Origin: Fibrobacterota bacterium
Lineage (GTDB): Bacteria; Fibrobacterota; Fibrobacteria; UBA11236
Assembly: GCA_028287465.1 (NCBI GenBank)
Contig: JAQBPO010000023.1
Location: 1-64,000, forward strand
DNA: 64,000 nucleotides
Direction of reading: 5' to 3'
The position numbers were made by a program, and so were the translations under genes. The notes below the pieces were generated by a model, which saw only the letters and a program-made list of their open reading frames with translations, made no database searches and had not been told where the DNA came from. This document shows, piece after piece, positions 1-64,000 of the stretch. The number at the start of each line of letters is the position of its first letter. Position 1 is the stretch's first letter.

Positions 1-2263
1 CCGAATCCATCAGGGAGGCGCGCGAGACCGGGGCCTGGGCGATGTAGTAATAGACGATATCGCGCATCAGGCGGACGAAGACGAGGTTCACGGAGCGGCG
101 GAAGGCCTCCTTCAGGGTCTGGATGCCGCCCTCGTCCTTCTCGAAATTCACGAAACTGTGGAGGCCGCCGCCCGTGAAGAACTTCTCCGAGGTGTTGCCG
201 GAGTATTTCCGTTCCATGGCCGCGTCCAGCATCGCCGCCAGGCCGGTGTCCGGTCCGGCGGATTCCCTCGGAGGCTCCGCAGCCATGTAGCCCGCGGTCC
301 AGCGGGTCAAGGGATCGTGCCCGTTCGCTTCCAGGTCCAGCAAATCCTTGCGTCCCTTCCCCAGCAGGCGGGTGCGGATATCCGTCAGGATTTCCAGGTA
401 GTTCACCAAAGTGCGGAGCTTGGCCGTGGACCCCAAATCCAGCTTCACCCCCTCATTGATGTTGAGGGGCTGTTCGTAATTGTCCGCCTGCACGCGGAGC
501 AGATTCTTGCCTTCCACGGTCTCGTAGAGGGTGAAGCTGTAGATGAGCTTGGAGGGATCCCCTTTGTCCAGCAGGCGGAAGGAGTTCAAACCCACCGAGT
601 CCACGAACTTGGGATCCGCCAGACGCTTGAGCAGGTGCACCACGGATTTCTGGACCTTGCCGTCCAGGGTCGTGCCCACGGACAGATCGAGGCGATCGAG
701 GTCGTAGAGCCGCGGAAGGCCCAACAGGTTGAGCAGGGTGTTGCGCACCGCGTTGACGTGCTTGCGTTCCACGAAGGCCGCCGGGAAGAATGCGGCCGCC
801 CGGCGCATCAGCTCGGGATTCGACCGCAGGGCGGCGTCTCGGAGCTGGGGCGTGATGACGCCTTCGCGGCCCAGGATCTGCAGGTAATTCTCGCTGATGG
901 ACTTGAGCGCGTCCCGGTGCTGCAGCAGGTAGGAGGTGGGGCGGCGATGGGCGATGAACAGGTTCAGCACCTGGCGGTAGCCCTTGCCCATGGCTTCCAT
1001 GTCCACGCCCGTGTCGACGCCCCCCGGGCCCGCCCCATGGCTGCGAGGATGCTTGAGCAGGCGATTGATGGAATCCAGGGAAGCGCCGTACCAGGCCAAC
1101 AGACCGTCCGATAGCCCGTTGACCTCGCCGTATCCGGGCAGCGCGGCCAAGGGGACCGTGTTCACGTATTCCAGCAGGATGCGGCGGCGGGCCTCGGTGG
1201 TGTTCTCGCCGTTCTGGTAGGCGCGCAGGCTCGCCGAAATCATCTGGCGGTACTTTTCCGTGGGACCGATGGTGCGGCCTTCTTCCGAATGCTTGTACTT
1301 CTCCAACTGCGTCGCCAAGGTGCTCCCCCCGGCGACGTTGCCGTCCTTGCCCAGTTTCTGCTTGGCGAGCTCCACTACGGCCTTGGCCATTCGCGACCAT
1401 TCGACGGCGGGATTGCGGTTGGGGTAGGTGGAATCCAGGAGGGAACGGTTCTCGATGAACAAAAGGGTCTGCACCACCTGGCGCGGAATGGAATCGAAGG
1501 CGGGATAGACTTTCAAGGGATAATTGACGGTGAACATCGACTGCCCGCGCAGATCCAGGAGGTTCAGGCCGGCCTGGGTCTTCTCCGGGTAGGTGGGATA
1601 GATCCCCCGTCCCGCGAGTTCCAGCATCCTGGGGGAGAAGCGCGCCTGGCTTTCCACCCGGTAGCCCTGCGCCCGCAGGGACGCCGCGAATTCCGGGATA
1701 TGCAGGTAACCGCGGCGTTCATCCGTGGGACCCTTCACGGGGAAGAGGATCTTATCGGAAGCTCCCGGCTCGGCGTTGAAATACAGGCTCCTGGCGAGGC
1801 GGCTGAAATAGCGCGCCTGGTATTTCGAGGTGGAGGCCTCGTACATGAGGAAGCCGGAAACGGCGATGCCGAGCAGGATCGCGAGCGCGGCCGTGGTCTT
1901 GAACAGGCGGCGCACGAACCGCCGTTTGAGCATCCGGTCGAAAGTCGCGAATGGATCGCCGATGAAATGGGTTTTGGCCGGGAGGGCGGATGTTTCGGCA
2001 GGGGTTACCGTCTCCGCGACATCGATCATCGGTTCGGCAGGGGCATCGGCCGGCGAATCCATCGAGGGATCCGCGGCGCCGCCGGCCGGCATCGATCCGC
2101 CTGACGTCGCCTTCCCTTCCACAGGTAGCGCGTCCGTTTCCCCCTCCGGGGCAATCCCGGTTACGTCCCAGATGGGAACTGGGGATTTCTCCCGCTCCCG
2201 TGTTTCCGATTCCCCGTCCATGCCGTCCGTCGTCTTCCGCCCGTCCTTGGGCTTGATCGTCAT
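1..2263 (-). CDS. Class A penicillin-binding protein (GT51 + transpeptidase), 3' end outside window
   Basis: Bifunctional peptidoglycan polymerase/cross-linker of the inner membrane facing the periplasm. The reading frame starts at ATG 2263 and runs off the left edge (754 codons seen). Residues 1-100 are acidic and low-complexity, followed by basic residues and one membrane segment near 125-145. A divergent GT51 domain lies near 265-400, with ENRSLL in place of the usual ED-x-x-F, then GGSTLATQL and a YVNTVPLA..GYGEV segment. The transpeptidase half shows an SxxK motif (STAK, Ser about 612) and an SVN triad; the KTG motif would be beyond the edge. The divergent GT51 signature sets it apart from the ordinary PBP1A at 49821-53018. 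Exact subfamily is not assigned. Confidence 0.85.
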   Translation of the reverse strand, partial: MTIKPKDGRKTTDGMDGESETREREKSPVPIWDVTGIAPEGETDALPVEGKATSGGSMPAGGAADPSMDSPADAPAEPMIDVAETVTPAETSALPAKTHFIGDPFATFDRMLKRRFVRRLFKTTAALAILLGIAVSGFLMYEASTSKYQARYFSRLARSLYFNAEPGASDKILFPVKGPTDERRGYLHIPEFAASLRAQGYRVESQARFSPRMLELAGRGIYPTYPEKTQAGLNLLDLRGQSMFTVNYPLKVYPAFDSIPRQVVQTLLFIENRSLLDSTYPNRNPAVEWSRMAKAVVELAKQKLGKDGNVAGGSTLATQLEKYKHSEEGRTIGPTEKYRQMISASLRAYQNGENTTEARRRILLEYVNTVPLAALPGYGEVNGLSDGLLAWYGASLDSINRLLKHPRSHGAGPGGVDTGVDMEAMGKGYRQVLNLFIAHRRPTSYLLQHRDALKSISENYLQILGREGVITPQLRDAALRSNPELMRRAAAFFPAAFVERKHVNAVRNTLLNLLGLPRLYDLDRLDLSVGTTLDGKVQKSVVHLLKRLADPKFVDSVGLNSFRLLDKGDPSKLIYSFTLYETVEGKNLLRVQADNYEQPLNINEGVKLDLGSTAKLRTLVNYLEILTDIRTRLLGKGRKDLLDLEANGHDPLTRWTAGYMAAEPPRESAGPDTGLAAMLDAAMERKYSGNTSEKFFTGGGLHSFVNFEKDEGGIQTLKEAFRRSVNLVFVRLMRDIVYYYIAQAPVSRASLMDS

Positions 2264-2540
2264 GGCGCCTTCGTCGCGGCGCCCGCGGCCCAGCCTGGCA
2301 TTTGGCATGCCGGTTGGGTTGGAGTATATTGTAGCATCTCCGGCTCGAACGATGCGAAACCTTTCCCGGCCCCTCCAGCATGGCTTCCGGACGAAATCCG
2401 GCGGCATGCCCGATGGAACGGTCGGGGAATCGGTTCTGATAGGGAAAGTTTGATCATGGGCGGCGAAAAATGAATCCGGAATGCGCCAATAAGATACGGT
2501 TTTGCCGGCTGTCTGCAAAGTCCCGCGGAACATTTAATCC

Positions 2541-3089
2541 ATGAAACCCGGCGCCTTCCGCCAGGAGGAACCGGAGCCCCCCGGCGGCACTCCCCTTGGA
2601 GTGCAAATCCTCGCGTTCCTGTGCGGCATCGTGGTCGCCTACCTCGGTTTCAAATCCACCTGGTCGGACTTCAGTCAAATCCGGAAACTGGACCACCTCG
2701 AACGCTTCCGGGAAACGGACGGCCGCTTCCTCAAGGTGGACGTCCGGAAGGATTCGGTCGGTTCCGCGGATGACTTCTACCCGGACGTCCTATACGAATA
2801 TTTCGTGGATGGGAAGAGCATCTGGGGATGGCGGCTTTCCTACGAGGAGGAGCCCAATTCCAAGGCTTATTGGGAGGGGCGCCTCTCCGCCTATGCCAAG
2901 GGCTCCCCCATCAAGGTGTATTACGACGGTGACAAGCCCAAGGACTCCATCCTTGAGAAAAAGCACGGGGGCCTGTACCGGATCTGGATTAAAATGGCTT
3001 TAGGGGCGGGATTCCTGCTGACCGGCCTGACCCTGGCCGTGCTCCCCGTCTCCGGATGGCTGAAAAGGGACAGGGCGCCTGCCGGCTAG
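2541..3089 (+). CDS. DUF3592 domain membrane protein
   Basis: 182-residue protein with a membrane segment near residues 18-40, an extracytoplasmic domain and a second membrane segment near 150-172. The central part has the features of DUF3592: a tyrosine-rich strand followed by VDGK, and the late pattern Y..G.PIKVYYDGDKPKDSILE. The function of this family is unknown. It stands alone on the plus strand between two minus-strand genes. The Shine-Dalgarno is weak, so the start is chosen because it is the first ATG before the membrane segment. Confidence 0.75.
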   Translation: MKPGAFRQEEPEPPGGTPLGVQILAFLCGIVVAYLGFKSTWSDFSQIRKLDHLERFRETDGRFLKVDVRKDSVGSADDFYPDVLYEYFVDGKSIWGWRLSYEEEPNSKAYWEGRLSAYAKGSPIKVYYDGDKPKDSILEKKHGGLYRIWIKMALGAGFLLTGLTLAVLPVSGWLKRDRAPAG

Positions 3090-3094
3090 GCCGC

Positions 3095-3742
3095 CTAGAA
3101 AATGAAGCCGGCCATCACCGCCAGGGTGACGGTTTTCAAATCCCGGGCCTTGGTCTTGTCCAGGCTGCTTCGGCCCACATTGGTCCGTATCTGGAAGGAG
3201 CCCAGGCCCCATTCCACCCCGGCACCGATACAAAGACTCCAATCGATGTCCACCAGATCTTCCGTCTTAATCAAAGGCGTCGCCGCCTCCGGGATCACCG
3301 TGCCGCCATTGGCGATTTCGATGAATTCGGAATAGGATTTCCTGGAAATGGCGTAGGCGAGGGAGGGTCCGCCGAAGAAGATGGGCATGACCTCGCTTTC
3401 CGTCGGCGCCGTCACCTTGATCATGAAGGGGATTTCCAGGGCATGGTATTTGACGGTATTGACCTTCATCTTGTCGCCGTCCCGGGTATTGGTGGCCCCG
3501 CTCTTGCTGACATAGAGCAAATCGGTTTCGAACCCCAGAAAGACCGGGAGGTGGAAGGCGAGGGTGAACCCCGTCGTGGGCCAAATTTCGGTATCGAACT
3601 TCTCCACATCGTCGCCCCAGAACGAGGCGGCGGTGATTCCGCCCACCAATCCGAGGGCGACGGGTTTGCGTTCGGCGCGGATTTCGGCGCAAAGCAAGGG
3701 AATCAGGAGGGCGGTCAGGGAGAGGCGGACGGTTGATGTCAT
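3095..3742 (-). CDS. Outer-membrane beta-barrel protein (PorT/OMP_b-brl_2-like)
   Basis: 215-residue protein with a signal peptide (hydrophobic segment at residues 7-19, ending near AEIRA) followed by alternating beta strands and a C-terminal Phe (GFIF), as in small 8-strand outer-membrane barrels. The frame stays open upstream to a TTG at 4033, but that extension only translates a tandem repeat (SGSPDET-like heptads) and would bury the signal peptide, so ATG 3742 is preferred. It lies downstream of the XRE gene on the same strand, separated by the hairpin repeat array. Function beyond the barrel fold is unknown. Confidence 0.7.
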   Translation of the reverse strand: MTSTVRLSLTALLIPLLCAEIRAERKPVALGLVGGITAASFWGDDVEKFDTEIWPTTGFTLAFHLPVFLGFETDLLYVSKSGATNTRDGDKMKVNTVKYHALEIPFMIKVTAPTESEVMPIFFGGPSLAYAISRKSYSEFIEIANGGTVIPEAATPLIKTEDLVDIDWSLCIGAGVEWGLGSFQIRTNVGRSSLDKTKARDLKTVTLAVMAGFIF

Positions 3743-3798
3743 CCGGGGAATTATCCCAATAAGGCGGGGCGGGAGCAAGCCGGAAAGGAACCCGGCCG

Positions 3799-4022
3799 GT
3801 CGGCCAAGCGAACCCGACCCTCCGTCGGGCGAACCCGACGCTCCGCCGGGCGAACCCGACCCTCCGTCGGGCGAACCCGGCCTTTTACCGGGCAAACCCG
3901 GCACTTTGTCGGGCGAACCAGACAATTCGTCGGGTGATCCCGACATTTTGTCGGGCGAACCCGATGTTTCGTCGGGCGAACCCGACGTCTCGTCGGGCGA
4001 ACCCGACGTCTCGTCGGGCCGT
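3799..4022 (-). repeat. 21-bp tandem array, each unit a small hairpin
   Basis: About eleven imperfect copies of a 21-bp unit. The core GTCGGGCGAACCCGAC is an inverted repeat with a 6-bp stem (GTCGGG/CCCGAC) and a four-base loop (CGAA). Some copies that differ still pair: one reads CCGGG-CAAA-CCCGG, another GTCGGG-TGAT-CCCGAC. The array sits between the stop codon of the XRE gene and the ATG of the barrel gene, in a frame that is open through all copies. Strand is given as that of the flanking genes. Spacers between stems are about 5 bases. Confidence 0.85.
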
Positions 4023-4033
4023 TCCTGGTCCAA

Positions 4034-4306
4034 TTAAATGATCTTGACCTTGAGTTCCTTGCCAAGGGCCTTGGCGACGCGCTCCAGGGTGGAGAGCTTG
4101 ATGTCGTCGGCATGGTTTTCGATGCGGGAGATGGCGGTACGCTTGGTCTTCAAGCGGCTGGCCAGTTCTTCCTGGGAAACGCCGGTGGATTCGCGGGCCT
4201 TGCGGAGCATCTCCCCTACGCGGGTCTCGCCGGTCTTGCTCGTCGATTTCTTCGCGGATTTCGCGGCGGGTTTCGCGGCGCTTTTGCTTTTCTTCGCTTT
4301 TGCCAT
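4034..4306 (-). CDS. XRE-family HTH regulator with Lys/Ala-rich N-terminus
   Basis: 90-residue DNA-binding protein. Residues 1-27 are a Lys/Ala/Ser-rich tail resembling histone H1-like tails. Residues 30-85 form a Cro/CI-type HTH (VSQEELASRLKTKRTAISRIE) followed by a LSTLERVAKALGKEL helix typical of HigA/XRE antitoxin-like proteins. No toxin gene is adjacent, so an antitoxin role is not claimed. Its promoter region holds palindromic GTTAAC sites placed over the core promoter, which suggests autorepression. The next gene on the strand is the outer-membrane barrel, after the hairpin array. Confidence 0.85.
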   Translation of the reverse strand: MAKAKKSKSAAKPAAKSAKKSTSKTGETRVGEMLRKARESTGVSQEELASRLKTKRTAISRIENHADDIKLSTLERVAKALGKELKVKII

Positions 4307-4408
4307 CTAAGGCCTCCTTCTGGTCGCTGGAATGGTGACCGGGACCAAGCCCGGTTCGATATAAGCCGGAATCCCCGCCTTGAACGGAGAGCCCCATCTT
4401 CTTCTTCT

Positions 4409-4437
4409 ATGTTAACTTATAGGTTAACCTCTGTCAA
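4409..4437 (-). promoter_or_regulatory. Sigma70-type promoter of the XRE gene with overlapping palindromic operators
   Basis: On the minus strand a perfect -35 (TTGACA, 4437-4432) is followed by a 17-bp spacer and a -10 of TAACAT (4414-4409). The palindrome AGGTTAACCT (4421-4430) lies in the spacer and a second GTTAAC (4411-4416) overlaps the -10. The two GTTAAC sites are 12 bp apart, about one helical turn. Predicted start near 4401 gives a leader of about 95 bases. Binding by the XRE protein itself is inferred. Confidence 0.65.
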
Positions 4438-4439
4438 GG

Positions 4440-4780
4440 TTCCCGTCCCTGCCCGCCTCGCCCAAAAGAACGCTGTTACCGCGCAGGTTGCCCCCTCGCC
4501 TAAGCGAAACGTCGACCTGAAAAAAGTCCTTGCGCTAGAGCGCGCGGCGAAATAGGGGAGCGGCCGGATCGGCGCATTGAGGCCTCGGCAGGGGCGGATA
4601 ATATGGTAAAAGTCGCCGGGAAGATCAACTCCCCTTGCCCGCGGCCTGCCGGACGGGGGTTTCCGGTCGCCGTGGGCCTGTCCGCTACGGTTCCTCCCGG
4701 GATACCTGTCGGGAGGCGCGCCGCGTCAAGTGGCCGGAGCGGACGGGGTTGGGCGCGGCGGGAGGATCCGATCGGGTCCT
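4440..4780. other. Gene-free stretch between XRE promoter and E1 gene
   Basis: No convincing gene; open frames here mirror the E1 gene or have no recognisable protein features. It contains one inverted repeat (CCTCCCG at 4693-4699 pairing with CGGGAGG at 4710-4716) just downstream of the E1 stop. There is no U-tract, so it is not called a terminator. Confidence 0.5.
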
Positions 4781-7234
<2,454 letters not shown>

Positions 7235-7265
7235 GGCGGGAAAGGTACAAAAGTCGCCCGGGGCG

Positions 7266-7293
7266 AAAAAAAAGCCGGGCGCTTCCGCCCGGC
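7266..7293 (-). terminator. Rho-independent terminator after the propeller gene
   Basis: Perfect 8-bp stem GCCGGGCG/CGCCCGGC (7274-7281 with 7286-7293), loop of four bases, followed on the minus strand by eight T residues (7273-7266). It lies about 40 bp past the stop codon of the gene at 7332. Confidence 0.9.
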
Positions 7294-7331
7294 CCCTACT
7301 CCCTATACGATTGGATCGGAAGCGGCCGAGA

Positions 7332-9116
7332 CTAGAAGACCACCGGGCTGGAAAGAACCTTGCCGGCGCCTTCAGCGCGCAGGAGGTAAAGCCCGGACCG
7401 GATCCCCTGGGTGGAAATCCGCGCGCTTCCCGTGGCGGATACGTCCCCGCCCACGTCGCGGCCCCGGAAGTCCAGCAAACGGACCTGGTATTCGCCGGCA
7501 TCGGGCAGACCCACCTTGAGGGCTCCGGAAAGGCGCTCCACTTTCAAGCGGAAGGCCGGAGCCTTGTCCAGCGCGGCCTTGACGTCGACGGGCGGCTCGA
7601 AGGGCAGCGACGGGGAAATGGCGTTCAGGGTGTACCAGGTCTTGGGGTACCACAGGGTCTTGGCGCCTTCCTGGGACTTGATGTTGTTGGTGGCGATGTA
7701 GACGACCTGGCCGGTCTTCAGGCCGTCGATTTCCAGGAACACCTTCTTGCGATCCGGGGACACCTGGACCGACTTGACCACGCGGTTCTGGGTTTCCTGC
7801 TTGGGTCCGCCGTATTCCGCGGTGGGCTTGTACCACCATTGCTGGACGGCGTAGTTGGCCGCCAGGTTGGCTTCCGTCCCCACCGGCATGGTGAATTCCA
7901 GTTCCATGCCCTTGGCGCGGGAGCGCGCCGAGAGGATCTCGAATACGGCGGTGCCGTTGGGCGTCAGCTTCTGCAGGCCGAAGGTGGTCCCGTTCCAGCC
8001 CTGGTTGCTGTGGCCGCCGTTTCCCAGGCCGCCGATGTAGATCTCGCCGTTGGCGCCGGTGCGCACGCGGTGCACGCCGACTTCCAATCCTCCGCTCATG
8101 GCGAACACGCAACCCTGGTATTCCCCGTTGACCTTCTCCATGAAGGCGCGGTAGATGCCGCCGCGGCCCACGTCGCCGTAGATGAACTGCCCGGCATAAG
8201 GGCCGGTCTTCATCAGGGCGAGTTCGGTCGGGCTCTCATTGGCCTCGGCATGGGGCGTCCAGATGGCGGGAGGCGTCACCTTTCCAGCGACCTTGATCTG
8301 GATGGGGCCTTTGGGCTCCACCGCGTATCCGTAGAAACGATCCTGGACGATTTGGTGGAACTGGCTCGAGGGCCGGTAGCCGCCCTGGTTGTCGGTCACG
8401 AAGATGTCGTTGTTCGGGCCGAGGGCGATGCCGTCCGGCGCGCGCAGGCCTTCCGCCACCACCGAATAGGCGCCTCCGCCGATGGGGAAGCTGATCACGG
8501 TGCTGCGGTCCTTGCCCAGCTGGGCGACGGGCCAACCGCTCATCTGCACGCCCACGGCCAGGGCCATGTAAAGCTTGCCGTCCTTGTGCACGGGACCGAA
8601 AGCGTATTCGAACCAGGCATGGTAGGACGGGATCTTCCCGATTTCCACCGAGGACTCGTACTTGCCGTCCCCGTTCGCGTCCACCAGCTTGAGCACGCGA
8701 TCGACATCGCCGATGTACACGTCGTTGCCCACCACGCAAAGCCCCATGGCGTCATGGAAGCCGGCGGCCACCTCGGTCACGGTGATGGCGGCGCGATCCG
8801 TTCCCTTGACGTTGGTGAGACGGTAGAGCTTGCCTTCGCCCGTGCGCGTGCCGGTGATGGGGATGTCCTGGCCCGTGGAATTGTCCGTCGCGCTGGGCCC
8901 GGAGGTCCCGCGCCAGGTCTGCACCAGCAGGTCCCCGTTGGGAAGGAACTCCATGCCCGTTACGGCCGGCTTGAAGCTGTCGGGCCGGATGGTCATGATG
9001 GAATACCCCGGATGCAGGCCCACATCCGGCCCATGCGTGGCCGCGGCCTGCCCGAGGCATACCGCCAGGCCCACCGCGATTTTCCCGATCCCCGTTTTTC
9101 CCATGCTCTTTTTCAT
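7332..9116 (-). CDS. Exported beta-propeller protein (glucose/sorbosone dehydrogenase-like) with C-terminal sorting-like domain
   Basis: 594-residue secreted protein. Signal peptide at residues 1-26. The body resembles the soluble quinoprotein glucose/sorbosone dehydrogenase or heme-associated propeller families seen next to DUF1080 proteins: [47 protein letters not shown]. The last about 70 residues form a separate beta domain ([17 protein letters not shown] ... [12 protein letters not shown]) that resembles type IX/Por-type C-terminal sorting domains. ATG 9116 follows a GGGGGGAAG Shine-Dalgarno and overlaps the stop of the upstream gene (ATGA), so the two are co-translated. Likely role is oxidation or binding of sugars or polyols; substrate unknown. 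Confidence 0.75.
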
Positions 9117-10258
9117 CTTGCTTCCCCCCGATTGTTCGTCATGGTCGTCATCCCGGAAATGCGCTCGCGCAGCACCACGGGCAGGCCGGCGGCCCTGCCG
9201 GCCCCGGACCAAAGGATTTCCCCGGAGGCGCCGGGCAGGTCGATCTCATCCAGGCTCCTGCCATCCATGGTCAGGATGGAAAGCCGGGCGGCCTCCCCGG
9301 GCCGGCGGGCCGCGGCGGGAAAGGCATAACGGATGATCCAGCCGCCGTCCCTGGATTCGGCGCGCAGGAGATTGCCTTTGCCCGCGGCCGGGAACTCGCC
9401 CGCCAAGGTTGGCTTGGCGTTGATGGGCCGGCCGGTGGCGGGATCCAGTTCCATGAACATGTAATCGCGGTAGGAGACCGGGGCCCCCTCGGACTGCAAG
9501 GCGATGGATCCGGAGTTGAGCATATTGGCCATGTCCTTGGGGTCGTCCTTTTCGGACCAGCGCATCTTCCAGCATTTGAAGACCACGGTGCCGTTGACGA
9601 TGTGCACGGCGCTGTCGGAACCGCGCACCAGGGCTTCCATCACGTTCCAGGCCCCGTCGATGTAGGGCACCGAACTTCCCAGGCATTGCCGGCCGTCCGG
9701 ATTGCCATGGTCGACCATCTTGCCGCCGGCCTTGTATTGGTGCTGAGACTTGGTCGAGTCGACGGTCGTGTTCACGTAGACATTGCCGATGGTCCAGATC
9801 TCGCCCATCCCGCGCTTCTGCCCCTGGTATTCGATGGAACGCGGATAGCTTCCGAACAGGCGCGGCCCTTCGATGCGCGCATGGTAGAGCATGCCGGCGT
9901 TCTGGCCGGTCTCCCCTAGCTTGTCGAACTTTTCCCGGATGCGGACCCGGTAGTGGGAATACACCTTCTTGGTGTAGATGTGCCCCGTCGGCGTACCCGT
10001 GGCATGGATGGAACTGTCGCTGGCGCGCACGGAAAAGGTGCCGTCCGGATTGGTCACCGGATCGTTGTTGGGGGCCCCGCTCCCCAAGGTGGTATAGAAT
10101 CCGGCGAGGGTCTTGCCGTCGAACGCCGAGACCCATCCGGAATCCTTTTGCGCCTGGGTGATCTGATCGGCGCAGGCGGGAGCCTGGGACAGGGCCAGCA
10201 GGAGGATGGACGCGATGCCTTCCCGGGCGAATCTGCGGATTTCGAGTGTAGGACCCAT
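9113..10258 (-). CDS. Exported DUF1080 (3-keto-disaccharide hydrolase-like) protein
   Basis: 381-residue secreted protein with signal peptide at residues 1-30 (ending near APACA). The main domain matches DUF1080/LamG-like folds: WVSAFDGKTLAGFY, then NAGMLYHARIEGPRLFGSYPRSIEYQ and GAWNVMEALVRG. Related proteins have been described as hydrolases of 3-keto-glycosides. The C-terminal about 60 residues (LSILTMDGRSL ... GAGRAAGLPVVL) again look like a short beta-rich sorting or adhesion domain. Start ATG 10258 is preceded by AAGGAGAG. First gene of a two-gene operon with the propeller protein, which makes a joint role in extracellular ketoglycoside metabolism plausible. Confidence 0.75.
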   Translation of the reverse strand: MGPTLEIRRFAREGIASILLLALSQAPACADQITQAQKDSGWVSAFDGKTLAGFYTTLGSGAPNNDPVTNPDGTFSVRASDSSIHATGTPTGHIYTKKVYSHYRVRIREKFDKLGETGQNAGMLYHARIEGPRLFGSYPRSIEYQGQKRGMGEIWTIGNVYVNTTVDSTKSQHQYKAGGKMVDHGNPDGRQCLGSSVPYIDGAWNVMEALVRGSDSAVHIVNGTVVFKCWKMRWSEKDDPKDMANMLNSGSIALQSEGAPVSYRDYMFMELDPATGRPINAKPTLAGEFPAAGKGNLLRAESRDGGWIIRYAFPAAARRPGEAARLSILTMDGRSLDEIDLPGASGEILWSGAGRAAGLPVVLRERISGMTTMTNNRGEAR

Positions 10259-10667
10259 GACTCTCCTTAGGCTTCGGCCTTCTCCACCCCACCACGGGCC
10301 CCGGAAAACCGTCCTTAAGATAATCCAGGATTGGATTTTATGTTTAGTAATTATTCTCTTTTTTATTGGCTTCATTGCCTTCGGAATTTGCAGTTTTCGC
10401 CTGTTTAATAGATCTAAAGCTTGTTTTAACGTTTATTTGGGTTTAGTAATATGACTATTTTTTAAGCGGTTTTTGACCGGGACCCAGGGTCCGGCCGGCC
10501 CCATTCCCGCCCCTGCCGGGCCGGGGTCATAAGCCCGCCTGAAGTAACACAGGGGTTACTCCCGGGACGTTTTCCCCGGTTCCCGATTTCCCTTTCCCCT
10601 CGGGACCCTTCTTCCCAAGGGCCTGGGTGGAGCAAGCGGGCCGCCCTGGTTTTTCTAAATTCCCCCT
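10259..10667. other. AT-rich intergenic region between divergent operons
   Basis: Divergent spacer between the DUF1080 operon (minus) and moaD (plus). Positions about 10310-10470 are strikingly AT-rich compared with the rest of the window. Further right there is a GGACCC/GGGTCC inverted repeat near 10481-10493. No protein with recognisable features is encoded. Promoters for both operons must lie here, but no pair of -35/-10 boxes stands out enough to name. Confidence 0.5.
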
Positions 10668-10919
10668 ATGACCCAGACCATCCGGGTGAACTATTATGCG
10701 CAATTGCGCGAGGCCCTGAAAAGGGATTCCGAGGACGTGACCGTGGCTCTTCCCGCCCGGGAACGGGATATCCTGGATCGATTGGCGGAATTGCATCCCC
10801 GCCAACGCGACCTGTTCCTTGCCAGCCGCATCGCCGTGAACGAGGATTACGTAGACGCGAGGGACCTCTTCAATGATCTCAAGAGGGTGGACGTCATCTC
10901 CCCCATCAGCGGCGGCTAG
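10668..10919 (+). CDS. moaD: Molybdopterin synthase small subunit
   Basis: 83-residue ubiquitin-like sulfur carrier. It ends in the diagnostic Gly-Gly (PISGG) that is activated as a thiocarboxylate and donates sulfur to precursor Z in molybdopterin synthesis. It has the family's usual length and the typical late segment VNEDYVD...DLKRVDVISPISGG. The stop codon is directly followed by the moaE ATG (TAGATG), so the two subunits are co-translated. Confidence 0.93.
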   Translation: MTQTIRVNYYAQLREALKRDSEDVTVALPARERDILDRLAELHPRQRDLFLASRIAVNEDYVDARDLFNDLKRVDVISPISGG

Positions 10920-11399
10920 ATGACCGATTCAACCGGTGCCGACGTTTTCCTGAGCCCAGCGCCCTTGGATCGGGACGCCCTCCGTGCGGAAGTCTCGGAC
11001 CCGGCCGCGGGAGCGATCCTCCTTTTCGAAGGCACGGTGCGGGACCATTCGGAAGGGGTATCCGGCGTCGTCGCCCTGGAATACGAAGCCCAGGCATCCA
11101 TGGCCGGCAAGATCATCGCCGCCATCATCGGGGAAACCGCGCGGGAGATCCCCGTCCGTAAAATCGCCGTGAGGCACCGCCTGGGGCGGGTGGAACTCGG
11201 CGACCCGACCATCATCATCGCCGTGAGCGCCTCCCACCGCGATGAAGCCTACCGCGCCTCCCGCCGCGTCATCGACCGCATCAAGCACGAAGCGCCCATC
11301 TGGAAGAGGGAGATCCTGAAGGACGGGACCAGCGGGTGGAGCAAGGGATGCACGGCGCATTCGGCGGAAGAAGCCAGGGAGTCGCATAATGAAAATTGA
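10920..11399 (+). CDS. moaE: Molybdopterin synthase catalytic subunit
   Basis: 159-residue catalytic subunit that partners MoaD. Recognisable family blocks are LFEGTVRDHSEGVSGVVALEYEA, the central RKIAVRHRLGRVELGD and VSASHRDEAY, and the C-terminal catalytic stretch APIWKREILKDG with its lysines. It starts on the base after the moaD stop. The gene implies use of a molybdenum or tungsten cofactor; no molybdoenzyme is in the window. Confidence 0.95.
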   Translation: MTDSTGADVFLSPAPLDRDALRAEVSDPAAGAILLFEGTVRDHSEGVSGVVALEYEAQASMAGKIIAAIIGETAREIPVRKIAVRHRLGRVELGDPTIIIAVSASHRDEAYRASRRVIDRIKHEAPIWKREILKDGTSGWSKGCTAHSAEEARESHNEN

Positions 11400-11414
11400 G
11401 AATCACGGAATCCT

Positions 11415-12488
11415 ATGACCTCATCCATCGGCCCAATACTTGAACGTGCCGTCTCAGGCGCCCGCATCTCACCCCGGGAAGCCTATGCCCTGTTGCGCTC
11501 GCCGGATTGGACGTCCATCGTCGCCGCCGGCCATCAACGACGCTTGCGATTGCACGATCCCTCCGTCGTCAGCTATACCGCGTACCGCGTCATCAACTAC
11601 ACCAACTTCTGCGACGTGGACTGCAGCTTCTGCTCCTTCAAGGACGAGATCGAAAGCGATCGGGGCTATACCCTGACCCTGGACGAAATCGCCGCCAAGA
11701 CCGAAGAGGCCCTGGCCCTGGGAGTGGACCATATCTTCATCCAGGGCGGGGTCAACCCCAAGCTCCCCTTGTCGTATTATACGGACGCCTTGCGCATGCT
11801 CTCGGGCAAATACCGGGTCCATGTGCGCGGCTTCTCCCCGGTGGAACTGCTCCGCCTGGCCCGCAAGGAAGGCATGCCCCTTCCGGAGCTCCTGTCCATC
11901 CTCAAGGATGCCGGCCTGGGTTCGGTTCCGGGCGCGGGAGCGGAGGTACTGACCGATCGCATGCGGCAAATCCTCTCCCCCAAGAAGCTGAGCGGCGAGG
12001 ATTGGTGCCACGTGATGGGCGAATGCCATAAGATGGGCCTGCCCGGATCGAGCAATATCGTGTTCGGCTCGGTGGAAACGGAAGAGGACGTCTGCGAGCA
12101 CCTCACCTTGATCCGCGACCAGCAGGATCGCACCGGCGGATTCCTCGCCTTCATTCCCTGGACCTTCCAGCCCCAGACCAAGAAATTCACCGTGCGCCAT
12201 GTCCGTGGTTGGGAGTACCTCCGGCTGATCGCCGTGTCCCGTTTGTTCCTGGACAATATCCCGAATATCGAAGTCAGCGTGCTGGGCATGGGCAAGGACC
12301 TTGGGGAATTGGCTCTCAATGCCGGGGCGAACGACATCAACAGCATCGTGATCGAGGAGAACGTACTGCGCTCTTCCGGGCTCAAGACCCTGGGCGCCGC
12401 GGTGAAGTTCATCAAGGAGGCCGGCTTTACCCCGGCCCGCCGCACCTTGGGTTACGAGTTCGGGAAATACCCGGAAGCCGCGGCCTGA
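11415..12488 (+). CDS. mqnC: Cyclic dehypoxanthinyl futalosine synthase (radical SAM)
   Basis: 357-residue radical SAM enzyme of the futalosine pathway to menaquinone. The 4Fe-4S/SAM motif is CDVDCSFC near residues 64-71. Other typical blocks are FIQGGVNPKLPLSYY, PGAGAEVLTDRMRQILSPKK and FIPWTFQPQTKK, which fit MqnC better than its relative MqnE. It begins 15 bp after moaE and is probably in the same transcript. The gene indicates that menaquinone is made by the futalosine route. Confidence 0.92.
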   Translation: MTSSIGPILERAVSGARISPREAYALLRSPDWTSIVAAGHQRRLRLHDPSVVSYTAYRVINYTNFCDVDCSFCSFKDEIESDRGYTLTLDEIAAKTEEALALGVDHIFIQGGVNPKLPLSYYTDALRMLSGKYRVHVRGFSPVELLRLARKEGMPLPELLSILKDAGLGSVPGAGAEVLTDRMRQILSPKKLSGEDWCHVMGECHKMGLPGSSNIVFGSVETEEDVCEHLTLIRDQQDRTGGFLAFIPWTFQPQTKKFTVRHVRGWEYLRLIAVSRLFLDNIPNIEVSVLGMGKDLGELALNAGANDINSIVIEENVLRSSGLKTLGAAVKFIKEAGFTPARRTLGYEFGKYPEAAA

Positions 12489-12495
12489 ACGGACC

Positions 12496-12996
12496 TCACT
12501 CCCCCAACCGCTTGCGCAAATCCTGGAGGACCTGCCTGAGGTCCTTGGCATAACCGTTCACGAACCGCGCCTGGAAGCGCGCCAGGGGATCCCGGATGTC
12601 GGCGATTTCGGTCAAGGCTATCCGGGTCCCGCCCGTCGGCTCCGGGACCAGGAGCCAGATCCTTTTGCCGCCCAGGCGCCCATCCCCGATCAGGCTGTCG
12701 ACCCATTTTTCCACCGGCCGGCCCGCGCCTTCGCAATGCATGGCTTCCCTCCCGCGCGCGTCCGATTGCCTCCATTGCTGGACCGGTTTGGATCGGATCA
12801 CTTCCGTGATCGCGATGTCCGATCGCCAACGGGGATAATTCTCGACCGAGGTGAGGACGGCCCAAATGGCCTCCGGGGTCGCTTGCACGCTTACGACGGC
12901 GGCCGCCTCATGCCGGGCGGGAAGGAGGTAACCGGAAAGGAGGATCAGTCCCGCCAAGCCGATCAGTCCCGCCGCCAACCGGACCAGGTATTTCAT
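12496..12996 (-). CDS. SRPBCC-family protein with N-terminal membrane anchor
   Basis: 166-residue protein. Residues 5-25 form a membrane anchor or uncleaved signal (LAAGLIGLAGLILLSGYLL), followed by a START/polyketide-cyclase-like domain (ATPEAIWAVLTSVENYPRWRSDI at the N-terminal strand-helix, then a helix at the C-terminus). Such domains bind hydrophobic ligands; the ligand is unknown. Converges with mqnC, 7 bp apart. Confidence 0.7.
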   Translation of the reverse strand: MKYLVRLAAGLIGLAGLILLSGYLLPARHEAAAVVSVQATPEAIWAVLTSVENYPRWRSDIAITEVIRSKPVQQWRQSDARGREAMHCEGAGRPVEKWVDSLIGDGRLGGKRIWLLVPEPTGGTRIALTEIADIRDPLARFQARFVNGYAKDLRQVLQDLRKRLGE

Positions 12997-13060
12997 CCGC
13001 GCTCCCCGTTGTTCCCCCTAATCATCCCATAAGAGCGGGCGGATAGGCAAAGCCGGGGGT

Positions 13061-14404
13061 TCACGGCTTCAGGGCGCGGTACGACAGGTAATGGTGGACG
13101 GCGGTCCCGAAGAAAGCGGGGTCGGCCTTGTATGCCGTCATGACATCGGCCAAGGTGGCCTCCATGGCGGCCTCCCCTTCCTCGGCGAAGGTGACGGAAG
13201 GCGGATCGAGTCCGGCTATGGTCTCCACGCCCACCACCACCTCCTTGCCCGTGGAATGGGCATAGGCGATTTCCTGCGCGGCTCCATCGATCACGGGCTT
13301 CGGCTTGTCGACGTAATCCATCAGGGTGAGGCGATCGCTGGCGTCCGCTATCCACTCGTTCAAGGGGCGCGTCCGGTTCCCGCGCGTGACCGGCCGGCCC
13401 TCCAGCCAGCGCGGGACGCAGGCGTCGACTCCTACCGCGGACCCGCGCAGCTTGGCCATGGTCTTCTCGAACATTTCTATCCACTGGATCCCGACGCCGT
13501 TGGAATCGGCCGCGTATTCGTCGAGACCGTAAGGCTCCACGTCGAGTTGCATGGCGGTCGGGGCCGTCCTGCCGGCCATGATCTGGGACTCCGCCAGGGC
13601 GCGCGCCTTGGCGGCGAGCTCCTCGACCTTGGGGTGATTGGCCGCAAGGGCCCACTCGGGGGCCCCGAACAGCAGTTCCACGGCGCAACCCCGCCCATGG
13701 GCGGAATCGATGAAGGTGGCCAAAGGCCCGGCCTGGGTCCCGATATCGCCGGCATTGACGTAATAGGTCCCGATTCCCTTGGTGTCCCCGAAGTCCAGCA
13801 AGGCTTTCCGCTCGGCGGCAACCGTGAATACCTCGGTCTGCCAGACCCATAGATGCTTGCGGTAATCGCGCGCCAATGCGATATCGGCCTTGGATTGCCC
13901 GGCCGCGGCCGTAGCCGAACCGTCGAGGTACCCGCGCGCGGAAACGGATATCGAGATGGCGGCGGACGCGCCCTCCTTGCCCAGGGAACCCGACCCTGGT
14001 TCCCCGGGATCCGATCCCATGCGGGAATCCGATGGGCTCGCGTAAACCGGGAACAGCGCCAGGCCGGGGGAAAATCGCGCCGGCCGCATCGTCAGGCCGA
14101 CCCATTTGCCGTCAGCGGTTCGGTTCCCCGATACGAGCGGCCGCGATCGGCCGGCCGCGCGGAGCGGGCTGATGCCGGTGGCGATGTCGAAGCGGTATCG
14201 GCCCAGGCTGTCGGTCAGGGCATGGAGCCGCAAGGAAGGCACGGTGACATGGGCTTCCCGTACCGGAATTCCCTTGCAGGTTACCGTTCCGGCGAGCTCG
14301 GCGCCGGCCGTCGGGCGTAACGGGTAGAGTCCTGCGAAGGCCATGAGGGCCAAGCCGGACGGAAGCCCGCGATGGCGGGAAAAAGGAAAGGAACCAGTCG
14401 CCAT
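13061..14404 (-). CDS. Exported protein with carboxypeptidase-regulatory-like and TIM-barrel-like parts
   Basis: 447-residue secreted protein of unknown function. Signal peptide at residues 1-35; ATG 14404 has a GGAGG site 6 bases upstream. Residues about 36-110 (GTVTCKGIPVREAHVTVPSLRLHALTDSLGRYRFD) look like a carboxypeptidase regulatory-like domain. The remainder has the strand-end motifs of a glycoside-hydrolase-like TIM barrel: GTYYVNAGDIG, AVELLFGAPEWAL, AMQLDVEPYGLDEY, LTLMDYVDKP and VVVGVETIAG. The acidic pairs in DVEPYG and GVETIAG are candidate catalytic residues. No CAZy family is assigned. Confidence 0.6.
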   Translation of the reverse strand: MATGSFPFSRHRGLPSGLALMAFAGLYPLRPTAGAELAGTVTCKGIPVREAHVTVPSLRLHALTDSLGRYRFDIATGISPLRAAGRSRPLVSGNRTADGKWVGLTMRPARFSPGLALFPVYASPSDSRMGSDPGEPGSGSLGKEGASAAISISVSARGYLDGSATAAAGQSKADIALARDYRKHLWVWQTEVFTVAAERKALLDFGDTKGIGTYYVNAGDIGTQAGPLATFIDSAHGRGCAVELLFGAPEWALAANHPKVEELAAKARALAESQIMAGRTAPTAMQLDVEPYGLDEYAADSNGVGIQWIEMFEKTMAKLRGSAVGVDACVPRWLEGRPVTRGNRTRPLNEWIADASDRLTLMDYVDKPKPVIDGAAQEIAYAHSTGKEVVVGVETIAGLDPPSVTFAEEGEAAMEATLADVMTAYKADPAFFGTAVHHYLSYRALKP

Positions 14405-14467
14405 GAAGGGCCTCCGGCCCTGAATCTAGGCGGCAGCCCGGGGAGGCGCAACCGGATTATCCGGAAA

Positions 14468-15316
14468 TCAAAGGGCGCCGATGTGCTGTTGGTACCGATC
14501 GCGGAAATTGGTGCGGGAACTGTCCGCGGCCAGGGCCATCAGGGCCGGGTCCCCATTCACCACCTTGGTGACCGCTTTTACGCGGTTGGAATTGCCCGGG
14601 TGGTCGGAGAGCCATTCCGGCACTCCCTGGCTCTTGGCCCGGGTGAAGTACTTGGCGATGCCGAGAGGATTACGGGACATGCGTCCCAGGATCAAGGTGC
14701 CGCCCTTGTCCGCGTCCGACTCGTCCGTGCGCGTGAATTTCATGCCCGCGAGCTGGAAAGCCGCGCCTGCGGCCAATTGCGACCCCTGGCCGGCGTTGGA
14801 AGCGATCAGGGCCGTCTGCAAGGCGAGTCCCAAGGCAGCGTTCTTCGCCAATTGCTTCCGGTAATGATGATGGGAGACGTGGGTGATCTCATGGCCCAAA
14901 ACGCCCACCAGTTCCGCTTCGTCGGTCATCTTCTTGAGGATGCCGGTGTAGATATAGACATAGCCGCCCGGAACCGCGAACGCGTTCTCGACATCCTTGT
15001 CGATCAGGGTGTAGGTGAAGTTGTAGTTCGGCTTTTCATTGGCGGGCAGGGCGGCCACGATCTCCTGGGCCAGCCCCACGATATAGTTCTGCAGATCCGT
15101 CTGGGCCTGGTTCTTGGGCACGAAGACGGGCATCTCCTGCCGGGCGGTATCGTTGGTCGTCAGGGTCTTGTTGAACTCGGCCCCGAGCTTGGCCTCATCC
15201 GCGTCCGAAACCAGGGCCTTGCCGGCGCCGCTGAAGAACCCGGCGCATTGGACGAAGAACAGGAGGGAGAAAAGCGCGGCGGCGAAGCGGGGGACGGAGC
15301 GGATTGCTGCGGGCAT
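14468..15316 (-). CDS. M48-family metalloprotease, lipoprotein
   Basis: 282-residue zinc protease (peptidase M48, YggG/LoiP or BepA-like) exported as a lipoprotein (FVQC, Cys24). Zinc and catalytic residues are H142, E143 and H146 in HEITH, with E199 in DESDAD as the likely third ligand. The hallmark VENAFAVPGGYVYIYTG precedes the active site. Likely role is periplasmic or outer-membrane protein quality control. A close paralogue lies at 16111-16956, with a HAD phosphatase between them. Start ATG 15316 has AAAGG upstream. Confidence 0.88.
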   Translation of the reverse strand: MPAAIRSVPRFAAALFSLLFFVQCAGFFSGAGKALVSDADEAKLGAEFNKTLTTNDTARQEMPVFVPKNQAQTDLQNYIVGLAQEIVAALPANEKPNYNFTYTLIDKDVENAFAVPGGYVYIYTGILKKMTDEAELVGVLGHEITHVSHHHYRKQLAKNAALGLALQTALIASNAGQGSQLAAGAAFQLAGMKFTRTDESDADKGGTLILGRMSRNPLGIAKYFTRAKSQGVPEWLSDHPGNSNRVKAVTKVVNGDPALMALAADSSRTNFRDRYQQHIGAL

Positions 15317-15400
15317 GGAGGGACCTTTCCGGGGACGATGGAAAACTGCTTTCAGGGGGAAAATAAATTTCCCGGCGATGGGGAAAAGGAATCTTTTGGG

Positions 15401-16054
15401 TTACGGATGCCGCAAAAAAGGCAGCAAGGCGTCCAGGCCCTTGATTTCCATCATCAGGCCCTCGGGCCGGAACGGATCGTCGCCATTATTCACGCCCACG
15501 AAAGGGATATCGAGTCCCACGGCGGCCTCCTGATCCTTGATGGCGTCCCCGGCGTACAGGCAGCGTTCCGCCCGCAAGGAGAACTCGCCCAGCAACCGTT
15601 CCAGATGCTGCGGCTTGGTGCCCGGCGATCCGCAAACCCTGGCGAAGTACGGGCCCAGTCCGAAATGCGCCACGGTCTTTTCGATGACCTCCTGAGGCGT
15701 GCCGGTGACGATGGCCAAGGGCAACCGGGCTTCCCGGGCGGCGGCGAGGAACTCCCCCGCGCCATTCTTCAGGACCATCTTCCCCCGGCTGGCGTCGTCA
15801 TGCTCGCTGAATCGCCCCAGCGCCTGGGCGTACAGGCCCTCGGGCATGGGCGATCCGGATAGGGCCTCGTACATGAGCGGGATGGTCTTCTGCCGTGAAA
15901 GGCCCGCGGACGCCAATTGCAGTTTGCGGATGGATTCGCGGCCGAAACCCATCCCTTCGAAAGCGTGGCAATAGGAATCGAGTTTCAGCGCCATGGAATC
16001 CATGATAACGCCGTCGAAATCCAGGAAGATGAATTCGGGTCTGAACGCGTCCAT
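15401..16054 (-). CDS. HAD-superfamily phosphatase (phosphoglycolate phosphatase-like)
   Basis: 217-residue cytoplasmic HAD hydrolase. Motif I is FLDFDGVIMDS (nucleophile Asp13, acid/base Asp15), motif II is VTGTP, motif III is the Lys in SPGTKPQHL, motif IV is YAGDAIKDQEAA. A helical cap follows motif I, as in beta-phosphoglucomutase and phosphoglycolate phosphatase relatives. Substrate cannot be told. AAGGA Shine-Dalgarno 8 bases before ATG 16054. It sits between the two M48 paralogues. Confidence 0.82.
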   Translation of the reverse strand: MDAFRPEFIFLDFDGVIMDSMALKLDSYCHAFEGMGFGRESIRKLQLASAGLSRQKTIPLMYEALSGSPMPEGLYAQALGRFSEHDDASRGKMVLKNGAGEFLAAAREARLPLAIVTGTPQEVIEKTVAHFGLGPYFARVCGSPGTKPQHLERLLGEFSLRAERCLYAGDAIKDQEAAVGLDIPFVGVNNGDDPFRPEGLMMEIKGLDALLPFLRHP

Positions 16055-16110
16055 GGCGGGAATCCTTCCGCGGCGCGGCCTCGTTACGGAGTCCGCTGCC
16101 GCCGTCCGGA

Positions 16111-16956
16111 TCAGGTCTTGGGGATGACCTTGGTGTTCTCTTCGAACCGGATGCGGAACAAGGTCGCGCTGTCCGCCGCAAGGGCCTTCAAGGTGGCCGA
16201 AGCATCGACTTCCGATTCAACGTCCTCGACGCGGTTCTCCGGCGCCGGATGGGTCGAGAGCCAGGAAGGAGGACCGCCCGCCGGAAACCGGGCGAAAAGG
16301 GTGGCGATCCCCAGGGGATTGCGGGCGACCGAGCCGATATATTTGGTGCCGTAGAAATCCGCTTCCGATTCGTTGTCGCGGGAAACCTTGAGCTGCGCCA
16401 GGGACGCGAAGTTGCTGGCCACCAATTGCGTCAGCTTGCCGGCGTCGTTGCCCAGCAAGGCCTGCAAAAGCAGGGAAAGCGCGGCGTCCTTGGCCATCGC
16501 GTCCCGGTAATGGTGCTGGGTCACGTGGGCGATCTCATGCCCGAGCACTCCGGCCAGTTCGGATTCGTTGCGCATCTTGCTGATGATGCCGGTATAGATG
16601 TATACGTAGCCGCCGGGAACCGCGAAGGCGTTCTCCACGTTCTTGTCGATGATGGTGAAGGTGAAGGGATAGCCGGGCTTCCCGCTCTCGGGCACCTTGG
16701 CCAGGATTTCCTTGGCCAGGTTGGTCACGTAATCCCGGAACTGGGCCCTTTCCGGGGTGTTCGCGACGTAGATGGGATAGGCATTGGCCGTATCCTTGGT
16801 CCGCAATTGGGTATCGAACTCCGCGCCCAGCTTGCTCTCGTCGTCCTCGGATATGAGGAGCGATCCCGTGGTCCCGAAGAAGTCGCAGCCGCATCGCGTA
16901 AGCAGCACGGCGCACAAAGCGAGAGGCAACAGGATTTTCGATTTGGAAACCTTCAC
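16111..16956 (-). CDS. M48-family metalloprotease (second copy)
   Basis: 281-residue paralogue of the protease at 14468-15316, sharing almost identical blocks around VENAFAVPGGYVYIYTGI. Active site HEIAH (H140, E141, H144), and NESEAD for the third zinc ligand. It starts with GTG at 16956, supported by GGAGG 6 bases upstream. The N-terminus is a signal peptide, but the cysteines (LLTRCGC) do not form a standard lipobox, so lipidation is doubtful, unlike the first copy. Confidence 0.86.
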   Translation of the reverse strand: MKVSKSKILLPLALCAVLLTRCGCDFFGTTGSLLISEDDESKLGAEFDTQLRTKDTANAYPIYVANTPERAQFRDYVTNLAKEILAKVPESGKPGYPFTFTIIDKNVENAFAVPGGYVYIYTGIISKMRNESELAGVLGHEIAHVTQHHYRDAMAKDAALSLLLQALLGNDAGKLTQLVASNFASLAQLKVSRDNESEADFYGTKYIGSVARNPLGIATLFARFPAGGPPSWLSTHPAPENRVEDVESEVDASATLKALAADSATLFRIRFEENTKVIPKT

Positions 16957-16968
16957 TTCATCCTCCGG

Positions 16969-17673
16969 TCAGGCGGCCTTGGTGCCGCGGGCTTGGTACA
17001 TCTTGTAGAAAACGGCGGCATGCATGCCGATGGCGATCGGGAACCAGAAGCAATACGCCCAGTTCTGCGGATACGAGGTCATGTATTGGAAAATCTCCCG
17101 CGAGAAACGGGTGAACGGGAGATGGGGATTGGAGAGGAAGATCTTGAACTCGGCGGACATGACCGAAGTGAGACCATACGTGTTCCAGAAGATCAAAAGG
17201 GTCCGGTACCAGCCCTTTTCGGGACGGTACCATATCCACAGCGCGAGCGCGCCCAATCCGGTGATGGTCTCGCTGAACCCCACCTGGAGCGCGAACTCCT
17301 CGGGAGCGTAGCCGCCGTAGATGGCCAGCACGAAATGGATCCCCATGATGCGCGTGATCTGCCATAGCAGGATTTCCCGCATCGGGACCAACAGGACCTT
17401 GCCGCTGAGCCGGCCCTTGAAGAGGAGATCGAGCACGAACAGGATCCAGGGCAATTGCCCCAGGACGATGAAGAGCGCGGGCCCCTCCCAATTCAGGAAG
17501 TCCCAGAGATCGAGGAGGAAGGCGAGATTGAGGAACAGGAACCAGCCGACGAGGGTCCAGACCTTGCGGCCGAAATGCGCCGGCATCATGGCGAAGGCGG
17601 CGATGCTGAAAATGTAGAGGACGAGATCGGCAACCAGCTTGTCCGCGCGATCGATGTCCGACAACCACTCCAA
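16969..17673 (-). CDS. Multi-pass membrane protein of unknown function
   Basis: 234-residue integral membrane protein with about six hydrophobic segments (for example residues 15-33, 38-60, 65-85, 106-125, 130-150 and 205-225) and many Trp/Phe. No family is recognised. The likely start is TTG 17673, which has GGGGAG 7 bases upstream; no ATG lies before the first membrane segment. It precedes the second M48 gene by 12 bp, so the two may be co-transcribed. Confidence 0.6.
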   Translation of the reverse strand: MEWLSDIDRADKLVADLVLYIFSIAAFAMMPAHFGRKVWTLVGWFLFLNLAFLLDLWDFLNWEGPALFIVLGQLPWILFVLDLLFKGRLSGKVLLVPMREILLWQITRIMGIHFVLAIYGGYAPEEFALQVGFSETITGLGALALWIWYRPEKGWYRTLLIFWNTYGLTSVMSAEFKIFLSNPHLPFTRFSREIFQYMTSYPQNWAYCFWFPIAIGMHAAVFYKMYQARGTKAA

Positions 17674-17785
17674 CTATCCACTCCCCGGGCCCAGTCCCGT
17701 TGTGCACGGGGGTTCCGTCTGCCGTTGGAAATCTAGATAAGTTGGGACCCGGCACGGGCCGGCGCGTTGGGAAGCGGGGTCAAGG

Positions 17786-18157
17786 CTACAATTGCCCGAT
17801 GCCGGACAGGACCAGGGAACAGGCTTCTTCGACCTGGACCCCCTTGGCCTTCAGGCGTTCCTCCAAGGACCCGTTTTCGGCCCCGGGGTTGAAGATGACG
17901 CGGGGGATGCCGGAAGCCAGGATGGCTTCGGCCAGGGCGTCGCTCCGGCTGGCGTTCATATATACGCTGAGGACGTCGATGCCCGGGGGCAAATCCTGCA
18001 GGGTCCGGAATACGGTCAGACCGTCGATGGTGGAATGGGCCGGATTGATGGGAAAGACCTCATGCCCTTTGCCCCGGAGGCGCTTGATCAGCATGTTGCT
18101 ATAGCGATCCGGGTTGTCGGAAGCACCCAGTACCGCGACCTTGTTCTTGGCGTCCAT
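17786..18157 (-). CDS. CoA-binding domain protein (YccU-like)
   Basis: 123-residue small Rossmann protein of the CoA_binding_2 family. N-terminal VAVLGASDNPDRYSNMLIKRL is the nucleotide-binding loop; later blocks are VFPINPAHSTIDGLTVFRTLQDLP and a FNPGAEN near the end. The cellular role of this family is unknown. ATG 18157 is chosen over ATG 18178 because AGGGAGGA lies just upstream of it. Confidence 0.85.
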   Translation of the reverse strand: MDAKNKVAVLGASDNPDRYSNMLIKRLRGKGHEVFPINPAHSTIDGLTVFRTLQDLPPGIDVLSVYMNASRSDALAEAILASGIPRVIFNPGAENGSLEERLKAKGVQVEEACSLVLSGIGQL

Positions 18158-18242
18158 GGTTCCGTCCTCCCTGGGCATTAAGGTACCAAATCAGGGGTGG
18201 TCCATGGATGCCGCCCGGAGGCTGCGATCCGGCCTTCCGGAG

Positions 18243-18827
18243 TCATTTCCCCGCGCGGCTTCCGCCCCGCAGGAAGCCGAAAAGGCCGCCGAAAACCCCG
18301 CCGATGATATGGGCGAACTGGGAGATGTCATCCTGGGTGAAGGCCTGCACGGCCTCCTTGGCCAGGAACAGGATCACGACCAGCACGAAGGTCAGGGGCA
18401 ATTCCCCCTCCTTGTGGTTGGTGAAGGAGGCGAGCAGGATCATCATGAAGGCCAAACCGCTGGCCCCCAGCAGTCCGGTGGTGAAGAAGGCGGCGTTGAG
18501 GAGGCCCGTCACCAGGGCGGTAATCAACATCATCTTGATGAGGGAGGAGGAACCGTACTTTTCCTCGATCATGGGCCCGATGAGGAGGATGACGGAGAAG
18601 TTGGCGGTGAGATGGGCCCAATTCTTATGGCCCAGGGCATGGGAGATCAGGCGGAAATACCAGATCGGGTCGGCGAATCCGAACCCCGGGTAGGTGGCGA
18701 AGAACCGGGGCGCAAGCCGTCCCCCGCTCAGCCCATCCGCCGCCATGACGAGGCAGGCGGCGAGGGCGAAGGTGAGGATGACGGGAGAATTATAGGTCGG
18801 CCTGAGGGGTAGCCTGGTCTTGCCCAT
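18243..18827 (-). CDS. Rhomboid-family intramembrane serine protease
   Basis: 194-residue protein with about six membrane segments. The catalytic serine is S123 in GASG (membrane helix 4) and the catalytic histidine is H173 in FAHIIGGVFG (helix 6). Between helices 1 and 2 it has the rhomboid hallmark HALGHKNWAHLTANF. Cleaves membrane-protein substrates that cannot be named here. It follows the SpoU methyltransferase gene by 18 bp on the same strand and is probably the last gene of that transcript. Confidence 0.87.
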   Translation of the reverse strand: MGKTRLPLRPTYNSPVILTFALAACLVMAADGLSGGRLAPRFFATYPGFGFADPIWYFRLISHALGHKNWAHLTANFSVILLIGPMIEEKYGSSSLIKMMLITALVTGLLNAAFFTTGLLGASGLAFMMILLASFTNHKEGELPLTFVLVVILFLAKEAVQAFTQDDISQFAHIIGGVFGGLFGFLRGGSRAGK

Positions 18828-18845
18828 GCGCGGACGGTCCCGCGA

Positions 18846-20231
18846 TCAGGTCCGGCCGTGGATCAGCTGGTAGGACAGGATACCGTGGGCGACCGCCACG
18901 TTGAGGGATTCCACCTTGTTCTTCAGGGGGATCTTCACCACCGCGTCCGCCATATCCAGATAGGTCGCACCGGTGCCGGCGCCTTCGTTGCCCATGATCA
19001 GGGCCACCTTCTTGCGCAGCTTGGCGTTTTCCAGGGTGGTGGGCGCATGGGACGAGGTCGCCACGATGGAGAACCCCTTCAGGCGCAGGAATTCCATCTT
19101 GGCTCCCAGGTCCTCGCCGGTCTCGAAGGGCAGGCGCAGCAAGGCGCCCACGGACGAGCGCACCACCTTGGGATTGTAAGGATCGCAGGTGCCTTTTCCC
19201 AGCACCACCGCGTCCATCCCGAGCGCCAGGGACGTGCGCATGATGGCTCCCACATTGCCCGGGTCCTGCACGGCGTCGAGCAGGGTCACATAGCGCGCCA
19301 GGGAGTAATCGGGGCGCAGGGTCGCGAAGTTCGCGACGGCGAGGATGCCCTGGGGCGTTTCCGTATCGGACAGGTTACGCATGTCGTCCATGGACACGGC
19401 GATGGTCTGGATCCGGTGCTTCTTGATCAGGGTCAGGAGGTCCTTGTCGTCGAACTCCTCGGCCAGGAAGATGGTCTGGATGATGGCGGGCGAAACGCTC
19501 AAGGCATCCGCGATATTCTTGCTGCCTTCCAGGATGAACTGGCTTTCCTTCCAACGGCCCTTGTCGGTCTTGAGGGGCAGGAAAGGCTTTACCTCGGCGG
19601 AAACCGGCTTATGTTCGCCGCCCACCCTTTCGATGATGCGGGGAGCCAAGCGGGAGGTCCCGGTCGAATAGGGCTTGGGGGAAGGACCGCGCGCCGCGCC
19701 ATAGTCTCGGTTGGGACGCCCTGCGGAATCGCCGCGATCGGGATATCGGCCCGCTCCGCCGCGGGGTGCCGCATCGCGCGGGCCGCCAGGGCCGCGTTGG
19801 GCGCCTGGCGCGTTTCGGGGACCGCGGGGCACGAAGCCCTGATCCTTGCCGCGGAAATTGTCCCGTTGGGGAAGCTTTTCCCAACCACCGCGAGGGCCGC
19901 TCGGTCCTGGACCGCCCGGGCCCTTGCGTTCCGGGTATCCGCCTTTGCCTGCGGGTGGCTTGGCGCCTGCGCCCGCCGCATCGCGCGGAGGACGCCGTTC
20001 TTCGGAAGGCGCCGGACCGGTCTTGCGCGGATCGATCCGGGGAGCCCGGCCGATGACCTTTTTGCCCCGGGGCGGTTCTTCGCCCGCGGGCTTGCCGGCG
20101 GACCTGGAAGGCTTGGCCGGAGCCGCGTCGTCCGAGGTGAACCCGGACAAGTCGAAGTCTCCTTCGTTGTCATCGGAATGGCTGGCGCGGCGCTCTTCGG
20201 AGTCGCCTGGTTTCTTCGGATCCATGGACAT
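18846..20231 (-). CDS. TrmH/SpoU-family RNA 2'-O-methyltransferase with long disordered N-terminus
   Basis: 461-residue SAM-dependent methyltransferase acting on the ribose 2'-OH of rRNA or tRNA. The SPOUT domain is at about 300-460, with the three family motifs: DAVQDPGNVGAIMRTSLALG, IMGNEGAG, and IPLKNKVESLNVAVAHGI. It is preceded by an RNA-substrate-binding domain at about 200-290. Residues 1-190 are low-complexity and rich in Pro, Gly, Arg and Lys, with RGG/RGP-like runs, which is unusual for this family. ATG 20231 lies four bases after the dxs stop codon, so translation is probably coupled. Confidence 0.88.
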   Translation of the reverse strand: MSMDPKKPGDSEERRASHSDDNEGDFDLSGFTSDDAAPAKPSRSAGKPAGEEPPRGKKVIGRAPRIDPRKTGPAPSEERRPPRDAAGAGAKPPAGKGGYPERKGPGGPGPSGPRGGWEKLPQRDNFRGKDQGFVPRGPRNAPGAQRGPGGPRDAAPRGGAGRYPDRGDSAGRPNRDYGAARGPSPKPYSTGTSRLAPRIIERVGGEHKPVSAEVKPFLPLKTDKGRWKESQFILEGSKNIADALSVSPAIIQTIFLAEEFDDKDLLTLIKKHRIQTIAVSMDDMRNLSDTETPQGILAVANFATLRPDYSLARYVTLLDAVQDPGNVGAIMRTSLALGMDAVVLGKGTCDPYNPKVVRSSVGALLRLPFETGEDLGAKMEFLRLKGFSIVATSSHAPTTLENAKLRKKVALIMGNEGAGTGATYLDMADAVVKIPLKNKVESLNVAVAHGILSYQLIHGRT

Positions 20232-20235
20232 TCGG

Positions 20236-22131
20236 TTACCGCGACTTCGGATTGAGGTTGAGCTGGGCCATGAGTTCCACGGCCTTCTTCTGGATGCCCT
20301 CGGCATCCATGCCCAGGATCTTGTGCAGCACGGGGATTTCCCCATGGGTGACGAATTCGTCCGGCAGGCTGATATGCTTCAGGGTGACGTCGAAGCGGCC
20401 CAGGTCCGTGAGGAGAAGCGAGATCGACTGGCCGTAGCCGCCGTGGATGACGTTGTCTTCGATGGTCAGGACCGCGCGATGGCGGGAGAACAGGTCCGAG
20501 TAGGCCTTCTGATCCAGGGGCTTTACGAAGCGCGCGTCGACCACGGTGGGACGGATGCCGTCCTTGGCCAGCAGCTCGGCAGCCTTCTTGGCCTGAAGCA
20601 CCATGTTACCGACGGCCAGGATGAGGAGGTCCTCTCCTTCCTGCACGATATGGGGCATGCCCATGGGGACCATCTGGAAAGGCAGCTTCTCGTCCGGCGC
20701 ATAGGCGCTGCCGCGGGGATAGCGGACCGCCACGGGGCCGATATTGTCGGCCTTGATCGCGGTGAAGAGCATGTTGCGCAGCTCCTTCTCGTCCGAAGGG
20801 GCCATGATCACCATGCCCGGGATCATGGTCAGGTAGCTGAGGTCCATGGCGCCGTGGTGGGTGGGCCCGTCCAGGCCGACGAGGCCGGCGCGGTCGATGG
20901 CGAAAACCACGTGGAGTTCCTGGATGGCCACGTCGTGGACGATCTGGTCGATGGCCCGCTGCAGGAAGGTGGAATAGATGGCGACCACGGGCTTCATGCC
21001 TTCGCAGGCCATGCCGGCGGCGAAGGTCACGGCGTATTGCTCGGCGATGCCCACGTCATAGACGCGCGCGGGGAGCTCCTTGGCCATGATGTTCACGCCG
21101 CAGCCTTCCGGCATGGCGCCGGTGATGGCGACGACGCGCGGATCCTGCTTGGCGATTTCCAGCAAGGCGTCGCCGAATACCTGGGTGAGCCCCGGGGTCT
21201 TGGCGGGCGCCGCCTTGGGCTTGCCGGATTCGATGTCGAAAGGATTGGAGGCATGCCACTTGATGGCGTCCGCCTCCGACTTGTCCCAGCCGTATCCCTT
21301 GGTGGTCACCAGATGGATGAGGTTGGGCCCCGGACGCTTCTTCACGGCCTCGAGGATCTCGATCACTTCTTCCAGGTTGTGGCCGTCGACGGGGCCGAAA
21401 TAGCGGATGCCCAGGTCTTCGAAGAAACCGCCCGGCAGGAAGATCTTCTTCAAGCCTTCGTCCACCTTGCTCGCCAGCTTCTGCAGGTCCTTGCCGCGCG
21501 GCAGGCGCCCGGTCAGATCCCAGACCTCGTCCTTGAGCTTGTTGTAAGTGGGATTGGAGATGATGCGGTTCAGGTACTTGGAGATGCCGCCCAGGTTCTT
21601 GGCGATGGACATCTTGTTGTCGTTGAGGATGAAGGTGATCTTCTCCTCGATCTCGCCGGCGTTGTTGAGCGCTTCGTAGACCATGCCGCCGGTCATGGCG
21701 CCATCGCCGATCACGGCCACCACGTCGAAGTCCAGGCCCAGCTGGGTGCGCGCCGCCGCCATTCCCAACGCCGCGGACAGGGACGTGGACGCATGGCCCG
21801 CGCCGAAGGTATCGTATTCGCTCTCCTCGCGCTTGAGGAATCCGGAAAGGCCGCCGAACTGCTTGAGGGTGTGGAATTCCTTGTACCGGCCCGTGACCAG
21901 CTTGTGGGGATAGGCCTGGTGGCCCGTGTCCCAGACGATCTTGTCCTTGGGGGTATTGTAGACCTTGTGCAAGGCGATGGTGAGTTCAACGGTGCCCAGG
22001 CTGGAGGCGAGATGCCCTCCCTTATTGGCGACCTGCTTCACGATCGTCTCGCGGATTTCGCTGGCGAGCTGCTTCAGTTGGTCGATGGACATTCCGCGGA
22101 GGTCCGCGGGCGAATGGATGTTTTCCAGCAT
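20236..22131 (-). CDS. dxs: 1-deoxy-D-xylulose-5-phosphate synthase
   Basis: 631-residue thiamine-diphosphate enzyme joining pyruvate and glyceraldehyde 3-phosphate, first step of the MEP isoprenoid pathway. Typical blocks: IVWDTGHQAYPHKLVTGR, GHASTSLSAALGMA, the cofactor motif GDGAMTGGMVYEALNNAG...LNDNKMSI, DRAGLVGLDGPTHHG and YPRGSA. ATG 22131 is preceded by AGGGG and is preferred over a TTG two codons earlier. It lies between ispA (36 bp upstream) and the SpoU gene (4 bp downstream). Confidence 0.96.
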   Translation of the reverse strand: MLENIHSPADLRGMSIDQLKQLASEIRETIVKQVANKGGHLASSLGTVELTIALHKVYNTPKDKIVWDTGHQAYPHKLVTGRYKEFHTLKQFGGLSGFLKREESEYDTFGAGHASTSLSAALGMAAARTQLGLDFDVVAVIGDGAMTGGMVYEALNNAGEIEEKITFILNDNKMSIAKNLGGISKYLNRIISNPTYNKLKDEVWDLTGRLPRGKDLQKLASKVDEGLKKIFLPGGFFEDLGIRYFGPVDGHNLEEVIEILEAVKKRPGPNLIHLVTTKGYGWDKSEADAIKWHASNPFDIESGKPKAAPAKTPGLTQVFGDALLEIAKQDPRVVAITGAMPEGCGVNIMAKELPARVYDVGIAEQYAVTFAAGMACEGMKPVVAIYSTFLQRAIDQIVHDVAIQELHVVFAIDRAGLVGLDGPTHHGAMDLSYLTMIPGMVIMAPSDEKELRNMLFTAIKADNIGPVAVRYPRGSAYAPDEKLPFQMVPMGMPHIVQEGEDLLILAVGNMVLQAKKAAELLAKDGIRPTVVDARFVKPLDQKAYSDLFSRHRAVLTIEDNVIHGGYGQSISLLLTDLGRFDVTLKHISLPDEFVTHGEIPVLHKILGMDAEGIQKKAVELMAQLNLNPKSR

Positions 22132-22167
22132 TATCAATTGGCCCCTAGGACAGGTAAATACGGTTGC

Positions 22168-23061
22168 TCAATGCACCCGGGTGGTGATGTAATCGGCGAT
22201 CAATTCCAGGATGCCGCTTTGGATCGGCAGCTTCCTGAGTTCCAGCTTGGCTTCGTCCACCAACTGCCGGGCCATGTCCTTGGAGGCGGCGATGCCGACC
22301 ACGGCGGGATAGGTGGCTTTGCCCTTTTCCAGGTCGGAACCTGCGTCCTTGCCCAGCGCTTCCGTGGTTCCCTCCAGGTCCAGGACGTCGTCCACGATCT
22401 GGAAGGCGAGGCCGATCTTGTTGCCGAAGGCGCCGAGCCCGGCGATGACATCGTCTTCCGCCCCGGCCAGCTGGGCGCCAAGCACTAGGGACGCCTCGAT
22501 GAGGGCCGCGGTCTTGTGGCGGTGGATGTAGTTCACGGTCTCGAGGCCGACCTTCTTGCCCTCGCTCTGGATATCGACCACTTGGCCGCCGAGCATCCCC
22601 TTGGTGCCGAGGGCGCGCGCCAGGGTGACGATGCACTCCGCGCGGCCGGTCTTGGCAAGCAGTTCGAACGCATAGACGAGCAGGGAGTCCCCGGCGAGGA
22701 TGGCGATGGCCTCTCCGAACACCTTGTGGTTGGTCGGGCGGCCGCGGCGGAAATCGTCGTTGTCCATGCACGGCAGATCGTCATGGATGAGGGAAAAGGT
22801 ATGCGTCATCTCCAGGGCGCAGGCCGCGAGGAGGACGTCATCGTCGCTTTGGCCATGGCAGGCCTCGAAGGATGCCAGGGCCAGGGCGGGACGGAGGCGT
22901 TTGCCGCCGGCGAAGGTCGAATACCGGACGGCCTTATGCAGGTCCGTGGGGGCTTCGCTTTCGGGGGGCAGGTATTTTTCCAAAGCGGCATTCACGCGCA
23001 CCGAAGCCTGCTTCAGGTAATCCTCGACCGTAACCGCTATTTGGTTTTTTGGGGCTGACAT
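22168..23061 (-). CDS. ispA: Polyprenyl (farnesyl/geranyl) diphosphate synthase
   Basis: 297-residue trans-prenyltransferase that condenses IPP with allylic diphosphates. First Asp-rich motif is HDDLPCMDNDDFRRG, second is FQIVDDVLD; FAGGKRLRP is the IPP-binding block. The two-residue insertion in the first motif (DDLPCMD) is the type seen in bacterial IspA. ATG 23061 follows AAGGAAG. It is the first gene of an ispA-dxs-spoU unit, joining two steps of isoprenoid synthesis. Confidence 0.94.
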   Translation of the reverse strand: MSAPKNQIAVTVEDYLKQASVRVNAALEKYLPPESEAPTDLHKAVRYSTFAGGKRLRPALALASFEACHGQSDDDVLLAACALEMTHTFSLIHDDLPCMDNDDFRRGRPTNHKVFGEAIAILAGDSLLVYAFELLAKTGRAECIVTLARALGTKGMLGGQVVDIQSEGKKVGLETVNYIHRHKTAALIEASLVLGAQLAGAEDDVIAGLGAFGNKIGLAFQIVDDVLDLEGTTEALGKDAGSDLEKGKATYPAVVGIAASKDMARQLVDEAKLELRKLPIQSGILELIADYITTRVH

Positions 23062-23161
23062 GCTTCCTTGGGCCGATGCCTGATCGATGCGGTCCGCTTC
23101 CTGACGGAAACGGTACCGGAATAGTATACGAACGCCTGAAAAAAGGCCCCTGGAAAGATAC

Positions 23162-23187
23162 AAAAAAAGCCCGTTATTCTAAGGGCC
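23162..23187 (-). terminator. Terminator downstream of folD
   Basis: On the minus strand GCCCTTAGAATAACGGGC forms a bulged stem (GCCC/GGGC with TTA/TAA) and is followed by seven T residues (23168-23162). It lies about 50 bp after the folD stop and before the ispA start. Confidence 0.7.
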
Positions 23188-23235
23188 GGAAGCGATGGAA
23201 ACGGCCAATGGATGCGGGAAAAGGGGCCTGGACGG

Positions 23236-24117
23236 CTATCGGACCAGGGACATTTCCGCGCTTTGGACGGTATTGGTGAGCAGCATGGCGATGGTCATCG
23301 GCCCCACTCCCCCGGGAACGGGGGTGATATAGCTGGCCTTCGCGGCCACGGATTCGAAATGCACGTCCCCCACCAGCTTGAAGCCGGATTTGGCCTTGTC
23401 GCTCTTCACCCGGTTCACGCCTACGTCCACGACCACGGCGCCCTCTTTGACCATATCCCCGGTGATGACCTCGGCCTTGCCCACCGCGGCGATGATGAAG
23501 TCCGCCTGCCGGGTATGATAAGCGATGTCCGGGGTTCCCGTATGGCACACGGTCACGGTGGCGTTCGCGAACGCTTCCTTCTGGATCAGGATGTTGGCGA
23601 TGGGCTTGCCTACGATGTTGGAGCGACCCACGACCACCACGTGCTTGCCTTCGGGCGAGAGATTGTAGGCCTTGAGAAGCATCTGGACGCCCCAAGGGGT
23701 GCAGGGCTTGAATCCCTGCCGGCCCAGCATCAGGTTGCCCAGGCTGATGGGATGGAAACCATCCACATCCTTGGACGCCGAAATCAGGTTGAGGAGCTTG
23801 TCCGAAGGCAGGTGCGCGGGCAAGGGCAATTGCAGCAGGATGCCGTGCACGGCGGGATCCCGGTTCTGCTTCTCGAGATGATCGGCAAGGTCCTTCTCGG
23901 AAATGGTCGCGGGCAGGCGATGGGTCCAGGCCTGGATGCCCACGTCCGTGGCGGCCGCGTCCTTGGCGCCCACATAGACCTTGGAAGCCGGATCCTCCCC
24001 CACCAGGGTGACGGAGAGGCCCGGACGCACGCCCTTGGCGGCGAGCGCCTTCACGCGCTCCTTCAGAGCGGTCCGGATGTTTTCAGCGGTCTTTTTTCCG
24101 TCCAGGAGGTTTGCCAT
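23236..24117 (-). CDS. folD: Methylenetetrahydrofolate dehydrogenase/cyclohydrolase
   Basis: 293-residue bifunctional folate enzyme (NADP-dependent dehydrogenase plus cyclohydrolase) of one-carbon metabolism. Signature blocks: SKVYVGAKDAAATDVGI with the catalytic Lys, HGILLQLPLPAHL, KDVDGFHP, and the Rossmann motif VVVGRSNIVGKP; C-terminal PVPGGVGPMTIAMLL is diagnostic. Start ATG 24117 is preferred over an upstream TTG. It follows the 6S RNA gene; folate genes next to zapA/ssrS are common in bacteria. Confidence 0.96.
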   Translation of the reverse strand: MANLLDGKKTAENIRTALKERVKALAAKGVRPGLSVTLVGEDPASKVYVGAKDAAATDVGIQAWTHRLPATISEKDLADHLEKQNRDPAVHGILLQLPLPAHLPSDKLLNLISASKDVDGFHPISLGNLMLGRQGFKPCTPWGVQMLLKAYNLSPEGKHVVVVGRSNIVGKPIANILIQKEAFANATVTVCHTGTPDIAYHTRQADFIIAAVGKAEVITGDMVKEGAVVVDVGVNRVKSDKAKSGFKLVGDVHFESVAAKASYITPVPGGVGPMTIAMLLTNTVQSAEMSLVR

Positions 24118-24158
24118 GCGCGGCAAAATAGCAACAAAGGAGGGGGAGGCGAAATAGA

Positions 24159-24346
24159 AACTCCGTCGACTTATCGCTCATTATCTCGGACCTTGTGATC
24201 AAAGGATTAACCTACCCCATCCAGTTCGCGCTTCCCCTGGAGCGGTCGGCCGTCCGGCCGCCGGGGCTTGCGCTAGTTGAACGGAAATGCGGTTTTGTTG
24301 ATCTAGGTTTGTAAGGCCGAGACGCATGAAGCGCGCGACGGAGTTC
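24159..24346 (-). ncRNA. ssrS: 6S RNA (RNA polymerase-binding regulatory RNA)
   Basis: Read on the minus strand, a 188-base segment folds into one long interrupted hairpin, the 6S RNA shape. The closing stem is AACTCCGTCG (24346-24337) with CGACGGAGTT (24168-24159), 10 perfect pairs. Inside it lie CGCT-CAT/ATG-AGCG, then TCTCGG/CCGAGA, then CCTT/AAGG and AACCTA/TAGGTT. A largely unpaired central region follows, then an apical arm GTTC..GCGC..CCCC..CGGCC pairing with GGCCG..GGGG..GCGC..GAAC. A small 3'-side hairpin CCTT-TGATCAC-AAGG borders the central region. The length matches the usual about 180-190 bases, and the place directly downstream of zapA and before a folate gene is the classical ssrS position. 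No search was run. Confidence 0.8.
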
Positions 24347-24382
24347 TTTTTCCTTTCTGTTACGGCTCTCCGGCCCAAAGGG

Positions 24383-24697
24383 TCAGAGGTCCGCCGGATC
24401 GAGAGCCCGATCCAGGCTTTCATTCAGCGACCGGGCCTGCTCTTGAAGCCGGTTTTGCTGCTTTTCGTTCTCTTCCACCTTGGCCCGGAGTTCGAAGAGC
24501 TCCCCGGCCAGGTTCATGGCCGCCAGCACCACCACGCGGAACTTGTCCACGTTGATGCCGCCTTTGCCGAGTTCCCTGATTTTAAAATCCAAATATCCGG
24601 CGACCCGTTCAATGGTTTGGGGGCTCTGATCGGATTTGACTTGGAAGGTCTCGCCGCAGATGTTGACCTTGTAGGAATGTTGTTCCGTTGCTGACAT
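24383..24697 (-). CDS. zapA: Cell division protein ZapA
   Basis: 104-residue FtsZ-ring stabiliser. N-terminal globular part KVNICGETFQVKSDQSPQTIERVAGYLD, then VDKFRVVVLAAMNLAGELFELRAK leading into a C-terminal coiled coil (about 60-100). Size and pattern fit ZapA. ATG 24697 is the start before the conserved strand. It lies between a ZapB-like coiled-coil gene and the 6S RNA. Confidence 0.85.
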   Translation of the reverse strand: MSATEQHSYKVNICGETFQVKSDQSPQTIERVAGYLDFKIRELGKGGINVDKFRVVVLAAMNLAGELFELRAKVEENEKQQNRLQEQARSLNESLDRALDPADL

Positions 24698-24794
24698 CGG
24701 ACGACGCGGCCTCCACGACCCGCCCATTGCCCTGGACGGGTGTTTTTAATATACCATCAGGCCGGCTTTGGGTGCCAGCGTATCGACCCTGATT

Positions 24795-25061
24795 TCAGGC
24801 CAGGGCGGTATCCAAACGGCCCACCAAGTCCCGGATCCGTTCTCCGACGAGATTGATATTGTCGGATTTGCTATTGATTTCCTCGCGCAAACCGGACAAT
24901 TCATCTTCCTTCTCGGCCAGGGCCTTTTCCAGGTTCCCGGCCCGTTCCAGGGAATTGTGCAATTCCGCCTGGAGGGCTTCCCGCTCCCTTTTCAGTCCGT
25001 CGATGATGGAAACGGCATGCTCGACCTTGGAGGCGAGGGCGTCGAATTGGCTAAAGTCCAT
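24795..25061 (-). CDS. Short coiled-coil protein, ZapB-like
   Basis: 88-residue protein predicted to be almost wholly coiled coil (heptads of Leu/Ile/Val between residues 10 and 80, rich in Glu, Lys and Arg). It resembles ZapB, the coiled-coil partner that links ZapA to the division site, and it is encoded directly upstream of zapA. The sequence is too simple for a firm identification. Strong Shine-Dalgarno GGAGAG before ATG 25061. Confidence 0.6.
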   Translation of the reverse strand: MDFSQFDALASKVEHAVSIIDGLKREREALQAELHNSLERAGNLEKALAEKEDELSGLREEINSKSDNINLVGERIRDLVGRLDTALA

Positions 25062-25162
25062 TTTCTCTCCTGTTTGACTGGCCGGAGCCCGCTCCGGATT
25101 GGAGCCTGGATCCGCGCGAATATGAGTACAAAAAAACTAAACTCCGCGAAGGGCGCTGTCAC

Positions 25163-27712
25163 TCACTTAAAGACGATTCCCGGATCCTTGGCCAGTTCCT
25201 GGTTGAGCTTTTCCTGGGCCTTGTTCACCTCTTCGTCCGTAAGGGTCTTCTCCGTATGGCGGTAGATGAAACTATAGTGCAAAGCCTTCTTCCCGGCCGG
25301 CACCCCGGTGCCTCGGTAAACGCTGTTGAGGCGGGCCTCCTGCAGGATGGGAATCCGGCTTACCGGCATTTTGGAGAGGATGTCCCCATGGGTCCGGGAT
25401 TCGTCCACCAGGAGGTTCAGATCCCGCGAAACGGCCGAGAAATTCCCGAAGGCCTTGAACTTGCGATCCCGGGGGACCGCGGCCAGGAGCCCGGAAAGGG
25501 ACACTTCCGCCACCAGTACGGGGCCTTTCAGGTCGAAGCCCCCCAGCACCCGGGGATGCAGGATGCCGAACCCGCCGATGCGGGCCTGTTTCTGCCAGCC
25601 GGCAGCGCGCTTGCTTCCGTAAAGGATTTCGGTTCCCGGCGCCGGCGGTGCGAGATCGGCCAGGATGGCGCCGGATTCGACCGGATGCAGATAGGGCTCG
25701 GATCCCGGGAAGGCGTATTGCGATTTGATCCCCGTAGCGATCAACAGGTTTTCCAGGATTCCTTTGAGGTGGTGGAACTCCACGGGACCGGCCGTGGCCG
25801 GATCCCCGCTCCATGGACGCCGATCCGCCCATTCGCCGGCCAGGACCAGGTAGAGCATCTCCTCTTCCAGGATTCCGGGCGCGCGGTCGGTCCGCTCTTC
25901 CGGCCTATGGTAAAAGCACTTGGCGATCTCGAACAACCGGACGTTCTTCTCCTGGTTGTTCTGGTTGTAGGCCGCCGCGTTCAGCAAGGCCGGCAGGGTG
26001 GTGGTGGGCAGGATTTCCCATTCTTCGCTCAGGGGATTGCGCAGCGGCACGTAGGCGCTTCGCGGATCCTCCGGGGCCAGGCCCAGCTTGGCCAGGGCCT
26101 TGCGGGAGGAAAAGCGGAGGTTCAAGGCCTCGTTCAGGCCCGCGTCCCGCAGATGGTGGCGCAGGGTACGCGCAAGGCTTTCTCCGGGCGGCAGGCCCGC
26201 GGAAACCAGGGGAAGGGTCGGCAGCACCACCGGGATGGCATTGTAATCGCCGAGGCGCGCGATCTCTTCGATCAAATCCGCCTCGCGCTCGAGGTCCCCG
26301 CGGAAGCCGGGGATGGCGAAGCCCATGGCCTCTTCCCCACGCGCTTGGGCGTCGTCCTTCAGCTTCAGTCCGATAGCCTCCAGGCGGCGGACGCATTCGC
26401 CCGGCCGGAGATCCGTGCCCAGCAGTTTATTGACGCGCCCCGGGCGCAGGTAGACGATGCGCGGCGAGGTCGGGTGCTCGGGCGAGGATTTCTCCAAGCG
26501 TCCCTTGGCCACCTTGCCACCGCACCATCGCGCGATGAGGCCGGCGAGGTAATCGGCGACCCAGGCGGTATGCAACGGATCCACCCCGCGTTCGAAACGA
26601 TAGGAGGAATCGCTGGAAAGCCCGTGCCTGCGGCCCTGGCGGCGCACGGTGGCGGGATTGAAATAGGCGACCTCCAGGAAGATGTCCGTGGTCTCCGGAC
26701 CCACTTCCGAATCCTTGCCGCCCATCACCCCGGCCAGGACCATGGGGCCCTCCGCGTCCGCGATGAGCATGTCCTCGGAGGTGATCTTCCGCTCGACCCC
26801 GTCCAGGGTCACGAGTTTCTCGCCGTCCCTGCCCTTGCGGATGACGACCTTGCGGCCCTTGATCCGGCCCAGGTCGAAGGCATGGGAAGGCTGTCCGAGC
26901 TCAAGCAGGACGAAATTGGTCAGATCGACCACGTTGTTGATGCTGCGCTTGCCGATGGACTTGAGGGACTTCACCAGCCAATCCGGGCTGGGGCCGACCT
27001 TTACGCCTTGGATGACGCGGCCCACGTACTTCGTGCACCCGGCGATGTCCTGAAGGTCGATCTGGACCAGGCCGCCGATATCCGCGCCCTCCTCGTTGAG
27101 CATCGCTTCCGGGTAACGCAGGGGTTTCCCCAGCTTGGCCGCGATCTCCCGGGCCACCCCGGTATGGTTCAGGGCGTCGGGACGGTTCGGAGTGATGTTC
27201 AGTTCGAAGACCACGTCCCCCAGGCCCGGAATGCGGTCCATGGGGAGGCCTACGGGCACCGACGGATCCAGCACCAGGATGCCGTCATGGCTTTCGCCAA
27301 GGCCCACCTCGTCCTCGGCGCAGATCATGCCGTGGGATTCCTGGCCGCGAAGCTTGGCTTTCTTGATTTTCAAGGGAGGTTCACCGGCCCGGCCGGGAAG
27401 CTCCGCGCCCACCTTGGCCAACAATACCTTCTGGCCCTTGGCCACGTTGGGCGCCCCGCAAACGACCGGATAGGTCCCGGTCCCATCGGTCACCTGGCAT
27501 ACGCTCAGCTTGTCGGCCTCGGGATGGCGCGCGCATTCGAGCACTTCCGCGGATACGACCCCGGGCAGCCCGCCGACGACGCGCATGCCCTCGACTTCAA
27601 GGCCCAGGGAGGTGAGGGCCTGGGACAAGGCCTGGCGATCGTCATCGGGGCGGCCGTCCGTGCTGCCGGAGAGGTCTACGTACTTCTTGATCCAATTGAG
27701 GCTGACTTCCAT
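25163..27712 (-). CDS. pheT: Phenylalanyl-tRNA synthetase beta chain
   Basis: 849-residue beta subunit of the alpha2-beta2 enzyme, longer than the usual about 800. Order of parts: N-terminal tRNA-binding OB fold (about 40-155, with VVCGAPNVAKGQKVLLAKVG), B3/B4 editing domain (about 215-400, including EVAYFNPATVRRQGRRHGLSSDSSYRFERGVD), B5 domain (about 405-480), the pseudo-catalytic core, and the C-terminal FDX-ACB anticodon domain (about 750-849, FGNFSAVSRDLNLLVD). ATG 27712 follows AAGGA. It starts 14 bp after pheS. Confidence 0.96.
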   Translation of the reverse strand: MEVSLNWIKKYVDLSGSTDGRPDDDRQALSQALTSLGLEVEGMRVVGGLPGVVSAEVLECARHPEADKLSVCQVTDGTGTYPVVCGAPNVAKGQKVLLAKVGAELPGRAGEPPLKIKKAKLRGQESHGMICAEDEVGLGESHDGILVLDPSVPVGLPMDRIPGLGDVVFELNITPNRPDALNHTGVAREIAAKLGKPLRYPEAMLNEEGADIGGLVQIDLQDIAGCTKYVGRVIQGVKVGPSPDWLVKSLKSIGKRSINNVVDLTNFVLLELGQPSHAFDLGRIKGRKVVIRKGRDGEKLVTLDGVERKITSEDMLIADAEGPMVLAGVMGGKDSEVGPETTDIFLEVAYFNPATVRRQGRRHGLSSDSSYRFERGVDPLHTAWVADYLAGLIARWCGGKVAKGRLEKSSPEHPTSPRIVYLRPGRVNKLLGTDLRPGECVRRLEAIGLKLKDDAQARGEEAMGFAIPGFRGDLEREADLIEEIARLGDYNAIPVVLPTLPLVSAGLPPGESLARTLRHHLRDAGLNEALNLRFSSRKALAKLGLAPEDPRSAYVPLRNPLSEEWEILPTTTLPALLNAAAYNQNNQEKNVRLFEIAKCFYHRPEERTDRAPGILEEEMLYLVLAGEWADRRPWSGDPATAGPVEFHHLKGILENLLIATGIKSQYAFPGSEPYLHPVESGAILADLAPPAPGTEILYGSKRAAGWQKQARIGGFGILHPRVLGGFDLKGPVLVAEVSLSGLLAAVPRDRKFKAFGNFSAVSRDLNLLVDESRTHGDILSKMPVSRIPILQEARLNSVYRGTGVPAGKKALHYSFIYRHTEKTLTDEEVNKAQEKLNQELAKDPGIVFK

Positions 27713-27726
27713 GTTTTCCTTAGACT

Positions 27727-28830
27727 CTAGAACTGTTTCAGGAACCGGTTATCGTTCCGCGTCAAATGGCTTATGTCCGGGATCCCGTACTTCAACATGG
27801 TGATGCGGTCGATGCCGAAGCCGAAGGCGAAGCCGGAGAATTTCTCCGGGTCCCATCCCACCTTGCCGAATACGTTCGGGTCCACGCTGCCGCAGCCGCC
27901 GATCTCGATCCAGCCCGTCGTCTTGCACGTACGGCAGGGCTGGCCCGGGGCGCCGCCGGCTCCATCGAGAGTGCCGCTTCCTTTGCAGAAATAGCATGAG
28001 ACGTCCATCTCCGCCGACGGTTCGGTGAAGGGGAAGTAGCTGGGCCGGAAGCGCATGGTCGTTTCGGTGCCGAACATGTGCTTGGCCCACAGGAACAGGG
28101 TCCCCTTGAGGTTGGCGAAGGAGATATCCTTGTCCACCACCAGGCACTCCACCTGCTGGAACATGGGCGAATGGGTCGCGTCGTTGTCCACGCGGTAGAC
28201 GAATCCGGGCGCGATGATCCGGATGGGCTGATCGCGGTGCGTTTCCATGTAATGGACCTGCACGTTCGAGGTATGCGTGCGCAGGACCACCTTGTCGTCC
28301 ACGTAGAAGGTATCGTGCATGTCGCGGGAGGGATGGTCCGGCGGGATATTGAGGGCCTCGAAATTGTACCAGTCGTTGTCGACCTCCGGGGCCAGGGCCA
28401 TTTCGAAACCCAGGCCCTGGAAAAAGGAGATGATTTCCTCGCGGACCTGGGTCATGGGATGAAGGGATCCGGCGGGCACGCGATACCCGGGCAAGGTGGC
28501 GTCCAGGCTCGAACCGGAAAGGCTGCCCGCGATTTCAACTTCCTGGATCTTCGCCTGCAGGGCGGAGAAGCGGGCATCGGCATAATCGCGCAGTTCGTTG
28601 ACGAGCTTGCCGAATTCCGGACGCGCTTCAGGGGCGAGGGTCCCCATGGAGCGCAGCAGGCCGGAAATCTCGCCCTTTTTGCCGGTGTATTTGACCTTCA
28701 GATCCTCGAACTGCTTGGGAAGGGCCTTATCCCCTTCCGAGGGGCCGGCTCCGGGACCGTCCGCAATCAGGGTCTCTAGCTTTTGCATGTCCGCGTCCAG
28801 GCGGACGCGGATCTCTTCGATGGGATGCAT
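27727..28830 (-). CDS. pheS: Phenylalanyl-tRNA synthetase alpha chain
   Basis: 367-residue catalytic subunit. An N-terminal coiled-coil tRNA-binding arm is followed by the class II core: motif 2-like FRPSYFPFTEPSAEMDVSC, motif 3 GFAFGFGIDRITMLKYGI, and HPMTQVREEIISFFQGLGFE at the start of the core. CYFCKGSG...CRTCK gives a pair of Cys-x2-Cys motifs, a zinc-ribbon-like insertion not present in all PheS and worth noting. ATG 28830 is preferred over upstream in-frame codons that encode unrelated sequence. Confidence 0.95.
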   Translation of the reverse strand: MHPIEEIRVRLDADMQKLETLIADGPGAGPSEGDKALPKQFEDLKVKYTGKKGEISGLLRSMGTLAPEARPEFGKLVNELRDYADARFSALQAKIQEVEIAGSLSGSSLDATLPGYRVPAGSLHPMTQVREEIISFFQGLGFEMALAPEVDNDWYNFEALNIPPDHPSRDMHDTFYVDDKVVLRTHTSNVQVHYMETHRDQPIRIIAPGFVYRVDNDATHSPMFQQVECLVVDKDISFANLKGTLFLWAKHMFGTETTMRFRPSYFPFTEPSAEMDVSCYFCKGSGTLDGAGGAPGQPCRTCKTTGWIEIGGCGSVDPNVFGKVGWDPEKFSGFAFGFGIDRITMLKYGIPDISHLTRNDNRFLKQF

Positions 28831-29077
28831 AGGGTTGGAAGACTCCGGGCCGGTGGGCCGCTTGACGGTGGACCTGCCAGGCCATGGGAATATGCCTGCC
28901 AGACGCTCCGCCCACCGGGCCATGGACCCGCCGGGCTGGCGAGGCTGGAAATATAACTAACGGAGGGATGACAAGAAGGAAGCCGGGGCATGGCTCCGGC
29001 AGCGGCGCCGGCCCGCTCCCGCGCCAAAACCCCGTCCAGGAAGCGCCCTCCCGGGTCGGCCCGTTTCCGGAACGGGC

Positions 29078-29106
29078 AAAAAAAATACCCCGTGTGGACG
29101 GGGTAT
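29078..29106 (-). terminator. Rho-independent terminator after the PEP-CTERM gene
   Basis: Perfect 9-bp stem ATACCCCGT/ACGGGGTAT (29085-29093 with 29098-29106) and a four-base loop, followed on the minus strand by a run of T residues (29085-29078). It is 25 bp past the stop of the gene at 29131. Confidence 0.9.
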
Positions 29107-29130
29107 GCGAGCAACCGGAAGGGGAGGGAA

Positions 29131-29586
29131 TCAGGCGCGCAGCTTGGCGATGGCCTTGGGAACGAGGGCCGCGAGGGCCAGGATGCCGAACAGGGCCAAG
29201 GAGGAAGGTTCCGGGACCATGGGAGCGGCGGCAGGTTGCTGGGCGGCGATTTCCTCGCCGAGGCATTCGAAATCATCCCGGTCATGATCTTTCTTCCCGC
29301 CCTGCGTATCGGCTTTGTTCCTGGAGTCCGGCCCGGACATGGAGAAGGCTTCCGGAGCGGGATAGAAATGGGGATTGAATTGGTAAACCGACATGGCCAG
29401 GAAGCCGCTGAAGGGGAGGTCGATCACCTTTTTGGCGGATACGGAAACCCCGCCGGATTCATGGCTGATCGACAAGGCATCCGAAGCCTTGGAATGGATC
29501 GATAAGGCCTGGATGGGCAAAGCCCCCGATTCGGAAGCGATGGATAGGATTGCGGCGATGCCGAGGCAGGAAAGCGATGATTTCAT
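29131..29586 (-). CDS. Small exported protein with PEP-CTERM sorting tail
   Basis: 151-residue protein with an N-terminal signal peptide (residues 1-22) and a C-terminal PEP-CTERM module: VPEPSSLALFGILALAALVPKA followed by Lys/Arg. PEP-CTERM tails are recognised by exosortase, which implies that this organism has such a system elsewhere. The mature part is Ser-rich with an acidic and basic linker (residues 88-108) and no known domain. It is a single gene with its own terminator. Confidence 0.8.
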   Translation of the reverse strand: MKSSLSCLGIAAILSIASESGALPIQALSIHSKASDALSISHESGGVSVSAKKVIDLPFSGFLAMSVYQFNPHFYPAPEAFSMSGPDSRNKADTQGGKKDHDRDDFECLGEEIAAQQPAAAPMVPEPSSLALFGILALAALVPKAIAKLRA

Positions 29587-29726
29587 GGTTCACTCTGGGT
29601 TGATATCTTTGACGTTAATAAAAGCTTCCTGGAGCCGGTAACAAAGGATTTTTACTCCCATAAAATTCCATTTTTGGGGAAATAAGGTTCCGGAGCGCCG
29701 GAATCCCATTTTTCCCAAACTCCGCA

Positions 29727-32700
29727 TCAGAAGTTCACGTTGTAGGTATTGGACGAAATGTTGGAGCCGGTGCCCCAGGTTCCCAGGATCGCCGTGGCCT
29801 GCACGCCTTTGAATTTGCACCCCGTCACGGTGAGGAGCTTGGCCGAAACATAGATATGGGATCCCCCGCTGGGCGGGTTGTCCGCGAATTCGGAATTGGT
29901 CACCGTTGTATTGTCGCAGGTGGCGCGGATCCAATTAGGGTCGCCGCCGCTCAAGACGGAATTCCCCGAGAACTTCGAATTGTTCATGGCGAAGATCCCC
30001 CCCTTGTCGGACGCCGGCTCGGCCAGGATGGTCGCGCCGTAGTTCTTGAAGCCGGTGAAGGAGCACCCCTCGACCTTGAAGTCCGACCCCCAGGCCGTGA
30101 TGGCGGAGTTCTCATTCGCGGTGGCGATGAACTGGACGTTGTTGAAAGCGACCTTGGTGGTATAGTCCAGTTTGACGCCCCGCAATGCCGTGCCGACCAG
30201 GATTTGCAGCCCGTCCAGGGTGTCCGCATCGAGGACTCCCCCGCTCTCGCCCGTGAGGTACATGACGGGATCCACGCTCAAGGGGGTTTTCGACAATTTC
30301 ACCGTATCCGATGCCCCGAAAGCGCGGTCCTCCAGGTCCTTTCCGAAATTGGTCGGATGGAATCCGCCGTAGATCGAGATTTTGGATTTCATCTTCAGTG
30401 AGATGGCGGATAAGTACGTGCCGCCCGCCACCCAGATCTGCTTCTGCCCGGTAGCGGTATTGGCGGCATCGATGGCCGACTGGATGGAGCCATGGGCCGT
30501 AACCCAGTCCTTGGAGGTCACGGAGTTCCCCGTGCCGCCGATCCTCACGAACAGGACGTTGGAGCGCTTGTACACGGTGACGTTCTGGGAAGAGGAATTG
30601 CCGGCGGCATCGGTGGCGGTGCAGGTCAGGACGTTCGCCCCTTCCAGGGGGAGGGCCATCGGGACCGGGGCGCGATCCACGCCGTTCTCCTTGCAGACCA
30701 GGGGGACGGTGGCCGCGTTCGTTACGTGGTTAGAGGCAGGCGATGTGACCGATACGGTGGGCGCCACCTTATCCACGGTGATGGTCACGACATTGCTGCT
30801 TGCCGACCAATTGCCGGCCTTGTCCACCTGTTGCACCGTAAGGGAATACGCTCCGTCCGCCGCGGAGGCGAGGGTGTACCCGGCCGTTCCCGTCCGCGTG
30901 TAGGCGCCCGTGCCGTTCAATTGGTATTGGTAGCTGAGGGTGGAAGCGATCCCGGAACCGCCGGGATTGTCCCCATTCGAGGACCAGGTCCACTCCGGGC
31001 TCCCCTTGGTCGAGATGGCCTTGGCCGCGAGGGTAGGGGCATTCGGCGGTGTGACGTCACGGATGACGGTCACCGAGGCCGTGCCGGGGGTTCCGGTCCC
31101 GTTCGGCACGTTGATGACCAGGACTATCGATCCTTCCTTGGTCAGGTTGAATCCCTTCTTCTGCTCCGGGCCGTTGCCGACCGTGTATTTCACCGTAATG
31201 GTATCCTGGTTCGTGACCGTATTCTCGAGCGGGTAGGTGATATCGACCACCGGCGCAGCCAGATTTACGTTCACGGTCAGATTGGCTTTGGTGGAATTCC
31301 CCGCCGAATCCGTCGCGGTCACGACGAGGGTGTTGGGACCCTGGCCCAAGGTGAGTTCGGCGCTGGTCCATGTGCCTCCGGTAACGACGGCCGCAGGCGG
31401 ACCGGCCGTCTGGCCCGCGATGGCCACCGATTTGATACCCGTGCCCGCGTCGCTTACGGTTCCGGAAAGGGTGGCCTTGAGGCTCGTCAGAGTGGCGTTG
31501 GGCGCGGGACTGGTTATGTCCGCCTTGGGGGGCTTGGTGTCGAGGATGACCTTTACGGGGGCCGATGACCCGGAATCCGCACCGCTTACCGTATCGATGA
31601 CGATGGAATTCGCCCCCTCGACCAGGTCCTTTTTCCTGGTCAACGCGGTGCCGTTGATGGTGTATTTGACCGTGACGGGGCTGACGTTTACCATGGTGTC
31701 CTGGCCCGGGGAAAGGATGGAAACCTGCAGGGAAGCGCTGCTGACGTTTATGGTTCGCGTGAAGGTCTTCTTGTTCCCCCGGCTGTCCGCAACGTAGAAG
31801 CGCGCCACGTAGTTCTTGGCCGCCGGGTAGCTGTGGGTGAGGCGGGCGGGCACGGCCGTCGAATCCGATGCGTCCCAGGTCTCGCCTCCTTCCAAAGCGT
31901 ATTTGAAGGACACCAGGGTCGCATGGGTCAGGGTGAGCGAGATCGGGAACACGACTTCCGAATTAGGCTTTTCGGCCGAATTCGCCCCGACGGTAAGGAC
32001 AGGCTCGCCCTTCCGGACTTCGACGGACGCATTGTCGGAAAAGCTCCCGGCCGCGACGGTCAGGGTCGTCGATCCTTCGCCGACTGGGGTAACCTTGCCG
32101 TTTCCATCCACCCTGGCCACGCAGCCGTTGAGGGTGGACCAGCTCATCAAGGCCCCGGCCGGATCAACCGCCGCCGAGACGGTCGTGACCGAGTCCCCGG
32201 TATACAGGACCAGGGAATGCACCCCGAGGGCGACTCCTACGGGAACCACCGGGGTGCCTCGCATCACCGCGATTTCATACGGTTGGGAAACCCGCCCGTC
32301 CTTTCCCTTCACGCTAAGGATGAAGACATTCGCGCCGGCCTTCAGATCCAGGGCCATTCCCTGGTTCCAGGGTGAGGCCTTATCATTGATGTAAAGGGCG
32401 CCGGCGGCATCCATGGGAGACGCGGTCAGGGTCAGGGTTCCTTCCGATTCCCCCACCCGCGCGGTATAGGCATAGCCATCCGGCGTGAAGTCCGGCGTCA
32501 GGGCGCCGGGGGCCACGGATACCCCGTTCAACCGGTTGTCCGAGCGAAGGATCAGGGTCTCCTTGGGCTTGCCGTCCACCACCGCGACATCCTTGGCGTA
32601 AACCAGTTCGTGGCGCGAATCGTAGCCCCGGATCTTGATGACGAAATCCTTGTCCTTGGCGGCGGTCAATCGATGCTTGGGGAAGTGCAGTGGATCGGGA

Positions 32701-32933
32701 ATCGAATCGTTCCACACTTCCTCATAGGGGATGGTCGAATCGGCCGCATCCACCAGGGTGATCACCACGATATTGTAGTCCTTGAGGGACTCGCTCAGGT
32801 GGAATTGCAGATATTGGTCGCCTTCGGTCGCGTCCGGAGTGCATGCCCAGATCAGGGCCAGGATGAATGCGGGAAGGAGGATCCAGGATTTCGCGATAAT
32901 GGCGCGGAGCGGGGTTCCGTTAATGGTGCGCAT
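29727..32933 (-). CDS. Large surface lipoprotein: cadherin-like, Big2 and Ig-like domains plus C-terminal beta-helix
   Basis: 1068-residue exported protein. Signal ends at a lipobox-like LIWAC (Cys31). In order: a cadherin-like beta-sandwich (about 130-225, LTPDFTPDGYAYTARV), a Big2-like domain (about 230-310, TGDSVTTVSAAVDPAG), several Ig-like repeats typified by VDITYPLENTVTNQDTITVKYTV and AGNSTKANLTV (about 310-775), then a right-handed beta-helix (about 785-1068) beginning GSIQSAIDAANTATGQKQIWVAGGTYLS. The build suggests a surface adhesin or polysaccharide-binding protein. ATG 32933 is chosen over ATG 32954 because AGGA lies 5 bases upstream of it. Confidence 0.72.
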   Translation of the reverse strand: MRTINGTPLRAIIAKSWILLPAFILALIWACTPDATEGDQYLQFHLSESLKDYNIVVITLVDAADSTIPYEEVWNDSIPDPLHFPKHRLTAAKDKDFVIKIRGYDSRHELVYAKDVAVVDGKPKETLILRSDNRLNGVSVAPGALTPDFTPDGYAYTARVGESEGTLTLTASPMDAAGALYINDKASPWNQGMALDLKAGANVFILSVKGKDGRVSQPYEIAVMRGTPVVPVGVALGVHSLVLYTGDSVTTVSAAVDPAGALMSWSTLNGCVARVDGNGKVTPVGEGSTTLTVAAGSFSDNASVEVRKGEPVLTVGANSAEKPNSEVVFPISLTLTHATLVSFKYALEGGETWDASDSTAVPARLTHSYPAAKNYVARFYVADSRGNKKTFTRTINVSSASLQVSILSPGQDTMVNVSPVTVKYTINGTALTRKKDLVEGANSIVIDTVSGADSGSSAPVKVILDTKPPKADITSPAPNATLTSLKATLSGTVSDAGTGIKSVAIAGQTAGPPAAVVTGGTWTSAELTLGQGPNTLVVTATDSAGNSTKANLTVNVNLAAPVVDITYPLENTVTNQDTITVKYTVGNGPEQKKGFNLTKEGSIVLVINVPNGTGTPGTASVTVIRDVTPPNAPTLAAKAISTKGSPEWTWSSNGDNPGGSGIASTLSYQYQLNGTGAYTRTGTAGYTLASAADGAYSLTVQQVDKAGNWSASSNVVTITVDKVAPTVSVTSPASNHVTNAATVPLVCKENGVDRAPVPMALPLEGANVLTCTATDAAGNSSSQNVTVYKRSNVLFVRIGGTGNSVTSKDWVTAHGSIQSAIDAANTATGQKQIWVAGGTYLSAISLKMKSKISIYGGFHPTNFGKDLEDRAFGASDTVKLSKTPLSVDPVMYLTGESGGVLDADTLDGLQILVGTALRGVKLDYTTKVAFNNVQFIATANENSAITAWGSDFKVEGCSFTGFKNYGATILAEPASDKGGIFAMNNSKFSGNSVLSGGDPNWIRATCDNTTVTNSEFADNPPSGGSHIYVSAKLLTVTGCKFKGVQATAILGTWGTGSNISSNTYNVNF

Positions 32934-33184
32934 GGGATTCCTGCGGTTCTTCATTCTCGAGTGATTCCGGATACCTTATCCAAAGGACAAAAATTAGTCC
33001 AGACCGCCGTCTCCGTGGTCATTTACCGCGGGGCGGAAGCGGCCCCACCCGCTATATGTGATCAGCCTCACACGATAGGGATTGACCGGACATGAAGACG
33101 GGGGTATAAGACCGGATACGGCCATCCCATCCTGTTGCAAAAGGCGGCCTGTTTTCGCCCTTGGGCTCGGCTTTCCAAAACGCG
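32934..33184. other. Spacer upstream of the large lipoprotein and past the rplT terminator
   Basis: Non-coding. It holds the presumed promoter of the lipoprotein gene; no clear box pair is visible. Together with the terminator and the stretch up to rplT this is about 360 bp without a gene. Confidence 0.4.
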
Positions 33185-33209
33185 AAAAAACCCGGGATAT
33201 GCTCCCGGG
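33185..33209 (-). terminator. Terminator of the thrS-infC-rpmI-rplT transcript
   Basis: 7-bp perfect stem CCCGGGA/TCCCGGG (33191-33197 with 33203-33209), loop of five bases, followed on the minus strand by six T residues (33190-33185). It lies about 85 bp beyond the rplT stop codon. Confidence 0.88.
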
Positions 33210-33295
33210 CCTTTCCTTGTAAACCGAATCCGTTATTCCCTTGGGCGCTCGCCCTGGGGATCCATCGCAGTTCCGGACCTTTAAGGGTCTGGAAT

Positions 33296-33652
33296 CTACT
33301 TGGCTTTGAGGCCGGCGGCTTCCACGATCTTGCCGAAGGCGGCGGAGTCGGAGAGGGCGAGGTCGGCGAGGATCTTGCGATCCAGGCTGATGGCGGCCTT
33401 CTTCAATCCGGCGATGAGGCGGGAGTAGGTGGTGCCGAACTCGCGGGCGGCGGCATTGATGCGCACGGTCCACAGGGTGCGGAACGCGGCCTTCTTGTCG
33501 CGGCGATGGACGGTCGCGAAGACGCGCGACTTGTCGACGGCTTCCTTCGCGAGCTTGAGATTGGACTTCTTGCGGCCGTAGAATCCACGGGCGGCCTTGA
33601 GGATTTTCTTGCGGCGTTGGCGCGAGGCTACCGCTGGTTTGCTTCTGGGCAT
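33296..33652 (-). CDS. rplT: 50S ribosomal protein L20
   Basis: 118-residue 23S rRNA-binding protein needed early in large-subunit assembly. It has the basic N-terminal extension (residues 1-55: [40 protein letters not shown]) and the globular end with [26 protein letters not shown] site before ATG 33652. Last gene of the conserved thrS-infC-rpmI-rplT order. Confidence 0.98.
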
Positions 33653-33681
33653 TTCTCTATCTCCTGATTATTCTATTGGGC

Positions 33682-33882
33682 TTAGCCGCCGATACCGAGC
33701 AGACGCTTCATGCGCGGCGCTTCGGTGGGTCCCACGTAAAAGTTGCCGCCTGCGCGACGCTTCATCTCGGGCTTCTTCTTGCCCATGATATGGTTCTTGT
33801 TGGCGCCCTTGCGCTTGAGCTTTCCACTGGCGGTGACTTTGAACCGCTTCTTCGCTCCGCTGTGGGTTTTCATCTTCGGCAT
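33682..33882 (-). CDS. rpmI: 50S ribosomal protein L35
   Basis: 66-residue protein with the family start [21 protein letters not shown] and the late LGIGG. The frame is open further upstream, but ATG 33882 fits the family start and has GAAGGAAGG just before it. It lies 29 bp upstream of rplT. Confidence 0.97.
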
Positions 33883-33913
33883 GATAGACCTTCCTTCACA
33901 TTTACCGCTAAAA

Positions 33914-34621
33914 CTATGCTTGCCCGGCCGGAGCGGCTTCCCGGCTTTCGCCGGCATCCTCTTTGGCCGCGCCATCGGACGCAGGAACGGCAGCCTCAGA
34001 GGCCGGCGTCGCACCTTCCGCTCCAGGAACCTTCGGCGCCGAAGGCGCTTTGGGTTTGGCTGGTCCCGGAACCGGTTGCACATGGTGCTTCACCGGTCCA
34101 AAAATCGTGGTCACGTTACGACCTTCTTGTATCGAGCCCGTCTCTGCGAGACCGATACCGGCAAGGTCCACGACCATCTTCTTCAGCCAACGGGAACCGA
34201 ATTCCATGTGGGCCATTTCACGGCCGCGGAATACCACCGTTGCCTTGACCTTGAAGCCCTTTTCCAGGAATTCCTTCGCCTGAACGAGGCGGTAATTATA
34301 GTCATTTTCTCCGGTCTTGGGATGGAACTTGATTTCCTTGACCTTAATGATGTGCTGCTTGGCCTTGGAGGCCTTGGCTTTTTTGGAGATTTCGTATTTG
34401 TACTTGCCGAAATCCATGATTCGGCACACCGGAGGCTGGGCGGTGGGAGATACTTCCACCAGGTCCAAAGCTCTTTCCTTGGCCTTTTCCAGGGCCGCGG
34501 GTACGGTGAGCACACCCAACTGTTTTCCATCGGCGTCGATGACACGCACTTCATACGTGCGGATATGTTCGTTGATGCGGATGGTTTCTTTGGGGGCGCT
34601 GAAAAACGGTCTTCTCTGCAA
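33914..34621 (-). CDS. infC: Translation initiation factor IF-3, TTG start, Ala/Pro-rich C-terminal tail
   Basis: 235-residue factor that checks the start codon and keeps ribosomal subunits apart. N-terminal domain [21 protein letters not shown], linker [14 protein letters not shown]-terminal domain [26 protein letters not shown]. An in-frame stop lies just upstream, and the first start-type codon is TTG (34621), with AAAGG six bases before it. Rare starts are the rule in infC because IF-3 then represses its own translation. Residues about 183-235 form an Ala/Pro/Glu-rich tail absent from typical IF-3. Confidence 0.95.
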
Positions 34622-34759
34622 TCTCTACCTTTCGTGATCCGGGGGATTTCTAGGACCCTGGAACGTCATGGCCCAGGGAATACCTTTCCCTAGGGCGTTG
34701 TCCTCCAAGCGATAAGGCGCCTGGCAATGATGTGCCTAAGCGATTATCCGCCTGAGCGC

Positions 34760-36673
34760 TTAAGCGCCTTTGGAGGAAATCTCCAATTTAAATTTTTCCA
34801 GGGCTTCGTCTAAGGAAAAAGCACCAAGGTCCCCGGTTTTACGCTTCCGGAGGGATATTTTGCCAGATTGTATTTCTTTATCGCCCAAAATAACCAGGTA
34901 AGGGACCTTTTCACGCTCCCCTTCCCTGATTTTGAAGCCGATTTTGTCATTTCGGACATCGACTTCGGAAATAAGGCCTGCATCGAGGATTTTACGGTTC
35001 AATTCCTGGGCCGCATCCACGAATTTCTCGGAAACGGGCAGGATCCGGACCTGTTGAGGGTTCATCCACAAGGGCAAATCCCCGCCGAAATTCTCGATCA
35101 GAATAGCAATAAAGCGCTCCAGGGACCCGAAAACGGCCCGGTGGAGCATTACAGGAGGGTGTTTTGAGCCGTCCGAGGCCACATATTCCGCCCCTAGGCG
35201 GTCCGCGGTATTGAAATCCACCTGGATGGTTCCGCATTGCCAATGGCGCCCCAGAGAATCCTTCAGGGTGAACTCGAGCTTGGGTCCATAGAAAGCGCCT
35301 TCGCCCGGATTCATGATATAGCCCAATCGGGCCCGCTCGCAGGCTTCCTTTAGGGCGGCCTCGGCCTTGGTCCAGACTTCGTCGCTGCCAACCCGCTTTT
35401 CGGGGCGGTCGGCGAGCTTGACGATGATGTCCGAGAATCCGAAGTCGGCGTAGACTTCCTGCAGAAGGCGGCAGAAATCGGCGACCTCGTCCGCGATCTG
35501 CTCCACGGTGCAGAAGATATGCGCATCGTCCTGGGTGAATCCGCGCACGCGCATCAGGCCATGCATGACGCCGGCCAATTCGTTGCGGTGGCACTTGCCG
35601 AATTCGGCGAGGCGGATGGGCAGGTCGCGGAAGGATTTGATGCCCTGCTTGAAGATCTCCACGTGGCACGGGCAGTTCATGGGCTTGATGACGAATTCCC
35701 GGTTCTCGCTCTGGGTGAAGAACATGAGGTCGCTGTAATTGGCGACGTGGCCGGACTTGACGTACAGGCTCTTGTCCACCACCTCGGGCGTGCGAACCTC
35801 CTGGTAACCCCGGCGTGACAGCTTCGCGCTGATATAGGACATGAGGTTGGAATACAGCCGCCATCCGCGCGGGTGCCAGAACACCATGCCGGGCGAGCCC
35901 TCCTCGATATGGAAGTAATCGAGTTCCTTGCCCACCTTGCGGTGATCGCGCTTCTTGGCCTCTTCCAATTGGAACAGGTGTTTCTCCAGGTCGTCCTTGG
36001 TCAGGAAGGCCGTGGCGTAGATGCGCTGCAGCATGGGCCGCTTCTCGTCCCCGCGCCAATAGGCGCCGGCCACCGAGAGCAGCTTGAAATGCTGGAGCTT
36101 TCCGGTGCCGGGGACGTGGGGTCCGCGGCACAGGTCCGAAAACGGGCCTTGCTTATAGAAGCTGACCGTATCGTCCGTCCACTCTTCCATCATCTCGACC
36201 TTGTACGGTTCGCGATGGGCCGGATCCTTGAAATAGGCGATGGCTTCCGCGCGAGGCATTTCCGATCGCTCGACCGGATAATCCTTCTTGGCGATCTCCT
36301 TCATCTTCTCTTCGATGGCGGGGAAATCATCGGGGCTGAACTTGTGCGGGGAATCGAAATCGTAATAGAAGCCGTTCTCGATGACGGGACCGATGGTCAG
36401 GAGGGTGCCGGGGAAAAGTTCCGTGACGGCCATGGCCATGAGATGGGCCGTGGAATGCCGGACGATCTCCAGGGATTCCGGATTCTGATGGGTGAGTACG
36501 CGAAGGTCGCCGTCCTGGGACAGGGTGCGGCTGAGGTCCAGTTCCTTGCCATTGTAGATGGCGGCGATGGCGCTCTTGGCCAGGCCCGGTCCGATCTTCT
36601 TGACCACTTCGAGCATGGTCGTGCCGGGTTCAACTTCCAGGACGGAGCTGTTGGGCAGGGTGACTTTCAACAT
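34760..36673 (-). CDS. thrS: Threonyl-tRNA synthetase
   Basis: 637-residue class II synthetase. Parts in order: TGS domain (1-62), editing/SAD domain with HSTAHLMAMAV and CRGPHVPGTGKL (zinc-type editing site), catalytic core (about 240-530) with MNCPCH as first zinc ligand region, motif 2 RLAEFGKCHRNE, HRAVFGSLERF as motif 3, and the anticodon domain (about 540-637). ATG 36673 is preferred over a TTG two codons earlier; GGGAG lies upstream. The stop codon sits inside the palindrome GCGCTTAAGCGC. Confidence 0.97.
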   Translation of the reverse strand: MLKVTLPNSSVLEVEPGTTMLEVVKKIGPGLAKSAIAAIYNGKELDLSRTLSQDGDLRVLTHQNPESLEIVRHSTAHLMAMAVTELFPGTLLTIGPVIENGFYYDFDSPHKFSPDDFPAIEEKMKEIAKKDYPVERSEMPRAEAIAYFKDPAHREPYKVEMMEEWTDDTVSFYKQGPFSDLCRGPHVPGTGKLQHFKLLSVAGAYWRGDEKRPMLQRIYATAFLTKDDLEKHLFQLEEAKKRDHRKVGKELDYFHIEEGSPGMVFWHPRGWRLYSNLMSYISAKLSRRGYQEVRTPEVVDKSLYVKSGHVANYSDLMFFTQSENREFVIKPMNCPCHVEIFKQGIKSFRDLPIRLAEFGKCHRNELAGVMHGLMRVRGFTQDDAHIFCTVEQIADEVADFCRLLQEVYADFGFSDIIVKLADRPEKRVGSDEVWTKAEAALKEACERARLGYIMNPGEGAFYGPKLEFTLKDSLGRHWQCGTIQVDFNTADRLGAEYVASDGSKHPPVMLHRAVFGSLERFIAILIENFGGDLPLWMNPQQVRILPVSEKFVDAAQELNRKILDAGLISEVDVRNDKIGFKIREGEREKVPYLVILGDKEIQSGKISLRKRKTGDLGAFSLDEALEKFKLEISSKGA

Positions 36674-37138
36674 GGACAAGGGAACTCCCTCATGGGGCCG
36701 CCTTCGTGGCGCGGACTCCCAAAACGCATAAAATTAGAAAGAGGCGCCCCGGAATGCAAAACGGGTCCTTCACCGAACGCCCGGGTGAATTATTTTATGG
36801 CGCAGCGCATCCAAAATTCTCGGTACAAAAGAGACGGGCCCGACATCCAAATGTTAGAAGCAATCGATTTGGGCCGCCTATTCCTGAAGGCGGCGGAGTT
36901 CATGGTCGAGACCGGAAGGGGATTCCTCCGGCTCCGAGAGGCGGTTCTTACGTCCCATACCAGCGCGCCGGTCCTTGTGCCGGCCGGAACGACGGTTTCG
37001 CGAAGACCGGAGGATCGGGCCGCAAAGCCCCTTTCCCCCTCCCGGAAGGGGACCAATCCCGCTTTTCCGGAAAGATCGGATGGGAGAGGACGGTTCTGCC
37101 TGCAGGTGGGAGACCCGGCGCGGGAAAGCGCCCCAGGC
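36674..37138. other. Divergent promoter region between thrS and the sigma-factor operon
   Basis: About 465 bp. The left 150 bp are comparatively AT-rich and must carry the thrS promoter and leader. The sigma-factor frame stays open through this region back past 36800, so a longer N-terminus for that gene cannot be excluded, but the extra sequence matches no sigma-factor domain. No T-box-like or other known leader could be identified. Confidence 0.4.
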
Positions 37139-37639
37139 ATGGTTGCGGGATCCCCCGCGCCGGGAATGGAATCCATCGGGAGCCTGTACCGGAAATACGC
37201 GGCGCCGCTGTTTTGGGTTTGCAAACGGTATACGAGGAACCACGAGGACGCCGAAGACATGGTCCACCAGGTTTTCGTCAAGGTGCAGCAGAACCTGGCG
37301 GGATTCCGCAACCAAAGCGGCATTTATACGTGGATGTACCGTATCGCGGTCAATGAATGCATCCAGATGTTCCGGAAACGGAAATTCGAATCCGACGAGT
37401 CCGTCCTGCCCGACTTCGAGAATACCCTTACCGTCACGCCGGAAAAGGCCATGGAAGCGAGGCTGGTCCTGGAGAAAATCATGGCGGATCGCGACCCGCA
37501 AACGGTCGAAATCCTTTTCCTCCTCTATTTGGAGGGCATGAAGCAGGAGGAAGCCGCGGCGATGCTCGCCATATCCCGGACCACGCTTAACAGGAAGCTG
37601 ACGGCTTTCAAATCCAGCATGGAGCGTTTCCAATGGTGA
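37139..37639 (+). CDS. ECF-type RNA polymerase sigma factor
   Basis: 166-residue sigma-70-family factor. Region 2 covers about residues 12-75 (LFWVCKRYTRNHEDAEDMVHQVF, then GIYTWMYRIAVNECIQMFRKRK); region 4 covers about 105-160 (VEILFLLYLEGMKQEEAAAMLAISRTTLNRKLTAF, an HTH). It lacks regions 1 and 3, as ECF factors do. The start is uncertain: ATG 37139 or ATG 37166 both fit, and neither has an ideal ribosome site. Its stop overlaps the next gene by 7 bp. First gene of a four-gene operon ending in a caspase-like protein. Confidence 0.88.
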   Translation: MVAGSPAPGMESIGSLYRKYAAPLFWVCKRYTRNHEDAEDMVHQVFVKVQQNLAGFRNQSGIYTWMYRIAVNECIQMFRKRKFESDESVLPDFENTLTVTPEKAMEARLVLEKIMADRDPQTVEILFLLYLEGMKQEEAAAMLAISRTTLNRKLTAFKSSMERFQW

Positions 37640-38490
37640 AGACGAATCCCGATTCCACCGGACTGAACGCCGGGCATCCCTCCCGCTTCCGGATTGCCGG
37701 CTACCTGGCGGGAGCCCTGGACCCGGCGCAAAGCCGCGAAACGGAAGCCCATGTCCTGGTCTGCCCCGGATGCGCCACGCTCCTGGCCGATGCCCGGGGA
37801 CAGGCCGCCCTGTTCGCGGACAAATTCCCGACCCTGGAATCCCTCGATGCCTCGCGCGTCCACCCCGTCCCCTCCCCACGGCACCGTACCCGATCGGAAG
37901 CCCCGAACCGCCCCGGTTGGTTGGAACGCCTGCAGGATTGGTTCGATCGCGGGTTCGGAATGCGGCCTGCCCTGGCGGGCCTGGCCTTGCTGGCCGCGGG
38001 GACCATGATATACCTCAACCTTCCCGCCGGTAACGCCGGCGGAACGGCCGCATCGGAAACCGGATCCGGTTCCGAGTTCACCGCCAAGGGCTCCACCGGA
38101 TTCTACCTGTTCCACAATGGCAGGCAGGTCCAGGGGGACACCTTGGCCTGCAAGCCTTCCGATACCTTGCAACTCGGCATCACCAGCGCGGAACCGGTGC
38201 ATTACGCCTTGCTTTACCGGGATGACGACGGTGGGCTGGAAGCCTATCTCGATGGATCCGGGATGGCGAGCGCGCCCCTCGGCAAACCCATGGGCGAGAA
38301 CCTGCCTAAAAGCCTCATCCTCGAAGCGGGGTGGAAACGGGAATCCCTGTATTGCTTATGGTCGGTCCGTCCCTTCTCCCTGGATGAAGCCAAGGCGCGT
38401 GCGGCGGCGGTGCATCCCGATCTCAGCTCCAAGGGCGCAGGGTCCCTGCACCTCCAGACCTACCTGCTGTTGGAAAAGGCCGCGCCATGA
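37633..38490 (+). CDS. Zinc-finger membrane anti-sigma factor
   Basis: 285-residue membrane protein. The N-terminal cytoplasmic domain has the ZAS-type zinc motif H40-x3-C44-x2-C47 (HVLVCPGC). One membrane segment follows at about 112-130, and the periplasmic part (about 140-285) has no named domain, though a FYLFHNGRQV...YALLYRDDDGG pattern recalls DUF4384-like sensor modules. It presumably holds the sigma factor at the membrane until a signal arrives. GGAG lies 8 bases before ATG 37633. It overlaps the genes on both sides. Confidence 0.8.
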   Translation: MVKTNPDSTGLNAGHPSRFRIAGYLAGALDPAQSRETEAHVLVCPGCATLLADARGQAALFADKFPTLESLDASRVHPVPSPRHRTRSEAPNRPGWLERLQDWFDRGFGMRPALAGLALLAAGTMIYLNLPAGNAGGTAASETGSGSEFTAKGSTGFYLFHNGRQVQGDTLACKPSDTLQLGITSAEPVHYALLYRDDDGGLEAYLDGSGMASAPLGKPMGENLPKSLILEAGWKRESLYCLWSVRPFSLDEAKARAAAVHPDLSSKGAGSLHLQTYLLLEKAAP

Positions 38491-39785
38491 CGGATACGGT
38501 CAAGGCCGGAAAGCCCGGCCGATGCGGGTTCCTGTCCGCCATTACGGCCATCGCGGCCCTAGGCGGGCTCCTCCTTTCCGCCTGCCTGGAGGATCATCCG
38601 ATCCTTTCCGGCTCCGACATATACGATGCCAAGCCGCTCCTCCGCGGGGACTCCGCCCTGAATGGTCTGGACAGCGTGGAGATCCAGTTGAAGGATCCCG
38701 CCGAGGCCTGGATGCTCCGGCTTTGGGGCGGCCCTCCCGATTCCCTGGAGCGGGCGCCCCGCTTCCTTTCCGACAAGAGCGGCTCCCTCATCATGATCGT
38801 GCGAGGCTTTTCGAGGGACGCCGGCCATTGCATGACCGAGACCTTCGCGCCAGGCAAGCCCGTGACCCTTGTCGATTCCTGCCCGCGCGGAACCGGCTCC
38901 GGCTCCCTCGTCGTCCTCTCCCAGAGCCCCAAGCAGGACACCACGGTCGGTATCGGCGATTCCGTTTCCTTCAGGGCCTTATTCGGGGGAGGCAGGAGGC
39001 CGTTGAACTATTCCTGGATCTGGAATTCGCCGGGTAAGGCCGATTCGTCCGCGGGCACGCTCTCATCGGGTTCCGCCTTCCAGGTCACGCTTCCGTTCAA
39101 CCTGCCGGGGACCTACACGTTTTCGTTGCAGGTCGTAAGCGATACGTCCCATTTCATATCAGTCTGGCGGATCAAGGTTGTGAACAGCCTCCTCAAGGTC
39201 GATGCCGGCCGCGACACGACCATCCTCTCGACGGATACCCTCTGGTTGAGCGGCAGACCGGCGGCCACGAACGGTTCCATCCTGAAGTCGGAATGGAAAA
39301 TCGGGGACGGGCCTTTCCGGGCGGTCTCTTCGGGCGATACGTCCATCCAGGCTTCCCAACTCGAGGCCGTGAAGCATCCGGACTCGGTCAGCGTCCTAAT
39401 GCCCATCCCGTGCATCTTCAGGGTAACCGATATCCTCGGAAACGTCGCCGAGGATACGATCCGGATCAGCATCCTCTTTTCCAAGGATGCGAGTCTGGCC
39501 GGCCTGAAGACGTCGGAGGGCGCCTTGGAACCGGCCTTCAATCCCTTCGTGACGTCCTACCGTATCAAGGTTCCCCATGCCACGGCAAGCGTAATCCTGA
39601 AGGCGGCGGCCGAAAGCGGATCGGCCTCGATCGAATGGCCCCAATCCCAGGGCTTCAAGTTCGCGGAGTCCACCCTGGTCTATCTGCACGATGGAGCCAA
39701 CTCCGCGCCCCTGCGGGTGCGTGCCGAGGATCCCCGCTTCGGGTCGCTCATCGATATCGTCATCCTGCGGGACACCCTCCCATGA
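38487..39785 (+). CDS. Exported lipoprotein with PKD-like and cadherin-like domains
   Basis: 432-residue lipoprotein. Signal peptide ends in the lipobox LLSAC (Cys33). Residues about 148-240 resemble a PKD/Ig fold (GDSVSFRALFGGGRRPLNYSWIWNSPG ... GTYTFSLQV), with a second such segment at about 245-330. Residues about 332-432 form a cadherin-like beta-sandwich (SLAGLKTSEGALEPAFNPFVTSYRIKV), related to that in the large lipoprotein at 29727-32933. ATG 38487 overlaps the anti-sigma stop (ATGA), and its own stop overlaps the caspase start. Possible surface ligand-binding or sensor partner of the operon. Confidence 0.75.
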   Translation: MTDTVKAGKPGRCGFLSAITAIAALGGLLLSACLEDHPILSGSDIYDAKPLLRGDSALNGLDSVEIQLKDPAEAWMLRLWGGPPDSLERAPRFLSDKSGSLIMIVRGFSRDAGHCMTETFAPGKPVTLVDSCPRGTGSGSLVVLSQSPKQDTTVGIGDSVSFRALFGGGRRPLNYSWIWNSPGKADSSAGTLSSGSAFQVTLPFNLPGTYTFSLQVVSDTSHFISVWRIKVVNSLLKVDAGRDTTILSTDTLWLSGRPAATNGSILKSEWKIGDGPFRAVSSGDTSIQASQLEAVKHPDSVSVLMPIPCIFRVTDILGNVAEDTIRISILFSKDASLAGLKTSEGALEPAFNPFVTSYRIKVPHATASVILKAAAESGSASIEWPQSQGFKFAESTLVYLHDGANSAPLRVRAEDPRFGSLIDIVILRDTLP

Positions 39786-41332
39786 AAATCGCCATCGTCC
39801 TACTCCTCGCCATCTGGCTTCCCGGAAGCGCCATGGTCCGCATGGCCGTGGTCATAGGCAACAATATCGGCCTGGAAGACGATAAACCCCTGCAATTCGC
39901 GACACGGGACGCGGAACAGGTGAACGCCGCCATGGAGCAGCTGGGCGGAATCGATAAGGGGCGCGGATACCTGCTGCTTGACCCGGACGTCGCCAAGGTG
40001 ATGTCGACGTTCGAGGACGCCCGCAGGACCATAGTCTCCCTGCGCAACGACGGCCAGAAGGTCCAATTGCTCATCTACTATTCCGGCCACGGCAGCGAAG
40101 AGGCCTTGCACCTGAACGGGGAGAAGCTCGCGCTCTCGCGCATCCGGGAATTCTTCCGGGAAATGGAGGCCGATCTCAAGATCCTCATCGCGGATGCCTG
40201 TTTCAGCGGTTCGCTGATCCAGGCCAAGGGAGCCAAGCTGATCGATCCCGTGCCCGTCAAATACCAGGATGAGCTCAAGGTGAACGGCTCCGCCATCCTC
40301 ACTTCCAGTTCTGCGGGCGAATTCTCCCAGGAGTCCAAGGAACTGCAGGGCTCCCTGTTCACCCATTATTTCCTCACCGCCATCCGAGGGGCGGGCGATG
40401 CCGACCGGGACGGAATGGTTTCGCTATGGGAGGCGTACAACTATACCCAGGCCGGCCTGCGCCGGAAACTGGCTTCGGTCAAGAACGTCAGCCAGAATCC
40501 CGAATTCGACATGGACCTGCGCGGATCCCAGAACGTGGTCCTGACCCGCGTGAACATGGGCCAGGCCTTCCTGGCCATAAGGAACGTTCCCGAAGGCCGC
40601 TACCGGATCCTGGAGTCGGTGAGCGCGCTCCAGATCGCGGAGATCAGCATCACCGATCCTGAAGGCACCGTGCTCGCGCTTCCGAAAGGATCCTACATGG
40701 TGTACCGCGGTTCCGGGCAGCGGGGAATGGCCGGTTACGCGGACCTTCGCAAATCGAGGACCGTAGAATTGGGCGCGTCCGATTTCGCTCCCGTACCCTT
40801 GGGCGCGCTATCCGCCAAGGGCATGGCCGAACGGGAGCGCACCGTATCGAATATCCGGAGCGGGTGGCATCTTGGTCTGGCACCGCGCTTCTACCCGGCC
40901 TTTCCGGGCCGCGACGTTTCGTCCATGGCCATGGACGCCTCCCTGCATCGCGGCCTTGGAGAATGGGCCGTCTCCGGGGCCTTCGCATACCTTCCAGCTT
41001 ACGTAAGCGAGGCCCGCTACGGCCGGTTCCGGCAGGAGGGCTTGGGGTTCTCGGCCGAAGGGACGCGTTATTGGCGCACCAGGTTCGCCGGTCTTTTCGC
41101 CGGTCCGCGCCTGGAAGCATGGATCCTGGAACAGACTTTCGACGGCAAGGACCTGGGGAGGGGAAACCTGCTGGGTACCTTCGCGGCGTTAGGCGCGGAA
41201 AGGCGCCTGTCGGGTGCCATGTCGTTGACGGCGTCCATGGCGCCCGGCCTGTTCTGGAGCGCCGACGTCAATCGCAACCTGCGGCGCGACCTGGCCGTTC
41301 CCTTTTCCCTGGCGTTGGGATGGGGTTGGTGA
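39782..41332 (+). CDS. Exported caspase-like (C14) protease with C-terminal barrel-like domain
   Basis: 516-residue protein. A signal peptide (residues 1-18) leads directly into a caspase/metacaspase p20 domain (about 20-245). The catalytic dyad is visible: H103 in YYSGHGSE and C140 in DACFSGS. Residues about 260-340 look like a small beta domain. Residues about 365-516 show alternating amphipathic strands and end in GWGW, as in an outer-membrane barrel. An exported caspase joined to a barrel is unusual, since most bacterial caspase-like proteins are cytoplasmic. The start ATG 39782 overlaps the preceding stop (ATGA). Its target and the role of the barrel are unknown. Confidence 0.82.
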   Translation: MKIAIVLLLAIWLPGSAMVRMAVVIGNNIGLEDDKPLQFATRDAEQVNAAMEQLGGIDKGRGYLLLDPDVAKVMSTFEDARRTIVSLRNDGQKVQLLIYYSGHGSEEALHLNGEKLALSRIREFFREMEADLKILIADACFSGSLIQAKGAKLIDPVPVKYQDELKVNGSAILTSSSAGEFSQESKELQGSLFTHYFLTAIRGAGDADRDGMVSLWEAYNYTQAGLRRKLASVKNVSQNPEFDMDLRGSQNVVLTRVNMGQAFLAIRNVPEGRYRILESVSALQIAEISITDPEGTVLALPKGSYMVYRGSGQRGMAGYADLRKSRTVELGASDFAPVPLGALSAKGMAERERTVSNIRSGWHLGLAPRFYPAFPGRDVSSMAMDASLHRGLGEWAVSGAFAYLPAYVSEARYGRFRQEGLGFSAEGTRYWRTRFAGLFAGPRLEAWILEQTFDGKDLGRGNLLGTFAALGAERRLSGAMSLTASMAPGLFWSADVNRNLRRDLAVPFSLALGWGW

Positions 41333-41360
41333 AGGATTCGTTTAGAAGGGAATGGGAACC

Positions 41361-41434
41361 TGGACGATACAGGACTCGAACCTGTGACCCCTACCATGTC
41401 AAGGTAATACTCTAACCAGCTGAGCTAATCGTCC
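41361..41434 (-). tRNA. tRNA-Val (anticodon GAC)
   Basis: 74-base cloverleaf on the minus strand. Acceptor stem GGACGAT/ATCGTCC, D arm AGCTCAGCTGGTTAGAGT, anticodon loop TTGACAT giving anticodon GAC, T arm ACAGG-TTCGAGT-CCTGT, discriminator A. The 3' CCA is not encoded. Confidence 0.95.
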
Positions 41435-41632
41435 AGATTTCACGAACACCGGCTGACAAGGCCGGGCCCGACGGAGTCGGGGCAGGAAAATTAAATCCGG
41501 GACCTGCATCTGTCAATCTATCCGTGGAAATCGTCCTTCCGGAGGCCTCTGAAGGCGCGGCATTTCCCTGATCCCCGGGATTTGTAGATTTCCATCCCTG
41601 TCGGGCCGGAAGGCCGGCGAACTTGAATCACA
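41435..41632. other. Spacer between tRNA-Val and bioD
   Basis: Non-coding, carrying the tRNA promoter and, divergently, the promoter of the biotin operon. No BirA-type operator was recognised. Confidence 0.4.
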
Positions 41633-42445
41633 ATGGCCAAAGCAATCTTCATAACCGGTACGGGCACGGATGTCGGCAAGACCGCCTTGAGCCTGGCCGT
41701 GCTCCTCTGGGCCCGGCAAAAGGGCCTGCGCGCCGCCTACCACAAGCCCATCCAGTCCGGCACCTACGCCTTCGGGCTCCCCCCACGGGAAGGCGGAATG
41801 CCGCAGGCGAGCGGGTTGCCGCAGGCGGGCAGATTGCAACAGGCGGGCGGGTTGCCGCAGGCGGGCAAGTTGCCGCAGGCGGGCGGGGACGCCGAATGGA
41901 TCCTGGCCATGGCAGGCGGAGGGATATCCACCCACGTCACTTATCGGTTACGTATGCCCGCGTCCCCCCATCTGGCCGCCGAAGCGGAAGGCGTGACCAT
42001 CGACATGGGCCGCATCCGCGGGGAAATCGAAAGCCTGCATTCCGGGCATGATCTGGTGGTGGTTGAAGGTTCCGGAGGGCCCGCGGTCCCCGTCAACCGC
42101 CAAGGCGCCACCCTGGCCCATCTCGCCGCGGAAATGGGCCTTCCCTCCCTGCTCGCCTGCTCCCCCGGGCTGGGAACCTTGCACCATACCTTGAGCACCC
42201 TCGCCTTCCTCAGGACCCTTTCGGCCCCGGTGGCCGGGTTCGCCTTCTGCCATCGCGAGGCCGCGCCATCCGCGCTCGCCGAGGACAATCGCGCGACCTT
42301 GCAATCGCTCACCAGGCTGCCCTGGTTCGGAGCGCTCCCTTTTTCGGAACCCTTGGCGCGTTGCGAGGGTCCGACCCCGGCGGAAGCCGCGGCCTGGTAC
42401 GCGCCGCTGACCCCGTCCCTGGAGGCCTGGTGGAAGCCGGAATGA
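41633..42445 (+). CDS. bioD: Dethiobiotin synthetase with inserted six-residue repeats
   Basis: 270-residue ATP-dependent enzyme that closes the ureido ring of dethiobiotin. P-loop TGTGTDVGKT at residues 8-17, substrate block YHKPIQSG near 37-43, VVVEGSGGPAVPVN as the second nucleotide/Mg region. Residues 56-85 are a repeat insertion (MPQASG, LPQAGR, LQQAGG, LPQAGK, LPQAGG) encoded by five 18-bp units; this part is not in ordinary BioD. The family's usual length is about 220-240. The stop overlaps the bioF start (ATGA). Confidence 0.9.
   Translation: MAKAIFITGTGTDVGKTALSLAVLLWARQKGLRAAYHKPIQSGTYAFGLPPREGGMPQASGLPQAGRLQQAGGLPQAGKLPQAGGDAEWILAMAGGGISTHVTYRLRMPASPHLAAEAEGVTIDMGRIRGEIESLHSGHDLVVVEGSGGPAVPVNRQGATLAHLAAEMGLPSLLACSPGLGTLHHTLSTLAFLRTLSAPVAGFAFCHREAAPSALAEDNRATLQSLTRLPWFGALPFSEPLARCEGPTPAEAAAWYAPLTPSLEAWWKPE
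41799..41888 (+). repeat. Five 18-bp tandem repeats inside bioD
   Basis: Units starting at 41799, 41817, 41835, 41853 and 41871, consensus TTGCCGCAGGCGGGCRRG. The period is a multiple of three, so copy-number changes keep the bioD frame. Confidence 0.9.
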
Positions 42446-43650
42446 ATCCGTTCCTGGAACCCCTCCGCAGCCTGGAGGCCCAGGACCGCTTGCGCGCGGT
42501 GACGGCGTTGGAAGGCCTGCCCGGCAAATACGTGCTCCGCGAAGGCCGACGATGCCTGAACCTGAGCTCGAACGATTACCTGGGCCTGTCCGGACATCCC
42601 AAGGTCAGGCAGGCGGGGGCGGATGCCGCGCTGGCCCTGGGCGCGGGCGCCGGCGGCTCCCGGTTGTTGGGGGGCGGCCTGGCCCTGCACCGCGAGTTGG
42701 AATCCGAAGTGGAACGCATCCGGCCCTTGGGCAAAGCGCTCCTCTTCAACACGGGATTCATGGCCAACCACGGGGTCATCCAGGCCCTGGCCCCGGTCCT
42801 GGGCCCCATATTCAGCGACAAGCTCAACCATGCCAGCGTGGCGGAGGCTTTGCGGTCCGTGCCCGGTCCATTCCATCGCTACCGCCACCGGGACTTGGCC
42901 CACCTGGAATCCCTCCTCCAGTCCCACCTGGGAACGGGTGGCGCGCGTTCCGGGAATCTTCCGGGCCTCGTCTGCAGCGAAACCCTGTTCAGCATGGACG
43001 GGGACTTCGCCCCCCTGAAGGAACTCCTGGCCCTGCAGGCGCGTTATGGCTTCTACCTTTACCTGGACGAAGCGCATTCCACCGGATGTTACCCCCGGTT
43101 CGTGGCCGATGCCCTGTCCGCGGGAATGGGCGAAGGCCCCGCAGAGGGCCGGATCCTCATCATGGGCACTTTCGGAAAGGCCTATGGCGGATTCGGCGCC
43201 TATGTCGCGGGAGCGCCTTCCCTGATCGATTACCTGGTCAATACGGCGCGCAGCTTCATCTTCAGCACGGCCCTGCCGCCCGCCGTGCTGGGCTCGGCCC
43301 TGCAGGCCATCAGGACCGCCGAAGAAGAAGGCTGGAGGCGGGAAAAACTCGCGGCCGTCGCCGCCTTCACCCGGGACCTGTTCCGCGGACGCGGCTTCGA
43401 CATCGGGGCCAGTGAAAGCCATATCGTGCCCGTCATCGCGGGCTCCAACCGCGCGGCGGTGCGCCTATCCGCGGCCATGTACCACGCCGGTTACCATGTC
43501 CCTCCGGTCAGGCATCCAACGGTGCCGGAAGGAACGGCCCGCCTTCGCATCAACCTCACCTGTGAAATGGAAACCGCCGAAATCACGGCGCTGGCGGACG
43601 AGCTGTCCAGCGCCCTGGATGAAAGCGCGAACGAGGCCGGGGATGGGTGA
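42442..43650 (+). CDS. bioF: 8-amino-7-oxononanoate synthase
   Basis: 402-residue PLP enzyme that condenses pimeloyl-ACP (or -CoA) with L-alanine in biotin synthesis. Blocks seen: LNLSSNDYLGLSGHP, GAGAGGSRLLGGGLALHRELE, YLYLDEAHSTGCY (aspartate that binds the PLP nitrogen), and TFGKAYGGFGAYV with the PLP lysine. ATG 42442 overlaps the bioD stop (ATGA); the end overlaps the next gene by 8 bp. Confidence 0.95.
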   Translation: MNPFLEPLRSLEAQDRLRAVTALEGLPGKYVLREGRRCLNLSSNDYLGLSGHPKVRQAGADAALALGAGAGGSRLLGGGLALHRELESEVERIRPLGKALLFNTGFMANHGVIQALAPVLGPIFSDKLNHASVAEALRSVPGPFHRYRHRDLAHLESLLQSHLGTGGARSGNLPGLVCSETLFSMDGDFAPLKELLALQARYGFYLYLDEAHSTGCYPRFVADALSAGMGEGPAEGRILIMGTFGKAYGGFGAYVAGAPSLIDYLVNTARSFIFSTALPPAVLGSALQAIRTAEEEGWRREKLAAVAAFTRDLFRGRGFDIGASESHIVPVIAGSNRAAVRLSAAMYHAGYHVPPVRHPTVPEGTARLRINLTCEMETAEITALADELSSALDESANEAGDG

Positions 43651-44335
43651 TCCCGTTTTATGGCTCGGCGGCTGGGCTTCCGGATTGGCCTGCTGGCGTC
43701 GGGCCCTGGAATCCCTGTATCCGCGCCGCGAGCACACCTTCCTGGATTCGCACGCGGTCCTGGAGGAACCCGGACTCCTTGCCCTGGCCGCCGCCGGCCT
43801 TCCCCGCCAGGGAACCCTGGCGGCCTGGTCCATGGGGAGCCTGATCCTGCACAAGGCCCTTGCCGCGGGGGATTTCACGCCCGCCTGCCGGTTGATCTCC
43901 CTATCCCCCATCTTCGATTTCTGCACCGAGGGCGGACCATGGCCCAAAGCCGCCTTGATCCGGATGGCGCGACGGCTGCCCAGGGAACGGGAAGCCGTAT
44001 TGTCCGGATTCTGGAACCTGTCCAAGGGAAGCTCCCAGGTTACCCCGGCCCAGGAGGAGGCCTGGTCGCGCCAATCCGCAGGCTATGGGATGCCGGCCTT
44101 GCTCCAGGGACTGGAATTCCTGGGAGGCACGGTCGTGAAACGCGCCGAGCTTCCGGCATCGGAAAGGCACCTGTTCCTCGCAAGCCCGCAGGATCCCCTG
44201 TCTCCCACCCCGCGCGGCGTTTTCCCGGGCCGTGAGTGGCATGGTTACCCGCGAGGCCATCTCCCATTCCTGGACCATCCGGAGCTCCTGGGACCATTGC
44301 TCGACGGGGCCGGGCCCGCACCGGTCCTTCTATGA
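43643..44335 (+). CDS. Alpha/beta hydrolase, probable pimeloyl-ACP methyl ester esterase (BioG/BioH-type)
   Basis: 230-residue protein between bioF and bioC. Nucleophile motif AAWSMGSLILH (Ser in W-S-M-G), a likely acid in SPQDPLSPT and a late His in GYPRGHLPFL match the order Ser-Asp-His of alpha/beta hydrolases. N-terminal LWLGGWASG is an oxyanion-type loop as in BioG/BioH. In this position it would remove the methyl group put on by BioC so that pimeloyl-ACP can go to BioF. Whether it is BioG, BioH or another isofunctional esterase cannot be settled by eye. Confidence 0.78.
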   Translation: MGDPVLWLGGWASGLACWRRALESLYPRREHTFLDSHAVLEEPGLLALAAAGLPRQGTLAAWSMGSLILHKALAAGDFTPACRLISLSPIFDFCTEGGPWPKAALIRMARRLPREREAVLSGFWNLSKGSSQVTPAQEEAWSRQSAGYGMPALLQGLEFLGGTVVKRAELPASERHLFLASPQDPLSPTPRGVFPGREWHGYPRGHLPFLDHPELLGPLLDGAGPAPVLL

Positions 44336-45210
44336 CCTTCCACTCGCTGCGGTTCGATCGGGCCGCCTCCACCTATGGCGCCCATGCGCAAGTGCAGGAA
44401 GCCATGGCGGCGGACTTGATCGGATTGCTGCCCGATACGGAGATCCCCGCCATCAATGCGGGCGCAATCCTGGAAATGGGATGCGGAACCGGGTTGTTCA
44501 CCCGGCGGATCCGGGCGCGTTTCCCGGATGCCTCCATGACCGTTACCGATGCCGCGCCCCGGATGCTCGAAACCGCGCGCGCCGGCTTTAGAGGTTCCGT
44601 CGGATCGGGTATAGCCGGTTCATCCGGGCCGACAGCCGGACTGATGGGATGGAGCCTTTTCGATGCCTCGGGCCTCGCCTCAAGCGATGCCCCCGGCTAC
44701 GTCGCAGGCGAAACCGGGATTCCCGCGACCGTCCGGGCTTCGGCGCCATATGCCTTGGCGGCCAGCAGCGCCCTGGTGCAATGGTTCCCGGACCTCGTCC
44801 GGCATTTCACCATGACGGCTTCCCTTTTGGCCCCTTCCGGTTCCTACCTGGTATCCGGATTCGCCCGGGACAATTTCCCCGAACTCAATTCCATCCTGGA
44901 AGAAACGCCGTTCGAATACCCGGAATACCCCGGTCACACGGGAACCGGGATCCGGGCCGCCGCGGCCGCCGCCGGCTTCAAGGTCGCCGCTTTCCGGGAG
45001 GACTCCCTGGAGGTCGTACTGCCTTCCGCCCAGGCGTTCCTGGATTCCATCCGCGGCATGGGCTCCGCCCGCCGGCCGGAAACGGAAAGGCCGCTGACGC
45101 GTACGCGCCTGCGGCACCTCCTCGATACGTATCAGGAACGTTACCCAAAGGCTGGGGGAGTCAGGGCGACCTGGAGGCCCTGGTACGCCTGGCTCCGCAA
45201 AACCGGCTGA
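44332..45210 (+). CDS. bioC: Malonyl-ACP O-methyltransferase
   Basis: 292-residue SAM-dependent methyltransferase that starts pimelate assembly by masking malonyl-ACP as the methyl ester. N-terminal FDRAASTYGAHAQVQ is the BioC hallmark, followed by SAM motif I ILEMGCGTGLFTRRI and ALAASSALVQWFPD. The stretch 110-150 (Gly/Ser/Ala-rich) is longer than usual. ATG 44332 overlaps the preceding stop (ATGA). Last gene of the bio operon; bioA and bioB are not in the window. Confidence 0.9.
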   Translation: MTFHSLRFDRAASTYGAHAQVQEAMAADLIGLLPDTEIPAINAGAILEMGCGTGLFTRRIRARFPDASMTVTDAAPRMLETARAGFRGSVGSGIAGSSGPTAGLMGWSLFDASGLASSDAPGYVAGETGIPATVRASAPYALAASSALVQWFPDLVRHFTMTASLLAPSGSYLVSGFARDNFPELNSILEETPFEYPEYPGHTGTGIRAAAAAAGFKVAAFREDSLEVVLPSAQAFLDSIRGMGSARRPETERPLTRTRLRHLLDTYQERYPKAGGVRATWRPWYAWLRKTG

Positions 45211-45260
45211 TCCGCCGCCCGTACCCTATGGGGTCCAGGTAGCGGATCCGGCGCCGATGT

Positions 45261-46235
45261 TCAGCCTTGGGGCTTCCGGGCGTAGTCTTCCATGCGGGAC
45301 TCCGAGGACAGGAGCGCCTGGAAGTAGGCGATGGTCTTTTCCAGGCCCTGCTTGAGTTCGATCTTCGGGGTCCAGCCCAATTCCTTCTTGGCCAGGGAAA
45401 TGTCCGGTTGGCGCTGCTTGGGGTCGTCGCTGGGGAGCGGCAGGGCGATGATCTTGCTCTTGCTCCCGGTCTGGGCGATGACCTGTTCGGCCAATTCCCG
45501 GATGGTGAATTCGTTGGGATTCCCGACGTTCACGGGTCCGACCATGGTGGGGTGCTCCATTAGCCTGATCATGCCGTCGACGAGATCGGAAACGTAGCAG
45601 AACGAGCGGGTCTGCGAACCATCCCCATAGATGGTGATATCCTTTCCCTGGAGAGCCTGCACGATGAAATTCGAAACCACCCGGCCGTCGTATGGATGCA
45701 TCTTGGGGCCGTAGGTGTTGAAAATGCGGATGATGCGGATGTCCACCTTGTTCTGGCGCTTGTAATCGAAGAAAAGGGTTTCGGCCACCCGCTTTCCCTC
45801 ATCGTAACAGGAACGGATCCCGATGGGATTCACGTGCCCCCAGTACTCTTCCTTCTGCGGATGGATTTCCGGATCGCCGTAAACCTCGCTCGTGGACGCC
45901 TGCAGGACCCGGGCCTTGACGCGTTTGGCGAGGCCCAGCATGTTGATGGCTCCCATGACGCTCGTCTTGATGGTTTTCACGGGATTGTACTGGTAGTGCA
46001 CGGGCGATGCCGGGCAGGCCAGGTTGTAGATCTGATCGACTTCCAGGAAGATCGGCATGGTCACATCGTGACGGATGAGCTCGAAATTCCCGCGGCTGCG
46101 CAGGTGATCCACGTTGCGCTTGGCGCCGGTGAAATAGTTGTCCATGCAGACCACGTCATGGCCCTGCTCCACCAATCTCTCGCAGAGATGCGAACCCAGG
46201 AATCCCGCTCCTCCCGTTACCAGAATCCTCTTCAT
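45261..46235 (-). CDS. UDP-glucuronate decarboxylase (UDP-xylose synthase)
   Basis: 324-residue extended SDR enzyme making UDP-xylose from UDP-glucuronate. NAD-binding GGAGFLGSH at residues 8-16, [10 protein letters not shown], catalytic Tyr/Lys in SCYDEGKR, and the family stretches [13 protein letters not shown] and [19 protein letters not shown]. Provides xylose donors for surface polysaccharide. It converges with bioC and follows coaX by 2 bp, so it is probably in one transcript with coaX. Confidence 0.93.
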
Positions 46236-46237
46236 TT

Positions 46238-47032
46238 CTATTTCCGTCCCTTCTTGTTCTTGCCGTCAAGCATGTGATTGATGCCGATCAAGGTCAAATC
46301 CGGTTCCACCGCGTGGATGGCCTTGGAGCGCCCGCCCAACAACGGCGCCAATCCCCCCGTGGCGATCACGGAAGGCTTCCGCATCTCCTTTTCGGCGAAG
46401 ATGGCCTTGAGCAGATATTCGACCTGGCCCAGGGTCCCCTGCAACATGCCGATGCGCAAGGCGTCATCCGTGGTTTTGCCTATCGCCTTATCGGTCCAGC
46501 GCAGCTCCACTTCGGAAAGCTTCGCCGCGCTTTGGGCCAGGCTACGCAAGGAACTCTGGATGCCGGGGCAGATGATGCCTCCCAGGTAGGCGTCGTCGGT
46601 GAATACGTCGTAGGTCGTTGCGGTGCCCAGATCGATGACCACCCCTTGCTTATACCCCAGGGCATGGGCGCCCAGGACGTTCGCCAGCCGGTCCGCGCCG
46701 ATTTGGCGCGGGATTTCGTAATCCAGCCGCAGGCCCAGGCAATTCGAGAAATCCAGGACCTGGGGGGCCGACCCGAACACTTCTTCCAGGGCCCGCACCC
46801 AACTGTCGTCCAGGGCCGGCACCACGGAAGCCATCGCGGAAGCGCGGATGCCCTCGCGCTCCTTGTCGGAACGCATCAGGCCGTGTAGGGAGATGGCCAA
46901 TTCATCGACCGTGGTGTCCTTGCGCGTTGCCAAGCGCCATCGGTGCCGGATCTCGCTCCCATCGAACAGGCCGATCACGGTATTGGTATTGCCTATGTCC
47001 ACGGCCAGCCGGAGGTCCTTGGGCTTAGCCAT
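46238..47032 (-). CDS. coaX: Type III pantothenate kinase
   Basis: 264-residue ASKHA-fold kinase for the first step of coenzyme A synthesis. Phosphate 1 motif [14 protein letters not shown] near residue 11, middle block [15 protein letters not shown], phosphate 2 region [14 protein letters not shown], and adenosine motif ATGGLAPLL. Length is usual for CoaX. It lies between nadC and the UDP-xylose synthase gene. Confidence 0.95.
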
Positions 47033-47080
47033 CCGGGTCCGCCGTTTTATCAGCCGGTATGGGGAATGGAAAACGGGTTT

Positions 47081-47968
47081 TCATTTCCGTCCCTCTCCCA
47101 GGATATCCAGGGAAATGTCCAGGGCCTTCACGCTATGGGTCAAGGCGCCTACCGAGATGAAATCCAATCCGAACTCCCGGATCCGCTTCGCGCGCGCTAG
47201 GTCCATGTTCCCGCTGGCTTCCAGCTTGATGCGCGGCGCGCCCGCCCTCGCGATATCCACGGCTTCCCGCAGGGTCTCGTCGTCCATGTTGTCCAGAAGG
47301 ATGATGTCGACGGAGGAGTCGAGCAGGGAGCGGAGTTCGTCGAGGGTGCGCACTTCCGCTTCAACCGTATAGGTTCCGGCATATCGCGCGAGAACCTTGT
47401 CGACCGCGGCGCGCACGGAACCGCAGGCTTCCGCATGGTTGTCCTTGATCAGGACCATGTCGTAGAGGCCCATGCGATGGTTGGTCCCCCCTCCTACCGC
47501 GACGGCGTATTTGTCCAGGGCCCGGTATCCCGGCATCGTCTTCCGGGTATCCAGGATGCGGGTATTGCCGCCTTCCAGGGCCCGGGCGTATTCGCGCGCC
47601 ACCGTGGCGATTCCTGAGAGCCTCTGGAGGAAATTGAGCAGGATCCGCTCGCATACCAACATGGCCTGCATGGATCCGTGAAGGGTCATGAGGACGTCGC
47701 CGGATTCCACGTCCGCGCCTTCCGCGCACCGGAGTTCGATGGAGGGATGGAACCCGCGATGCCGGAATACCCTTTCCACCAGGGGCAGCCCCGCGATCAC
47801 TCCGGATTGCTTGCACAGGAGATGGGCCCGGCCTACGGCGGACTCCTCGATGGTGGCGATGGACGTGATGTCCCCATGGCCCTCGTCCTCGGAAAAGGCC
47901 CAGGGCAGGAGGCGGTCGAACGCCTCGGAAGGGAAGGCGGGCAGGGAATTGGCGGTTGTTGCTGGCAT
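47081..47968 (-). CDS. nadC: Nicotinate-nucleotide diphosphorylase (carboxylating)
   Basis: 295-residue quinolinate phosphoribosyltransferase of NAD synthesis. Typical stretches: SEDEGHGDITS at the N-terminus, NFLQRLSGIATVAREYA, TRKTMPGYRALDKYAVAVGGGTNHRMGLYDMVLIKDNH, and LEASGNMDLARAKRIREFGLDFISVGALTHS. ATG 47968 and ATG 48001 are both possible; neither has a strong ribosome site, and the shorter is closer to the family start. NAD and CoA genes adjoin here (coaX 48 bp downstream). Confidence 0.95.
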   Translation of the reverse strand: MPATTANSLPAFPSEAFDRLLPWAFSEDEGHGDITSIATIEESAVGRAHLLCKQSGVIAGLPLVERVFRHRGFHPSIELRCAEGADVESGDVLMTLHGSMQAMLVCERILLNFLQRLSGIATVAREYARALEGGNTRILDTRKTMPGYRALDKYAVAVGGGTNHRMGLYDMVLIKDNHAEACGSVRAAVDKVLARYAGTYTVEAEVRTLDELRSLLDSSVDIILLDNMDDETLREAVDIARAGAPRIKLEASGNMDLARAKRIREFGLDFISVGALTHSVKALDISLDILGEGRK

Positions 47969-48015
47969 TGCAGGACAAGGTAAAATTATGTGCGGTTCCA
48001 TCCAAAACCGGTCAA

Positions 48016-48504
48016 TCAGGCCGGGACGTCCCCTGAAGGCCCGTCTTCCTCCGCGTCCGGCCTCGAAAAGGCTGAAAGGGTGATTCCGGCCTCGCCCCCG
48101 CGGCGGAGGATTTCCTCATCGAAGGCCTCATCGAAGATATCGTGCATACGATACGTCCTGCCGGCGCGGGTTTCGAATTCCACGAAGGGGTAGAATTCCG
48201 GATAGGAGGTCAGGAAACCCTTCCGCTCCTCCCTTTCCTCCACCCTGCGTATCTCGGCGATATCGTCGAGCTTCAATTCCAGTTCGTAGGTCTCGAGCAC
48301 GTTCTCGGAAAAACGGATCGCCTGTCCCGTGATCTCGATGCGCAGGTCCCATCGCGGGGCATAGTAAAGGATGATCGCGGCCAAGGGAAGGAATACACCC
48401 CCCGCCAGGAGGTTCTGGGTGGCCAACAACATGCCGCACAGCAGGAAAACGCCGCCCATGACGTAGCGGGAAAAGGTCCGGCTCTTACGGGGTTTGTGCA
48501 GCAT
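48016..48504 (-). CDS. Small membrane protein with PH-like cytoplasmic domain
   Basis: 162-residue protein of unknown function. Two membrane segments (about 14-33 and 36-50) are followed by a beta-rich domain (IEITGQAIRFSENVLETYELELKLDDIAEIRRVE) that resembles bacterial PH-like folds, then an acidic C-terminus. It lies between the lipoprotein gene at 48547 and nadC. Confidence 0.6.
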   Translation of the reverse strand: MLHKPRKSRTFSRYVMGGVFLLCGMLLATQNLLAGGVFLPLAAIILYYAPRWDLRIEITGQAIRFSENVLETYELELKLDDIAEIRRVEEREERKGFLTSYPEFYPFVEFETRAGRTYRMHDIFDEAFDEEILRRGGEAGITLSAFSRPDAEEDGPSGDVPA

Positions 48505-48546
48505 GCCTGGCGGCTCCCATACGGTTCTTACGGGGGCCCGCGGCCG

Positions 48547-49812
48547 TCACGGCTTCAATTTCTTCAGCTCGCCTTCGACCATCTCGCGGTTCTTGCGGAC
48601 CTTTTGGGAGACCGGGAGCTCGGGAAAATAGAACAGGCAGCTGTCGAGGTCCGCCGCCGTGCGCTTCAATAGGTTGCGCTTGTCCGCCTCGGCGGCGGCC
48701 TTCTTGAAGTCCTTGAAGGAATTGGCGGCCGACCGGCGCTTATCCTCGCAGAACCTGTCCCCGATGGCGGCCTTCTTGTCCTTGACCCAGGATTGTTCCG
48801 GGCCCCCTTTCTCAAGGGACTTGAGGGCGGCGACGTATTTGCCTTTGGAAGCCAGGGAATCCGCTTCGGCCGCGATGGCGGCCGCATCGGGTCCGGGCGG
48901 GGCCGTCGCGGCCTGGGCCGCGGGCTCCTTGGCGGTTTCGCTCGGAGGGGGCACCGTCCCGGCCGCCGCCGCCGCCGCTTGGGCCTGTTGGGCTTGCGGG
49001 GTGACGCGCCCGGCCCGCTTGTCCTTTTCCCAGGACCGGTTAGCGAGCTTCTTCAACTCCCTTTGCAGCTTCACGTCCGTGACCGTTTCCAGGAGCGCCT
49101 TGACCTGCTTGCTCACCTCTTCATGCCCGATGTCCGACATGTAGGTGTCGTTCACCTCTTTGAGCCTCTTCTTGGTGGAGTCCGGAAGCGAGGATTGCAG
49201 CGCATCGGAAAGGATGAGCCCCCATTGCGCCTCTTCCATGGCGAAGTTCACCGCGACCTTGCTTTGGGTTATCTCTTTCCAGCGGATGCGCGCCCTTTCC
49301 CAATCGCCTTCCTTCGCGGCCTTGTCCCCTGCCTCGGCCGCGGAGAGGATCACGTCCTGCAGGGAAAGCTTATCCTCATTGGTGACCACGAATACCCGCT
49401 CGCCATTCTCCTTGGCCTTGAGGCCGCCGTGGCGCAGGATCGCCTCCAGGCGATCATAGGCGGATCGGCTCTTGTTGAGGGTATTCTTGTCCAGGTTTTT
49501 CGCATCGGGGTTCGCGAGAAGCAACATGCGGTATCCCAGCAGGATATCCAGGATGAGCTGATCCTCGTCGGTCTTGATCCCCTTGGCCAGGCTGGCCAGG
49601 TCGCCGCCTTCATCGATGCGGACGGATGGGTTCCCCGCTTGCGCACCGCCCGGGGCCTGCTGGGCCTTCTTCCCCGTGGATCCGCAGCCCGAGAGCCCAG
49701 CCGCCGAAATCCCCATCAGGAGGGCGAGGGACAAGCCGGCCAACCTTCCGCTCAAGCCGCGTTGCGCGCCGGTTACCGCGCCCTTCGAAAGCGTATCGCC
49801 CATGATAACCAT
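48547..49812 (-). CDS. Lipoprotein of unknown function, alpha-helical
   Basis: 421-residue lipoprotein with lipobox GLSGC in the first 45 residues. Mostly alpha-helical with TPR-like spacing (LILDILLGYRMLL, AGDKAAKEGDWERARIRWKEI, ADSLASKGKYVAALKSLEKGG) and an Ala/Gln/Pro-rich linker near 275-320. ATG 49812 has GAGGAG four bases upstream; the alternative ATG 49824 would overlap the PBP stop (ATGA). Coupling to the PBP1A gene suggests a periplasmic partner for cell-wall synthesis, similar in layout to outer-membrane lipoprotein activators of PBPs, but the sequence is not LpoA or LpoB. Confidence 0.62.
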   Translation of the reverse strand: MVIMGDTLSKGAVTGAQRGLSGRLAGLSLALLMGISAAGLSGCGSTGKKAQQAPGGAQAGNPSVRIDEGGDLASLAKGIKTDEDQLILDILLGYRMLLLANPDAKNLDKNTLNKSRSAYDRLEAILRHGGLKAKENGERVFVVTNEDKLSLQDVILSAAEAGDKAAKEGDWERARIRWKEITQSKVAVNFAMEEAQWGLILSDALQSSLPDSTKKRLKEVNDTYMSDIGHEEVSKQVKALLETVTDVKLQRELKKLANRSWEKDKRAGRVTPQAQQAQAAAAAAGTVPPPSETAKEPAAQAATAPPGPDAAAIAAEADSLASKGKYVAALKSLEKGGPEQSWVKDKKAAIGDRFCEDKRRSAANSFKDFKKAAAEADKRNLLKRTAADLDSCLFYFPELPVSQKVRKNREMVEGELKKLKP

Positions 49813-49820
49813 TGCGCTCC

Positions 49821-52800
49821 TCATTCCTCGCGGATCAGAACCGTTGTGTAGATGGCCGGATCAGGTTCCGCCGCGCCCGCCAATTCATCGGATAAATCCT
49901 CGGTATAGCCGCCCTGGGCCTGCAATGCCTGTTGATCGGACTGCTGGATGGGGAGGCCCGTGCGCTTGGAGACCGTGAACTTCGCGTATTTCTCGGCCTG
50001 GAAGATGGGCGCCTGCCCCGAAGTCTGGATGTCCAGATCCAGCATATCGATCCGGTCCGCGAAGGCATCGATCTCGGCCACGGCCCTGGCTTCCGCGATC
50101 CAGGCGGGTATGGCTACGGAACTTCCCGTGCCTTTGAAGCCCTTGCGCAACATGGAGATATTATCGTCGAAGCCAACGTAGTTCCCGATTGCGAAACCGC
50201 TTTGGCTGTCGAACCCTTTGTTCTGGCCTTTGGGCGCGGAGACGAATCCCAGGAAGGCGCCGTTGCGGTAGTCGTTGGTGGTTCCGGTCTTGCCGTAGGC
50301 GGGCAGGGGCAGCTCCGGTCCGCCCTTTTCGCCCATCGGGACCTTGAGCTCCCGGCCGATCTGCTGGCCGGTGCCCCCCTTGACCACCGATCCCAGGATG
50401 GCCTCGATGCCGAAACGGGTGCGTTCGGTGATGACCCGATCGCGATCGAGATAGTCCTCGAAGATGACGGTGCCGTCGTGGAGGCAGATTTTCTCGATGA
50501 AAAGCTGGGGCTCGCCGAACTTGGTCTTGTACGTATAGCCGTCCTTCAATGCCTGGTAGGCGTTCACCGCCTCGCCGAGGGTGATTACGTTGACTCCCAA
50601 GGGATAGGATATCACAGGATCCAGGGGCGAGGTAAGGCCCAGCTTGCGGCTGAACTTCACGATGTACCGCAAGGCGGCCAAAGCGCGGAAATCCTGGGAG
50701 GCGTAGAGGTTCTCCTTGGTGTACCCGGGAGGGGCGTCGCCGCCGCGCGCATCCAGCTTTGCCGCCAGGCGCTTGATGGTTCCCACGCCCACCTCGCCTT
50801 CGACCAGGACCGAATCCCCAGCGAGCCAGGGATCGGGTTCGCCGATGGGGGTCCAATTGCTGTCCGGGTGCCCGGCGAATACGCCGATCATGCCGCCGGT
50901 ATTGTGGCGCGCCATGGTGAATTGCTGGTTCCCGTTGGCCCGGTTCTCCCAATTGCGCGCCTCGATGCTGTAGGCGAGGAAGTTCCGTCCCAGGATGCGG
51001 AACCGAAGCTGATCCTCTTTTTCCCCCGATCCCGCGTATTTTTGCTGCTCTTTGCCGTACCCGATGCCGTACGGCAGGCTCTTGAACGCCTCCGCTTCGG
51101 CCACCTTGCCTTCGAAAGTGAGGTCGATGGCGAGATCGTTGGTCTCTTTCTGGTAGAGCAGCTCGCGGGCGCGATCCTGATTCAGGACCAGGCCAAGGGT
51201 GTCGCGAACGTAGATCTCGAACTCCCCTTGCATGTTGAAATTCTCGGGCGCGAAACCGGTCTCCCGGCCGATTTCCCAGAAACGCGCGAATGGGGTCTTG
51301 TCGAAAAGATGGAACAGCAGGTAGATGCTGGCCACGTTCTCCGACCTTCGGCCGGCCCAGGCCATGCTCACGGTATCCTCGGGCGCGTGGTCCGGCTTGG
51401 GGAAATAGAACACGCTGCCCATGCGGAACAGCTGCCGGAAATTGGGCAGGGCGTCCAAGGGTTTCCATCCGAGCTCCAAAGCCGCGGCATAGACCAGGGG
51501 CTTGAATGCGGAGCCGAATTGGCGGCGGGCCTGGTTCACGCGATCGTAGCCGGTATTCTCGAAGCCGCCCACGTTGGCCAGCACCTTCCCTTCATGGAGG
51601 ATCTGCGCCCCGCCCTGGATGTCCGGGCGTTGGGCGATCTCCAGTTCGGGAGCCTCGGCGGCCTTTCCGTCGCTCTTGCCCGCGGCGCCTCCCCCCTGGA
51701 ACCTATACGGAACGGCGCACAGGATCCGTTGCCCGGGCGAGAAGTGGCTGCGCAACACTTCGGCGCGCATGGCGACCGAAGGCAGATCCGCCGACCCCGT
51801 CTCGTGCATGTTCCAATTGCGCAGGAACTTTTCGATGGCCGGAGCGGAGATGGCGGCGCGCGCGGACCCGAAACCCACCTCGATGGGCTGCAGGGACCCG
51901 TCCTTCTTGGGCGCGGGAGAGGTGAGGATGCGGCCCGTGTAGAAGGCCCCGGGGGCGAAGCTGCTCACCAGGCTTTCCTGGGAATCCTTGGGCGCATGGT
52001 ACCCGCGGAGGATCAGGTCCAGGCGGGACAGGTTGGAGTAGGTCGCGTACTCCGTCGCGCGTTGGATGTTGGCGTCCAGGGTGGTGTAGATCTGCAGCCC
52101 ATCGGTCATGAAGTCGGTCACGTCGTACTTGTCCAGGACCGCCTGCATCGCGGGCGACTCCAGCAGGCGCTTGGCCTTTACCATGTTGGTCGAGAGCGAG
52201 AAACGGAAGGCGCCGCGGCGGAATTCGAGCTTCTGGTGCGAGGCCTCGGCGTATTTCTCCTTGGAGATCTTGCCGTCCCTGTAGAGCTGCTTGAGCACGT
52301 AGCCCACGCGGTATTGGGCCCGTCGCAGGGCTGCGTCCTTTTTCTCCTGGGTCTCCTGGATGAAGGGATTGTACTGGTTGGGGCCCTTGACGGAACCCGC
52401 GATGAAGGCGCATTCCAGGAGGTTGAGGTTGGCGAGGTCCTTGTTGAAGAAATAGCGTGCGGCGATGCGGACGCCATGGCCGTTGCCGGAGACGTAGAAC
52501 TGGTTGAGGTAGAACTCCAGGATTTCCTGCTTGGTGAAATGCTTCTCCAGCCGGAAGGCGTTGATCAGTTCCTTGAACTTGCCGACCAGGGTGCGCGGCC
52601 GTTTGAAAAGGTTCTTGGCGGTCTGCTGGGTAAGGGTGCTGCCGCCCCGCTTCAGGCTCATGGACTTGACGTTGTCGAGCATGGCATAGGCCATGGCCTT
52701 CGGGTCCACGCCCCCATGCTGGAAGAAATTGTGGTCCTCGGCCGCGACCAGGGCCTCGATGATGGTCTTGGGGATGGAGTCGTAGGGGACGTAATCCCGG

Positions 52801-53018
52801 TGCTGGCCTTCGAAGAAGGTCCCCACCTTGGTTTTGCCGTCCGAATAATAGACCGTGCTCTCCTTGGAGAGGATCTGCATGATCCCGGCCCGGGTGAAGG
52901 TATTGTTCGGGTTCTGGTGGATGGAGACGGCGAAAACGCCCAGGGCGCCCAAGGCGAAGACCGACCCCGTAAGGACCGTCCCCAGGATCACCCATTTCAA
53001 TCTGGTCAGGAAGCTCAT
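49821..53018 (-). CDS. Penicillin-binding protein 1A (class A)
   Basis: 1065-residue bifunctional peptidoglycan synthase, longer than the usual about 800-850. Membrane anchor at residues 8-30. GT51 domain (about 60-245) with EDHNFFQHGGVDPKA (catalytic Glu about 94) and RGGSTLTQQTAKNLF. The transpeptidase carries SAFK (Ser about 502), SEN (about 560) and KTGTTNDY (about 910). Extra length is between the SEN and KTG motifs (about 600-880). ATG 53018 precedes the membrane anchor. The lipoprotein gene at 48547 is coupled downstream. Confidence 0.95.
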   Translation of the reverse strand: MSFLTRLKWVILGTVLTGSVFALGALGVFAVSIHQNPNNTFTRAGIMQILSKESTVYYSDGKTKVGTFFEGQHRDYVPYDSIPKTIIEALVAAEDHNFFQHGGVDPKAMAYAMLDNVKSMSLKRGGSTLTQQTAKNLFKRPRTLVGKFKELINAFRLEKHFTKQEILEFYLNQFYVSGNGHGVRIAARYFFNKDLANLNLLECAFIAGSVKGPNQYNPFIQETQEKKDAALRRAQYRVGYVLKQLYRDGKISKEKYAEASHQKLEFRRGAFRFSLSTNMVKAKRLLESPAMQAVLDKYDVTDFMTDGLQIYTTLDANIQRATEYATYSNLSRLDLILRGYHAPKDSQESLVSSFAPGAFYTGRILTSPAPKKDGSLQPIEVGFGSARAAISAPAIEKFLRNWNMHETGSADLPSVAMRAEVLRSHFSPGQRILCAVPYRFQGGGAAGKSDGKAAEAPELEIAQRPDIQGGAQILHEGKVLANVGGFENTGYDRVNQARRQFGSAFKPLVYAAALELGWKPLDALPNFRQLFRMGSVFYFPKPDHAPEDTVSMAWAGRRSENVASIYLLFHLFDKTPFARFWEIGRETGFAPENFNMQGEFEIYVRDTLGLVLNQDRARELLYQKETNDLAIDLTFEGKVAEAEAFKSLPYGIGYGKEQQKYAGSGEKEDQLRFRILGRNFLAYSIEARNWENRANGNQQFTMARHNTGGMIGVFAGHPDSNWTPIGEPDPWLAGDSVLVEGEVGVGTIKRLAAKLDARGGDAPPGYTKENLYASQDFRALAALRYIVKFSRKLGLTSPLDPVISYPLGVNVITLGEAVNAYQALKDGYTYKTKFGEPQLFIEKICLHDGTVIFEDYLDRDRVITERTRFGIEAILGSVVKGGTGQQIGRELKVPMGEKGGPELPLPAYGKTGTTNDYRNGAFLGFVSAPKGQNKGFDSQSGFAIGNYVGFDDNISMLRKGFKGTGSSVAIPAWIAEARAVAEIDAFADRIDMLDLDIQTSGQAPIFQAEKYAKFTVSKRTGLPIQQSDQQALQAQGGYTEDLSDELAGAAEPDPAIYTTVLIREE

Positions 53019-53225
53019 GCGATTGCCTTGAAATAGTAGTTTATAGCAATTCGATGAGGCACGGGCCATGGCGTCCGGTTCCGGATTTCCCCTATCCTAC
53101 CCGCCCCGATCCGGCGCATCCGGTCCGGCTTTAAGCCTGCCCTCCGTTTAACTATAATTTCCGGCTTCCAAGTACGGCCTCAGGTGGCTTCCGCGGCATC
53201 CCTTACGGGCGGCATCGGACCCCAT

Positions 53226-53312
53226 GGAGAGGTGGCCGAGTGGCTTAAGGCGACGGTTTGCTAAATCGTTGTACTGTTACAGGTACCGGGGGTTCGAATC
53301 CCCCCTTCTCCG
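53226..53312 (+). tRNA. tRNA-Ser (anticodon GCT)
   Basis: 87-base class II tRNA. Acceptor stem GGAGAGG/CTTCTCC with one G-U pair, anticodon loop TTGCTAA (anticodon GCT), long variable arm around TTGTACTGTTACAGGTACC, T arm GGGGG-TTCGAAT-CCCCC, discriminator G. CCA is not encoded. gltX begins 84 bp downstream. Confidence 0.94.
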
Positions 53313-53396
53313 CCGTACTTGGGTAATTTTCCTGCAGCTTCCGGAACGGCAGCCGACAAAGCAGAACACCCTACTTACCCAGAATCGGAATCGCCC

Positions 53397-54884
53397 ATGT
53401 CCTCGCCTCCCCGCGCCCGCGTCCGCTTCGCCCCCAGCCCCACCGGGTATCTGCACGTGGGAGGCGCCCGCACCGCCCTTTTCAATTGGCTTTTCGCCAA
53501 GCATATCGGAGGGGACTTCCTCCTCCGAATCGAGGATACGGATCAGACCCGTTACGATGAAAAGGCCCTGGTCGAGCTGATCGCGGACCTGAAATGGCTG
53601 GGGCTCAATTGGGTGGAGGGCCCGGAAGTGGGCGGACCCCACGCTCCCTACTTCCAGTCCCAGCGTCTTCCCCTCTATCAGGAGCATGCGGCCAAACTGG
53701 TCGAAGGCGGCCATGCCTACCCCTGCTTCTGCACGACCGAGCGCCTGGACGAGCTGCGCGAGACCCAGAAGCGCAATAACCTCCCGACGAGCTACGACCG
53801 CCTCTGCCGCAATATCCCCGCCGAGACCGCCAAACAGCGCGTGGCCGCGGGCGAGAAGCACACCGTCCGCCTGAAGGTTCCTTTCCATGGGGACACGGTC
53901 TTCAAGGATTTCCTGCGCGGCACAATCACTTACCAGAACCGCATCCTGGACGATCTGGTCCTGCTCAAGACCGATCGCTTTCCGACCTACCACCTGGCGA
54001 ACGTGGTGGACGATCATTACATGGAGATCACCCACGTGCTCCGCGGGGACGAGTGGATCCCGAGCACGCCGCGCCATGTCCTCCTGTATCAGGCCTTCGG
54101 TTGGGAACCGCCGACCTTCGTGCACCTTCCAGTCATCCTGGGCCCGGACGGCGGCAAGCTCAGCAAGCGCAAGGGCGCGGCCTCGGTCGGCGACTACCGA
54201 AACCTCGGCTACCTGCCCGAGACCTTGATCAATTTCCTCGCCCTGCTCGGCTGGAACCCGGGCGGCGACGAGGAATACATGGAACGGGACCGCCTGGCGG
54301 AAATGTTCACCTTGGAGAAAATCAACTCCAAGAGCGCCGTCTTCGACGAGAAGAAGCTTGAGTGGCTCAATGGCCAGTATTTCCTGCGCCGGGACGTGGA
54401 CTATTTCTTCCCGCTGGTGAAGCCCCTTTGGGTTGCCGCCGGGGTGGACGGGAACGCCTTTCCGGAAAGCTATTTCCGCACCGCCATCGGCCTCCTCAAG
54501 GACCGCTCCAAACGCCTGCCGGACTTCGTCACCTACGGCATGTTTTTCTTCAAGGAGCCGGAAACCTACGACGAAAAATCGGCCAAGAAGTATTTCGGGC
54601 AGGGCGCCGACGGCCTTCTGCAGAACCTGCATGACGCCATTTCCGCCCTCCCGGATTTCCAGATCACCGGCCTGGAAGCCCTTTACAAGGAGACCGCGGA
54701 AAAGCTCGGGCTCAAGGGAGGCGATCTCATCCATCCCACCCGGCTCGCCATTTCCGGGATCCCCTTCGGTCCCGGCCTATTCGAATTGATGGCGGCCTTG
54801 GGCAGGGAAACGGTGCTTCGCCGGCTGCTCGCGGCCATAGCGGCCGTGAAGAGCGGGCAGATCAAGACGGCCGTGACGGTTTGA
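53397..54884 (+). CDS. gltX: Glutamyl-tRNA synthetase
   Basis: 495-residue class I synthetase. HIGH-type motif FAPSPTGYLHVGGARTA at residues 10-26 and KMSKS-type motif KLSKRKGA near 250. CFCTTERLDELR lies in the acceptor-binding region, and an all-helical anticodon domain fills the last about 170 residues. ATG 53397 is the start directly before the conserved VRFAPSPTG. Whether it also charges tRNA-Gln cannot be told; no gatCAB is in the window. Confidence 0.95.
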   Translation: MSSPPRARVRFAPSPTGYLHVGGARTALFNWLFAKHIGGDFLLRIEDTDQTRYDEKALVELIADLKWLGLNWVEGPEVGGPHAPYFQSQRLPLYQEHAAKLVEGGHAYPCFCTTERLDELRETQKRNNLPTSYDRLCRNIPAETAKQRVAAGEKHTVRLKVPFHGDTVFKDFLRGTITYQNRILDDLVLLKTDRFPTYHLANVVDDHYMEITHVLRGDEWIPSTPRHVLLYQAFGWEPPTFVHLPVILGPDGGKLSKRKGAASVGDYRNLGYLPETLINFLALLGWNPGGDEEYMERDRLAEMFTLEKINSKSAVFDEKKLEWLNGQYFLRRDVDYFFPLVKPLWVAAGVDGNAFPESYFRTAIGLLKDRSKRLPDFVTYGMFFFKEPETYDEKSAKKYFGQGADGLLQNLHDAISALPDFQITGLEALYKETAEKLGLKGGDLIHPTRLAISGIPFGPGLFELMAALGRETVLRRLLAAIAAVKSGQIKTAVTV

Positions 54885-54930
54885 CCGCGGAACGGGATTA
54901 GTACGGCGGCATAAGCCGGGAAAGGCAGCC

Positions 54931-56040
54931 ATGTCCCCTGTGGATACAACCGGCCGAAAGCGGCCTACCGCCGGCCAGCGCCCTTCCGGCCCGCCCTTCG
55001 TCGATTTGCAGATCCGCATGGCCCGAGGGCAGGATGCCTCCCCGGACGCGCGTCTCCCGGCCCTGAACAACAAGACCGCCAAGATCCATCGCCTGGTGCG
55101 CCTCCTCCAGGACCACACCGAGGGCCTGGGCATCCGTCACATCTCCGCCATGCTGGGAGTGGATGAGCGTACGGTCAAGCGCTACCTGTCCGATTTGCGC
55201 CGCCTCAAGTTCGAGGTCGTGCAGGATCGCAAGGGATCGGGGAGGAAATCCCTCTACCGGATCCAGGCCGCCGGTTCCCCCCCGGGCCACTTCCTGCCGG
55301 CGCTCAAAAAGATCCGCACCGAGCTCCATGCCGGCGGCAATCCCAAGTACACGGCCTTGATCAACCAATTGATGCGGTTCCTGGAGGACAAGGAATCGGC
55401 CCAACGCGAGAATCCGGAAGAGGCGGCTCCCAACGCGGAGGCCTATCACATCGATCACGGCCCTTTCGCGGAAGCCAATCCTTCCCCGGGGATCCTGAAA
55501 CTGCTTGAGTCGGCCATCGCCTCCCGCACCGCGGTGAAGGTCTCCTATTCGGGTTCCCATTCCGAGCCGAGCGAATTCCTGTTCTTCCCCTATGCCCTAT
55601 GCCTGCGGGTCGGGACCCTCTACCTGATCGGCCGCCAAGGCGAGAACCAGGGCGCCTTCAAGAGCCTGTCCGTCAAGCGCATCCTCCGCGGCATCGCCAC
55701 CCGGGACGTATTCACCCGAGACCCGTTCGATCCCGCGGAGTATTACAAGTTCACCTTCGGCCAATGGGCGCGCCAACTGAACGAGAACCCGGAAACGGTC
55801 GTGCTCTCGGTGCGGGCTCCCTGGCTGGAGAAATACCTCTCCGAAAGCCATTTCAACCCGCCCGGACGGATCCTGAAAAAGGGCAAGGACGTGCAATTCG
55901 AGGTGAAAATGGTGGTCAAGCCGGATTTCGTGAACTGGGTCATGTCGCTCGCGCCGGACCTGATACCGGAAAAGCCGGAATCCCTTCGCAAGGAAGTGGC
56001 GGATAGATTGGGTCGAGCCCTCGAAGCGTTCAGCGCCTGA
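54931..56040 (+). CDS. HTH/WYL-domain transcriptional regulator
   Basis: 369-residue regulator. Winged HTH at about 50-100 (KIHRLVRLLQDHTEGLGIRHISAMLGVDERTVKRYLSDLRRL), WYL ligand-binding domain at about 185-260 (AVKVSYSG...YALCLRVGTLYLIGRQ), and a WCX-like C-terminal part. Such proteins respond to ligands or nucleic acids and often control DNA-damage or defence genes, but no such genes are adjacent. Its 3' end overlaps the convergent SGNH gene by 11 bp. Confidence 0.85.
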   Translation: MSPVDTTGRKRPTAGQRPSGPPFVDLQIRMARGQDASPDARLPALNNKTAKIHRLVRLLQDHTEGLGIRHISAMLGVDERTVKRYLSDLRRLKFEVVQDRKGSGRKSLYRIQAAGSPPGHFLPALKKIRTELHAGGNPKYTALINQLMRFLEDKESAQRENPEEAAPNAEAYHIDHGPFAEANPSPGILKLLESAIASRTAVKVSYSGSHSEPSEFLFFPYALCLRVGTLYLIGRQGENQGAFKSLSVKRILRGIATRDVFTRDPFDPAEYYKFTFGQWARQLNENPETVVLSVRAPWLEKYLSESHFNPPGRILKKGKDVQFEVKMVVKPDFVNWVMSLAPDLIPEKPESLRKEVADRLGRALEAFSA

Positions 56041-56839
56041 GAAGCGGCACGCGCCCCCGCGCATCGATTCCGCTTTGCGGTAGGCCCGCGGCGAGAATCA
56101 GGATCCCGTTCCCGCTAAGACGCATCCGGGCGACCGTTGAGCCGCCCAATCCCCGGGACCGTCCCGCGATAATGGTCGGCAATTCCGTGAGGTTCGCCGC
56201 CACCACCCGGTTGAACAGGAGCTTATGACCAAGATTATTGGTATGGATGCCGTCCCCGGAATTATAGATGGGAAGGTACTTGCCGTCCGCCGCTCCCAGG
56301 CTGTCGAAGAAATCCACCGTGCGCGGCGCGTATCGTTCCAGGACGCGCTTCCGGAAGGCCAAGATCTTCGCCCGTCCGGTCGAATCCAGGGCGGTGCGCG
56401 GCAGGGGCGTGGTGAACCAGATGCGGACCCCGGCCTTTTTCGCCAGGTTATTGAGGGAATCGTAATTGGCCTCGTATTCGGTGGCCGCGTAATTGTTGCC
56501 GATGTCATTGGCCGTCAAGGCGAACAGGATGACGTCCGGATGCAGGGAAAGCGCCTTGGTCATGTTGTGGGCGGTATCCGGCGCCGGCCTGTTCGAGGGG
56601 TGCTTGAAACCGGTCGGCATCAACTGGTAGGTGGTATACCCGCTCACGCCGAGATTGACCATTTTCCATCCGCCGCTCAGGGTGGGGAGGTATTTGGCGT
56701 ATCGGCCCGCGAAGGAACTGTCATAGGTGGAGGCGCCTACCCCGGCCACGGTCGAAGAGCCCATGACGACCAGGGTATGTTGCGCATTGACGATGGCGGC
56801 CGTTAAGAACAGGCCCGCCGCCAAAATGGACTTCAGCAT
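56030..56839 (-). CDS. Exported SGNH/GDSL-family hydrolase
   Basis: 269-residue secreted esterase. Signal peptide at residues 1-19. Block I VVMGSSTVAGVGAS supplies the nucleophile Ser, block III ALTANDIGNN the Asn, block V DGIHTNNLGH the catalytic Asp-x-x-His. The last 40 residues (RMRLSGNGILILAAGLPQSGIDARGRV) look like a remnant of a C-terminal beta domain. Likely acts on acetyl esters of carbohydrates; the substrate is unknown. Confidence 0.85.
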   Translation of the reverse strand: MLKSILAAGLFLTAAIVNAQHTLVVMGSSTVAGVGASTYDSSFAGRYAKYLPTLSGGWKMVNLGVSGYTTYQLMPTGFKHPSNRPAPDTAHNMTKALSLHPDVILFALTANDIGNNYAATEYEANYDSLNNLAKKAGVRIWFTTPLPRTALDSTGRAKILAFRKRVLERYAPRTVDFFDSLGAADGKYLPIYNSGDGIHTNNLGHKLLFNRVVAANLTELPTIIAGRSRGLGGSTVARMRLSGNGILILAAGLPQSGIDARGRVPLLRR

Positions 56840-56946
56840 GATTATCCCCCCCGAAAACCACTATCCTGCCCGCTCGCGAAAGCCGGTCCTCGGAGTCCAA
56901 GCCCGCTTGCCTGCGGAACTTGGACCCGGGAAACCCGTTCGCCTGT

Positions 56947-58083
56947 TTACGTGGCCAGGTCCTTTAGAGTCCCTGCACCCCAGCCGCGCAGCAATCCGAC
57001 GATGTCCTCCGAAGTCGGGCTGCGCCCGTTACGGACATACCACCCGGAAGCGCCGACGCCGCAATACAAGGCATCCAGCACGGGGAGGTCGGCCATGATG
57101 CCGCCGCAGAATCCGCCGTTGAAATGATCGCCCGCGCCCGTGGACAGCTTGGGATTGGGGCAGTAAGGGCCCTCGATCCCGGCGGTCTCGGTGCCGACCG
57201 TGGCGCCCGCGTATTTGATGGCATGGACCACGACGCCATGGATGCCCAGCCGTTCGCGGAGCCTGGCCGAAGTGGCCTTGACCCCGTCGACGGATTCCTG
57301 GGGCAGTTCCTTCACGCCGAGCACGTTGCTGACCTGCTCCGCTTCGCGCAAGTTGAGGCCCAGGATGACTTCGGTTTTCCTGTTGAGGGCCTGGATTTGA
57401 TCCAGGACCCGCACCAGATCCGTGCGAGAACGCTTTTCGGGATCGGCCAGGTCGAAGAAGAACTTCACCTTGCAACCCTCGGGAACCATGCGGATGATGT
57501 TCTCGATGATCTCTTCCATTTCGGTGAGCATGGTCCAATTGGTGCAAGCGACCATGTCCGACAGGAAGAACAATTCGCGCATCACGGGTTCGCCGACCAC
57601 CTCGAGCAGGCGCGTCCAGCACATGTCCTTGATGGTGTTCAGCTTGCCGAGCATAAGCTTGCCGTCATGGAACTCCAGGGCGTCCGTGTGGCCGGGTACA
57701 CCGACCGAGACCACCTTGCAGATGCTTTTCAGAGGCTTGAAGACCGGGTGGATTTCCGGATAGCCCAACATGCCGATGCAGGTCACCTGGGCGCCCATGC
57801 CCGCGGCGGCCATGGCCATCAAGGGCCCGTTGCCGCCGAGCTTTTCCTGGATGGGGACGAGTTCGATATTGGCCGATTTGCCCGCGGCGGATGCGATGCG
57901 GCCTGCGAACTCGGTGATGGTCTCGATGCGCTTGTATTCATGGTTGTTCTTGCGCGTTGCCACGGCGTGGATGATTTCATCCACGAATCCGTCGAAACCC
58001 ACCAGGAATTTCTTGGTGCGCATGACGCTTTTGCGGGCCGCGATGGCATCGGCCGCCCTGATGATGTCCTTAGTGTCGTTCAC
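56947..58083 (-). CDS. PfkB-family carbohydrate kinase
   Basis: 378-residue sugar or nucleoside kinase of the ribokinase family. N-terminal FLVGFDGFVDEI, glycine motif EKLGGNGPLMAMAAAGMGAQVTCIG, and the ATP/anion-hole signature LSTGAGDHFNGGFCGG with the catalytic Asp. No upstream ATG fits; GTG 58083 has AAGGGG four bases before it. The substrate cannot be predicted. It follows the STAS gene on the same strand, separated by about 140 bp that contain only a weak hairpin with a T run. Confidence 0.85.
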   Translation of the reverse strand: MNDTKDIIRAADAIAARKSVMRTKKFLVGFDGFVDEIIHAVATRKNNHEYKRIETITEFAGRIASAAGKSANIELVPIQEKLGGNGPLMAMAAAGMGAQVTCIGMLGYPEIHPVFKPLKSICKVVSVGVPGHTDALEFHDGKLMLGKLNTIKDMCWTRLLEVVGEPVMRELFFLSDMVACTNWTMLTEMEEIIENIIRMVPEGCKVKFFFDLADPEKRSRTDLVRVLDQIQALNRKTEVILGLNLREAEQVSNVLGVKELPQESVDGVKATSARLRERLGIHGVVVHAIKYAGATVGTETAGIEGPYCPNPKLSTGAGDHFNGGFCGGIMADLPVLDALYCGVGASGWYVRNGRSPTSEDIVGLLRGWGAGTLKDLAT

Positions 58084-58226
58084 GTTCCCCTTCCACACAT
58101 GATAAAAAAGACATACCCCCTGCCCCCGGTATCGACAGCCCCCGTCGACCGAACCGCATTCCAATCCGGGGCGCGGCATTCCCGCGCACCCTTGTCGGGA
58201 AACGCGTGCCGGTCCGCCCGGAAGGC

Positions 58227-58571
58227 TCAGCGATTCAGCGCGATGTCGATGGTCGGGAGGAGCGGAATCATGTCGGTTATGCCTGCGATTTCCAGTACCT
58301 CGACCACATGGCCCGCCTGGCAGACGATCTTGAATTGGCAATGGGTGTCCAAGCCCCACTTGATCAGCTTGGAAAACTCTCCCAGCCCTACGCTGGACAA
58401 CATGGTCACCCCGGTGCAATCCAGGATGACCTTTTCCGGCTTCAGCATGCGGAGATTCGAAAACTCCTGGCGCATGACGTCTACGGTTTCGAAGGTCAGG
58501 TCCCCGGTGATTTCCACCACGGCATGCCCCTTCTTGGAATAGTTCCTGCAGGAGAAAACGTTTCTTGCCAT
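58227..58571 (-). CDS. STAS-domain anti-sigma factor antagonist
   Basis: 114-residue SpoIIAA-like protein. A single STAS domain with the phosphorylation loop in DCTGVTMLSSVGLGEF (candidate Ser in LSSVG). Such proteins switch partners with serine-kinase anti-sigma factors; no kinase gene is in the window, so the partner is elsewhere. Confidence 0.85.
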   Translation of the reverse strand: MARNVFSCRNYSKKGHAVVEITGDLTFETVDVMRQEFSNLRMLKPEKVILDCTGVTMLSSVGLGEFSKLIKWGLDTHCQFKIVCQAGHVVEVLEIAGITDMIPLLPTIDIALNR

Positions 58572-58766
58572 CTATCCCGTACCCGAGGCTGATGCCCTTG
58601 CTTTTATATCTTTATTCCCACGGCGTGCCGCTCCCGCATGCCGGGTCCCCGACACCGGGTCCTTGACCCGCGGATTCCCAGAATAAGTATTCTGAAAGAG
58701 ATTTGCAAATTTACCATATTTTGCCCATTTTTCCCAAACATTTCCCAGGAAAACAGGAGTCGGCCC

Positions 58767-59360
58767 GTGGGCGCCTATAAAATCCCGGCAAAGGTGAAAT
58801 TGGTGGTCGGATTGCTCGGCGGCAACCCTGAAATCCTCAAACGGACCCGGGAACTCCTGAGGGCAAGATTCGGGGTGGAAGAGGAGATCATGGCCCCCAT
58901 CCCCTTTACCTGGACCCGGTATTATTCCGATGAATTGGGGGAATCGCCTTGGCGCACCTTCGTTTCCTATGAAGCCCTGATTCCCAGGGAGGACCTGGTC
59001 GACATCAAGCGATTCACGAACGATTTGGAACAGGGTTTGGCCTCGGAGGGGGTGCGGACCATCAATATCGATCCGGGATACATGACCTTGGGGCAGTTTT
59101 TCCTGGCTACGACCAAGGACCAGCGCCACCGGGTTTATATCCGGGACGGGATTTTCGTCGAGCCCACCCTGTATTTCCAGGACGGGGACTTCTTCCCCTT
59201 CGAATGGACCTATCGGGATTATCGAAGCGAGGAGTATCGCTTGTACTTCCTGGCGGCGCGCTCCAAGTTGGCCTACCAGATGCACCATGGCGGTTTACCG
59301 CATTCACGCCGGAAATCGGTCCAGCCGGGAACCGTGGAAAACCCCGAAGCGCCGGGATAG
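58767..59360 (+). CDS. DUF4416 family protein, GTG start
   Basis: 197-residue protein of unknown function resembling DUF4416: KLVVGLLGGNPEIL at the start, FTWTRYYSDELGE, TINIDPGYMTLGQFFLATTKDQRHRVYIRDGIFVEPTLYF, and the late FPFEWTYRDYRSEEY. Start GTG 58767 is supported by CAGGAG eight bases upstream; the open frame upstream is not family-like. The last about 20 residues (HSRRKSVQPG...) go beyond the usual end. Confidence 0.82.
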   Translation: MGAYKIPAKVKLVVGLLGGNPEILKRTRELLRARFGVEEEIMAPIPFTWTRYYSDELGESPWRTFVSYEALIPREDLVDIKRFTNDLEQGLASEGVRTINIDPGYMTLGQFFLATTKDQRHRVYIRDGIFVEPTLYFQDGDFFPFEWTYRDYRSEEYRLYFLAARSKLAYQMHHGGLPHSRRKSVQPGTVENPEAPG

Positions 59361-59383
59361 CCTCCTCGGGATCGGGATTCCCC

Positions 59384-59408
59384 CGGCAAAACCAGGCCTG
59401 GCTTGCCG
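59384..59408. other. Inverted repeat between convergent DUF4416 and glnB genes
   Basis: Interrupted palindrome: CGGCAA (59384-59389) with TTGCCG (59403-59408) and CCAGG/CCTGG at the centre. It is located between two convergent stops, so it may act as a two-way transcription barrier, but it lacks T runs. Confidence 0.35.
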
Positions 59409-59482
59409 AGGGAAGGATTCCGGAGGCTTAGGCGGCAGGCTCCCGGACGCAGGGCCCGGAAACGTCCCGACCGGTTTGGGAT

Positions 59483-59917
<435 letters not shown>

Positions 59918-59960
59918 TCAAATGGACTAAAAATTACGCTAGTTGACGATTGCCATGTCT

Positions 59961-59976
59961 ATCCATCCCCATGCCA
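59961..59976 (-). promoter_or_regulatory. Sigma54-like box upstream of glnB
   Basis: Minus-strand TGGCATGGGGATGGAT. The GG of the -24 element is spaced like RpoN promoters, but the -12 element reads GA rather than GC. It matches 14 of 16 bases with the box in front of the porin-like gene (61068-61083). Confidence 0.4.
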
Positions 59977-60003
59977 ATCCTATAACCGACCTTTGAAAGC
60001 TTT

Positions 60004-60030
60004 CCTCCAGGGCGGAAACCGTCCTGGAGG
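60004..60030 (-). other. Strong hairpin downstream of the porin-like gene
   Basis: 12-bp stem with one G-T pair (60004-60015 with 60019-60030) and a three-base loop, 38 bp past the porin stop and upstream of glnB. It is followed on the minus strand by AAAGCTTTC rather than a T run, so it may be a terminator with a poor tail or a transcript-end stabiliser. Confidence 0.55.
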
Positions 60031-60068
60031 GTTATAGCTTTATCTTGGATACCGTCCAAGACCTGGAA

Positions 60069-61010
60069 TCAGAACGAGAAGGTATTTTCCACAGCGTAGT
60101 AGGTGTTCTTCTTGTCGATGTCATAGCGGACTTCGGCCAAGGCGAGCCAGTTGCCGACGATGGCATAGCTCGGGCTGAAAGTGACTTCCGTATCCGGGTC
60201 ATCCTCTTTCTCCAGTTTGATACCGCTGTAGCGGACCGTCGCCGCGACCTTGTCGGTGAGCTTATAGTTGGCCATCGCCAGCCAGCCATTGCCGGACTGG
60301 TTCGCAAGCCCCCAATTGATGAGGAGGCTGTATTCGGCCGCCACGGTCAGGGGGCCCATGGCGTAGGATCCCCAGGTATTGACTTCGGATTGGCTGTCAT
60401 GGTCCGTGGCATCGTCGTAGATTTCATGGAGGAAGGTCACCTTGGCGGTGACGCCTTCCACGGGCATCAGGGCGACCTGGGCCTCGAAACCCGGGGTCAG
60501 CAGATCCGTATCCGTTCCCCAGACGCTGCTGACGACGGAGCCGTACAGGGCGAACTTGGGGGTGGCATAGGCGAGGTTCAATCCATTCTGGTATCCGCCG
60601 TAGGTTGGGCCGGCATAGCCGCTCAGCAGCTTGGAAACGGAATACTGGTACAGGCCGGTGGGCTCCGCGGCTTCGAAGCCGGAGACGCTCAGGAACTTAC
60701 CGACCGAGAGGCTCAAGGGTCCGCTGGTGGCGGTGACGAAACCCTGTTCGAAAACCACGCCGCCGGTGGAGCCGAGGCTATTGATATCCGCGCGGGCCGA
60801 AATGGCGCCGTACTTGTAGAAGAAATCCAATTCGAACTGGTCGAAAGACCCGTTCAGGGTCGCATCGCCGGAATCCGGGGAGACGCCATTGGCGGACATA
60901 TCGAGAAAGCCCGCCATCGACAGGCTGTCCGTCAATTTGATTTCGCCATGGGACGCAACGGCGCCAAGTCCCAGCATCAAGGCCATCGGTAACGTTTTAA
61001 GATTCTTCAT
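60069..61010 (-). CDS. Porin-like outer-membrane beta-barrel (OmpL/bbp2-like)
   Basis: 313-residue outer-membrane protein. Signal peptide at residues 1-23 (ending ASHG). The rest is a series of about a dozen amphipathic strands with a C-terminal Phe (NTFSF), as in the putative beta-barrel porin-2 family: KLTDSLSMAGFLDMSAN, FELDFFYKYGAISARADINSLG, LADYK-like late strands. ATG 61010 has AGGAG five bases upstream and is preferred over GTG 61016. The nearby glnB and the shared promoter-like box suggest a link to nitrogen status. Confidence 0.8.
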   Translation of the reverse strand: MKNLKTLPMALMLGLGAVASHGEIKLTDSLSMAGFLDMSANGVSPDSGDATLNGSFDQFELDFFYKYGAISARADINSLGSTGGVVFEQGFVTATSGPLSLSVGKFLSVSGFEAAEPTGLYQYSVSKLLSGYAGPTYGGYQNGLNLAYATPKFALYGSVVSSVWGTDTDLLTPGFEAQVALMPVEGVTAKVTFLHEIYDDATDHDSQSEVNTWGSYAMGPLTVAAEYSLLINWGLANQSGNGWLAMANYKLTDKVAATVRYSGIKLEKEDDPDTEVTFSPSYAIVGNWLALAEVRYDIDKKNTYYAVENTFSF

Positions 61011-61409
61011 CCTCACTCCTAATTTTCACCTTACCGGACTGGCAAGATATGAGATGCAGGACCATACATCAATCTCCATGCCAGATTCCGACATCCTGGC
61101 CGAATCGGCTCCAAAACGCGGAAAATGGAGTTTCAACAGAACGGGAACGTGTTTTGTCATAACAACCTTTTCCAATCCCCGGATACATGTGTCAATTACT
61201 GACATTTCAGCCCTTGGCCCCCGTAAATTGTCACGTTCGCATCCCTTTTTGTGAGCAACACCCTTCTGGTGCCGGTTTGGCAGGTTCCTGGAGGGTAGTC
61301 GGAATCGAAGGGGCAGGGGGGGAAGGAAAGGGGTAACGGGAATGCTACGAACCGGACGATCGGGGCCTTGCCCGGACCGTCCGGTTTACGGAAGGGATTC
61401 AAACAGGGA
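61011..61409. other. Intergenic region between urease operon and porin-like gene
   Basis: About 400 bp without a gene. It contains the sigma54-like box at 61068-61083 and a GGACGG/CCGTCC inverted repeat near 61355-61385. The rest shows no recognisable element. Confidence 0.45.
61068..61083 (-). promoter_or_regulatory. Sigma54-like box upstream of the porin-like gene
   Basis: Minus-strand TGGCATGGAGATTGAT, with a -24-like TGGCATG and a -12-like TTGAT at RpoN spacing (GG-N10-GA). It would give a leader of about 45 bases. See the twin box at 59961-59976. Confidence 0.45.
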
Positions 61410-61646
61410 TTAAGGAGCCAGGTCCGGAAGGGTTCCGCCCACGATCCGGAACTTCGAAACGAAGGCCATGCGCCAGACCCCGCCCGAGGCGATGGCGGCC
61501 TGAAGGGCCTGGGGATTCCTGGGTTGGATGCCCGACCAGAAGGCCAGGTAACCGGGCGTGGTGGCCGCGTTCTGGTGATGGGCGCGGGCGGGCGAAGACA
61601 ACGCCAGCAGGCAAAGGGCGGACAGGCAGGCGAGGGAGGCTTTCAT
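61410..61646 (-). CDS. Tiny exported protein coupled to ureG
   Basis: 78-residue protein with a signal peptide ([22 protein letters not shown]) followed by HHQN and a short mature part of about 55 residues. No family is recognised. AAAGGA lies six bases before ATG 61646, and the start overlaps the ureG stop (ATGA), so it is made together with urease maturation proteins. The His-His at the mature N-terminus would suit a nickel or copper ligand if cleavage is near ARA; that is an inference. Confidence 0.65.
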
Positions 61647-62470
61647 GGTGATTCCTTTTGCATGGATTGCGGTTCTGGGGAGGTGGGAAGTTGGGTATCC
61701 GGTACAAGGCGACGCGTCGCGTTCCAGGCCTTGAGGATATGCGCGGCGATTTCGGGAACGGCCAATCCGGATTTGACCTGGGCGAACAGGAACGGACCCT
61801 CGCCACGCATCTTCAGGGAATCCCGGCGCATCACTTCCAGATCCGCGCCCACAAGGGCCGCCAGATCGGTTTTGTTGATGACGAGGAGATCGCTCTGGGT
61901 GATGCCGGGGCCGCCCTTGCGCGGGATCTTGTCCCCGCCGGAAACGTCGATGACGTAGATGGTATAGTCCGCCAGTTCCCGCCCGAAATGCGCGGCCAGG
62001 TTGTCCCCCCCGCTTTCCACGAAGAGCAGATCGATGGCTCCGTTGAAATGATCCATCAACCGTTCCAGCGCGGCAACGTTCAGGGACACGTCCTCGCGGA
62101 TGGCGGCATGGGGGCATCCCCCGGTCTCGACCGCCAGGATGCGGTCGGAGGCCAAGGCCTCATTGCGGATCAGGAACTCCCCGTCCTCGCGGGTGAAGAT
62201 GTCATTGGTCACGACGCCCAGACTGTAGGCTTCGCGCAGGTGCCGGCATAGGGCCAGGGTCAATGCGGTCTTGCCGGAACCGACGGGACCGCCGATGCCG
62301 ATGGTGAAGGCGCGCCTGTAATAATCGCGGTCCGGCAGAGCCAGTTCCCGCAGGCGGTATTCCCCGGGGGATTCCATGATCTCATGGGTATGCCCATGGG
62401 ATCCGGGTTCGTGGGTATGACCGTGGGCTCCGTGGGAATGGGCATCGGTGCGGATGGGCGTGAACTTCAT
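61643..62470 (-). CDS. ureG: Urease accessory GTPase UreG with His-rich N-terminus
   Basis: 275-residue SIMIBI GTPase that powers nickel insertion into urease. N-terminal tail (residues 9-30) is His-rich ([20 protein letters not shown]), a metal store seen in some UreG and UreE proteins. P-loop [14 protein letters not shown] near residue 60, [13 protein letters not shown], metal-site [11 protein letters not shown] (Cys-Pro-His), and NKTDLA. GGGAG precedes ATG 62470. About 50 residues beyond the usual C-terminus. It starts 14 bp after ureF. Confidence 0.95.
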
Positions 62471-62484
62471 CGATTCTCCCGGCT

Positions 62485-63165
62485 TCAGCTTTGGAACAAT
62501 TTGGAATATAGGTATGGATGCCCGGCCTGGGCCAGGTCGATCATGGGGGCCGAGCGCACGGACTCGCCGTAATCCCAATCCTCGCGCAGGAGGCGAAACT
62601 CCTCGCCGATGCGGATATGCTCGCGATGGAGCTTCTGCGCCTGGAGGGACCCGAGCAGGCCCAGGCGCACGGCCGCGCCCAATTGATCGCGCAGGGCCAT
62701 ATGCAGCAACAGTCCTTGCGCATCGCAACGGGAAACGCCGGCGGACTTCAGGGTGGCCGCGAATACCATCAGGAAATGCAACGGCAGCCGCTCGCCTTGG
62801 AACCAGGGCCGCAGGGCGAGTATGCCCGGGCCCGCATGCGACGCTTCCATGGCGCGGGACCAGGCCTGGCCTTGGGCCAGGCTGCCTTTGCGTTGCGAGG
62901 GCATGAATAGCCAGGCGTCCCATTCGCGCACCACGTCCGCGAACCCCGCCTCGTCCGACCCGGCATGGGCATAGGCGGTATTCAGGAATGGCATCTCCCC
63001 GGAGGTGACCTGATCCAGATGGGCTTCCAGGTATTCCCGGAAATCCCCCATCCGCTTCACGTAACCCAGCTTGGCCAGGCTTTCCAGGCCGTTGGAAAAG
63101 GCGAAGCCGCCGGACGGAAAACATGCGTCCGCCAATTGCATCAATGCCAGGGTCGCCAAGGCCAT
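62485..63165 (-). CDS. ureF: Urease accessory protein UreF
   Basis: 226-residue all-helical chaperone that gates UreG GTPase activity on the urease apoprotein. N-terminal [20 protein letters not shown] is the family hallmark (usual form D..FP.G.F.HS.GLE), and [28 protein letters not shown] matches the conserved late helices. It lies between ureC and ureG on the same strand. Confidence 0.93.
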
Positions 63166-63192
63166 GTCCGTCTCCTTTCTCCGCCGCCGGTT

Positions 63193-64000
63193 TCAGAACA
63201 GGGAATAGAGTTGCGCCAGGGGCAGGGAGGCCGCGGGTTCGCAGGTGAGGGCGATGCCGTCCGCCTTGACTTCATAGGTTTCCGGATCGACCTCGATGTC
63301 CGGGGTCGCGGAGTTCAGCCGCATATCCGCTTTGGAAATGGTGCGGCAACCCTTGACGGCGACCACGGTCTTGGAAAGCCCGTATTGATCGCGGACGCGG
63401 CGCAACGAGGCATTGGAGACGAAGGCCAGGGAGGTGAGCCCCACCGCGCCTCCCATGGAACCGAACATGGGCCGGGAGTGATAGGGTTGCGGGGTGGGAA
63501 TGGAAGCGTTGGGATCGCCCATCTGCGCCTGCACGATATACCCGCCCTTCAGGATCAGCTCGGGCTTGGATCCGAAGAAGGCCGGCTTCCAAAGGACCAG
63601 GTCCGCCAGCTTCCCGATCTCGATGCTCCCGACCTCGCCGGAAATGCCGTGGGCGACGGCCGGGTTGATGGTGTATTTGGCGATATAGCGGCGCGCCCGG
63701 AAGTTGTCGGCGCGGAGGCCCGATTCCTCGGGGAGCGGTCCGCGTTGGACCTTCATCTTGTGGGCGGTCTGCCAGGTGCGGGTGATGACCTCGCCCACGC
63801 GGCCCATGGCCTGCGAATCCGAGGACATCATGGAGATGGCGCCCAGGTCGTGCAGGATGTCCTCGGCGGCGATGGTCTCCCCGCGGATGCGGCTTTCCGC
63901 GAAGGCCACGTCCTCGGGGATGTTCTTGTCCAGATGATGGCAGACCATCAGCATGTCCAGGTGCTCGGCCAGGGTGTTGACCGTGAAGGGCCGGGTGGGA
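63193..64000 (-). CDS. ureC: Urease alpha subunit, C-terminal part (5' end outside window)
   Basis: The last about 269 codons of the nickel hydrolase subunit; the gene runs off the right edge. Visible active-site parts are [22 protein letters not shown] (the catalytic His of the flap) and [21 protein letters not shown] (the Asp that binds nickel lies in SSDSQAMGR). C-terminal [23 protein letters not shown] and FVSNAS are also typical. The Ni-bridging carbamylated Lys and the other His ligands are off-window. Confidence 0.96.

What the first reader, a model, noticed from the sequence alone, without database searches (positions are those of the whole stretch)
37139..41332. Overlapping operon: ECF sigma, zinc anti-sigma, cadherin-like lipoprotein, and exported caspase with barrel-like end
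Four genes are joined by 4-8 bp overlaps on one strand. Sequence shows an ECF sigma factor, an anti-sigma with H-x3-C-x2-C and one membrane segment, a lipoprotein with PKD and cadherin-like domains, and a protein with a signal peptide, a caspase dyad (H103, C140) and a C-terminal barrel-like region ending in GWGW. Caspase-like proteins in bacteria are usually cytoplasmic. An exported form under its own membrane-stress sigma factor would be a new envelope-signalling or programmed-death arrangement. I do not know a described system of this composition. The reading that the lipoprotein senses a signal and the caspase acts at the outer membrane is inference.
Basis: partly seen in the sequence, partly recalled or inferred. 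Interest (0 to 1): 0.85.

Follow-up and report, generated by a model that had tools for sequence, protein, structure and literature searches.

The report
Outer-membrane caspase with sigma/anti-sigma pair
This bacterium carries a gene cluster in which a caspase-like protease, exported and predicted to be anchored in the outer membrane, sits beside a sigma/anti-sigma switch whose membrane stalk carries the kind of bond such proteases cut, so the protease may be what turns the switch on.

Summary
Window 37139-41332 encodes an ECF sigma factor, a zinc anti-sigma factor, a lipoprotein and an exported caspase, joined by 4-7 bp overlaps. The caspase C-terminus is predicted as an 8-stranded OmpA/NspA-like barrel (pLDDT mostly >90), and H103/C140 are invariant in 119 homologues. 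The exact four-gene order is not conserved: two orthologues put the lipoprotein after the caspase. The core sigma/anti-sigma/caspase is strongly conserved in Fibrobacterota and Myxococcota. In 41 Fibrobacterota genomes the anti-sigma's periplasmic DUF4384 domain and the caspase occur essentially one to one. Sigma-linked metacaspase operons were already reported in 2012, Fibrobacter included. The barrel, the DUF4384 anti-sigma and the following I found undescribed in the papers searched. Three [K/R]-G dyads are conserved: after the catalytic Cys (K149), in a disordered linker before the barrel (K346), and in the anti-sigma's periplasmic stalk (K152). Caspase homologues of this type cut after K/R. 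Ten DUF4384 domains and three caspases outside the system lack the dyads. Best reading: the outer-membrane caspase is the site-1 protease that cleaves the anti-sigma factor, an inference (about 0.55). P2-P4 co-variation between the sites failed an independent-pair test and is not claimed.

The parts
36838..36955 (.). non-coding block conserved with genome G002 between thrS (divergent) and the sigma gene; candidate promoter region
   Evidence: DNA alignment; no third-codon-position bias in the in-frame upstream extension
37139..37639 (+). ECF-type sigma factor (start 37139, or 37166 as chosen by the gene caller)
   Evidence: Sigma70_r2 E=1.4e-15, TIGR02937 E=1.9e-22
37633..38490 (+). anti-sigma factor: N-terminal zf-HC2 zinc domain, one TM helix, disordered periplasmic stalk, C-terminal DUF4384-like beta domain
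   Evidence: zf-HC2 22.9 bits; AF2 model; DUF4384 in 24 of 44 homologues, not in this member itself
37966..38016 (+). predicted transmembrane helix of the anti-sigma factor (residues 112-128)
   Evidence: AF2 helix 112-128 and hydropathy
38086..38091 (+). K152-G153 of the anti-sigma factor, proposed cleavage site at the outer end of the periplasmic stalk
   Evidence: K/R 91 of 94, G 91 of 94; stalk 133-151 pLDDT<50
38487..39785 (+). lipoprotein; conserved N-terminal part (residues 24-132), variable C-terminal part (weak PKD-like and cadherin-like matches)
39782..41332 (+). exported caspase (Peptidase C14) with C-terminal outer-membrane barrel
39839..40513 (+). caspase catalytic domain (residues 20-244); dyad H103 (40088-40090) and C140 (40199-40201)
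   Evidence: Pfam PF00656; 119/119 conserved
40226..40231 (+). K149-G150, nine residues after the catalytic Cys, bordering a disordered loop (150-158); proposed self-cleavage site
   Evidence: K/R 116 of 119, G 117 of 119; pLDDT<50 at 150-158
40397..40432 (+). EF-hand-like loop DADRDGMVSLWE (residues 206-217) between two helices; possible Ca2+ site
   Evidence: pattern in 117 of 119 homologues; helix-loop-helix in AF2
40817..40822 (+). K346-G347 in the disordered linker between the catalytic module and the barrel; proposed release site
   Evidence: K 75 + R 39 of 119, G 110 of 119; pLDDT<50 at 344-358
40859..41329 (+). C-terminal 8-stranded beta-barrel (residues 360-516), ending in Trp
   Evidence: AF2; Foldseek NspA TMt 0.75, OmpA 0.65-0.71, OmpX 0.69

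Best explanation
This is an envelope signalling module in which an outer-membrane-anchored caspase homologue is the site-1 protease of an ECF sigma/anti-sigma switch. Shown or predicted from sequence: the sigma factor is cytoplasmic; the anti-sigma factor spans the inner membrane and carries a DUF4384 domain in the periplasm; the caspase has a signal peptide, a periplasmic catalytic domain and an 8-stranded barrel (an even strand number leaves both termini in the periplasm); a lipoprotein is co-encoded. Inferred: a signal sensed by the barrel and/or the variable lipoprotein activates the caspase, perhaps with Ca2+ at its EF-hand-like loop. The caspase cuts itself after K149 and may free itself from the barrel after K346. 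It then cuts the anti-sigma stalk after K152. A general site-2 protease (a Peptidase_M50 gene of RseP type is in the genome) would finish the release of sigma, which presumably transcribes its own operon and others.
For: (1) In 41 Fibrobacterota genomes, hits to the anti-sigma periplasmic domain and to the caspase fall at the same places with almost equal numbers (6/6 in the window's genome, 4/4, 3/3, and 0/0 in genomes lacking either). 35 of 38 caspases with upstream genes held have both partners upstream. In Myxococcota most pairs are adjacent; apparently split pairs keep both halves in the same genome. (2) [K/R]-G dyads: only 3 of 516 caspase columns are at least 90% K/R, and two of them are K149 and K346. 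The anti-sigma has [K/R]-G in 91 of 94, usually 10-40 residues outside the membrane. (3) The only two caspase segments with pLDDT<50 are 150-158 and 344-358; the anti-sigma stalk 133-151 is also <50. (4) Controls: 13/13 system DUF4384 domains carry the stalk dyad; 10 DUF4384 domains outside the system do not. The three non-system caspases in the set (L009, L074, L119:1611) lack both caspase dyads. (5) Caspase homologues outside animals cut after Arg/Lys; MaOC1 autoprocesses at Arg219 (PMC7475262, PMC8283722). (6) DUF4384 is fused to caspases in cyanobacteria (PMC8283722) and in L253. (7) Precedent: the caspase-like Csx29 cleaves Csx30, an inhibitor of an ECF sigma factor (PMC10028731).
Against: No cleavage has been measured. 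Conserved K-G could have a structural or binding role. The non-system DUF4384 domains are not anti-sigma factors, so the control does not separate 'anti-sigma stalk feature' from 'cleavage site'. P2-P4 residues of the caspase loop and the anti-sigma site match within operons in shuffles, but independent sister pairs show no co-variation (P2 own 6 vs cross 5), so that signal may be phylogenetic. P1 K/R co-variation rests on few lineages. The caspase is anchored in the outer membrane and must reach an inner-membrane stalk; release at K346 or a long linker is assumed. The sigma regulon and the signal are unknown.
Confidence: 0.55

Rival explanations
1. The caspase and lipoprotein are the output of the sigma factor (a regulated envelope protease, for quality control, surface remodelling or killing of competitors), and the anti-sigma factor is switched by another protease or by ligand binding to DUF4384.
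For: Targets are often encoded next to their ECF sigma factors (general knowledge). Recurrent but diverse downstream lipoproteins (27 of 49 close downstream genes match a loose lipobox) could be substrates or cargo.
Against: Does not explain the conserved [K/R]-G in the anti-sigma stalk, nor the near one-to-one tie of this anti-sigma domain to this caspase, kept when the operon is split.
Confidence: 0.2
2. The K-G dyads in both proteins are recognised by one unrelated trypsin-like or Arg/Lys-specific periplasmic protease that activates the caspase and cuts the anti-sigma factor in parallel.
For: All three sites are basic-Gly in or beside disordered segments.
Against: No such protease is co-encoded; the caspase itself is expected to have K/R specificity and keeps the pocket acid D138 in 119/119.
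Confidence: 0.07
3. The [K/R]-G dyads are structural or binding motifs, and caspase and anti-sigma factor interact without cleavage (for example DUF4384 as a caspase inhibitor, sensed by the anti-sigma factor).
For: DUF4384 is also fused to caspases in cis (L253), which suggests binding.
Against: The dyads lie in or at the edge of segments predicted disordered, with variable neighbours; K and R exchange at residue 346.
Confidence: 0.13
4. A programmed-death or defence module, as caspases are in other contexts.
For: Caspase fold; weak PADLOC caspase match (E=6e-4).
Against: No defence or death partner domain among the four genes; six parallel copies of the module in this genome and an exported location fit signalling better.
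Confidence: 0.05

Closest known systems
Sigma-factor/metacaspase operons of Asplund-Samuelsson et al. 2012 (PMC3501461)
   Same: Predicted operons holding a sigma-70 factor and a metacaspase in Myxococcus xanthus (4 of its 5 metacaspases), Anaeromyxobacter, Haliangium, Sorangium, Ralstonia and Fibrobacter; the survey noted that some prokaryotic metacaspases may be extracellular.
   Different: The parts of that paper read here (operon section and passages found by search) describe no DUF4384 anti-sigma factor, outer-membrane barrel, lipoprotein or cleavage motif, and propose no mechanism for these operons.
DegS/RseA/RpoE envelope-stress pathway
   Same: ECF sigma factor, membrane-spanning anti-sigma factor, periplasmic site-1 cleavage proposed, site-2 protease present in the genome.
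   Different: The protease is a caspase homologue predicted in the outer membrane and co-encoded, instead of an inner-membrane PDZ serine protease.
Type III-E CRISPR Craspase (Csx29-Csx30-CASP-sigma, PMC10028731)
   Same: A caspase-like protease cleaves an inhibitor of an ECF sigma factor.
   Different: Cytoplasmic, RNA-activated TPR-CHAT protease; the inhibitor is unrelated; no membrane, barrel or DUF4384.
Cyanobacterial orthocaspases (MaOC1; caspase-DUF4384 fusions)
   Same: Peptidase C14 domain, basic P1 specificity, autoprocessing, DUF4384 association.
   Different: Not described with a C-terminal barrel or a sigma/anti-sigma partner in the passages read.

Membership tests
Peptidase C14 / orthocaspase-metacaspase | C14 domain with His-Cys dyad and acidic S1 pocket residue | tested here: met
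   PF00656 46.7 bits; H103, C140, D138 in 119/119; Foldseek to metacaspases and caspase-9
Peptidase C14 / orthocaspase-metacaspase | proteolysis after Arg/Lys, autoprocessing | not testable with these tools
   needs biochemistry
ECF sigma factor | sigma-70 regions 2 and 4 only | tested here: met
   Sigma70_r2 57.3 bits; region 4 weak (23.2 bits, cut-off 25.7); TIGR02937 79.7 bits
Zinc-type anti-sigma factor (ZAS, zf-HC2) | N-terminal H-x3-C-x2-C zinc motif plus TM segment | tested here: met
   zf-HC2 22.9 bits; TM 112-128; many paralogues lack the zinc motif
DUF4384 (PF14326) | profile match | tested here: inconclusive
   24 of 44 homologues match at E<=0.01; the window's own protein does not
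Outer-membrane 8-stranded barrel (OmpA/NspA type) | signal peptide, eight antiparallel strands, C-terminal aromatic | tested here: met
   prediction only; ends in W; F/W/Y ends in 66 of 119 homologues
DegS/RseA-type regulated proteolysis | site-1 cleavage of a periplasmic anti-sigma region | not testable with these tools
   candidate site K152-G153 only
DegS/RseA-type regulated proteolysis | site-1 protease is a trypsin-like PDZ protease | tested here: not met
   the co-encoded protease is a caspase homologue
Craspase (Csx29-Csx30) | CHAT protease with Cas7-11 and Csx30 | tested here: not met
   Pfam scans of the four genes show no CHAT, Cas or Csx match; two homologues match CHAT weakly
Sigma-linked metacaspase operons (2012) | sigma factor and metacaspase in one operon | tested here: met

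The most novel reading that the evidence does not exclude
An outer-membrane caspase family is the dedicated site-1 protease of a widespread class of ECF anti-sigma factors in Fibrobacterota and Myxococcota: it cuts itself free from its barrel and cuts the anti-sigma stalk at matching [K/R]-G bonds, carrying a signal from the outer membrane to transcription.
Probability: 0.45. Interest if true: 0.88.

Novelty: new variant of a known kind. Interest (0 to 1): 0.78.

Why it matters
What caspase homologues do in bacteria is largely unknown, and they are usually discussed as death or defence proteins. If true, a large family of them (two to six per genome in this genus, more in some myxobacteria) are signalling proteases at the cell surface, each with its own sigma switch. 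It also names exact bonds to test, in two proteins, with simple mutants, and proposes how an outer-membrane event could be passed to an inner-membrane anti-sigma factor.

Tried and rejected
Co-variation of P2-P4 between the caspase loop and the anti-sigma site: positive in shuffles, also with one operon per cluster down to 24 clusters at 50% identity, but not in 56 independent sister pairs; not claimed. K/R co-variation at P1: few cases (L123; one divergent clade L266/L267/L288), and the automatic Fisher value includes misplaced sites; not claimed. A 96-aa N-terminal extension of sigma (ATG at 36851): aligned with G002 but without codon-position bias, rejected. Solved homologues by single sequence: none; by profile only metacaspases and legumain. 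Structure search of the anti-sigma model gave no match at E<=0.001. Defence systems: only a weak match.

Full report
OBSERVATION. A codon-usage gene caller written here chose the same genes, with sigma starting at 37166. Pfam and NCBIfam support the sigma factor, the zinc anti-sigma factor (just above cut-off) and the caspase; the PKD and cadherin-like names of the lipoprotein rest on sub-threshold matches.

WHERE IT IS. The genome has six caspases of this family, on contigs C93, C43, C4, C51, C50 and C10; each has a sigma gene about two genes upstream. It has 31 Sigma70_r2 matches in all.

CONSERVATION OF THE MODULE. 36 of 41 related genomes have the caspase. Of 38 Fibrobacterota caspases with at least two upstream genes held, 36 have the anti-sigma and 35 have both partners upstream on the same strand. 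A scan of GTDB contigs gave 80 loci, mostly Myxococcota or 'Deltaproteobacteria', a few from Gemmatimonadetes, Goldiibacteriota, Schekmanbacteria and Spirochaetales records. There 53 of 69 have both partners within three genes, in several gene orders. In the two close orthologues (G002, 70% identity; G004, 51%) the lipoprotein follows the caspase instead of preceding it. So the core is sigma/anti-sigma/caspase, and a co-encoded lipoprotein is frequent but movable and variable. The window's lipoprotein shares only about 110 N-terminal residues with that of G004. In Myxococcota a lipoprotein often follows the caspase as well.

NEAR-OBLIGATE PARTNERSHIP. A profile of the anti-sigma periplasmic domain (A4) was searched in the same 41 genomes. 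Its hits lie next to the caspase hits, with almost identical counts per genome, and genomes without one lack the other. The exceptions are one weak fragment hit in G001, one missed partner in G010, and unrelated weak caspase hits in G003 and G025. The Pfam family DUF4384 gave no hits elsewhere in these genomes. In 12 genomes reached through named loci, mostly myxobacterial, most hits pair up. Two orphan sigma/anti-sigma pairs (G041:C45, G042:C133) and caspases without partners (G041:C40, G042:C100) lie in the same genomes, as if one operon had been split (inference).

STRUCTURE. AlphaFold2 on an alignment of 48 sequences gave pLDDT 89.6 for the caspase (pTM 0.69). Eight long strands fill residues 360-515. 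The only two segments below 50 are 150-158 and 344-358. Foldseek matches metacaspase, caspase-9 and legumain for the catalytic part and OmpA, NspA, OmpX and Ail for the barrel. With eight strands both barrel ends face the periplasm, so the catalytic domain is expected there (inference from barrel topology). The anti-sigma model (pLDDT 75) has an N-terminal helical zinc domain, a helix 112-128 that fits the TM segment, a disordered stalk 133-151 and a beta domain from 156. That domain is DUF4384 in 24 of 44 homologues.

BASIC-GLYCINE DYADS. In 119 caspases H103, C140, D138 and Q238 are invariant. K149-G150 follows the catalytic Cys by nine residues (K/R 116, G 117). Residue 346 is K in 75 and R in 39, followed by G in 110, in a linker whose neighbouring columns vary freely; only three of 516 columns are at least 90% K/R. 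In 94 anti-sigma factors the same dyad stands at residues 152-153 (K 87, R 4; G 91), usually 10-40 residues after the TM segment; the few misses look like gene starts called too late. DUF4384 domains outside the system were used as a control: 10 of them lack a dyad at that place, while 13 of 13 system members have it. The three caspases in the set without a sigma/anti-sigma neighbour (L009, L074, L119:1611) lack both caspase dyads. Caspase homologues outside animals cut after Arg or Lys, and MaOC1 activates itself at Arg219 (PMC7475262, PMC8283722). These facts together suggest that the three dyads are cleavage sites of the caspase itself. This is inference.

A TEST THAT FAILED. If the caspase loop and the anti-sigma site are both substrates, their flanks might co-vary. 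Shuffled pairings suggested so, but independent pairs of relatives did not. I do not use it.

CALCIUM. Residues 206-217 form an EF-hand-like 12-mer between two helices, present in 117 of 119. Calcium control is possible but untested.

WHAT IS KNOWN. A 2012 survey reported sigma-factor/metacaspase operons in myxobacteria, Ralstonia and Fibrobacter (PMC3501461). DUF4384-caspase fusions are known in cyanobacteria (PMC8283722). A caspase-like protease that cleaves an ECF sigma inhibitor is known in type III-E CRISPR systems (PMC10028731). Searches of the held open-access library for this caspase/anti-sigma combination found nothing closer; subscription papers and preprints are not covered.

VERDICT. 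A real and widespread module, known only as a gene neighbourhood in the papers searched, with a predicted outer-membrane caspase and a specific, testable proposal for how it works.

Noticed in passing
window 40397-40432: EF-hand-like loop in the caspase, conserved in 117 of 119 homologues, between two predicted helices; possible Ca2+ control.
   Followed up: partly
L264:3759-5405 and L265:4203-5888 (also L263:3962-5608): Divergent myxobacterial caspases with a lipobox instead of a plain signal peptide; an E-K-G sequence follows the lipidated Cys by about 8-10 residues, and the loop K-G after the catalytic Cys is missing. They may be lipoproteins released by N-terminal cleavage.
   Followed up: no
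L253:4100-9861: Cluster of a caspase-DUF4384 fusion and three further DUF4384 proteins (Schekmanbacteria record) without an identified sigma factor.
   Followed up: partly
window 41633-42445: The bioD-like (dethiobiotin synthase) gene carries an inserted run of short repeats (QASGLPQAGRLQQAGGLPQAGKLPQAGG); it heads an apparent biotin gene group.
   Followed up: no
L109, L127, L144, L158 and others, gene after the caspase: Downstream myxobacterial lipoproteins share a starting pattern like C-G-x-x-[VL]...Y-x-G-x-P-L-x-x-x-x-G, possibly one family tied to the caspases.
   Followed up: no
G041:C45 (L249), G042:C133 (L250): Sigma/anti-sigma pairs that have kept the K-G stalk motif although their caspase is not adjacent; unpaired caspases are elsewhere in the same genomes.
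   Followed up: partly
window 36838-36955: Conserved non-coding block shared with G002 upstream of the sigma gene; candidate autoregulated promoter.
   Followed up: partly
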